Assembly: GCF_002251835.1 (NCBI RefSeq)
Contig: NZ_NOXV01000257.1
Location: 1-35,277, forward strand
Direction: 5' to 3'
From: Flavobacterium cyanobacteriorum
GTDB lineage: Bacteria > Bacteroidota > Bacteroidia > Flavobacteriales > Flavobacteriaceae
Length of the DNA: 35,277 nt
The notes under the pieces are model-generated. The model did not search any database, was not told the DNA's origin, and was given only the letters and a program-made list of their open reading frames with translations. A program made the translations under genes and the position numbers. How positions within the stretch are numbered: the stretch's first letter is position 1; each line of letters opens with the position of its first letter. Positions 1 through 35,277 of this stretch are shown piece after piece.

Positions 1-2
1 AT

Positions 3-32
3 CTCCCCGCCGCGAAAGCAGGCGGCGGGGAG
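3..32. other. GC-rich perfect hairpin at window edge
   Basis: An 11-bp perfect inverted repeat (CTCCCCGCCGC at 3-13, GCGGCGGGGAG at 22-32) encloses the 8-nt loop GAAAGCAG. It lies about 70 bp beyond the stop of the DUF2971 gene. It is far more GC rich than its surroundings. No T-tract follows on the plus strand, and the minus-strand continuation is cut off by the window edge, so it may be a terminator for the minus-strand operon or another structured element. Confidence 0.5.
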
Positions 33-102
33 GATGCCGCTTCCATCAGGGCTGGCTCAGGCAACAGTGTTTACCTGCCAGCTTTATAAGCCCGGGCAGA
101 AA

Positions 103-729
103 CTACAGCCGGCCACGGAAATGATTTATCCACACAGGATTACTTAACAGGGTTGACTGGTAAATACTGCCTTTATAATCAGGAGCTATGCACAATAGTG
201 ATTTTTTAAGGCTGCGGAACACTTCCGCAGGCATTTTGTTATTGATAGTGATCCGGCGTATCACACTGATATCCAGGTCAAACTCAAATACAGGCTGCTG
301 TTCCTCTGCTGCGGCCACTATAATACGGTATTCTTTTTCGGGCAAATAAGGCTGCCGCTTTATGAAAGCAAAGTTTTCGGATGTTACAGAAGCTATATCC
401 CTCATGCTGACATACTGCACTTTGCCATGCTGCACCCCGGGGTGGTTTTGCAGGATCTGGAAAAGCTTTTGCGGGCTGAACTCAATGTAGCAGCCACCTG
501 CACCTGCCGAAAAGGTATTCCAGTGATGTATAGTTTCACCTCCGTGTGTAAAACAAAGAGCATAAATGCTCCGGGCGCCAATGCTTTTGCGGTACACCTC
601 CATGGTTTCCCTGTCGTTATAATCTTCCCATAAAGCCGGGCTTAGCAGCGTGAGCTTTTTACGCACCAGCATATCTATAAGGAACGGTATAGTAGTAAAG
701 CGGTTCAGCTTTTTAAAATCAGTTTCCAT
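103..729 (-). CDS. DUF2971 domain protein
   Basis: This 208-aa soluble protein has the hallmarks I associate with DUF2971: an N-terminal segment with P31, WED at 34-36 and ND at 38-39; then CFTHG (59-63), W70, GGCYIEF (78-84) and a later EKEYRI (131-136). The family is widespread but has no established biochemical function, and members often sit in accessory or defence-like neighbourhoods. There is no signal peptide or membrane segment, so it should be cytoplasmic. It is the last gene of a three-gene minus-strand operon: its ATG lies only 5 nt after the patatin stop codon. The family call rests on motif spacing and is fairly secure; the function is unknown. The sequence looks intact and of normal family length. 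Confidence 0.75.
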   Translation of the reverse strand: METDFKKLNRFTTIPFLIDMLVRKKLTLLSPALWEDYNDRETMEVYRKSIGARSIYALCFTHGGETIHHWNTFSAGAGGCYIEFSPQKLFQILQNHPGVQHGKVQYVSMRDIASVTSENFAFIKRQPYLPEKEYRIIVAAAEEQQPVFEFDLDISVIRRITINNKMPAEVFRSLKKSLLCIAPDYKGSIYQSTLLSNPVWINHFRGRL

Positions 730-734
730 AGCCT

Positions 735-2453
735 TTACTTTTTCAGAAGCCCTGCGTCCTCCAGTTCTTTAAAAAGGGCTTCCTCTATAATATGATAAAC
801 CTTGTGCTGCAGCACCAGCTTGTTGATAAGGCTCGCCCAAAAATTTTCAAAAAGCCTGTTGAGCACTGTCTCTATACGGTTTTTCACCATCCCTTTGTAC
901 TTTCTGCGGAAAGCAGCCGCATCAAGCGATGGATAGGCCGGAAAGGCAAGCGTGGCATCTATACCATATGTATCGCTATCGGCTTTATTGGACTGGGTAT
1001 GCAGCAGGCGCATATCAGGTATTATAGGGAAAAGCTTCCTGCTTAGCGCATCGCCCTGCGCCTCAAAAAAGCCATACCTGTTTATGGCCTCCGGATGGGG
1101 TGCAATACCCAGCCTCTGCACCGCCGAATCCTGTGTTACCGCAAAGTAGTACCTGAGGAAAGCCTGGCAGTTCTGGCGGCCCAGGTAATAATCATGATGA
1201 CGGAAAGATTTATCCATGAAACCTGCAAAACCACTAAATGGCGCCGAAGCAAGGTCATTTTTTGCCCGGATCAATTCACCATTTCGGAGTTCTTTACGAA
1301 CAGGAGCAATCAGGAACTTGGTACGGTCATTAAGCTCCAGCGCCTCAAGCAGGCCATCTTGGTTAAACATGACCTGGTTGCGCAATGCCCTGAACATGCC
1401 TTTGGCTACCGAAACCATATCGGTTTTAATGTCTTCGCCTTCCACAGCATTATCGTGGTTGGGGAAAGGGTCAATCATTATTACCGCATACTGGTCTTTG
1501 GCTACTTCAGGCGCGTTCTTCTCCCGGAGTACCTTCAGCGCAATACCAAAAGGCTCATTGTTTATAAGCCCCCCATCTATCGAACTAAACTGGTAAACAG
1601 CGTTTTCTTCCAGTATAGGCGTAATACCCCGCCGCTGCCCAAAAAGATATTTAGGATACCGGTCAACATATTTTTGTGAAATGGCTACTTTTCGTGATTT
1701 AAGCCCTATAGGGAAAGCTGCCGTGCTGAGGGTAGCATCTTTGAGGTAACCCATATGCTTGGGATCTGAAAGGTTAAGAATAAAAAAAAGCGAGTTTTCA
1801 TCTGCCGGTACACCCGAAGGGGTTGTTTCATTGGCCAGCCTGTACCGGAAAAAACCTGCATGGCTGGTGATTACCGTACCACTATTATTACTGCCTCCAA
1901 AATCAATCTTGAAATTAATTCCCTGCAAATTGGTTGTAGTCAGCACCAGGTCAAGCGAAGGCGATATATAAGGCGGGCATTGATGCAATTTTTCTAAAAC
2001 TAAGGCCTTTTCGGCAATACCGTCTATTGGCTTTGTATTGAGGAGTGAATCAGGCTTCTCCCCTTTTTTGAGATCTGTAAGCGAAAGTAGCTTTTCAAAA
2101 GTACTTCCTTCAGCATCATCACCCATCTCCACCCAGCTTTGATAAAAACGGTTATTCTTGCCGAAAGGGTTGTCTTTATTTACATATGTATGGCTGCCAT
2201 CCGCGAGGTTTAGCAAAGCAAGGGAACCATTAATCCCGCCAGCCGACGCGCCGCTCATGACATCAATAGCTACATCATGCATGGGTATAGAAAAATTATA
2301 CTCAGGATGCTCCGGCCCCAGACGGCGGTTTTTTTCTTTTGCTTTTTCCCAAAGTTCAAGGGTTTCCAGTAAATAATCCATGGCGCCTGCTGTATAGGCG
2401 CCTGCTGATACGGCGCCTGCCATGGCTATGCAGATTTTAAATTTTGGCTCCAT
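735..2453 (-). CDS. patatin-like phospholipase family protein
   Basis: A 572-aa predicted lipid acyl hydrolase. An N-terminal glycine/alanine-rich oxyanion segment (AGAVSAGAYTAG, about residues 12-23) is followed by the nucleophile elbow GASAG (68-72, Ser70). The catalytic aspartate lies in DGG (Asp293), giving the Ser-Asp dyad of patatins. The protein continues about 250 residues past the dyad, and the C-terminus is helical and rich in hydrophobic residues, which could aid membrane contact. No signal peptide is seen, so a cytoplasmic enzyme acting on the inner leaflet is likely. Its start codon overlaps the stop of the preceding gene (TAATG), which implies translational coupling, and the DUF2971 gene follows after 5 nt. 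Patatin-like enzymes also serve as membrane-degrading effectors in CBASS immunity (CapV), but no nucleotide cyclase is visible here. The enzyme class is secure; the substrate is unknown. Confidence 0.9.
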   Translation of the reverse strand: MEPKFKICIAMAGAVSAGAYTAGAMDYLLETLELWEKAKEKNRRLGPEHPEYNFSIPMHDVAIDVMSGASAGGINGSLALLNLADGSHTYVNKDNPFGKNNRFYQSWVEMGDDAEGSTFEKLLSLTDLKKGEKPDSLLNTKPIDGIAEKALVLEKLHQCPPYISPSLDLVLTTTNLQGINFKIDFGGSNNSGTVITSHAGFFRYRLANETTPSGVPADENSLFFILNLSDPKHMGYLKDATLSTAAFPIGLKSRKVAISQKYVDRYPKYLFGQRRGITPILEENAVYQFSSIDGGLINNEPFGIALKVLREKNAPEVAKDQYAVIMIDPFPNHDNAVEGEDIKTDMVSVAKGMFRALRNQVMFNQDGLLEALELNDRTKFLIAPVRKELRNGELIRAKNDLASAPFSGFAGFMDKSFRHHDYYLGRQNCQAFLRYYFAVTQDSAVQRLGIAPHPEAINRYGFFEAQGDALSRKLFPIIPDMRLLHTQSNKADSDTYGIDATLAFPAYPSLDAAAFRRKYKGMVKNRIETVLNRLFENFWASLINKLVLQHKVYHIIEEALFKELEDAGLLKK

Positions 2454-3103
2454 TATAAACTGATTTGTTTAGTGTCTTTATTTACCCTAAGTTCCTTGGT
2501 TAGCGGGACTATCGTAAGGCGTGATTTTACAAAATCATTGCCGCCCTCAAAACTTTGGGATATTCCATATGGGTTTTCTACATCCCGGAGCAAAGTGCCG
2601 CTACGGCGGTATAATTCGTCATCGTTGTCCTTTTTTATCCGCGAGGCTATGATTTCAGACAGTCTGGACAGTAGCAGAGCCGAATTGCTAATAGTAGGGC
2701 TGGCCTTGAGCAGGGCCTTCATACCTATATTTGTAGCTTCGCCCTTAATTATATCCTCTATTGCCTGGCCTAGATTGCGCATGTCATTGTCATCCTCCAT
2801 AAACAGGATAGTATAGGTTACAAATTCACCCGGGTTTGCCGGGCCGTAGATTAGGTGTCCATGCCCGTCAAAATCTACAGTATTGTTTTTACGTACCTTG
2901 GGAAAAGGCAATATACTAAAGTCAATGGCAGGATTATTGGCTCCGCCCTGGTCTATGGCCATGGAAATAATATAAGGTTCAGAATAGCGAAAGGGCCAGT
3001 CCGGGTTCTTTGTTAAAGTAAAATTATTAATTACGATAGCTATTTTATCCTCCATAGGCTCAAAGCCGATAGGTTTAACATAACTTTCAATTGCAAAATT
3101 CAT
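2453..3103 (-). CDS. hypothetical protein, first gene of patatin operon
   Basis: I do not recognise this 216-aa protein. It has no signal peptide or transmembrane helix. The first ~110 residues alternate short hydrophobic and polar stretches rich in Pro, Asn, Asp and Gly (for example KIAIVINNFTLTK), which suggests a beta-sandwich. The middle (about 115-165) is more helical, with an acidic start (MEDDND) and repeated Leu/Ser. The C-terminal third is charged. Its stop codon overlaps the ATG of the patatin-like phospholipase by one base (TAATG), so the two proteins are probably made together. A role as partner, membrane-targeting or control subunit of the phospholipase is my inference only. The region upstream (3104-3272) holds no clear TAnnTTTG promoter box on the minus strand. 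Confidence 0.7.
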   Translation of the reverse strand: MNFAIESYVKPIGFEPMEDKIAIVINNFTLTKNPDWPFRYSEPYIISMAIDQGGANNPAIDFSILPFPKVRKNNTVDFDGHGHLIYGPANPGEFVTYTILFMEDDNDMRNLGQAIEDIIKGEATNIGMKALLKASPTISNSALLLSRLSEIIASRIKKDNDDELYRRSGTLLRDVENPYGISQSFEGGNDFVKSRLTIVPLTKELRVNKDTKQISL

Positions 3104-3192
3104 AATGTATTATTTAGTTGGTTTTAAGTAGTTAAGATAAGGAAATGTGCCTGATTCTCCTAATCCGGAATATATAAAACTCATTTACCTTC

Positions 3193-3226
3193 AAAAAATT
3201 ATGCCGGCATTTTGCTACGCCGGCAC
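3193..3226 (-). terminator. probable terminator of DoxX gene
   Basis: TGCCGGC (3202-3208) pairs with GCCGGCA (3219-3225) around a 10-nt loop. Read on the minus strand, the stem is followed by TAATTTTTTG, giving a rho-independent-like structure about 50 nt after the DoxX stop and upstream of the patatin operon. Confidence 0.6.
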
Positions 3227-3272
3227 TCATAAAGTAAATAGATGTTGAAACTTTGTCCCTAAACAGTTTGTT

Positions 3273-3647
3273 TTATAATAAAGGCCTGTATTTTTCCCTG
3301 TTTTCGTACATGGCCCAAATATTGATAATAAACAACGTGCCGGATATCGGAAGCCCCGATGGCTCTGAGAAAATGTTGGTAAGAAGGATACCGATCATTA
3401 CGGGTAGGATAATAACAGCCCCTAAAGCCCTGTACCTGTTGGTAATGAACAAAACGCCTCCTACTATTTCCACTATGCCTACCAGGGGCATCAGCCAGGT
3501 AATCTGCATAAATGCATCCATTAACTTTAACATGCTTTCCGGCATGTCGTCCGGCATGGGCATGTAATTAAAGAATTTGTTCAGCCCCGCATTGATGAAC
3601 ATCAGCCCGAAAATCAGGCTCACCACAAAAAGGATCTTTTTCTTCAT
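3273..3647 (-). CDS. DoxX family membrane protein
   Basis: A 124-aa protein with four hydrophobic helices (about residues 4-22, 48-68, 74-92 and 97-114). The FGLMFINAGLNKF segment after the first helix resembles the DoxX/DoxD signature of small inner-membrane proteins. The family contains quinone-linked or redox-associated subunits, but most members, including short Flavobacterium ones such as this, have no tested function. It is transcribed alone: a hairpin terminator follows and 465 bp of non-coding DNA precedes it. The length is typical for the family. Confidence 0.8.
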   Translation of the reverse strand: MKKKILFVVSLIFGLMFINAGLNKFFNYMPMPDDMPESMLKLMDAFMQITWLMPLVGIVEIVGGVLFITNRYRALGAVIILPVMIGILLTNIFSEPSGLPISGTLFIINIWAMYENREKYRPLL

Positions 3648-4112
3648 AATCTATTGGTTTAGTTTGTTTAATAGTCCATTGTGACCTTACATAGCGGCTG
3701 TTAAGCCTCCTTTAAAGCCCGTTTTCAAGGTCTGAAAAATACCCTGAATGCAACCTGATTAATTTACTTTCCTTGTTATTTCTGTTAAAACCTGTAAAAG
3801 TAAATTTTTTATATTCTTTAATTCCCCTATAAATTTCTCCATCAATATCAGGAAAGCACAAACATTTTGATTCAATGATCTCCACCCGCCGTTTACCGGT
3901 AAATCTTTTAGTTCAACTTTAGATTTTTCAATATCTACAAATGGTTTTTAATAGGCGTTTGAGTCCCGGTAATGGTATTTTGTATATATTCCGGTTTCAT
4001 CTATCAACTTCTCTTATATAAAAGTTAAGTTCATAATTATGGCTAATTTACAAAATATAAAGAGTAATGGTAATTATAGACAATACCAAAAAATTCATCA
4101 GCAGTAATTTTT
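3648..4112. other. AT-rich intergenic region with a 12-bp palindrome
   Basis: These 465 bp separate two minus-strand genes and contain no convincing gene. TTTACCGGTAAA at 3892-3903 is a perfect 12-bp palindrome and could be an operator. A 22-codon plus-strand ORF starting at 4039 (MANLQNIKSNG...) has no supporting signals. I see no RNA gene and no clear terminator for the dehydrogenase. Confidence 0.4.
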
Positions 4113-5468
4113 TTACTTGTTTATATACACTGTTTTCACATTCACAAACTCTTTCAGCCCATTTTCGGCCAGCTCACGCCCGTATCCTGAGCGCTTAACC
4201 CCACCGAAGGGGAGCGCAGGGTCACTTTTTACCATAGCATTAATAAATACCGCCCCTTCTTCAAACAGGTGCAGCTTATCCTTTATATCATCAATATTCC
4301 GGGTAAAGAGGGTTACACCCAGGCCAAAGTCTGTGCTGTTGCTTAGGGTGACCGCTTCTTCAAAAGTTTCAAACTTTATTACGGCGGCCACAGGGCCAAA
4401 TACCTCTTCCTTAAAAACAGGCATATCGGTAGTAACATCTGTTACAATCGTGGGGGCATAAAAAGCCTTATCCCTTTTTCCCCCTGTCAGTACCTTTGCG
4501 CCCATAGCCACTGAGCGGTCCACCTGCTTTTCAACATCTTTGGCAAGGTCTAGGCGGGCCAGCGGGCCAATATCAGTAGCTGTATCCAGCGGGTTACCCG
4601 GTTTAAGCTTTTCAACCCCTGCCCTGAACCTGTTTAAAAAATCCTCATACACAGAGGAATGCACCAAAAACCGCTTTGCCGCAATGCAGCTTTGCCCGGT
4701 GTTCTGCATACGCGCCGAAACCGCCACTGATGCGGCTTTGTCAAGGTCAGCATCCCCAAGTACTATAAAGGCGTTGCTGCCACCGAGCTCTAATACCGAT
4801 TTTTTTATTTGTGAGGCTGCCACCGTAGCTACTGATATGCCGGCTTTTTCGCTACCCGTGAGCGATACGGCTTTAACTATGGGGTTCTCGATTACCTTTT
4901 TAACCTGCTCACCCGAAATCAGCAAATTCTGGTAAATGCCTTCAGGAAAGCCCGCATCAGTGAAAAGGCTTTCCAGCAGCTGCGCGCAGCCCGCCACATT
5001 AGAGGCATGCTTAACAACTACGGTGTTCCCCACGATTATAGCCGGAATAGCAAACCTGAACACCTGCCAGTAGGGAAAATTCCAGGGCATTATGCCCAAA
5101 ATAACGCCCAGGGGCTCATATACTACAAAACTCTCCGCAGCATCCGTATTTACGGGCTTTTCCGCAAGGAAACCGGGGGCGTGCTTTATATAGTATTCGC
5201 ATAAAAGCCCGCACTTTTTTACCTCTGCGACAGCCTGGGCTATGGGCTTACCCATTTCAAGGCTGCATTTTTCTGACAAAGATTTTTGCTGATTTGTCAG
5301 CGTATTAAGTAAATTTTTAACTAATTCTAACCTGGTATTCAGGCTTTTACAGCGCCATTTATTATAGCTGTTATGAGCCGTATCAATTCTCTGAACCGCC
5401 TGATTGTCAGTAATATATTCATATTCAGCTAAAAAAGTTAAATCAAAAGGATTGATAATTGAAAACAT
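4113..5468 (-). CDS. NAD(P)-dependent succinate-semialdehyde dehydrogenase, Sad/GabD type
   Basis: A 451-aa aldehyde dehydrogenase that should oxidise succinate semialdehyde, or a related aldehyde, to the acid with NAD(P)+. Seen in order: the cofactor/substrate segment MPWNFPYWQ, VVKHASNVAGCAQLL, the general base in VLELGGSNAF (Glu227), the nucleophile in NTGQSCIAAKRF (Cys261), the EEVFGPVA motif and a C-terminal GGVKRSGYGRELAENGL. These segments and the short N-terminus closely match what I remember of E. coli Sad (YneI). The active site is complete. The gene is transcribed divergently from ompA across a ~108-bp spacer. No GABA transaminase gene is nearby, so the physiological substrate is unproven. 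Confidence 0.88.
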   Translation of the reverse strand: MFSIINPFDLTFLAEYEYITDNQAVQRIDTAHNSYNKWRCKSLNTRLELVKNLLNTLTNQQKSLSEKCSLEMGKPIAQAVAEVKKCGLLCEYYIKHAPGFLAEKPVNTDAAESFVVYEPLGVILGIMPWNFPYWQVFRFAIPAIIVGNTVVVKHASNVAGCAQLLESLFTDAGFPEGIYQNLLISGEQVKKVIENPIVKAVSLTGSEKAGISVATVAASQIKKSVLELGGSNAFIVLGDADLDKAASVAVSARMQNTGQSCIAAKRFLVHSSVYEDFLNRFRAGVEKLKPGNPLDTATDIGPLARLDLAKDVEKQVDRSVAMGAKVLTGGKRDKAFYAPTIVTDVTTDMPVFKEEVFGPVAAVIKFETFEEAVTLSNSTDFGLGVTLFTRNIDDIKDKLHLFEEGAVFINAMVKSDPALPFGGVKRSGYGRELAENGLKEFVNVKTVYINK

Positions 5469-5509
5469 TGTTTACATTTGTACTAATTTTGTTATAAAAA
5501 TAACATTTA

Positions 5510-5538
5510 TTTGGTTAGTAATAAATTTATTAACTTTG
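5510..5538 (+). promoter_or_regulatory. Bacteroidota-type promoter for ompA-family gene
   Basis: A -7 box TAACTTTG at 5531-5538 matches the TAnnTTTG consensus, and TTTGG starting at 5510 supplies the -33 element with about 17 nt between them. Transcription would start near 5544, about 33 nt before the ATG at 5577. This rules out the further upstream in-frame start at 5511, which lies inside the promoter. Confidence 0.7.
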
Positions 5539-5576
5539 TCCCCGAAAATAACAACCTACCAAAAACACTAGTGAAT

Positions 5577-6854
5577 ATGAAGAGACTTGTACTCCCACTA
5601 TTAATGCTATGCCTGAGTACTGCCGCCCTGCATGCACAGCAAAAACAAAAAGAAAAAGAAAAAGAAAAAGAAGTAACTGAATCATCTAATTTTAACAGGT
5701 GGTCGATAGATATAAATGGAGGTATCAATAAAGCTACTAATCCTATGGCTGATGGATACTATGTTAAAGCCCTGAATTTTTTCCATGCTGATTTAGGTTT
5801 CCGTTATAACTTTAATACCAAGTTTGGTTTAAAGCTACAGGGAGGCTACGACGTGCTGAACAACGGCACGAATTCACTCCCATTTGAAACAAAAATTATA
5901 TCCCTTGGTTTACAGGGATATGCCAACTTAGGCCGGATCATGGAATTTGAGACTTTTACACAGCGTTTCAATGTATTAGGGCACCTTGGTGTAGGTGTAG
6001 CACAAATGACCAGCGACCGTTATGATGGGCAAGACCACATAGGGAATTTCCTTATTGGCCTTACTGCCCAGTACAGATTATCAAACCGCATCGCGCTAAA
6101 TGCTGACGTGACCATGTATAATAATTTCCACCATGATAAGACATGGGATGGTTCTGAATACGACAAAACCTTAAGCCAGGGATTTGACAGTACATTTTAT
6201 ACTGCTACCCTGGGATTATCAATTTATCTTGGTAAAAATGCGCAGCATGCTGACTGGTATATTGGTGAGAGGGCTGACGAACTGGAAGACCTCGAAGAAA
6301 GGCTGGCGGAACTTGAAACCATGATGGATGATACTGACAAGGACGGTGTACCAGATTATCTTGATGCTGAGCCTAAAACCATTACCGGTGTGGCGGTAGA
6401 CAGCAAAGGGCGTACAATTGACAAGAACAATAACGGCGTGCCTGATGAACTGGAATCATACATTGAGAACAAAAACAAGGAAGTTGTTGCCGGAGTAAAT
6501 GCGGAACTGGCTGACCTGATTAATGGCGGATATGTGAATGTTTATTTTGATTTCAATAAAGACCAACCTAATTCACAATCCGTTAACGGCATTAATTTCC
6601 TAGTAAAATATCTCAAAGAAAACCCAACCGTACAGGCCGATGTAATAGGCTACGCTGATGAGATTGGCGATACTGAATACAACAGGAACCTTTCTCAAAA
6701 GAGGGCTGAAAACGTAAAACAGATACTTGTTGATGCAGGTATTGATGGCAACAGGCTAACTATCAAGAACAATGGTGAAGATACAACTGTTAACAAAAAA
6801 TCAAATTACGCAAGGCAGATTGTACGTAGGGTAACGTTTATGCTAAAACAATAA
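5577..6854 (+). CDS. OmpA family outer-membrane protein
   Basis: This 425-aa protein starts at 5577, giving the signal peptide MKRLVLPLLMLCLSTAALHA followed by mature QQ. A highly charged Lys-Glu run, encoded by four tandem AAAAAG hexamers (5647-5670), comes directly after cleavage. Residues about 40-210 look like an eight-stranded OmpA-type beta-barrel with alternating aromatic strands. A short coiled-coil (LEDLEERLAELE) leads into acidic calcium-binding thrombospondin-type-3-like segments (DTDKDGVPDYLDAEP and KNNNGVPDEL). The C-terminal ~110 residues form the OmpA/MotB peptidoglycan-binding domain (VYFDFNKDQ, then GYADEIGDTEYNRNLSQKRAENV). Its role is to anchor the outer membrane to the cell wall. 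The gene has its own promoter and a strong terminator. Confidence 0.92.
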   Translation: MKRLVLPLLMLCLSTAALHAQQKQKEKEKEKEVTESSNFNRWSIDINGGINKATNPMADGYYVKALNFFHADLGFRYNFNTKFGLKLQGGYDVLNNGTNSLPFETKIISLGLQGYANLGRIMEFETFTQRFNVLGHLGVGVAQMTSDRYDGQDHIGNFLIGLTAQYRLSNRIALNADVTMYNNFHHDKTWDGSEYDKTLSQGFDSTFYTATLGLSIYLGKNAQHADWYIGERADELEDLEERLAELETMMDDTDKDGVPDYLDAEPKTITGVAVDSKGRTIDKNNNGVPDELESYIENKNKEVVAGVNAELADLINGGYVNVYFDFNKDQPNSQSVNGINFLVKYLKENPTVQADVIGYADEIGDTEYNRNLSQKRAENVKQILVDAGIDGNRLTIKNNGEDTTVNKKSNYARQIVRRVTFMLKQ

Positions 6855-6870
6855 AATTATACATTTAACA

Positions 6871-6902
6871 AAAAAAACCTCTGCAAACACAGAGGTTTTT
6901 TT
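6871..6902 (+). terminator. rho-independent terminator after ompA-family gene
   Basis: CCTCTG (6878-6883) and CAGAGG (6890-6895) form a stem extended by an A-run on the 5' side and a T-run of seven on the 3' side. It lies 17 nt after the stop codon. Confidence 0.85.
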
Positions 6903-6921
6903 ATACCTTTAAAGAAAAACC

Positions 6922-7320
6922 ATGAATAACAGAGACAGCAGCCTGATTGCCTTAAGAGGCGGTGCCATAGGTGCAATATATCCCCAGTCCTCTCATGATG
7001 AAATTTTCCAGAACCAAACCCTACGACCGATACTTAAACTACAGAATGACCTTTTTATTGAAGCTTTCCTTAATTATGTCAATAAGCAAAAAAGTAGCTT
7101 TTTCCAGCTGAGTACAGAAAAAAAACTACAGTACATCGAAAATGCCATACAAAAAGATATTAAATTCAGAAACGCCCTGAAAGGAATGGTATTGGCGCTA
7201 TTTACTGTTGAAGAATTCCGTGATTATACATTAAACTCATCAAACCTGAACAAAAGAATGATGAATATGCTTATAGAAAGGCTTAAGGACCAGGTGCAGC
7301 TACTGGTTAATAATAAATAG
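6922..7320 (+). CDS. small conserved flavobacterial protein, function unknown
   Basis: A 132-aa cytoplasmic protein without signal or membrane segments. The N-terminus (LIALRGGAIG) is followed by a largely helical, charged body with conserved-looking stretches such as QNQTLRPILKLQNDLFI and YIENAIQKDIKFRNALKG. I recall similar ~130-aa proteins throughout Flavobacterium, sometimes labelled glyoxalase in databases, but I see no metal-binding or beta-alpha-beta features of a true glyoxalase and would not use that name. It begins 20 nt after the ompA terminator and ends in its own terminator, so it is probably monocistronic. A degenerate box TACCTTTA just after the terminator could be its promoter. 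Confidence 0.75.
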   Translation: MNNRDSSLIALRGGAIGAIYPQSSHDEIFQNQTLRPILKLQNDLFIEAFLNYVNKQKSSFFQLSTEKKLQYIENAIQKDIKFRNALKGMVLALFTVEEFRDYTLNSSNLNKRMMNMLIERLKDQVQLLVNNK

Positions 7321-7352
7321 AAAACGTCCGGCAAATCATCCGGACATTTTTT
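7321..7352. terminator. bidirectional terminator between convergent genes
   Basis: GTCCGG (7326-7331) pairs with CCGGAC (7340-7345) around an 8-nt loop. Six T follow on the plus strand, and GTTTTC follows on the minus strand. It therefore can serve both the 132-aa protein gene and the converging META lipoprotein gene. Confidence 0.8.
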
Positions 7353-7388
7353 ATGATGTATTATCTCATTTTTTATGATGTATTATCT
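7345..7388. repeat. exact 22-bp tandem duplication
   Basis: The 22 bp at 7345-7366 are repeated exactly at 7367-7388. Each copy begins CATTTTTTATGATG. The first copy contains the T-tract of the terminator and the second runs into the stop codon of the META lipoprotein gene. The exact identity suggests a recent slippage or duplication event. Confidence 0.9.
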
Positions 7389-7827
7389 ACTGTTGGTCTT
7401 TATTTCGTGGCACAAATACCAGAACTTCCGTAACACCATTTAGTAAGGTGAGTTTACCTGTATCAATTTTTGCAATCTTCGCTTTTTCCAACGCTGCAAA
7501 AAACTCATTTTCATTAACGCCTTCACAGGCCATTTTTGTGGAAGTTAGAGGCCCCATATTAATACCGCCTTCAGTATTGAGGTTATAAGGGCCGCTAAAT
7601 CTATTGCAACCACCTTTTCCCATCATTTTATTGTCTGCCGTAAAAGTTACATAAGGCAGCCCCCTGGAAAATGCCGAAGGATTAGCAGGGTTACCGTTGA
7701 TGGCAGAAAGCTCCCAGGTACTGCCTGTAAGTATGGCACGTGGGTCAACCTCTTTAGTACTGCCACATGCTAAAGCTATTAACACTGTGATAGCAATAAA
7801 AATAAAGTTCCTGATTATAGTTTTCAT
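7387..7827 (-). CDS. META domain lipoprotein (HslJ-like)
   Basis: A 146-aa lipoprotein when started at 7827. A hydrophobic signal ends in the lipobox ALAC (Cys21), so the mature protein starts CGSTKEVDP and should be membrane anchored. The body is one META domain: GSTWELSAINGNP, then VTFTADNKMMGKGGCNRFSGPY, then the GPLTSTKMAC segment and a short helix FFAALEKAK. The two cysteines in GGCNRFSG and TKMAC are typical of the family. E. coli HslJ, a heat-inducible member, has been linked to novobiocin resistance; no enzymatic role is known. An in-frame upstream ATG at 7849-7851 is rejected because it overlaps a TAnnTTTG promoter box and would precede the signal peptide. Confidence 0.85.
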   Translation of the reverse strand: MKTIIRNFIFIAITVLIALACGSTKEVDPRAILTGSTWELSAINGNPANPSAFSRGLPYVTFTADNKMMGKGGCNRFSGPYNLNTEGGINMGPLTSTKMACEGVNENEFFAALEKAKIAKIDTGKLTLLNGVTEVLVFVPRNKDQQ

Positions 7828-7848
7828 GATGAATAAATTTAGGTTACC

Positions 7849-7856
7849 CAAATTTA
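7849..7856 (-). promoter_or_regulatory. putative -7 box for META lipoprotein gene
   Basis: On the minus strand these bases read TAAATTTG, a match to TAnnTTTG, 22 nt before the chosen ATG. No clear -33 TTG is seen. Confidence 0.45.
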
Positions 7857-7905
7857 ATCATTTCATGTAGGATTTTTTTCTTTTATTAAAAATTTAAGAC
7901 TTGTA

Positions 7906-9933
7906 TTACAACAGCCCATTATACTTCCTTATAAACCATTCTGATGCGAGTGCAGCAGTTATAATTATTAAGAGCCATACCCAGTCAATCAGCGGAGTAC
8001 GCCTGATTATTTCTTTTTGAACTTCTTTATAATTATCATTATTGACAAGCGCGTTAGTCAGCTCATCTGTCTGGCCGGGATAAAAAACCCTGCCATTTGT
8101 GTTATCAGCTACCTGCTGCAAACGGTTAAGGTCGGGATTGACAAATTGCTTTTCAATTTCAAAATCCAGTACTTCAAATGCGCCGCTATATGTGGTATTT
8201 GATATGTTTTCTTTTACTGTAAAACTGTATTGCCCCGCAGCAAGGCCGTCAAAGCTGACTTTATATTCACCGCTTTCCTTAAGAAAATCGTATGTTTTAG
8301 ACTGGTTTGTTTTTTTATTTTTAAGTTGGATAGTAAGCCTGGCATTATCATCAAATTCATAGTTTTTATTAAAATATTGTGCGGTCACGGCTATAACTTC
8401 ACCTGAATTATAAAAACTTTCATGATTTACCACTAAAGATTTTCTTTTTGAATTTGAAGCAAGGAATTGTATTGCTTTATCAATAAAGATGTCAAACTTG
8501 TCAAATGATGTATTGGCGAGATGGCTTTCAAGGCGCCATCTCCAGATGTTCTCACCAAGAAGAAAGGCATTTCTTGAAGCGCCGGTCTCTGAAAAGACCA
8601 TTAAAGGATTCTCCGTCTTTACATTCCTGATCCGTGCCTGGAGTAGTTGGGCAGCACCTGGTTTAACAGTAATAGTGCCAAAAGGATGTAACAGTGGGGG
8701 AAAATTTTCAAATCCGATGTTCTCCACGGCAAACAGGTTAAACTGCGGGTTATAATCTGCCGAATATTCTTCATGCTGCGAACTCATCCGGAAGGTAAGT
8801 TGTTCCTGGTACTGGTTGAGCAGGTTAAAATCAGTATGTACCCCGGTAATAATTAAAGTGTTAAGGCCTGCATTTTTATTCAGTTCCAATAGCTGCCTGA
8901 ATGACGCGTCAGGCTGGTAAAGTATCATTATGTTGTAATCCCGGAGCGATTTTACCTCGCCGGGTTTTACTATAGTTACCTTGCGCTGCTGGTTACTTTC
9001 AATAGCGCGTTTAAGGGCGCCTAAATCAGGATGGTTTAGAGACGATACCAAGGCTACTTCAGACCTCTGGTCTATAACTTCTACAGCAAAATTCTTTACA
9101 TTATTATATTTGTTCTTTTCAGCCTCTGTTGATGAAATAACTGCCTTAAAAGTTTGTACGCCTACGCGCTCCGCATTAAGCAATACTGATATTGTCTGTG
9201 CCCTCCCGGAAGGGGAAAAAGTTACTGCCTGCCTGCTCAGCACTTCGTTGCCCTGCACAATGCTGAAGCTGGCATCAATGCTTTTGTTCCCGTTGTATTG
9301 AAGAAAAACTTCAACCGGGAATTTGTTTTTAAGAAACGCATAGCGGTTTACGTTGAGCTGGTCTATTTTAAGGTCGAGAAAAGTTGTAGTGTCACCCAGC
9401 ACTACCGGGTATGCCTGCATATTTTCGCTAAAGCTATACACATAATCATTACCAATGGTCTGGTTGCCATCTGTGAGCAGGACAACAGGGTAAGCATTGT
9501 TGCGGTATAGTTGCCTCAGGTTTTGCACAGCATTATCTATAGCCGTCTGCTTTCCTTTAAAATTGGGGTTGCTGCTGCTTTCAAAGCCTTCATCAAAGGT
9601 ATAAAGCTGTACATCAAACTTATTTTTTAGCTTGCTGCTCTCCCCTATCCTCGATGCCAGTATTTTTGCCACGCTATCCTGTCCCAGTACCGCTATTGAC
9701 GATGAATTATCAATTAGTACCGGTAATGGTGTTTTTGAGGTTTCAAATACCTTCCTGCTTATAACAGGATTAATTAGCAGCAAAAAAATGGAAAACAGTG
9801 TTGCAAAACGTAAAAAAGCCAGTAAAAAGAACAGCCTGCTCTTTTTACCGGCTTTAAAAAGATATTGGTAAAACGATAAACCGAATGCTACAAGGGCTGA
9901 AAGGATCAGTAGCAGTACTGTTGATGTAGTCAT
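7906..9933 (-). CDS. membrane-anchored vWA-like protein
   Basis: A 675-aa protein with two N-terminal transmembrane helices (about 4-22 and 35-58) and one near the C-terminus (about 650-668), so the large central part should face one compartment, probably the periplasm. After the second helix comes a von Willebrand A-like core: DNSSS (75-79) fits the MIDAS DxSxS, T130 could be the third ligand, and LLTDGNQ (153-159) supplies the second aspartate strand. The rest is beta rich, with Ig-like or CARDB-like strands (about 190-290 and 520-610). Similar proteins are common in Bacteroidota with no tested function. It lies 29 nt after fabG and is probably cotranscribed with it. There is no evidence for a link with Bat aerotolerance genes. 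Confidence 0.75.
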   Translation of the reverse strand: MTTSTVLLLILSALVAFGLSFYQYLFKAGKKSRLFFLLAFLRFATLFSIFLLLINPVISRKVFETSKTPLPVLIDNSSSIAVLGQDSVAKILASRIGESSKLKNKFDVQLYTFDEGFESSSNPNFKGKQTAIDNAVQNLRQLYRNNAYPVVLLTDGNQTIGNDYVYSFSENMQAYPVVLGDTTTFLDLKIDQLNVNRYAFLKNKFPVEVFLQYNGNKSIDASFSIVQGNEVLSRQAVTFSPSGRAQTISVLLNAERVGVQTFKAVISSTEAEKNKYNNVKNFAVEVIDQRSEVALVSSLNHPDLGALKRAIESNQQRKVTIVKPGEVKSLRDYNIMILYQPDASFRQLLELNKNAGLNTLIITGVHTDFNLLNQYQEQLTFRMSSQHEEYSADYNPQFNLFAVENIGFENFPPLLHPFGTITVKPGAAQLLQARIRNVKTENPLMVFSETGASRNAFLLGENIWRWRLESHLANTSFDKFDIFIDKAIQFLASNSKRKSLVVNHESFYNSGEVIAVTAQYFNKNYEFDDNARLTIQLKNKKTNQSKTYDFLKESGEYKVSFDGLAAGQYSFTVKENISNTTYSGAFEVLDFEIEKQFVNPDLNRLQQVADNTNGRVFYPGQTDELTNALVNNDNYKEVQKEIIRRTPLIDWVWLLIIITAALASEWFIRKYNGLL

Positions 9934-9962
9934 TATAATTTATCGCAGTTTTTATTGTTTTA

Positions 9963-10709
9963 TTATGTCAGCATTCCTCCGTCAACATTTATAGCCTGGC
10001 CGGTAACATAAGCCGACATGTCGCTGGCAAGGAAAACACAGGCATTAGCAACATCCTCAGGAGTTCCCCCGCGCTTAAGCGGAATGCTTTCCCTCCATCC
10101 TTTAACCACGTCTTCATTTAGCTTTGCAGTCATTTCGGTTTCAATAAAGCCAGGATTTATGGCATTGCAACGGATATTGCGCGACCCCAGTTCCAGTGCA
10201 ACAGATTTGGTAAAACCGATAACCCCGGCTTTAGAAGCGGCATAATTTGCCTGCCCCGCGTTACCCTTGACACCAACTACCGAACTCATATTGATGATAG
10301 AGCCTGAACGCTGCTTCAGCATAGTTTTCTGTACTGCCTTGGTCATATTAAAAACCGATTTCAGGTTAACCTGTATTACTTTATCAAAATCTTCCTCAGG
10401 CATCCTCATAAGCAGGTTGTCTTTAGTGATGCCGGCATTGTTAATCAGTATATCTATTGTGCCGAATTCGGCAAGTACGTCATCTATTAGCTTTTGTGCC
10501 TGTTCAAAATCAGCGGCGTCACTCTGGTAACCTTTTGCTTTTATTCCTGTGGCGGCAAGCTCATCTTCAAGCACTTTGGCAGCTTCTGCGGAAGCACTGT
10601 AAGTAAAAGCGATATTGGCACCATGCTGTGCAAAAACCTGAGCTATGCCACGGCCTATACCCCTGCTTGCACCGGTTATTATTGCCGTTTTTCCCTGTAA
10701 TAGTTTCAT
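9963..10709 (-). CDS. fabG: 3-oxoacyl-[acyl-carrier-protein] reductase
   Basis: A 248-aa short-chain dehydrogenase of fatty acid synthesis that reduces 3-oxoacyl-ACP with NADPH. Visible are the cofactor motif TGASRGIG (12-19), NNAG (90-93), catalytic Ser143, Tyr156 and Lys160 with the right spacing, and the FabG-typical ending ACVFLASDMSAYVTGQAINVDGGM. Length and motifs match FabG rather than a generic SDR, although paralogues with other substrates exist. It has its own -7 box (10741-10748) and is followed after 29 nt by the vWA-like gene. Other fab genes are not in the window. Confidence 0.93.
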   Translation of the reverse strand: MKLLQGKTAIITGASRGIGRGIAQVFAQHGANIAFTYSASAEAAKVLEDELAATGIKAKGYQSDAADFEQAQKLIDDVLAEFGTIDILINNAGITKDNLLMRMPEEDFDKVIQVNLKSVFNMTKAVQKTMLKQRSGSIINMSSVVGVKGNAGQANYAASKAGVIGFTKSVALELGSRNIRCNAINPGFIETEMTAKLNEDVVKGWRESIPLKRGGTPEDVANACVFLASDMSAYVTGQAINVDGGMLT

Positions 10710-10740
10710 GTTATTGTTCCGTTTGTTCTATTGTAAAGGG

Positions 10741-10748
10741 CAAATATA
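10741..10748 (-). promoter_or_regulatory. putative -7 box for fabG
   Basis: The minus strand reads TATATTTG here, a perfect TAnnTTTG match 31 nt before the fabG ATG. A clear -33 element is not seen. Confidence 0.5.
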
Positions 10749-10803
10749 ATAAAATGTTTAAGCTTACATAGGCTATTTTAGGTGAGGAAATTTATAATGT
10801 TAT

Positions 10804-10811
10804 TAACTTTG
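10804..10811 (+). promoter_or_regulatory. putative -7 box for fluoride channel gene
   Basis: TAACTTTG, a perfect TAnnTTTG match, lies 27 nt before the fluC ATG. It is divergent from the fabG promoter about 60 bp away. The leader is too short for a fluoride riboswitch and lacks its conserved motifs. Confidence 0.5.
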
Positions 10812-10838
10812 CCTTTTCATAGCTGTTAACAATACTAC

Positions 10839-11213
10839 ATGAACCTATTCAAAACAGTGCTACTTGTAGGATCCGGAGGGGCAGCCGGGAGTATTCTCCG
10901 CTACTTAACAGGCCGGGTTATAAGCAGGTATTGGCCTATATCGTTTCCTTTAAGTACTTTTATAGTAAATATAACCGGTTCATTTCTTATTGGTATGCTG
11001 GCGGGCTTTGCGCTTAGGTATCAGTATACTGACAATATTAAATTGCTGCTCATTACAGGGCTGTGCGGTGGCTACACTACATTTTCGGCATTTACCTTTG
11101 AAAATTTAAACCTTCTTCAGTCAGGTAATATTAAAACGGCACTGCTATATAGTACCTTCAGTGTCGTAACCGGAGTGGCGGCTACATGGGCAGGATTGTG
11201 CCTGGTGAAATAG
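10839..11213 (+). CDS. crcB: fluoride ion channel FluC/CrcB
   Basis: A 124-aa four-helix inner-membrane protein that exports fluoride as a dual-topology dimer. It has GGAAGSILRY (13-22), the FIVNITGSFLIG helix with pore Asn44, and GLCGGYTTFSAF (74-85), which holds the TTFS segment and two of the phenylalanines that line the pores. The length is standard. It is a single gene, transcribed divergently from fabG. No fluoride riboswitch is seen upstream, so expression may be constitutive or controlled otherwise. Confidence 0.93.
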   Translation: MNLFKTVLLVGSGGAAGSILRYLTGRVISRYWPISFPLSTFIVNITGSFLIGMLAGFALRYQYTDNIKLLLITGLCGGYTTFSAFTFENLNLLQSGNIKTALLYSTFSVVTGVAATWAGLCLVK

Positions 11214-11215
11214 TC

Positions 11216-11243
11216 CGGAAAGTTTCATTACACGAAATTTCCG
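11216..11243 (+). terminator. possible terminator after fluC
   Basis: CGGAAA (11216-11221) pairs with TTTCCG (11238-11243), with an inner TTTC/GAAA stem and one bulged G. It starts 2 nt after the stop codon. The following T-tract is poor (TTTCG), so terminator function is uncertain. Confidence 0.35.
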
Positions 11244-11388
11244 TTTCGCTACAAATTTGATTTTCAACTATTAAAGTTTTATTAAAAAGTAGTTGCGCAT
11301 AATAAATCATTATGTAATTTCACACTGTGAATGAGCCAAAACGCTGGCATCAGGCACCATTAAATCAATAATTAAAACCTGTAAAACA

Positions 11389-11532
11389 ATGAAAATCATC
11401 AAATTTTTCTTAGCGATGCTCACCGGGTTCGGAATCATCAGGTTACTTAGCTTTGTAGCTGAAGTTGATGTAAATGATGAAGAAGAATATGAAGTTTATG
11501 ACGATGAGGCTGAGTACCCACTTTTTGTGTAA
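11389..11532 (+). CDS. 47-aa single-TM microprotein with acidic tail
   Basis: An ORF of 47 codons starts MKIIKFFLAMLTGFGIIRLL, a basic N-terminus followed by one hydrophobic helix. After it comes a strongly acidic, tyrosine-containing tail (about residues 25-43) and the end YPLFV. The organisation looks like a small inner-membrane protein with its acidic tail on one face. The preceding leader is AT rich (GTAAAACA just before ATG), and a hairpin follows the stop by 25 nt, both supporting a real gene. I do not recognise a family. It opens the run of small genes reaching to 14180. Confidence 0.5.
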   Translation: MKIIKFFLAMLTGFGIIRLLSFVAEVDVNDEEEYEVYDDEAEYPLFV

Positions 11533-11556
11533 TATAAATTACATACAAAATCATAA

Positions 11557-11575
11557 AGCACCTTTTTAAGGTGCT
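11557..11575 (+). terminator. hairpin after 47-aa ORF
   Basis: AGCACCTT (11557-11564) and AAGGTGCT (11568-11575) form a perfect 8-bp stem with a 3-nt T loop. The T-tract after it is weak, so it may be a terminator or a processing structure. Confidence 0.45.
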
Positions 11576-11653
11576 ATACCTGTTTATATCCCCTGCTGAT
11601 ATTTACTATCCCCTTTCCCTTTTAACATTTCACTTATCCTCCTTAACAGTTAT

Positions 11654-11714
11654 CCATAAAGTAAAGTTAAACCCTTTATTTATGGGGAAATTTTAAGACA
11701 CCCTTAATAGTGTC
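11654..11714. other. two adjacent hairpins in intergenic region
   Basis: The first pairs CCATAAA...TAAAG (11654-11666, one bulged G) with CTTTATTTATGG (11674-11685). The second pairs GACAC (11697-11701) with GTGTC (11710-11714). They lie in the 247-bp gap before the 72-aa gene, after a pyrimidine-rich stretch. They could be a terminator, an operator-like dyad or part of a small RNA; nothing decides between these. Confidence 0.35.
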
Positions 11715-11779
11715 CCCCTTATTCATTGGCTAATTTAGCAGTACATAAAGGTTTTTACAGCCTTATAAACTACGCTGCT

Positions 11780-11998
11780 ATGACAACACCTGATAAAGAT
11801 CAAAAGAGCGGAAACAACGGCTCCTATCATCAAATGAGGCCGGGAACTGACTATGCCGGAACTGATCCTGAACGTTACGAACACCTTATGGATGATGAAA
11901 ATGATACCGGGGGTACGGATGATGATGACTACAAGAAAAAACCCAAGAACCACACGACCACTGATGAAAGGCTGCTGAACCTCGACAGGGGCGAATGA
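11780..11998 (+). CDS. 72-aa acidic disordered protein
   Basis: The start at 11780 is preferred because a -7-like box TAATTTAG (11731-11738) lies downstream of the longer in-frame start at 11726. The product is very hydrophilic, rich in Asp, Gly, Thr, Asn and Tyr (for example ENDTGGTDDDDYKKK), and predicted to be disordered, without signal or membrane segments. I know no function. The composition is like hydrophilic stress-associated proteins, which is inference. It is followed 20 nt later by a micro-ORF and then by two more small genes in the same direction, so a small-protein operon 11780-12591 is likely. Confidence 0.55.
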   Translation: MTTPDKDQKSGNNGSYHQMRPGTDYAGTDPERYEHLMDDENDTGGTDDDDYKKKPKNHTTTDERLLNLDRGE

Positions 11999-12018
11999 TA
12001 ATAATAAATAAAAATGCT

Positions 12019-12063
12019 ATGATACCATCAAAAGGAAAACGGGGAAATGAAGAGGACAAATGA
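12019..12063 (+). CDS. 14-codon micro-ORF coupled to next gene
   Basis: ATG at 12019 opens MIPSKGKRGNEEDK and stops at TGA 12061-12063, which overlaps the ATG of the 62-aa ORF as ATGA. This could be a coupled leader peptide. It could also be the true N-terminus of the following protein, separated by a one-base frame change. The peptide composition resembles the protein that follows. Confidence 0.3.
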   Translation: MIPSKGKRGNEEDK

Positions 12064-12248
12064 TCGGCAAGAACGAATCTATGGAAGACAGTAAAAGGAA
12101 CTGGGATTCGGGCAATGATCCTGACAGGAGCAATGTTGACCATAACAAGCCTCAATTTGAACGCAGCGACATGAACGCCGACCAGGAAAAACGTGCCGGC
12201 AGCGGCGGTAGCGGAAAAACATCAGATAAAAACCCGGGAAACCGGTAA
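12060..12248 (+). CDS. 62-aa hydrophilic disordered protein
   Basis: A small, charged, Asn/Asp/Ser/Lys-rich protein (MIGKNESMEDSKRNW..., ending in a Gly/Ser/Lys tail) with no hydrophobic core, so probably intrinsically disordered. The start at 12060 overlaps the stop of the 14-codon micro-ORF (ATGA). An internal ATG at 12081 is an alternative start. The 100-aa membrane protein gene follows after 40 nt. I recognise no family. Its place among similar small genes is the main reason to keep it. Confidence 0.45.
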   Translation: MIGKNESMEDSKRNWDSGNDPDRSNVDHNKPQFERSDMNADQEKRAGSGGSGKTSDKNPGNR

Positions 12249-12288
12249 GCGGATTTGTCTTTTAATTATTAATCATAAACAACAAGTA

Positions 12289-12591
12289 ATGAGTAACAAA
12301 AAAGTTATTTTAGGTGTAGCAGCGGGAGTTGCAGCCCTAGCAGTTGCAGGTGTTATCTGCAAGAGAAAAGGTTATTTTGACAATCTTTCAACAGGAAACT
12401 GGGGAAGTAACCTTAAAAACAAATTGAACAACCTGAAAGATACTGCCATGCAAAAAATGGGCAGCGAATCAGGTAACGGCGGTGAAACCAACACTCAGGG
12501 AGCTACTAAAAGCACCACCGGAAAGAGTACTGCCAAAAAAGGTAACAGCATGGATACCGGTGATGCAGGAATGAACCCGGCAACCGCTTAA
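12289..12591 (+). CDS. YtxH-like small membrane-anchored protein
   Basis: A 100-aa protein. Start 12289 is chosen because it gives MSNKKVILGVAAGVAALAVAGV, a single N-terminal hydrophobic helix rich in Gly and Ala, and the region before it is AT rich; the longer frame from 12193 overlaps the previous gene. A basic segment (CKRKGYF) follows the helix, then an amphipathic stretch LKNKLNNLKDTAMQKMG, and a low-complexity tail of Gly, Thr, Ser, Asn and Lys. This is the layout of YtxH/gas-vesicle-like stress proteins, but the match is by general shape rather than clear motifs. It ends the 11780-12591 cluster at a strong terminator. Confidence 0.6.
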   Translation: MSNKKVILGVAAGVAALAVAGVICKRKGYFDNLSTGNWGSNLKNKLNNLKDTAMQKMGSESGNGGETNTQGATKSTTGKSTAKKGNSMDTGDAGMNPATA

Positions 12592-12611
12592 TGTATTGCA
12601 CATATGCATTT

Positions 12612-12639
12612 AATAAAGCTGCCTTCTGGCAGCTTTATT
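12612..12639. terminator. bidirectional terminator between small-protein cluster and tsaC
   Basis: AATAAAGCTGCC (12612-12623) and GGCAGCTTTATT (12628-12639) form a perfect 12-bp stem with the loop TTCT. The T/A-rich ends serve both directions, between convergent genes ending at 12591 and 12653. Confidence 0.85.
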
Positions 12640-12652
12640 TGTTTTACAAGGT

Positions 12653-13273
12653 TTACAATATATCGGGGTCGCCCTTACCTTCGCGAACTACTACAGGCTC
12701 AGGGCCGGAAAGGTCAATAATAGTTGACGGGATATTGTCTCCGTATCCGCCGTCAATAACTATATCAACAAGATGCTGCCATTTTTCAAAAATCAGTTCA
12801 GGATCCGTTGAATATTCCAGTACCTCGTCTTCATCGTGTATAGATGTCGATATAATAGGATTGCCGAGCCTCCGCACAATTTCCAGCGCAATATTATTAT
12901 CCGGTACACGGATACCTACTGTAGTTTTCTTTTTAAATTCTTTAGGCAGGTTATTGTTCCCGGGTAGTATGAAAGTATAGGGCCCCGGCAGCGAGCGCTT
13001 TAATATCTTAAACGTACTTGTGTCAATTTGTTTCACATAATCTGACAGATTACTAAGGTCACTACATACAAACGAAAAGTTAGCTTTTTCAAGCTTAATG
13101 CCTTTAATCTGGGCAATACGCTCCAGGGCGCGCGATTTGGTAATATCACAACCTAATCCGTAAACTGTATCTGTGGGGTATATTATAATGCCTCCGTCAC
13201 GCAGCGTTTCAACAATTTTGCTGATTTCTTTTTCATTGGGATTTTGCGGATAAATTTTTACGAACCGGGCCAT
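12653..13273 (-). CDS. tsaC: L-threonylcarbamoyladenylate synthase (Sua5/YciO/YrdC family)
   Basis: A 206-aa enzyme that makes threonylcarbamoyl-AMP from threonine, bicarbonate and ATP, the first step of t6A37 modification in tRNAs that read ANN codons. The YrdC signature is clear: EISKIVETLRDGGIIIYPTDTVYGLGCD (split motif, PTDTVYGLG at 33-41), followed by KRSLPGPYTFIL and the basic VGIRVPDN and NPIISTS segments. Its size fits the short TsaC-like form without the C-terminal Sua5 domain. YciO paralogues look similar, so the exact orthologue is not certain. It converges on the small-protein cluster and splits it in two. Confidence 0.88.
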   Translation of the reverse strand: MARFVKIYPQNPNEKEISKIVETLRDGGIIIYPTDTVYGLGCDITKSRALERIAQIKGIKLEKANFSFVCSDLSNLSDYVKQIDTSTFKILKRSLPGPYTFILPGNNNLPKEFKKKTTVGIRVPDNNIALEIVRRLGNPIISTSIHDEDEVLEYSTDPELIFEKWQHLVDIVIDGGYGDNIPSTIIDLSGPEPVVVREGKGDPDIL

Positions 13274-13367
13274 AGGATTTAGTTTCAGTGTTTCAGGTTA
13301 AAGTTACAAACTTGTATGAGAACACAGTGATAACTAAAGCAAAATTTACAGCTTTCCGCCTCATGCA

Positions 13368-13375
13368 CAAATATA
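13368..13375 (-). promoter_or_regulatory. putative -7 box for tsaC
   Basis: The minus strand reads TATATTTG, a perfect TAnnTTTG match, but it lies about 95 nt before the ATG, implying a long leader. No -33 element is clear. Confidence 0.3.
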
Positions 13376-13413
13376 TGTTAATCCTGCTGTAGTACCCATA
13401 TATAATAAATAAC

Positions 13414-13438
13414 TTGGTAGTAACTAAACTATTACCAA
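13414..13438. promoter_or_regulatory. imperfect dyad upstream of the TM-protein/PRC-barrel pair
   Basis: TTGGTA (13414-13419) and TACCAA (13433-13438) form the arms of an inverted repeat with a further G-T, T-A, A-T extension inward. It lies 16 nt before the ATG at 13455, where an operator would overlap the promoter or leader. No TAnnTTTG box is seen in this gap, so the pair may use another sigma factor or signal. Confidence 0.35.
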
Positions 13439-13454
13439 CTAAAACTTTTGGATT

Positions 13455-13655
13455 ATGGCAGAAATTAAAATTGAAAAGAAAAAACCGGTATGGCCCTGGA
13501 TACTGCTACTGCTCGGCATTATCGCGCTTATTTACTTCTTATTCTTCAGGGACAGGGAAGCAGAACAAGATGTTATTGAAGAAGTTGAAGAAACAACAGG
13601 AATGGTTACCCCGCAAACCGGAGTAACCGGAACCTACACCCATTATCTTACCTAA
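13455..13655 (+). CDS. 66-aa single-TM protein
   Basis: A small membrane protein: a basic N-terminus (MAEIKIEKKKP), one strong transmembrane helix (about 12-32, WPWILLLLGIIALIYFLFF) and a basic then acidic tail (RDREAEQDVIEEVEE) ending in a Thr/Gly-rich stretch. The positive-inside rule puts the N-terminus in the cytoplasm, but both flanks carry charge. Its stop codon is immediately followed by the ATG of the PRC-barrel gene (TAA then ATG, no gap), so the two are surely cotranslated. Similar short proteins occur beside PRC-barrel genes in other Bacteroidota as I recall, but no function is established. Confidence 0.65.
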   Translation: MAEIKIEKKKPVWPWILLLLGIIALIYFLFFRDREAEQDVIEEVEETTGMVTPQTGVTGTYTHYLT

Positions 13656-14180
13656 ATGAAAAATACTATGGAAAAGCACAACAAAAATTTATACTATCTT
13701 GACGAACTTACTGATTATAAAGTAGCAAGCCATTATGCAGACGTAAGGGGCTGGAAACTTGTAGATGCTAATAACAGGGCTATTGGCAAAGTAGATGACC
13801 TGCTGGTAAACAAGAATACCAAGCGTGTGGTATATCTTGATATTGAAGTAGATAAAGATATAATTGAACAAGGTCATGAGCCTTTTGAAAACCGGGCAGA
13901 AGGCGGCACGCATGAATATATTAACAAAGATGGCGAAAACCACCTTATAGTCCCTATAGGGTCAGCTAGCATTGACACCTACAATAAACAGGTGCAGACC
14001 AACGAAATAAGCTATGATAGTTTCAGGAAGGCCAAAAGGTTTAGCAAAGGCCAGGATTTTGACAGGGGTTATGAAGTGCAGATAATCAATATTTATTATA
14101 ACAACCCTGACAGCAACCCTGACAACAATGACGATGACAGCTTTTATGAAAGCAGGCATTTTAATGACCGCAGGGAATGA
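13656..14180 (+). CDS. PRC-barrel domain protein
   Basis: A 174-aa soluble protein with a PRC-barrel like the one in photosynthetic reaction-centre subunit H and in the RNA-processing protein RimM. The barrel begins at about residue 23 (KVASHYADVRGWKLVDANN), goes on with AIGKVDDLLVNKNTKRVVYLDIEVD, and closes with HLIVPIGSASIDTYNKQVQ. The C-terminal tail is Asn/Asp rich and probably disordered. No signal peptide is present. Stand-alone PRC-barrel proteins of this type are often stress induced, but their mechanism is unknown. It is coupled directly to the upstream TM protein. A second in-frame ATG at 13668 could also serve as start. Confidence 0.82.
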   Translation: MKNTMEKHNKNLYYLDELTDYKVASHYADVRGWKLVDANNRAIGKVDDLLVNKNTKRVVYLDIEVDKDIIEQGHEPFENRAEGGTHEYINKDGENHLIVPIGSASIDTYNKQVQTNEISYDSFRKAKRFSKGQDFDRGYEVQIINIYYNNPDSNPDNNDDDSFYESRHFNDRRE

Positions 14181-14186
14181 AAAACA

Positions 14187-14241
14187 AAGGCTGTTTCAGG
14201 AATTATACTTTAACGGTAAGTATAATTCCTGAGACAGCCTT
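14187..14241. terminator. exceptionally long bidirectional hairpin terminator
   Basis: A 24-nt arm (14187-14210) pairs with 14218-14241 with only one G-T pair, around the 7-nt loop TAACGGT. It lies exactly between the convergent PRC-barrel and UvrD/PcrA genes. On the minus strand the stem is followed by TTTGTTTTTC, on the plus strand by TTATTAATTT, so it can end both transcripts. Confidence 0.8.
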
Positions 14242-14247
14242 ATTAAT

Positions 14248-16590
14248 TTAACCTATAACATCAAGCCTTGCAAAACGGAGCAATAACTTCTTTATGCCCC
14301 CCACTTCAAATTTTATTTCAGCTTTTTTATCAGCCCCTATCCCTTCCAGGCCAAGTACCTCGCCTTTGCCAAAACGCTCGTGCATTACTATATTGCCAAC
14401 TGCCAGCTTACTGTCAACTACAGGAGCTGTGCTTTGCGGCGCAGTTCCGCCTACAGGCTTAAGCCTTCGGATGTTAAGGTCTGGCTTTGGTTCATTATCT
14501 GTAACCCACCTTGGAGGTGTACTGTTAACAGGCTTGTTAAGGCGCAACTTTGATTTATCTACATCGCCAAAAATATCTGTATCTATCATAGGCTTGTACC
14601 TATAATTGTTTTCAGCAGGCGTGAGGTATTCTAAAAACGTATCGGTAATCTCCTCAATGAAACGTGAGGGTTCACTATCAACAAGTTTACCCCACCTGTA
14701 GCGGGATTGCGCATACGTTAAATAAGCCTGGTGCTCAGCCCTTGTCAGGGCCACATAAAACAGCCTCCTCTCCTCTTCCAGCTCACTTCGGGTATTCATG
14801 CTCATAGCGCTCGGGAAAAGGTCTTCTTCCATTCCTACTATAAAAACATAAGGAAACTCAAGCCCTTTAGCAAGGTGTATCGTCATAAGCGCCACCCGGT
14901 CATCATCACCTGTATCTTTATCCATATCGGTAGCCAGGGCTACGTCTTCCAAAAATTCTGATAAAGCTCCCCTTGCCCCGTCAACTTCTTTTTGCCCCTC
15001 TGTAAAATCCTTTATACCGTTAAGCAGTTCCTCAATATTTTCAATACGGGCTATACCCTCGGGTGTGGCATCTTTTTTTAGTTCCTGTATAAGCCCCGTT
15101 TTTTTTGTAATATGCTCTGCTACATAAAAGGCATCATGGGTTTCGTTGAGTATCTGGAAACTTTTAATCATGGTGACAAAATCCTGAAGCTTGTTTTTTG
15201 TACCGCTGTTAAGTTTCAGGTCAATCCTGTCAATATTTTCCATCACCTCAAAAACCGAGCGGCCATAGTGGTTGGCAGCAACGGTAAGTTTATCAACAGT
15301 GCTGTCCCCTATCCCTCTTGCCGGATAATTTATTACCCTTACCAGTGCCTCTTCATCTTTAGGGTTTACTACCAGCCTCAGATATGACAGTACATCTTTA
15401 ATTTCCTTACGCTGGTAGAACGACAAGCCTCCATAAATACGGTATGGTATATCGCGCTTACGCAACGCATCTTCAATAGCACGCGATTGTGCGTTGGTAC
15501 GGTAGAGTACCGCAAAAGAGCCGTTTTTAAGCTGGTTGCGCATTTTTTCCTCAAATATGGTTCCGGCTACAAAGCGTCCTTCTTCAGCGTCCGTAAGGCT
15601 ACGGTGCACTTTTATCTTGTTGCCTTCATCATTGGCTGTCCATACTACTTTGTCAAGTTTTGTTTTATTCTTGTCGATAATAGAGTTGGCCGCGTCTACA
15701 ATATTTTTTGTTGAGCGGTAATTTTGCTCCAGGCGGTATAGCTGCACGCCATCATAATCCTTTTGGAAATTAAGTATATTGTTGATGTTGGCCCCCCGAA
15801 ACGCATATATACTTTGCGCGTCATCGCCCACCACACATATGTTCTGGTACCGGTCAGACAATGCCCTTACAATAAGATATTGTGAATGGTTGGTATCTTG
15901 GTACTCATCAACCAATATATATTTAAACCGTTCCTGGTATTTTGCCAGCACCTCCGGAAAACGGTTCAGAAGCTCATTGGTACGCAGCAACAGGTCATCA
16001 AAATCCATAGCACCTGCCTTAAAGCATCGGTCTACATAATTTTGGTATATCTCACCCAGCCTTGGTTTTTTTGACATTGCATCGGCTTCCTGGAGTTCAG
16101 GATTGTTGAAGTATGCCTTAACCGTTATCAGGCTGTTCTTGTATGATGATATCCTGCCCAGTACCTGCTTAGGCTTGTAAATATCTTTATCAAGCTGCAT
16201 TTCTTTGATGATAGCAGTAATAAGGCGAACGCTGTCCTGCGTATCATATATAGTAAAGTTAGAAGGAAAGCCCAGTTTATCAGCCTCAAACCTCAGTATT
16301 TTAGCAAATATCGAGTGGAATGTACCCATCCATAAATTCTTAGCTTCACTATTTCCAACAATATCCGCTATACGTTTTTTCATTTCGCGCGCCGCTTTGT
16401 TGGTAAAAGTAAGGGCAAGTATATTAAAGGCATCAACACCCTGGCTCATGAGGTAAGCAATACGCATGGTAAGCACCCTTGTTTTCCCTGATCCTGCTCC
16501 GGCAATCACAATCATCGGGCCGTCTTTCTGTAGCACCGGTGCCTGCTGTGCTTCATTCAACTGGCTTATGTATTTCTGCATATCTGTCAT
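14248..16590 (-). CDS. UvrD/PcrA-type superfamily 1A DNA helicase
   Basis: A 780-aa 3'-5' ATP-dependent helicase for DNA repair and conflict resolution. The motifs appear in order: a Q-motif-like LNEAQQAPVL, Walker A AGAGSGKT (30-37), NILALTFTNKAAREMKKRI, Walker B VDEYQDTN, the GDDAQSIYAFRGA motif, LEQNYRS, MTIHLAKGLEFPYVFIVGMEEDLFP, and the motif VI segment RRLFYVALTRAE. The last ~50 residues (GNIVMHERFGKGEVLGLEG...) form the PcrA/UvrD Tudor-like domain that contacts RNA polymerase. All core motifs are intact. A -7 box at 16596-16603 sits right before the ATG, so the mRNA is nearly leaderless, or translation starts at Met4. Confidence 0.92.
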   Translation of the reverse strand: MTDMQKYISQLNEAQQAPVLQKDGPMIVIAGAGSGKTRVLTMRIAYLMSQGVDAFNILALTFTNKAAREMKKRIADIVGNSEAKNLWMGTFHSIFAKILRFEADKLGFPSNFTIYDTQDSVRLITAIIKEMQLDKDIYKPKQVLGRISSYKNSLITVKAYFNNPELQEADAMSKKPRLGEIYQNYVDRCFKAGAMDFDDLLLRTNELLNRFPEVLAKYQERFKYILVDEYQDTNHSQYLIVRALSDRYQNICVVGDDAQSIYAFRGANINNILNFQKDYDGVQLYRLEQNYRSTKNIVDAANSIIDKNKTKLDKVVWTANDEGNKIKVHRSLTDAEEGRFVAGTIFEEKMRNQLKNGSFAVLYRTNAQSRAIEDALRKRDIPYRIYGGLSFYQRKEIKDVLSYLRLVVNPKDEEALVRVINYPARGIGDSTVDKLTVAANHYGRSVFEVMENIDRIDLKLNSGTKNKLQDFVTMIKSFQILNETHDAFYVAEHITKKTGLIQELKKDATPEGIARIENIEELLNGIKDFTEGQKEVDGARGALSEFLEDVALATDMDKDTGDDDRVALMTIHLAKGLEFPYVFIVGMEEDLFPSAMSMNTRSELEEERRLFYVALTRAEHQAYLTYAQSRYRWGKLVDSEPSRFIEEITDTFLEYLTPAENNYRYKPMIDTDIFGDVDKSKLRLNKPVNSTPPRWVTDNEPKPDLNIRRLKPVGGTAPQSTAPVVDSKLAVGNIVMHERFGKGEVLGLEGIGADKKAEIKFEVGGIKKLLLRFARLDVIG

Positions 16591-16595
16591 GAACG

Positions 16596-16603
16596 CAAAA
16601 ATA
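16596..16603 (-). promoter_or_regulatory. putative -7 box for helicase gene, leaderless arrangement
   Basis: The minus strand reads TATTTTTG, matching TAnnTTTG, only 5 nt before the ATG at 16590. A transcript starting about 7 nt downstream would begin at or just inside this start codon. Confidence 0.45.
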
Positions 16604-16660
16604 GCGATTTAAAGTGAAAATTTGTTTTGTGTAAATAACCTGTTTTTAAGCTTAGAGCAT

Positions 16661-16691
16661 AAAAAAAGAGCCCCTTCTTTCGAAGGGGCTC
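16661..16691 (-). terminator. rho-independent terminator after giant T9SS gene
   Basis: GAGCCCCTTC (16668-16677) and GAAGGGGCTC (16682-16691) form a perfect 10-bp GC-rich stem with a 4-nt loop. Read on the minus strand it is followed by seven T, a textbook terminator 22 nt after the stop. Confidence 0.9.
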
Positions 16692-16713
16692 CGGCATTAT
16701 AATTGGTAAGACG

Positions 16714-19700
16714 TTAGTTTACATTTTTGATAACCCTAAGCGTTTTAACCGTTTCGCCTTGTGTTACAATCAGGTTGTAAACACCGGCAGCAAGGTTTCC
16801 GCCCAGTTTTAGGCCAGGAAGCTGTGCAGCTTCTATATCAAGCCTGTCAACTAGTTTACCAGCCATATCATAAACTACGATGTGAATCATTTCCTGGCTT
16901 TCTGTTGTAAAGTCAACAGCAAAGGTTTCAGTAAACGGATTCGGGTAAGTAGTTATCTTAACATCATCTTCCTCACCAGCATCAGCCGATGGCCTGCCGG
17001 CAGTGTTTGATAATGTTACCTGGCAAGCAGGGCCATACGCTGACTGCGAACCATTTGGAGATATGGTCATGATATCGATAGTTACAGTCGCACCGGCAGG
17101 AATTACAACGTTTGAAGGCAAGAACTTCAACCTGAATTCTGTATTGGTACGATCAACTATGTAAACCTGATTAGTAGAGGTCGTTACTCTAAATCTATAG
17201 ATAGCTACATTATGAACACCATTCGCAAAAATGCTTGTCCTCCTGTTTGCAACAGTAGCTCCACAATCTACAGCCCTAAGCTGCGTTGTTGCAGGGGCAG
17301 CAACAGATGTTACAGTACATGCATTTCCAGGAGTGCTTGTAAATCCTGTAGCATTTGCCGTTACTGTAATAGTGAAAGTTACGTTGTAATCAAAGTTGTT
17401 AAGCATTTTCAACGTTATATAGTTGTTTGGTGTTGTAATGCTCTGAGTACCCAGCGGAGAAGTCACAGTAAAGGTATAACTTTGCGCAAGGGCAACGCTA
17501 TTAGCATAGATTAGTTGCCCCGGAGTAACACCTGTTATACCGCAGCTATTAGCCATAAGTTGCGTTGCCGGAAGCGTAGCTCTTGTAGTTACCTGGCATG
17601 AACTTCCGTAAGAAGACCATACACCGCCTGCCAATACGCTAACACTTACTGTGTATGTAGTTCCATAAGAATACTGTGGCAGCATTTTTAATGTGAACCA
17701 TTGCGCAGAGTTATCTACGAAATATGTTCCTTCACTTGAAACCACTCTAAACCTATATGCTGTGGCGCTACTTACAGGATTTGCATAAATAAGAGTACCA
17801 AAAGTATCTACCGTCATATTGCAAATTGTTAATTGTGTAGATGGCGGTACTGAAGGTGTAGAAATTCTACAAGCAGGACCATAATCGCTCCATACACCAT
17901 TCCTGTTTATAGCTACATCAATAGCATAAGTTTGTCCGTAAGTTAAAGTCGCTGGTACTATACCAGAAGGAAGCATGTTCATCCTAAACAGACTATTGCT
18001 TGTTGTTACTTCACCTATAACGTTACCATTCCTTACACGGAATCTGTATTGTGCAACATTCGGTAAGGCCGTAGCGTATAAAATTTGGTTATAGCTAGTT
18101 AAAACAGCAGTACATGATGAACTTAATAATGTTACTGTTGATTGTGTAGTCACATTAAGCGTATAGTCTTCAAAAGAAGCATTAGTCCCTGTGAAGCAGG
18201 CATCAAAAGTAGCGCTTGTAGTCCTACCGCCTATCCTCATCCTGTGGTTGCCCAGAGGAGCAGATTGTGGTATAACAAATGAAGCTGCTGCTGTTGCCTG
18301 TGCTGAAGTACTGCTAAACACAGCTTCGCCGGCATCATTAAAGTCAAGGTCATCGTTCCAGTCAACCCAAATTTTAGTAAAGTGGGCTGTTGATCCGTAT
18401 GACACACTAACATTAAGTGACTGCGTTCTTTCACCTGAACCAACTAATGTTGCATAGTTACCGTAGTTACCTGTTTCAGTAGTTGTAGTATTATTTACGG
18501 TACCGAAAGTAACATTAGTAATACCACTACCCGCTACAGAGCTAGGCGCCGGAGTACAGTAGCCGGTAAAGGCTGTTACCGCAGTAGTCCATCCACTGAA
18601 GTCTGTAGCACTACAGGCTGAACGAACATAAACACTGTAGTTAGTATTTGGCGTAAGGCCAAGGGTAGTAACTGAAGTACCTGGTACATTGCCACCAAAT
18701 ACAAGTCCTGTAGCACCGCTTCCTGCTCCGCCACTGGTCCTTATCTCATACTGGTAGCCATTTCCAGGAGCCTGTAAAGGCGCTGTCCATGTAGTAGTTA
18801 CAGATTCTAAGGTACTTGTGGTTGTAACACCGGTAGGTGTATTACATGGCGTACCAATAGTTACTGAAAATGATCCTCTGGAAGCCAGTGTTGTAGAGTA
18901 AGCCCTGATATAGTATACCGTGAATGGCGTGAGACCAGAGATTGTTGAAACAGCACCTGTTGAGTTACATCCAATTTGTGTTAATGTACCACATGCACCA
19001 GAGTATACCGCATAACCGATAGCTGTTGGTGCCGTTGCTGTAGTAGATACAGTAACACTTGTGTTAGCGCCTGAATTGAACTCAAACCATGTATCATAGT
19101 AAGTAGCAAAACTGCTTCCGCAACTTGGGAATGCAACACCTGTACTTGCTGTAGAACAAGCATTGTTAGATGCTGTTGTTGTGCCTACAAGTACTGTCTG
19201 CGCATTTGCACATTCGTTATTTATAGCTGCAGGTGTACACGGAGGAGCGCATGTTACGGTAAAGTTATACGATACTGTAGAGGTATTAACAAAAGCAAAA
19301 ACCAATATATAGTAAGTAGTACCAGCTGTGGTATTTACCTGTACTTCCGAAGACAAGTTTGCTGTAGTACATGCGCTGTTGTCATCATTTCCACCAACAC
19401 AAGTTAACGCTCCACAAGTTCCGGTATAAACTGCCATCCTGGTATCTGTCTGTGTTGGGCTGCAGGTACTGAATGTAACTAAAGATCCGTTACCTACAAA
19501 CTTATACCAAACACCTGCGGAATTTTGGGTTGTAATACTTGAAATACCGCAAACAGCCATGTTATCATTTGTTGAGTTTACAGTTGTTCCGGAAATTGTA
19601 TTTCCACATGACACTGTTATAGCACCAGAACAAACATCATTAGCTACACGTGTAGTAAACGTTACTGCTGTAGTCCAGTTACTCCTGTTATCAGTATCAC

Positions 19701-22700
19701 AAACTGAACGTACATATACAGAATATGTAGTTGATGGAGCAAGGCCTACCAGGTTAGCTGTTAAACCTGTAGCAGTTGAAGTACCAAATAGTCCTGTATC
19801 ACCACTTCCCGCAGCACCACTAGTCCTTACTTCCCACTGGTATCCGTTTGTCGGAGTCAACTGTGTAGGCGCTACCCACGAAATAGTAGCTGTTGTAGCA
19901 GTTACATTTGATGATGCAACACCTGTTGGCCTGTAGCATGTAGGCACTGTTGCAAAAGTAACTACTGAAGTCCACGGGCTAAAGTCGCCTTCACCACATA
20001 CTGAACGAACATAAACGGAGTGTGTAGTATCAGGAGCCAGGCCTGTAAGGTTAGCTGAAAGGGTATTTGTAGCACCACTGGCTGCAAGGCCTGTAACACC
20101 ACTTCCCGGATTGCCTGATGTACGTACTTCATACTGATAACCTCCTGACGGAGCAGTTGTTGGGGCTATCCATGAAATTGTTGCCGTATTTGTTGTAATT
20201 GCTGAAGAAGCCACACCTGTTGGCCTTGGGCAAGGTACTTTTACAGTAAGGGTAAAGTCGCCCCTGCCTAAGACAGTTGTAGAGTAAACTCTTATAAAAT
20301 AATTAGTATTTGCTGTTAGCGTAACGTTGTTAGCCGCACCACCAGTAAAGCATGAGCCGGTTACCGGAGTTAAACTTCCGCAAGCTCCAGAATAAAGTAT
20401 GTATCCTACAGCTGCCGTACCTGTTGGTATAGCTGAAACTTCAAGGGTCGTATTTGAACCTGAATTAAATGAATACCAGCTGTCATAGTAAGTAGCAAAA
20501 CTGCTTCCGCAACTTGGGGATGCAATATTTGTATTGGCCGTTGCACATGTATTGTTTGTAGCAAGCGGCACACCAACTGTTAATGCTGTGGCAGTAGCGC
20601 ACTCATCATTAGTTGTTTCAGGTGTACAAGGCGTAACACATGTCATGCTTAACTGGAAATTAACCGTATTGGTAGAACTGGTTCCAGAAGAATATGCATG
20701 CACTAATACATAATACTCTGTGCCTATTGTTGTTCTTATCAGTACTTCAGACGATAAATCTTCAATTGTACAGCCTGCATTATCATCATTACCCGCAACA
20801 CATGTCATGGAACCACAAGATCCGGTGTATACATTTAATCGTGTATCGCCGGATGAAGCCGAACAAGTGCTTAATGTTACATCTCTACCGTCTCCTGTAA
20901 ACTTATACCAAACACCAGCCGTTGACTGACTTGTTACGCCGCTAATACCACATATAGCCATGTTGTCATTAGTAGCACCTGTAGTTGACGAAGTAACAGA
21001 ATCTCCACAAGCAATAGCTGTTGCATTTATACAATTATCATTTGCAGGGCGCACTGTAAATGTTGCGCTGGCCCATGTACTTGATTCTTCAGCAGAACAT
21101 AAAGACCGTACATATACAGTATATGTAGTGCCTATAGTTAAACCTGTAGCAGGATTACTTCCAAGTCCGGTAACTGTACCGCTTGCAGTCAATCCCGTAG
21201 CGCCGCTTCCTGCCGCTCCTGAAGTACGTATTTCATACTGGTAACCGTTTGCAGGGTTAGAGTCAGATGCTGTCCATGAAACAAGTGCCGATGTACCTGT
21301 TACAACGGGTGTAAGCCCTGTAGGAGGAACGCACGGCGGCGGTGCAACTAAATTCCAGGTCAAAGTAAACGTACCTGAGCCTGAACCCCAACCATCCTGA
21401 ATCCAGTAAACTGTCTGTGAGCCGTTAGTAGTATTTGTCCATGTTTCGTTAGTTACATCAGTATCCCTACATACAATCTCTGTAAGGCTGCCACAAGTGC
21501 CGTAAGCCAGTGTATGGGTATTATCATAAGATGAAGCCGTAATATTTATATTCAATGTATAGTTTTTAGGTACAACAATTGAAAAATAAGCATCAGGCGC
21601 AGTAGTAGTGAATGATGAACCACATGATGGCAATGCATCATTATTAAAGTTTACAGTAGTGCCAACATATGGGCTTGTAAGTGTAGCAAGATCCAGCGCT
21701 GTAGCACATGTATCTCCAAGGTTATACCTATAGATTGTAGATGTAGCCCAGGCACTAAAATCACCTCCTCCGCATGATGTACGTACATGAAGATAATAAG
21801 CAGTACCAGCAACAATAGTCTGTCCGGTTACGGATGTATCTGTAGTAAATGTACCTGAGGCAGGTGGTGTTGCTGATGTAGTAAAGGCATACTCATATCC
21901 TGTTGGTGCAGGGCCTGCCGTTGGTGCAGTCCATGAAAGATCAACAGTTAAAGCCGTAGTATCCAGGTTACCAACAGTTACTGCAGTAGGTACACGGCAG
22001 GCAGTCTGGGTGGTAAAGCTAGTCTGGTTAGCAGCACCGCAAGCAGGAGCGCCGTTAACGTTCTTAGGCACTACATACCAAAAATATTGGGTAAGGCCAT
22101 TTAACGCCTGGCCTGCTGTAAGGGTATATGATGTAGTAGTAACATTTGTCAGTAATGTTGTTGGTCCTGACTGTGTCCCTAAATAAATATCATAACTTGT
22201 TGCGTATTGTGCTGATGCCCAGTTCAATGTAGGTGTTAAACTTGTTCCTGTAGCTGCGTTAGCCGGAGAAGAGTTAGTTGTACAAGAAGGTACAGGGCTA
22301 AATATACAAATAGAGAATTGGCTGTTATCAACAGGGTTTCCGCTTGTTCCTGATGGATGCCTGTAAACCCTTACATAGTATTCCTGTCCTGCTACTGTTG
22401 TAAAAATCACCTGTTCAGTAATTCCTGTAGAACCATTATTAATACAACTAATAGGATTTAATACCAAATCATTTCCGTTGCAGGAACCTGAAGTTATTGA
22501 ATAAGCCTGAACAGCAACATCAAAGCCCGGAACAGCAGTAACGGTTGCGCCGTGAGTAGTAGATGTTGCAGTAAACTTGAACCAAACATCATTAACATTT
22601 GTTGCTGCACCGGTACAAGTAGGGGCTACAACACCATTACTAGTAGTAGTGGTAGCATTTAATATACTTGTGGTACTTGGTAACATTGAATCAGTATACG

Positions 22701-25083
22701 GCGTACATGTTGTTCCGCTTGGTGTCAGCGCCACAGCGCCACATGGGTCATTATTTGACGGAGGCGGTACCAGCGTGCTTGCACATATTGAAATAAGTGG
22801 GGTGGTACCATTACCAGAACTTGCATGGTAAACCCTTACATAATACGTTTGCCCCGGAGTTAAACCTGTGGCACTTATGGTCTCTGTTAAGCCGTTTCCA
22901 AAAGCATTTGAACAGGCTACTGAAGTTGTACCTGCATCACTGAACAGTTGTAGAACAGCGTCATATCCGCCACCACCAAATGCCTGGATTGTTATATTAG
23001 GGTCTGTAGCTACAAACTGGAACCAAACATCATCATCTGCACTACCGGGTGTAGTAGCAGTACAGGCAGTTATACCTGTAGTTGCTGTAGCGCCCGATGT
23101 ATTGTAATATGTATTACAGTATGATGTACATGGGCCTACGTTTAAACTAAGCGCAATAGCGCCTGCCGGGTCGTTATTTACCGGAATAGTTGAGGCCGGT
23201 GGTACATAGGCAGTATAGGTTCCGGGCGTAAACAATAAACTTGTATTACATTGTGGCGGAACGTTAAGGTTATTTACAGCGGTTGCTGCAAAACTCCTCG
23301 TATTTGCCAGCTGCTGTGAAGTAAGGTTACTTGCATTTGCTGTAACTATGTTCTCGCCATTTAAGCCTGTAGCATAGCTATATGTGGTGTTTAATGTTCC
23401 GTTAAATCCTTCCATAGTTCCATAAACAAACTCAATATTATTTGATGTTTCATAGAACTTAACCTGGAAATTAAGGTTAGGGCCTGCATTTTGGAAAACT
23501 TCCATACCTGCCCACTCTATAGTGAGCACCCTGTTAGGGGAAACTCCACTAACAGCATATTTTATAGGTGCATTAGATGCCTGTAATGAAGCCACAGTAT
23601 TGGGGTTACCCGGTGTAACAAGGTCAGCCCAAAAAGGTGCGATTACACTTTTCCAGGTACCGGTACTACCAATACCAGTCGTAAAAGCCGAATGTGATGA
23701 AAGTGCCGCATTGCTCAAAGTTACAAAACCGTTAACATGGGCGCGGAAACCTGTAACACTCGTTCCCCTGTAGGTAAATGGAAAAGGGAATGTTACCTGT
23801 GTACTTGTATTTTCATCGGTTTGCCAGGATGAGTTAACAGCTGGGGTTGATGATGTTGTACTCCAGGTAAACGTATTACCTGTAGCCATTATTGAGTTAT
23901 AAGTAACCCCTGTATTACGGGCAACATCATAAGTACAAACAGTTACTGAATACTGTACAGCACTCGTATAAGCTATTTGCGATGAGTTGGTACAGGTTAC
24001 CCGAAGCCTATAGAAGCGGTTGCTGCTAAGTGCTGGTGGTGTGTAGGTGGTAGTAGTTGCACCTGTGCCTCCAACAGCATTAGCCCACGCATCAGCAACA
24101 CCGTTGTCATCAGATTCTTCCCACTGGTAAGTGATGCCCAGATCATTTGAAACGCCAGTAGCTGTAACAGCAGGTGGTGTACCACCCGAACAGACTCCAA
24201 ATGATGCCGGAATAGTTCCCGCAACAGGCGTTCCTGAACATTGTACAGGCGGCGTAAAGGTATAGGTCCTTCCCGCAGTAATTGCATCTGTATTATTAGT
24301 TGTAAATACTGTACTCGATGCAGTGTTGGTAGCAGCAACAACAGTATTAAACACGGTAGCGCTTGTTGCAAGACCAATGGTGGCACCACTATTAGTTGAA
24401 TTGATTACCATACCATTGCCATAAACAAACTGAACTACATTTGTAGTTTCATATAGCCATGCCTGAAAACGTGCATTAGCGGCGGCAGATGAAGAACGTG
24501 GAACAGTAACGAACCATTCAATGATACGAATCCTGTTAGGGGCGGTACCAATGAGTACTGTATGAACCCTTCCGCCTCCCGCATTTGTCCCTGTATGCAA
24601 ATCATCCCAGTAAGGCATTATAACAGGGGAGGCAGTAGCAGCGTTAGCAGCACTATTAGTCCACTGATCTGTAACAACTGTAGCCCCAAGCCTGACCAAA
24701 CCATTGGCGTTTGCAGAAAACTGGGTGTAGTTAGTGCCGGCGTAGTTAAACGTAAAACCAATCGAAGTTACAGCAGAGACACCGTCATCACTTGCTGAAG
24801 CTACAAGCTGCGCTGAACCTGACATAGGATCAAGCGTACCTGAAGTTCCGGTTGCAAAAGAATAGCCGGACACTGCCTGTGCATAGCTAAACTGTGTACT
24901 AAAAGTTAATAAAAATAAAACAAGTGCGGCATAAGCCCAGTGTTTCACTTTGCCCGTTGAGAGCTGACTTCGCCCTGGTGGAAACGTGAAACCAACATTT
25001 CCTGCGGATGCCTCCCGGGCACGCACACAGGATTTGGTACAGACAGACAAGCCCGTATCCAAAATTTGGTAGTTTTGGTTCAT
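16714..25083 (-). CDS. giant T9SS-secreted modular adhesin-like protein
   Basis: A 2789-aa surface or secreted protein. A 45-residue polar extension precedes a signal peptide (about 46-68, ending SYA). Two beta-rich modules (about 70-285 and 385-610, each with an IEW segment and a VQFVYG/IEFVYG strand) flank an Ig-like unit. Then follow about seven jelly-roll units opening NDxC or similar and containing WF/WYKF (PPC-like), interleaved with about six fibronectin-III-like domains marked GYQYEVRTSG and YSVYVRS. A GEVED-like domain lies near 2176-2315 (WVDWNDDLDFNDAGE, ending FEDYTLNV). Four ~90-aa repeats (about 2316-2690) come before the T9SS type A sorting domain (TTYPNPF at about 2711 to the end, VYNLIVTQGETVKTLRVIKNV). 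It probably acts in adhesion, matrix or glycan binding; no catalytic domain is visible. It is monocistronic, with a strong terminator. Confidence 0.9.
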   Translation of the reverse strand: MNQNYQILDTGLSVCTKSCVRAREASAGNVGFTFPPGRSQLSTGKVKHWAYAALVLFLLTFSTQFSYAQAVSGYSFATGTSGTLDPMSGSAQLVASASDDGVSAVTSIGFTFNYAGTNYTQFSANANGLVRLGATVVTDQWTNSAANAATASPVIMPYWDDLHTGTNAGGGRVHTVLIGTAPNRIRIIEWFVTVPRSSSAAANARFQAWLYETTNVVQFVYGNGMVINSTNSGATIGLATSATVFNTVVAATNTASSTVFTTNNTDAITAGRTYTFTPPVQCSGTPVAGTIPASFGVCSGGTPPAVTATGVSNDLGITYQWEESDDNGVADAWANAVGGTGATTTTYTPPALSSNRFYRLRVTCTNSSQIAYTSAVQYSVTVCTYDVARNTGVTYNSIMATGNTFTWSTTSSTPAVNSSWQTDENTSTQVTFPFPFTYRGTSVTGFRAHVNGFVTLSNAALSSHSAFTTGIGSTGTWKSVIAPFWADLVTPGNPNTVASLQASNAPIKYAVSGVSPNRVLTIEWAGMEVFQNAGPNLNFQVKFYETSNNIEFVYGTMEGFNGTLNTTYSYATGLNGENIVTANASNLTSQQLANTRSFAATAVNNLNVPPQCNTSLLFTPGTYTAYVPPASTIPVNNDPAGAIALSLNVGPCTSYCNTYYNTSGATATTGITACTATTPGSADDDVWFQFVATDPNITIQAFGGGGYDAVLQLFSDAGTTSVACSNAFGNGLTETISATGLTPGQTYYVRVYHASSGNGTTPLISICASTLVPPPSNNDPCGAVALTPSGTTCTPYTDSMLPSTTSILNATTTTSNGVVAPTCTGAATNVNDVWFKFTATSTTHGATVTAVPGFDVAVQAYSITSGSCNGNDLVLNPISCINNGSTGITEQVIFTTVAGQEYYVRVYRHPSGTSGNPVDNSQFSICIFSPVPSCTTNSSPANAATGTSLTPTLNWASAQYATSYDIYLGTQSGPTTLLTNVTTTSYTLTAGQALNGLTQYFWYVVPKNVNGAPACGAANQTSFTTQTACRVPTAVTVGNLDTTALTVDLSWTAPTAGPAPTGYEYAFTTSATPPASGTFTTDTSVTGQTIVAGTAYYLHVRTSCGGGDFSAWATSTIYRYNLGDTCATALDLATLTSPYVGTTVNFNNDALPSCGSSFTTTAPDAYFSIVVPKNYTLNINITASSYDNTHTLAYGTCGSLTEIVCRDTDVTNETWTNTTNGSQTVYWIQDGWGSGSGTFTLTWNLVAPPPCVPPTGLTPVVTGTSALVSWTASDSNPANGYQYEIRTSGAAGSGATGLTASGTVTGLGSNPATGLTIGTTYTVYVRSLCSAEESSTWASATFTVRPANDNCINATAIACGDSVTSSTTGATNDNMAICGISGVTSQSTAGVWYKFTGDGRDVTLSTCSASSGDTRLNVYTGSCGSMTCVAGNDDNAGCTIEDLSSEVLIRTTIGTEYYVLVHAYSSGTSSTNTVNFQLSMTCVTPCTPETTNDECATATALTVGVPLATNNTCATANTNIASPSCGSSFATYYDSWYSFNSGSNTTLEVSAIPTGTAAVGYILYSGACGSLTPVTGSCFTGGAANNVTLTANTNYFIRVYSTTVLGRGDFTLTVKVPCPRPTGVASSAITTNTATISWIAPTTAPSGGYQYEVRTSGNPGSGVTGLAASGATNTLSANLTGLAPDTTHSVYVRSVCGEGDFSPWTSVVTFATVPTCYRPTGVASSNVTATTATISWVAPTQLTPTNGYQWEVRTSGAAGSGDTGLFGTSTATGLTANLVGLAPSTTYSVYVRSVCDTDNRSNWTTAVTFTTRVANDVCSGAITVSCGNTISGTTVNSTNDNMAVCGISSITTQNSAGVWYKFVGNGSLVTFSTCSPTQTDTRMAVYTGTCGALTCVGGNDDNSACTTANLSSEVQVNTTAGTTYYILVFAFVNTSTVSYNFTVTCAPPCTPAAINNECANAQTVLVGTTTASNNACSTASTGVAFPSCGSSFATYYDTWFEFNSGANTSVTVSTTATAPTAIGYAVYSGACGTLTQIGCNSTGAVSTISGLTPFTVYYIRAYSTTLASRGSFSVTIGTPCNTPTGVTTTSTLESVTTTWTAPLQAPGNGYQYEIRTSGGAGSGATGLVFGGNVPGTSVTTLGLTPNTNYSVYVRSACSATDFSGWTTAVTAFTGYCTPAPSSVAGSGITNVTFGTVNNTTTTETGNYGNYATLVGSGERTQSLNVSVSYGSTAHFTKIWVDWNDDLDFNDAGEAVFSSTSAQATAAASFVIPQSAPLGNHRMRIGGRTTSATFDACFTGTNASFEDYTLNVTTQSTVTLLSSSCTAVLTSYNQILYATALPNVAQYRFRVRNGNVIGEVTTSNSLFRMNMLPSGIVPATLTYGQTYAIDVAINRNGVWSDYGPACRISTPSVPPSTQLTICNMTVDTFGTLIYANPVSSATAYRFRVVSSEGTYFVDNSAQWFTLKMLPQYSYGTTYTVSVSVLAGGVWSSYGSSCQVTTRATLPATQLMANSCGITGVTPGQLIYANSVALAQSYTFTVTSPLGTQSITTPNNYITLKMLNNFDYNVTFTITVTANATGFTSTPGNACTVTSVAAPATTQLRAVDCGATVANRRTSIFANGVHNVAIYRFRVTTSTNQVYIVDRTNTEFRLKFLPSNVVIPAGATVTIDIMTISPNGSQSAYGPACQVTLSNTAGRPSADAGEEDDVKITTYPNPFTETFAVDFTTESQEMIHIVVYDMAGKLVDRLDIEAAQLPGLKLGGNLAAGVYNLIVTQGETVKTLRVIKNVN
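19094..20518. repeat. internal duplication with 36-nt identical blocks
   Basis: Inside the giant gene, 19094-19129 and 20483-20518 are identical over 36 nt, spaced 1389 bp (463 codons). They mark corresponding positions in two copies of an Fn3-PPC-PPC supermodule whose proteins align over several hundred residues. The two blocks could recombine and delete or duplicate one supermodule in frame. Confidence 0.75.
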
Positions 25084-25388
25084 ATATAAATTATTTTAAA
25101 TAGTAGTTAAAGATACTCACCATTGTAATAACTTTATATATTAACTTAATTTTTAATTATTTTATAGATAATTATTCAATAGACTCAATTAATATCAGTC
25201 ATTATACGTTATGTTAATATTTTGTTAAGGATAATATAAAATTTTGCACTTTTTTTTAATCATACTTTTCCCTGGAAAAGTTTATAATCAGGATTAAAAA
25301 TGCAGAAATGTGTACTTTGGTATATAAAAGTAAAACACGCTTTGTTATATACCAAAGCGTGCCATGACGGTATTTTGGATAAAGTGAT
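25084..25388. other. AT-rich intergenic region upstream of giant gene
   Basis: These 305 bp hold the leader of the giant gene and the 3' region of the cvfB-like gene. No ORF or RNA gene is supported, and no TAnnTTTG box is seen on the minus strand. The region includes an 18-nt dyad (ACTTTTCC-CT-GGAAAAGT, 25264-25281), which could be an operator, and two overlapping hairpins (25315-25361) described separately. Confidence 0.45.
25315..25361 (-). terminator. overlapping alternative hairpins after cvfB-like gene
   Basis: CACGCTTTG (25336-25344) pairs with CAAAGCGTG (25353-25361); on the minus strand this is followed by TTTTACTTTTAT, so it could end the cvfB-like transcript. A second perfect 13-nt pair, CTTTGGTATATAA (25315-25327) with TTATATACCAAAG (25345-25357), uses part of the same bases, so only one can form at a time. 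Confidence 0.55.
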
Positions 25389-26225
25389 TTACCTGTTATG
25401 ATTCAGGTAAATACCATCGTCTTTTATTTCAATTAGCCTCTGCCTGTACAAAAGGCCGACGGCTTTTTTAAAACTCTTCTTGCTCATTTTAAGGACAGTC
25501 TTTATATCCTCGGGATGGCTATTATCATGAAGCCTTAAAAAGCCGCTATTAGCTTTCAGTTCATCAAGTATTTTAGAGGCATTGGGTTCAATGGCATCAA
25601 CGCCGGTTTTATAAACAGAGACATCAATTTTATTGTCTTCCCTAATCTGCTTGATATACCCAGTAATCCGGTCACCGGTTCTCAAATCATCATACACTTC
25701 ATCTTTATACACCAGCCCTTTATGCTGCTCATTTATAATCACATTTATACCTAGTTCTGTAATATGCGATACAATAAGGTCAGCTTCATCACCTTCTTTA
25801 ACCGTAAGATTGTCATTGCTGAGGAACTGGTTTATCTTACTTGATGCCACTAGCCTGTTGGTTTGCGGGTCCAGGTACATATACACTAAGTAACGCCTGC
25901 CCTGTTCCATAGGCCTTGCCTGTTCCCTGAAAGGCACAAAAAGGTCTTTTTCAAGGCCCCAGTCTAAAAAAGCACCGAATTTATTGGTATAATTTACTTT
26001 TAAAAGAGCAAATTCGTGAAGGTATATTAACGGCTCCAGTGTGGTTGCCACAGGCCTTTCCTCATGGTCAAGATATACAAAAACCATGATCTCCTCTCCT
26101 ATTTCATACCTGGCAGGAACATATTTATTAGGCAAAAGTATATCCTCCTGCCCGTCTGTTAAATAAAGGCCTACCTGGGTTTCCCTGGCAATTCTCAGGG
26201 TATTGTATTTGCCTAATGCAATCAT
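25389..26225 (-). CDS. CvfB-like S1-domain RNA-binding protein
   Basis: A 278-aa cytoplasmic protein resembling CvfB/YitL. Starting at 26225 (MIALGKYNTLRI) is preferred to the ATG seven codons upstream, which overlaps a TAnnTTTG box. The N-terminal ~60 residues form an S1-like barrel (LRIARETQVGLYLTDGQEDILLPNKYV). A second S1 unit follows (LLKVNYTNKFGAFLDWGLEKDLFVPFREQ), then a third (GDEADLIVSHITELGINVIINEQHKGLVYKDEV), and a C-terminal winged-helix domain (MSKKSFKKAVGLLYRQRLIEIKDDGIYL). In Staphylococcus aureus, CvfB affects virulence gene expression; the role in Bacteroidota is unknown. Its promoter sits between it and menD, so it can be expressed apart from the genes upstream. Confidence 0.85.
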   Translation of the reverse strand: MIALGKYNTLRIARETQVGLYLTDGQEDILLPNKYVPARYEIGEEIMVFVYLDHEERPVATTLEPLIYLHEFALLKVNYTNKFGAFLDWGLEKDLFVPFREQARPMEQGRRYLVYMYLDPQTNRLVASSKINQFLSNDNLTVKEGDEADLIVSHITELGINVIINEQHKGLVYKDEVYDDLRTGDRITGYIKQIREDNKIDVSVYKTGVDAIEPNASKILDELKANSGFLRLHDNSHPEDIKTVLKMSKKSFKKAVGLLYRQRLIEIKDDGIYLNHNR

Positions 26226-26243
26226 GAAAAATATTTTAGGCAG

Positions 26244-26251
26244 CAAAGTTA
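26244..26251 (-). promoter_or_regulatory. putative -7 box for cvfB-like gene
   Basis: The minus strand reads TAACTTTG, a perfect TAnnTTTG match ending 18 nt before the ATG at 26225. It fixes the start choice because it overlaps the upstream ATG at 26246. A -33 element is not obvious. Confidence 0.5.
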
Positions 26252-26302
26252 GTAAACAATGATGCTACAGTACTATGAAGATAAGCTTAAATATGAGTAA
26301 TG

Positions 26303-27955
26303 TTAAACTAGCTCCCTGAAATATTGCAGCAATATCCTGTCATTTTCTGTTGTAGGTGTAAAAACTTCCAATATTGCAGGAGAATTATTTTCTGAAAAAA
26401 GTACCTGCAACTGGTCTTTCAGCCTGATTTCGTTATCAGCCGCATAATATTTAAAACCATACATTTCTGCGAGATACCTTGCGTCCAGATGATGCATGGT
26501 TTCAAAATAGGTATTGAAAACGGGTGTTTCGTTATGTCCTGGCAGTATCCTGAAGATGCCTCCGCCCCTGTTATTGATAATAATTATTTTAAAATTATTC
26601 GGGATGTAGTTGTTCCACAAGGCATTGCTGTCATAAAAAAAGCTTATATCGCCTGTTATAAGCACCGTAGGTTTTCCACTACCTGCCGCTGCTCCAATAG
26701 CTGTAGACGTGCTTCCGTCAATCCCGCTGGTGCCGCGGTTACAAAATACTTCAATAGTGGGTTTATTCTCAAAAAGCTGCACATAGCGTATAGGCGAACT
26801 GTTGCTTACCTGTAACTGGCAGCCATCAGGAAGTGCAGGAAGTATAATTTCAAAAGCCTTAAAATCAGAGAAAGGTATTTTTGCCAGATATTCCAGATGT
26901 TTTTCATTCCTTTCAGCTTTCAGCTTTAAGGCCACTTCTCTGTAATCGCTTTTTTTCACAGGTGCCTCATAAAGCTTGGTAAAAATATCGTCTGGCTGTG
27001 CTAAAATATGTTTTGTAAGTGCGCCAAAAGTATCATAGGCCCGTAATGTGTCAATATGCCAGTGCCGGGCCGGCCTGTAGCTGCGCAGCCACGATTTTAC
27101 ACGCTTGGAAATTATCATTCCCCCAAAAGTGATAAGTATATCAGGCTGCCAGGCCTGAAAGTCATCAGGGGTGAAGGGCGTAATGATTGTATCGATATTG
27201 CTTATAAATGAGGGATGATGTAAATTAGATATTGTTTCTGTCATTACCACTACCGACGGGTCTTCAGCCAGCATTTGCTTTACCTCACCCGAAATTATGC
27301 CGGGATAGTCAGACCCTGCCAGAACAAGCTTTTTAGCTGCAGAACCCCACAGCTGCTTAAGGGACTCAATATCTTCAGCCATTGCTTCAGCCGGTGGCTT
27401 TTGCGTTATAAGGGGGGTTACCAATGCCTCATTTACTGTTTCATAAAGCGGCTCTTCAAAAGGTGCATTAATGTGCACAGGCCCCCGCAACGCAGAAGCA
27501 GTATCTATAGCCTCATTTATCTTCCTGTCATTTTCAGGTGATGCTTCCTCGAGCAGGTTGGCATTATACAGTATATGATTGGCATAGACGTTTTCCTGCC
27601 TTATAGTCTGGCCGTCTCCAATGTCAATTTTATCATGTGGCCTGTCGGCTGAAATAACAACAAGAGGAATCTGACTGTAGAAAGCTTCAGCCACAGCCGG
27701 GTAATAGTTAAGCAACGCAGAGCCCGAGGTACAAACAACCGCCACAGGCGCTTTTAACTGCTGGGCTATACCAAGGGCAAAAAAGGCGGCACAGCGCTCA
27801 TCGGCAATACTGTAACAGTTAAAATAATTATTATTGGCAAAGCCAATAGTAAGCGGTGCATTACGGGAACCGGGAGAGATAACAACATGTTTAATTCCTT
27901 TGGCCCTGCATATTAGGATTATGCTTTGGGCCAAAGGTATTTTAGGATAGATCAT
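26303..27955 (-). CDS. menD: 2-succinyl-5-enolpyruvyl-6-hydroxy-3-cyclohexene-1-carboxylate synthase
   Basis: A 550-aa thiamine-diphosphate enzyme of menaquinone synthesis that joins isochorismate and 2-oxoglutarate to give SEPHCHC, with release of CO2. The N-terminal PYR domain has VVISPGSRNAPL and the cofactor-activating glutamate in ADERCAAFFALG (Glu53), then VCTSGSALLNYYPAVAEA. The C-terminal PP domain has GDISFFYDSNALWNN (from about 435) and the IIINNRGGGIFRILPG segment, both typical of MenD. The length matches the family. It lies 38 nt after the glutathione peroxidase gene and may be cotranscribed. Other men genes are outside the window. Confidence 0.94.
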   Translation of the reverse strand: MIYPKIPLAQSIILICRAKGIKHVVISPGSRNAPLTIGFANNNYFNCYSIADERCAAFFALGIAQQLKAPVAVVCTSGSALLNYYPAVAEAFYSQIPLVVISADRPHDKIDIGDGQTIRQENVYANHILYNANLLEEASPENDRKINEAIDTASALRGPVHINAPFEEPLYETVNEALVTPLITQKPPAEAMAEDIESLKQLWGSAAKKLVLAGSDYPGIISGEVKQMLAEDPSVVVMTETISNLHHPSFISNIDTIITPFTPDDFQAWQPDILITFGGMIISKRVKSWLRSYRPARHWHIDTLRAYDTFGALTKHILAQPDDIFTKLYEAPVKKSDYREVALKLKAERNEKHLEYLAKIPFSDFKAFEIILPALPDGCQLQVSNSSPIRYVQLFENKPTIEVFCNRGTSGIDGSTSTAIGAAAGSGKPTVLITGDISFFYDSNALWNNYIPNNFKIIIINNRGGGIFRILPGHNETPVFNTYFETMHHLDARYLAEMYGFKYYAADNEIRLKDQLQVLFSENNSPAILEVFTPTTENDRILLQYFRELV

Positions 27956-27993
27956 CTGATAACAATTTTGGCCATAGGCCTGTTGTGCATTGA

Positions 27994-28587
27994 CTATGAA
28001 TTGATCCAGTCAATGATTTCCTGGTCGCCAGGAAGTGTCCTTGGGCTTACCACTTTCTCAAGCTGGCCTTTTTCATTTATCAGGTATTTCTGGAAGTTCC
28101 ACTCCACTTCACTGTCCTGCAGCCCGTTTTTGCTTTTCTGGGTAAGGAACTCGTATATGGCAGCTTTATCTTTGCCTTTAACAGTAACTTTGCCCATCAT
28201 AGGGAAGGTTACGCCATAGTTGCGCTCACAAAAAGCGGCGATCTCTTCATTAGTACCGGGTTCCTGCCCTGCAAAATCATTAGACGGGAAACCAACTACA
28301 ACAACACCCTTATCCTTATACTCTTTGTAAAGTGCCTCAAGATCTTTGTATTGTGGTGTTAATCCGCACTTTGATGCCGTGTTCACAATAATAACCTTTT
28401 TGCCCTTAAGTGTTGCAAAATCAAACTCTTTGCCATAAAGGTCTTTCACTTTGAACTGATAAATGTTTTGTACTGACATGTTTTCTGGCTTTTGTGTGGG
28501 TTTAGCTGTTTTAGCTTTTGTTTGCGCCTGGTTTTGGCAGCTTATCATGAGCATAAGGCCGCTCATAAGGATTACTAATTTCTTCAT
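27994..28587 (-). CDS. lipoprotein glutathione peroxidase (thioredoxin-type GPx)
   Basis: A 197-aa peroxidase. The N-terminus MKKLVILMSGLMLMISC is a lipoprotein signal with Cys17 as the acylation site, followed by a Lys/Thr/Gln/Pro linker, so the enzyme is membrane tethered outside the cytoplasm. The GPx domain has peroxidatic Cys74 in NTASKCGLTPQY, Gln108 in FAGQEPG, and Trp163-Asn164 in VEWNF, the full catalytic tetrad. Cys120 in FCERNYGVTFPM is at the usual resolving-cysteine position, so it should be a two-Cys, thioredoxin-like-dependent enzyme rather than one using glutathione. It is followed by menD (38 nt) and preceded by ccsBA on the same strand. Confidence 0.9.
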   Translation of the reverse strand: MKKLVILMSGLMLMISCQNQAQTKAKTAKPTQKPENMSVQNIYQFKVKDLYGKEFDFATLKGKKVIIVNTASKCGLTPQYKDLEALYKEYKDKGVVVVGFPSNDFAGQEPGTNEEIAAFCERNYGVTFPMMGKVTVKGKDKAAIYEFLTQKSKNGLQDSEVEWNFQKYLINEKGQLEKVVSPRTLPGDQEIIDWINS

Positions 28588-28656
28588 ATGATTTAATTTA
28601 TAATAAAATTACACAAACTGTTACTATGAACAAAAAGTCAATGTTACTGACTGTTG

Positions 28657-31600
28657 TTATTTTGCTTTCTTTAAGTATTTGCGGTATTTAAAATAGGCAA
28701 ATGCACCTATTATAAATACACCCGCTGTCATATAATAAAAATAGGCAGGTGTGGCCTTTTCACCCTGAGCATAAGAGTGCAGGCCCGTAAGATAAAAGTT
28801 TACGCCAAAATATGTCATAAGGATAGCGGCAAAAGCCAGCACACTAAAGAAATTGTATATCCAGGTGCCCCTTAATGCCGGTACAAAACGCATGTGTATA
28901 ACAAAGGCATAAACCATTATACTTACAAGGGCCCAGGTTTCTTTAGGGTCCCAGCCCCAGTAGCGCCCCCAGCTTTCGTTAGCCCACTGCCCGCCCAGGA
29001 AGTTGCCTATGGTAAGCATAACCAGGCCAACGGTAAGCGCCATTTCATTAATATAAGTTATCTCTTTTATATTAAGCTCCATTTTCTGCTTGTTGCTGCT
29101 GTTTGTCATTATCATGAGTATCATGGCTACAAGGCCAAGTATCATGCCTAATGCAAAAGGCCCATAACTACCTACAATAACTGCTACATGTATCATCAGC
29201 CAATAGGAGTTAAGTACAGGTTGCAGATTTGCGATTTCTGGGTCGGTCCAGTTCCAGTGGGCAACCATAAGTATTATTGAAGCTACAAAAGCAGTTGACG
29301 CAACTGTAAGCTGTGATTTCCTGCCAAATGCAAGGCCGAAAAACATAGTAGCCCATCCTACATATATTACTGATTCATAAGCATTGCTCCATGGCGCGTG
29401 GCCCGATATGTACCAGCGTGTAATAAGTCCCGCTGTATGAAGCAGAAACAGTAAACTTATAATAATATGCATGGCATTGACAGCGATTCTTATCCCCCTA
29501 CGGTTGTTGAATATTTTGATAATAACAAAAAGAATCATCAAGAGCCCCGCATACATATAATATGAGAACAGCTTTTTGAAAATGTCATACTTGTTATATA
29601 AAATTTCAGCTTCAACCTTATCTTTATGAGGCATTACTTCAGCGCCATATTTTTTCTGGTAATTGGTAAGCCCTTCCAAAAAGCTGTCAGCAAGTTTATA
29701 ATCCTTATTCTGCGTGGCATTGGCCAGCTCCTGGAAATATGCGGGCATAACATTCTTAATGCGGTTAAGCTCTTCATTTTTTAGCGCCTCAATTTCAGGG
29801 TAAGCCACCCACTTGTTGTTCATATCGCCCGGTATGGGGTACACTTTAAGTATCTGCCCCGTAAGCGCCGAATATAACAGGTTGATACGCTTATCTATAT
29901 CCATAAAATCCTTCTGGAACTGGTTTGGCACAGGCTCCCTGTAAGCCTCCTCCAGCAGCCTGCCCAGCTTATAATTTCCTGCTTTATCAAAAAAATCTGC
30001 CAGCGAGGCATATTTTACCTGCTTATCCAGCCCTGCTATTTTCCTCAGGCTGTCATTACCCCTTTTTAGGTATATTATGGGTACGTTATACCAAACCTGG
30101 TCAAACATTGTCATGGATATAAAAACCTGGTCGGCATTCATACCTTTATACGTGTCGCTCTTGCTTACTTTCCTTAATAATTCCGAGGAGAACGTATTTA
30201 CCGGCTTCATACGCCCACCGGCATCCTGTATGATGATACGGCCAAATTTAGCCGCATGGGCATCATCAACCTTGTATTTCAGTATTATAGAATCAAGCTG
30301 CCGCTCCGTAGGCTTCTGGTGTACATGGCTTTGCGCAAAAGCGCCCATGCTGAAGAATAAGGCTGTAACAGCAACCAGTTTTGCTTTTTTCTGTTTGATA
30401 GCTTCCAGTTTTCGTTTCAGGTCGCCAAAACGTGTATTTTTATCAAAAAGTATAGCCATAAGGCCAATGTATAGCAGGAAATAACCTACATAGGTAATCC
30501 ATGTACCCCAAAAATCATGATTAACCGACAGCTTTGTCCCAAGCTCATCAGGGTCGAACCCAGCCTGGAAAAAGCGGTAACCACGGTAATCAAGCACATT
30601 GTTCATATAAATACGGGTATCAAAAGTTTTGCCCTGCTCTTTATCCTGCACGGTAACCTTGCTTTCAAAAGAAGAATAGCTTGACTCTGTACCGGGATAT
30701 TTTTCGGCAATAAAATCATTTAGCTTTATGGCAAAAGGCAGCTCGTATGTTTTGCTCCCGTAAATCAGCGTATATTCAAGGCTGCCGAGCTTAAAGGATT
30801 GTGGTATGCCCATTTTACCTTTTCCGCCCAGCAGTGTAACTTCCTTTTCCCTCCCCTCAGATCTTACCGTAACGGTAAGTGCAGCGTCATCTTTAGTTTT
30901 ATAGTCATTATTCGATTTGTAGGTTATAATACCTTTTATAGCAGGTTCAGGAAAAACGAAACGGGTGCCTGCCATGGTATAGAGGGAGCGGAACATAAGC
31001 GGCTGTGGCGCATCTTTGGCAACAGTTCCCTGCTTCTGGTCAGCCATACGCATGTAATTCCCTTCAAAAGGAGACTGTATGGTATAACTATCGCCTTGCT
31101 TAATAATACTGATAGCGCCTGCGGTAGGCTTATTGAAAGCAAAGAGAATGTTATGGATATTCTGCACCTCGCCTTCTTTCAGGTAATGCTCGTGGCGGCC
31201 TCCGTCTCCTGCCTCAACCAGCTTTATGTAATGTACGCCTTTGTCATCCTGCTTTATTACTTCTTTAGCCCCCATGATATACTCTTTGAAAGAAACTTCA
31301 AAAGGAATATCATTGAAGCTATTACTGATGGTAAAATCGTTATCGGCTATTGGTGAAAGCAGTAGCGGTTTCTCAAACGTGCGTCGCATTACCTGTCCTT
31401 TATAATCACCGTCAACCATTACGGTTAAGTAAGCTTTGTCAGAATAAAAGTGGCTTGAGCTTTCGCCTTCCCTTATAGGCATCATGCCTTCATAGCTGAT
31501 GTAGCGGGTAACAAATGCCCCGATGATAATAAGAATAAATGACAAATGAAGCAGCAGGGTGGCCCATTTTTCCCGTTTGTGCAGCTGGTACCTTTTTATA

Positions 31601-31791
31601 TTCCCTATAAAGTTAATAACAAAAAGCAGCATAATGGCCTCAAACCATTTTGCATTATAAATATACAGGCGCGCCGTATCGGTATTATAGGCATCTTCTA
31701 CAAATGTGCCTATTCCCATTGCCAGGGCAAAAAGCAGGAAAAGTACAGCCATTAAGCGCGTTGAAGAAAAGAACGATAGTATTTTTTCCAT
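28657..31791 (-). CDS. fused cytochrome c biogenesis protein ResB-CcsA (CcsBA, System II)
   Basis: A 1044-aa inner-membrane haem exporter and ligase that attaches haem to apocytochrome c in the periplasm. The N-terminal half (about 1-460) is ResB/Ccs1-like: several TM helices (for example LFLLFALAMGIGTFVEDAYNT), a large periplasmic beta-rich domain, and a TM near 430-450. A hydrophobic segment ending MGAFAQ (about 470-490) precedes a second periplasmic stretch. The C-terminal part (about 735-1044) is CcsA/CcmC-like, with the haem-binding WWD-type motif near 941-955 (WGRYWGWDPKETWAL) and flanking histidines (HTAGLITRW, IHVAV, LHSYA). Fusions of this size are normal for Bacteroidota. A -7 box lies at 31821-31828. 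Confidence 0.92.
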   Translation of the reverse strand: MEKILSFFSSTRLMAVLFLLFALAMGIGTFVEDAYNTDTARLYIYNAKWFEAIMLLFVINFIGNIKRYQLHKREKWATLLLHLSFILIIIGAFVTRYISYEGMMPIREGESSSHFYSDKAYLTVMVDGDYKGQVMRRTFEKPLLLSPIADNDFTISNSFNDIPFEVSFKEYIMGAKEVIKQDDKGVHYIKLVEAGDGGRHEHYLKEGEVQNIHNILFAFNKPTAGAISIIKQGDSYTIQSPFEGNYMRMADQKQGTVAKDAPQPLMFRSLYTMAGTRFVFPEPAIKGIITYKSNNDYKTKDDAALTVTVRSEGREKEVTLLGGKGKMGIPQSFKLGSLEYTLIYGSKTYELPFAIKLNDFIAEKYPGTESSYSSFESKVTVQDKEQGKTFDTRIYMNNVLDYRGYRFFQAGFDPDELGTKLSVNHDFWGTWITYVGYFLLYIGLMAILFDKNTRFGDLKRKLEAIKQKKAKLVAVTALFFSMGAFAQSHVHQKPTERQLDSIILKYKVDDAHAAKFGRIIIQDAGGRMKPVNTFSSELLRKVSKSDTYKGMNADQVFISMTMFDQVWYNVPIIYLKRGNDSLRKIAGLDKQVKYASLADFFDKAGNYKLGRLLEEAYREPVPNQFQKDFMDIDKRINLLYSALTGQILKVYPIPGDMNNKWVAYPEIEALKNEELNRIKNVMPAYFQELANATQNKDYKLADSFLEGLTNYQKKYGAEVMPHKDKVEAEILYNKYDIFKKLFSYYMYAGLLMILFVIIKIFNNRRGIRIAVNAMHIIISLLFLLHTAGLITRWYISGHAPWSNAYESVIYVGWATMFFGLAFGRKSQLTVASTAFVASIILMVAHWNWTDPEIANLQPVLNSYWLMIHVAVIVGSYGPFALGMILGLVAMILMIMTNSSNKQKMELNIKEITYINEMALTVGLVMLTIGNFLGGQWANESWGRYWGWDPKETWALVSIMVYAFVIHMRFVPALRGTWIYNFFSVLAFAAILMTYFGVNFYLTGLHSYAQGEKATPAYFYYMTAGVFIIGAFAYFKYRKYLKKAK

Positions 31792-31820
31792 GAGTACGGA
31801 ACCTTGTATTTAAATTCATG

Positions 31821-31828
31821 CAAAAATA
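31821..31828 (-). promoter_or_regulatory. putative -7 box for ccsBA
   Basis: The minus strand reads TATTTTTG, matching TAnnTTTG, 29 nt before the ccsBA ATG. No -33 element is evident. Confidence 0.4.
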
Positions 31829-31921
31829 CTTAAAAGTCCCCGTAAAAAACCTGTTTACAGGATTAAACTTTACAGCAGAAAATAAATTATAACATTCGTT
31901 TAATTATAAGGCTAAGTCAAT

Positions 31922-31929
31922 TATATTTG
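31922..31929 (+). promoter_or_regulatory. putative -7 box for M1 peptidase gene
   Basis: TATATTTG matches TAnnTTTG and ends 21 nt before the ATG at 31951. It also contains the TTG that a longer reading frame would use as start, which argues against that start. Confidence 0.5.
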
Positions 31930-31950
31930 AAGCAGATAAATTTTACAACA

Positions 31951-33891
31951 ATGACAGATTTTATTTTAAAAAAATCATATAAAATAATAATTCTCCTTGG
32001 AATTAGTGTTTCGGTATGGAGCCAGGAAGTGACCAAAAACAACCAGTCGTTATTTGATGATGTCATGTACAGGCGCGGCAACACCTACCGCTCAGCATCA
32101 GGTGTGCCGGGGCCGGAATACTGGCAAAACAGGGCTAACTATGCCATTGAAGCGGAACTTGACGAAAAAACAAGAACCATAAAAGGCAGGCTGTCCATGA
32201 CCTACATAAACAACAGCCCCGATGCTTTAAATTATATTTGGATGTACCTGGAGCAAAACCGCTTTACTGAAACCTCCAGGGGAACACTTACCACTCCCCC
32301 TGCCGGAAGCCGGTATGATGGCAATACAGATGGCGGCTTTACTATTACCAATGTGTTGGCCAAAACCCAAGGTAAAAGCGAATCAAAATACCTGATTAAT
32401 GACACGCGAATGCAGGTATTTCTAAACAGCCCAATAGCCCCTAAAGGCGGCAAAGCAACAATTTCAATGGAGTTTGAATTTAAAATTCCTGACGAAGGCA
32501 TGGACCGTATGGGCCAGCTGGAAACCGAAAAAGGCACAATATACAGCATAGCACAATGGTATCCTAAAGCGGCAGTATATGACGATGTAAACGGGTGGAA
32601 CACCGAACCGTACCTGGGTGCCGGCGAATTTTACCTTGAGTATGGCGATTTTGACTACAAGATTACCGCACCTTATGATTATATAGTTGCCGGGTCAGGC
32701 GAACTTGTCAATGCCAAAGAGGTACTTACCAAAACACAACTGGGCCGGCTTGGGCAGGCTGCAGGAAGTGATAAGACCGTATTTATAATAACACCTGAAG
32801 AAGCAGGTAATGCGACTGTTACAAGGCCTGTTCAGAATGGAAAACTCACATGGCACTTCCGGATGAAAAACACGCGAGATGTAGCTTTTGCGGCATCAAA
32901 AGCTTTTGTATGGGATGCGGCACGCATCAATCTTCCGGGTGGAAAAAAAGCTATGGCACATTCTGTTTACAATACTGAAGTAGCGGGCAATAAAGCCTGG
33001 GGCCGTTCTACAGAATATACCAAAGCCTCAATAGAGTACTACTCTGATAAATGGTTTGTGTATCCCTACCCTAACGCTGTTAATGTGGCCTCGAATGTAG
33101 GGGGTATGGAATATCCGGGTGTATCCTTTTGCAGCGCCAGAAGCGCCGGCGCAGACCTTTGGGATGTTACGGACCATGAATTCGGGCACAACTGGTTCCC
33201 TATGATTGTTGGCTCTAACGAAAGGCGCCATGCCTGGATGGATGAGGGCTTTAATACCTTTATCAATTACTACAGCACCCTGAATTTTAACAATGGCGAA
33301 TACCCTACTGACATCGCCAAGAGCCGCAACCGGGTGCAATGGTTTAAGTGGAAAGGCAGGGAAAGTATTGCTACTTATCCTGATGTGGCAAAACCTGTCA
33401 ACCTTGCCTTTACAGCTTACTATAAACCGGCAACCGGACTGATTATCTTACGGGAATATATACTGGGTCCCGAACGTTTTGACAATGCTTTCAGGGCGTA
33501 TATCAGAAACTGGGCATATAAGCATCCGCAGCCGAGCGATTTTTTTAATGCCATGGAAAATGGTACAGGCGAAAACCTTAACTGGTTCTGGAGGGGATGG
33601 TTCCTTGGAAATGAAAACATAGACCTTGGTATAACAAAAGTTAAAGATAACGGTAACTCCGCCACCATCACGTTTATTAATAAAGGCGGGATACCTATGC
33701 CTGTAGTATTCAAAGTCGTATATGAGGATGATACCATAGAGACCCGCGCGCTGCCTGTGGAAATATGGCAGCGTGGTAATGAATGGGATTACCTTCTTAT
33801 ATCTACAAAAAAAATACGTGCTCTTGAGATTGACCCTAAACGTTTATTGCCCGATATCGACATTACAGATAATACGTGGATAAAAGAATAA
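31951..33891 (+). CDS. exported M1 family metallopeptidase
   Basis: A 646-aa zinc aminopeptidase-like enzyme. The start at 31951 gives [20 protein letters not shown] as a signal peptide ending near VWSQ. The substrate-anchoring motif is GGMEYPG, the variant of GAMEN common in Bacteroidota. The zinc site is HEFGH (His409, Glu410, His413) with the third ligand Glu432 in WMDEGFNTF, 18 residues on, as the HEXXH-x18-E pattern demands. The N-terminal beta-domain (about 45-270) and the C-terminal beta-rich ending resemble the M1 fold. No T9SS sorting domain is seen, so it is probably periplasmic or outer-membrane associated. It likely trims peptides. The gene has its own promoter and terminator. Confidence 0.9.
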
Positions 33892-33909
33892 GCCTGAGCT
33901 CTCATAATC

Positions 33910-33946
33910 AATGCCATTATTAATTTCTTAATACTGGCATTTTTTA
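33910..33946 (+). terminator. rho-independent terminator after M1 peptidase
   Basis: AATGCCA (33910-33916) pairs with TGGCATT (33935-33941), and the stem continues inward after one T-C mismatch with TATTAA/TTAATA around the loop TTTC. Six T follow. It lies 18 nt after the stop and only 13 nt before the next ATG. Confidence 0.85.
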
Positions 33947-33959
33947 ATAATTTAGCCAA

Positions 33960-34721
33960 ATGATAAAAGTAGTGGTACTTGGTTCCGGTAATGTGGCGCA
34001 GCATCTTATTTCGGTTTATAAAGCTGCCTCAGGTATAGAACTGGTGCAGGCTTTTGCAAGGAATACAAGCGCGCTTGAGCATTTACTCCCTGAGGATAAT
34101 ATAACCAGTACATATACGGGCCTTGCCGAAGCTGATGTTTACATTATTGCTGTTACTGACAATGCGGTAGCCGGAGTGTCTGGAGCGCTTCCATTCAGGG
34201 ACAGGCTTGTAGTACATACCTCCGGAAGTATGCCCATGGGAGTATTATGCGGCACGAACCGCCGGGGGGTGTTTTATCCGCTGCAGACATTTTCAAAGAC
34301 AAAACAAGTTGATTTTACTACAGTCCCTTTTTGCATAGAAAGTGAAAACGATGAAGATTATAAACTTCTTTATCGGCTTGCTTCAGCGGTTTCAGGCAGC
34401 GTGTACCGTATCGATTCCCTACAGCGTAGGGCCCTTCATGTAGCCGCTGTTTTTGTAAGTAATTTTACCAATCATTTATATAAAATAGGCATGGATATCT
34501 GCCTTGAAAATAACATACCTTTTGATATACTAAAACCACTGATACTGGAAACCGCAGATAAAATCAAATTGCTGGCCCCAGGAGAAGCGCAGACAGGGCC
34601 TGCCTTGAGAAATGATACTCTTACCCTGGAGAAACACATGGATTTTCTTAAGGAAGAAAACCTGAAAAAAATTTATACTCTACTAACACAATCAATACAG
34701 TTATATGGCGGAAAGCTATAA
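33960..34721 (+). CDS. DUF2520 Rossmann-fold protein
   Basis: A 253-aa predicted NAD(P)-dependent oxidoreductase. The N-terminus has the dinucleotide motif VVLGSGNVAQHL (about 4-15), then a Rossmann pattern with AVTDNAVAGV and VVHTSGSMPMGVL, a FYPLQTFSK segment, and a helical C-terminal domain (HVAAVFVSNFTNHLY) like those of 6-phosphogluconate and ketopantoate reductase relatives. DUF2520 enzymes are annotated as F420-dependent or NADP reductases, but the substrate is unknown. Its 3' end overlaps kdsC by 17 nt, so the two are coupled, and in Flavobacteriaceae this pairing is, as I recall, conserved. The ATG follows a terminator closely; a TAATTTAG box at 33949-33956 could drive a leaderless mRNA. 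Confidence 0.82.
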   Translation: MIKVVVLGSGNVAQHLISVYKAASGIELVQAFARNTSALEHLLPEDNITSTYTGLAEADVYIIAVTDNAVAGVSGALPFRDRLVVHTSGSMPMGVLCGTNRRGVFYPLQTFSKTKQVDFTTVPFCIESENDEDYKLLYRLASAVSGSVYRIDSLQRRALHVAAVFVSNFTNHLYKIGMDICLENNIPFDILKPLILETADKIKLLAPGEAQTGPALRNDTLTLEKHMDFLKEENLKKIYTLLTQSIQLYGGKL

Positions 34722-35232
34722 AGAAATACTGAACAATATCACCACATTTGTATTTGATGTGGATGGGGTTTTGACCGACGGTACCATACATGTTGCCCCC
34801 GATGGTGAAATGCTCCGTAAGATGCACATACGCGATGGCTATGCCATGAAAGCCGCCGTGGAAAATGGCTATACGGTTTGCATCATTTCAGGCGGTAAAA
34901 ACGAAGGAGTGCGTATACGCCTGAGAAACCTCGGAATAACAGATATTTACCTTGGTGTACCCAATAAAGTAGAAACCTTTAACGAATTTACCGATATTTA
35001 TAATATAAAGCCGGAACAGGTGTTATATATGGGCGATGATATCCCCGATTTTCATGTGATGCAGCGGGTAGGCCTTCCTGCCTGCCCACAAGATGCCGCG
35101 CCGGAAATCAAAGCCATAAGCAAATACATTTCGCACATTAATGGCGGGCAGGGCTGCGTCAGGGACGTTATCGAGCAGGTAATGAAGGTACAGGGAAAAT
35201 GGATGGAACACTTTAATGCCCGATATGATTAA
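34705..35232 (+). CDS. kdsC: KdsC-type 3-deoxy-D-manno-octulosonate 8-phosphate phosphatase
   Basis: A 175-aa HAD-superfamily C0 phosphatase that removes phosphate from Kdo-8-P in lipopolysaccharide core synthesis. Motif I is DVDGVLTDG (nucleophile Asp18, acid Asp20), followed by MHIRDGYAMK, motif II in CIISGGKN, then RLRNLGITDIYLGVPNKVE with the motif III lysine, and motif IV GDDIPD (Asp111-Asp112). The C-terminus (GGQGCVRDVIEQVMK) matches the KdsC tail that caps the tetramer active site. The start at 34705 lies inside the preceding gene and gives a protein of typical KdsC length. It is cotranscribed with the DUF2520 gene. Confidence 0.9.
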   Translation: MAESYKEILNNITTFVFDVDGVLTDGTIHVAPDGEMLRKMHIRDGYAMKAAVENGYTVCIISGGKNEGVRIRLRNLGITDIYLGVPNKVETFNEFTDIYNIKPEQVLYMGDDIPDFHVMQRVGLPACPQDAAPEIKAISKYISHINGGQGCVRDVIEQVMKVQGKWMEHFNARYD

Positions 35233-35277
35233 TATAATGAAGTGGTTTAAACTTATTTGTTAAATAAAAAAGGGTTG

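Follow-up and report, generated by a model that had tools for sequence, protein, structure and literature searches.

A cluster of small genes around tsaC in Flavobacterium cyanobacteriorum probably comprises two separate modules

Described PRC-barrel and hydrophilic stress proteins

The PRC barrel, reportedly named in a 2002 paper, occurs in RimM as well as in the H subunit of the photosynthetic reaction centre. Hydrophilins are defined by a glycine content above 6% together with a high hydrophilicity. We know of no counterpart in the Bacteroidota of the sigma-S, sigma-B or EcfG general stress systems. According to the available excerpts of the respective reports, a PRC-barrel gene was tabled with general-stress promoter motifs in Sphingomonas melonis (PMC6599016), two PRC-barrel genes were among those overexpressed after heat shock in Mesorhizobium loti (PMC3989490), and AvaK-type PRC-barrel genes were up together with csbD genes in Nostoc punctiforme under alkane overproduction (PMC7660261).

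The locus described here lies between positions 11389 and 14180 of the window, a stretch of 35,277 bp of the Flavobacterium cyanobacteriorum genome (G000). The original prediction had read its short plus-strand genes as hydrophilic or single-transmembrane (TM) proteins resembling stress proteins, and as a possible stress-response island.

Gene content of the first half

Six plus-strand ORFs of 47, 72, 62, 100, 66 and 174 aa (p47, p72, p62, p100, p66 and PRC) were found at the predicted positions. Clear homologues of p47, p100, p66 and PRC existed in other genomes, and these four are, judging from the comparison, predicted genes and more than chance ORFs. A single hydrophobic segment was visible in each of p47, p100 and p66 (best 19-residue Kyte-Doolittle means of 2.02, 2.62 and 2.49, respectively), and p72 and p62 were hydrophilic, as had been anticipated; the 174 aa protein, in contrast, is predicted to be a folded barrel, neither disordered nor transmembrane. 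In Pfam and NCBIfam, the five smaller proteins gave no above-cut-off match to CsbD, YtxH, DUF5670 or similar named stress families. The window contained no tRNA.

The gene p47 (11389–11532, plus strand) encodes a single-TM microprotein with an acidic tail ending in PLFV and appeared to form its own unit. The P-L-F of its C-terminus was invariant in a 9-row alignment. The hairpin on its 3' side (11557–11575; −10.7 kcal/mol, z −3.5) was terminator-like on the minus strand only. Beyond it, a conserved block made of TTAAG-N5-CTTAA plus TAATTTAG (11691–11740, plus strand) precedes p72, p62 and p100, with a second GTTAAAC copy nearby at 11667–11673. Leave-one-out scores of the block were 35–57 in five rows, the reversed-sequence control reaching at most 16.9; a sixth row, L083, fitted less well and was omitted from the matrix. 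As a wider operator the block was discarded: in 1.6 Mb (about 40%) of the genome G205 a single site was found, ahead of its own operon.

The start of p72 (11780–11998, plus strand) was set at the ATG at 11780, the mechanical ORF of 90 aa beginning at a TTG; likewise, the mechanical ORF of p100 (12289–12591, plus strand) begins at a GTG and spans 132 aa. The products of p72 and p62 (12060–12248, plus strand) are disordered and hydrophilic, with N+D+G contents of 35 and 37%, GRAVY values of −1.92 and −1.95 and glycine contents of 9.7 and 11.3%, respectively. BLAST relatives with the same gene order were found at loci L084, L088 and L089 for p72 and at L082, L084 and L088 for p62, with weak E-values, both proteins being of low complexity. 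Similar-sized ORFs occupied the place of p62 at L083, L087 and L089. The 14 aa ORF that had been counted among the genes (12019–12063, plus strand) is present in the sequence, and the start of p62 overlaps it via ATGA, but a matching short ORF ahead of p62 was not seen in six relatives; it is probably not a conserved gene. The p100 protein begins with MSNKK, followed by one glycine/alanine-rich TM segment and a polar tail; its N-terminal third was strongly conserved in a 9-row alignment. No p100 relative was confirmed in viral contigs.

Conservation is higher in the block than in the p72 and p62 proteins, as would be expected if these small ORFs were untranslated and the conserved feature were the block plus an RNA. 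We see a very faint chance that this is so: the relatives keep the size and order of the ORFs and the C-terminal motif of p72 (NHxxxxERLLxxDRGE) despite sequence divergence, and no Rfam element was detected in the window at the gathering threshold. The genes p47 and p72-p62-p100 are best described as a predicted minority module, lineage-specific within Flavobacterium, which would consist of p47 and then of an operon behind its own promoter-like block. The p72 and p62 products would be hydrophilin-like disordered proteins and those of p47 and p100 membrane microproteins. A protective role of the module under water or osmotic stress can only be guessed at, from the composition of its proteins.

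The p66-PRC pair and its neighbourhood

The first half is closed by a terminator-like hairpin on the plus strand (12612–12639; −18.4 kcal/mol, z −5.4), followed on the minus strand by a bystander, the L-threonylcarbamoyladenylate synthase gene tsaC (12653–13273; TIGR00057, 4e-58). In the genus, p100 was present in 19 of 298 genomes and p47 in 13 of 298, all 13 inside the p100 set. PRC was present in 53 of 299 genomes, and p66 in the identical 53. The p100 and PRC sets intersected in G000 alone, the only one of the 19 p100 genomes to carry PRC, where 3.2 other shared genomes were expected (P of none approximately 0.03, kinship ignored). Of 61 genus genomes, 60 gave a close match to tsaC and the remaining one, the 60%-complete G049, a distant match only. 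None of the 29 other tsaC loci read held p66 or PRC: among the 30 loci, the pair lies beside tsaC only in the window.

All the small genes might still constitute a single stress-response island under shared regulation, interrupted only by tsaC; they share strand and small size, and some PRC relatives are stress-associated. We consider this very unlikely and rejected the single island because of the co-occurrence data, the terminator-like hairpins, the differing upstream blocks of the two halves and the tsaC loci. Gene order in Flavobacterium, which had been suggested as a check, is kept within the first half among its relatives, and p66 and PRC remain paired, but the two halves are not found together elsewhere.

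The gene p66 (13455–13655, plus strand) encodes a short-form single-TM microprotein (MAEIKIEKKKPVWPW), and the PRC ORF (13656–14180, plus strand) begins at the first base past its stop codon. Because the methionine at position 5 of PRC was nearly invariant in a 44-row alignment, the start may be the fifth codon (13668). A strong terminator-like hairpin (14191–14237, plus strand; −37.5 kcal/mol, z −11.6) ends the pair, opposite a minus-strand helicase gene. An inverted repeat upstream of p66 (13414–13438) was dropped, as shuffling the stretch 200 times gave 23 sequences that folded as well or better. In all 78 testable named loci of Bacteroidota and Ignavibacteria, p66 was located upstream of PRC, and the distance matrices of the two proteins were correlated (r = 0.89, 38 loci). 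Of the 21 neighbourhoods compared, any other gene family occurred in 7 at most, and in Flavobacterium the pair stands alone, without constant neighbours. Weak matches to the p66 profile in G021 (E 6e-4) and G268 (E 4e-5) fell in longer frames and were excluded as probable chance. From these comparisons, p66-PRC is a putative two-gene operon separate from the first half. The copy in the window is a divergent one, with identities of at most 56%. Wide exchange is suggested by the tree, and the pair appears to be transferred horizontally.

The basic N-terminus of p66 was nearly invariant and was the sole conserved stretch common to the short and long forms of the protein. The additional domain of the long form is a confidently predicted helical bundle; at an E threshold of 0.001 its fold matched nothing in the PDB, and by sequence just two weak hits were obtained (E 0.05 and 0.9). 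It is likely that p66 is the membrane anchor of PRC.

Outside Flavobacterium, relatives of the pair often adjoined CsbD, DUF5670 and S30AE genes. CsbD genes were near the pair at 6 of 38 such loci, with 0.1 expected; these neighbours come partly from related genomes, and the Poisson value therefore overstates the case. A 21-bp direct repeat (GTGTGAATNATGTAAC-N15-TGTAAC) was present at 65 sites in ten chosen genomes, with none for the reversed-pattern control, and elsewhere preceded catalase, BON, YceI, CsbD, DUF5670, baeRF and KaiC-like genes. Upstream of p66, the leave-one-out score of the repeat was above 0 in 52 of 79 cases (19 of 38 outside Flavobacterium and 33 of 40 in other Flavobacterium; the 99% level of shuffles was −1.7). 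The remaining 19 copies outside Flavobacterium, mainly in Cyclobacteriaceae and marine Flavobacteriaceae, were devoid of it. Of 16 Flavobacterium genomes tried, 14 of which carry the pair, 11 had a single site of a second repeat type. This site was always located upstream of p66, and in the genomes tried the second type marks p66 alone and not a stress regulon. The p66 of the window lacked the repeat and had the lowest score of the 79 (−25.5), and a scan of G000 found neither repeat type in good form; stress control of the pair in this genome is therefore only putative. The proposed likeness to stress proteins applies to those relatives of the pair which lie beside stress genes or the repeat, and to the composition of p72 and p62, but does not extend to the upstream region of the window's p66.

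The solitary position of the pair in Flavobacterium, the second repeat type, the 19 copies without the stress-type repeat and the wide exchange would also suit a pair that serves ordinary growth in association with the membrane or the ribosome, its stress-gene company reflecting accessory regions where mobile genes gather. This is rather unlikely: the patchy presence of the pair argues against a housekeeping role, the repeat is common to catalase, BON, YceI and CsbD genes in other genomes, and 25 of the 26 PDB sequence matches of PRC were reaction-centre H subunits, RimM being absent. A stress role for the pair is plausible from its genomic company. More tentatively, p66-PRC of the Bacteroidota and Ignavibacteria could often belong to a general stress regulon that has so far gone undescribed, with a putative activator binding the direct repeat. 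The pair would then be a split, light-independent relative of the H subunit, whose barrel and helix, as separate proteins, come together at the inner membrane when the cell is stressed, and the window's copy would have been cut loose from the repeat after transfer.

The arrangement that we favour, and hold to be fairly probable, is that of two unrelated conserved modules, one a minority Flavobacterium set and the other an apparently exchanged two-gene operon in which p66 would anchor PRC under stress. They would have become neighbours when p66-PRC was gained in this lineage between tsaC and the uvrD-type gene, or was lost elsewhere. We infer that p66 is expressed under stress and sits in the inner membrane, where its basic, cytosolic N-terminus would recruit the soluble barrel of PRC by direct contact; the recruited barrel, at the inner face, may brace a client membrane complex.

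Comparison with known systems

For genome reading, the locus illustrates that small genes which look like one cluster may belong to several independent modules. The pairing of a membrane microprotein with a PRC barrel of H-subunit type, together with a repeat common to catalase, BON and CsbD genes in some lineages, offers a handle on a general stress system in the Bacteroidota. As far as its accessible text goes, the open-licence literature surveyed holds no description of the pair or of the direct repeat. The PRC-barrel genes of Sphingomonas, Mesorhizobium and Nostoc resemble the pair, at the domain level, in having a PRC barrel in a stress setting, but belong to other phyla with other regulators, and the excerpts of those reports mention no membrane microprotein partner. 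Hydrophilins and LEA-like small proteins are approached by p72 and p62, which fit the compositional definition in glycine content and GRAVY but, lacking above-cut-off Pfam or NCBIfam matches, are likened to them by composition alone. Presumably p100 resembles the YtxH-type small membrane stress proteins. Both have a hydrophobic segment at the N-terminal end and a polar tail after it, but Pfam and NCBIfam, read up to E = 1, linked p100 to no such family.

The closest likeness is that of PRC to the reaction-centre H subunit (PuhA). PRC matched PF05239 with 30.3 bits (cut-off 21.2) and stayed below the cut-off of the equivalog TIGR01150 (33.2 bits vs. 200), and hmmsearch matches of its profile to H chains reached 5e-9. 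In Foldseek, its barrel and C-terminal part aligned with H chains over approximately 113–158 columns, mostly 137–146, starting from a structure model of moderate confidence (mean pLDDT 64). Unlike in the H subunit, the TM helix is located in a separate neighbour, p66, PRC itself having none at its N-terminus (best 19-residue hydropathy mean 0.17). A further difference is that no reaction-centre core gene was detected in G000: Photo_RC (PF00124, the L/M partners) had no match there and, among 14 control genomes, matched only in Synechococcus. This comparison suggests that the barrel of the H subunit belongs to a wider, non-photosynthetic family working at the membrane.

The p47–p100 and p66–PRC halves of the region

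The ORFs named in the original prediction, which read the small genes at 11389–14180 as possibly one stress-response island, were all present in the sequence. The gene crcB (10839–11213) preceded p47 (11389–11532), and p72 (11780–11998), a 14-aa ORF (12019–12063), p62 (12060–12248) and p100 (12289–12591) followed, all four on the plus strand like p47. The minus-strand tsaC (12653–13273) stood between p100 and the plus-strand p66 (13455–13655) and PRC-barrel protein (PRC, 13656–14180), after which came a minus-strand helicase gene, called uvrD by eye (14248–16590). The 14-aa ORF exists in the DNA, but a similar short ORF before p62 was found in none of six relatives. Proteins p72 and p62 were very hydrophilic, and p47, p100 and p66 had one hydrophobic segment each. 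Eight proteins were scanned, and a named family was matched above the curated cut-off by PRC, TsaC and CrcB only. Farther along, the 2789-aa minus-strand ORF at 16714–25083 showed, by eye, repeated adhesin-like segments and, towards the C-terminus, what resembles a secretion sorting signal.

The reading as a single island is not sound. Relatives of p100 occurred in 19 of 298 genus genomes, and among these PRC was present in F. cyanobacteriorum (G000) only, with 3.2 others expected (P about 0.03, ignoring kinship). A terminator-like hairpin followed p100 and a very strong one followed PRC (7 sites in the scan versus 2.8 in shuffles). The search for tsaC covered 60 other genomes, 29 of them obtained as loci; uvrD was in view beside it in 26 of the 29, and p66 or PRC near it in none. 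The tsaC–uvrD gap measured about 75–80 bases in G024 and G144 versus 974 in the window. Because of this short gap and the 29 loci devoid of the pair, p66–PRC appears to have been gained in G000, or lost elsewhere, beside the p47–p100 half.

In the first half, p47 relatives were found in 13 of 298 genus genomes, all among the 19 with p100; the two genes lay within about 2 kb in nine other genomes and apart in G132, G230 and G242. With the low-complexity filter off, weak BLAST relatives before p100 were obtained for p62 (L082, L084, L088) and p72 (L084, L088, L089), and p62-sized ORFs occupied the p62 position in L083, L087 and L089. The p47 C-terminus, PLF(V/I) after an acidic stretch (11510–11532), was found in 9 of 9 rows and is possibly a recognition tail. 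In p100, MSNKK and a glycine/alanine-rich hydrophobic segment were conserved. A conserved 50-base block (11691–11740) preceded the p72–p62–p100 operon, with leave-one-out scores of 35–57 in five rows, two from close relatives, versus at most 16.9 in the reversed-sequence control; L083, the sixth row, gave a poorer fit and was excluded. Over 1.6 Mb of G205, the block was found upstream of its own operon only. The pattern upstream of p47 differed by eye. The gene crcB also preceded p47 in G223 and G205 (L084:7249–7626; L088:7538–7915); the CrcB proteins were only about 45–48% identical and the wider context differed.

The p66–PRC pair

PRC was present in 53 of 299 genus genomes, G000 counted, and the p66 profile matched 55 of 298, namely these 53 plus G021 and G268 (the samples behind the PRC, p100, p66 and p47 counts were drawn alike but possibly not as identical lists). 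The G021 and G268 matches were weak and were left out of the p66 set. The PRC searches placed p66 upstream of PRC in 30 of 30 non-window loci. In a named-genome scan, many of whose genomes were the same Flavobacterium as in the genus count, the best 80 loci of 199 relatives were kept; 78 had a PRC ORF, with none in the DNA examined of L170 and L190, and p66 lay at most about 210 bases upstream in all 78 (in L193, as a partial ORF close to the contig end). Thirty-eight of the 78 were outside Flavobacterium (Cyclobacteriaceae, Bacteroidales, Prolixibacteraceae, Ignavibacteria and others); a large part of these are metagenome bins, which may be mislabelled. Across the window and 20 neighbourhoods of about 19 kb, p66 and PRC occurred every time (21 of 21), followed by a short-chain dehydrogenase family with 7. 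The p66–PRC pair is a real module of wide distribution, of which no earlier description was found in the open-licence papers searched.

Distance matrices of long-form p66 and PRC correlated at r = 0.89 over 38 loci (reached by 0 of 5000 permutations), a value that shared ancestry alone would also give. In the PRC tree (56 rows, weak support at 15 of 53 inner branches), Flavobacterium copies were spread over several distinct positions, some of them nested in a group that also held Bacteroidales, Ignavibacteria, Polaribacter and Algoriphagus; from this scatter, we read the pair as probably exchanged as one unit.

Two forms of p66 were seen, a short one of about 50–90 aa, as in the window, and a long one in which an added domain brings the length to about 190–220 aa. 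Conservation across the two forms was confined to residues 1–15, MAEIKIEKKKPxWPW. By the positive-inside rule, this basic N-terminus is predicted to be cytosolic. The added domain, confidently predicted as a helical bundle, had its own invariant residues and no PDB fold match was found for it. Conserved Met, Asp and His in the bundle (M80, D83, H84 and H132; L034:8906–9505 and relatives) possibly form a ligand or metal site.

Neighbours and upstream repeats

Neighbours were surveyed at the 38 loci outside Flavobacterium (338 kb; BLAST clusters, one member each named by Pfam). Recurring families were baeRF (14 loci), AI-2E transporter (6), PAS histidine kinase (6), CsbD (6), S30AE (5), alpha/beta hydrolase (5), MscS (4) and DUF5670 (4). 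The 36 genomes that contain these loci (149.7 Mb) had 44 CsbD matches altogether, so that about 0.10 were expected in 338 kb against the 6 seen (Poisson 1e-9, ignoring kinship).

A 21-bp direct repeat of two types recurred upstream of p66, scoring above 0 in 52 of 79 upstreams (leave-one-out; shuffle 99% level −1.7): 33 of 40 in other Flavobacterium and 19 of 38 outside, the outside half devoid of it being mainly Cyclobacteriaceae and marine Flavobacteriaceae. The exact pattern of one type, GTGTGAATNATGTAAC-N15-TGTAAC, gave 65 sites in ten Bacteroidota genomes chosen among p66–PRC holders (sites in 8 of 10), and the reversed pattern gave 0. The sites were often clustered (L240–L269; G335:C17, G339:C5, G328:C290). 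Thirty of the 65 were obtained as loci, from which came 33 site rows, including two duplicates; an ORF of at least 45 aa lay 20–200 bases downstream in 24 rows and none in 9. Among ten chosen downstream proteins, Pfam recognized YceI, MlaE, baeRF, KaiC, DUF5670, catalase and BON in seven and gave no match for three. In G324, G328 and G335, CsbD matches started about 80–100 bases downstream of sites, and one further CsbD gene followed a site in L176. The sites before catalase, BON, YceI, CsbD, DUF5670, baeRF and KaiC genes mark a candidate stress regulon.

Sixteen Flavobacterium genomes, 14 of them with the pair, were searched for the second type; 11 had a single copy, which always lay upstream of p66, so that this type marks p66 alone in these genomes. 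Neither type was found in good form in G000, whose p66 upstream had the lowest score of the 79; this is the main result against the stress reading for G000. An inverted repeat, TTGGTAGTA...TATTACCAA, lies shortly before p66, at 13414–13438; when the stretch was shuffled, 23 of 200 versions folded at least as well.

Proposed working and comparison with known systems

We propose that p66–PRC is a membrane-anchored barrel linked to stress. The pair would be induced, and PRC, recruited by p66 to the inner side of the membrane, would brace or regulate a membrane complex there. The p47–p100 half, judging from composition, may comprise small disordered protectants and membrane microproteins. For p66–PRC, stress links are credible in part of the relatives, with none yet in G000.

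PF05239 matched PRC above the cut-off. The structure model was of moderate confidence (mean pLDDT 64), and among 265 fold matches with E up to 10, the 50 listed were all H-type chains of photosynthetic reaction-centre entries. A search of PDB sequences with the PRC profile (44 sequences; E up to 1) gave 26 matches, 25 of them H-type chains and one a P450 reductase (E 0.43). No Photo_RC gene was found in G000 and PRC has no TM helix; PRC is therefore H-like and not an H subunit. PRC-barrel genes, sharing at least that domain with PRC, figure in stress responses of other phyla in three papers (PMC6599016, PMC3989490, PMC7660261).
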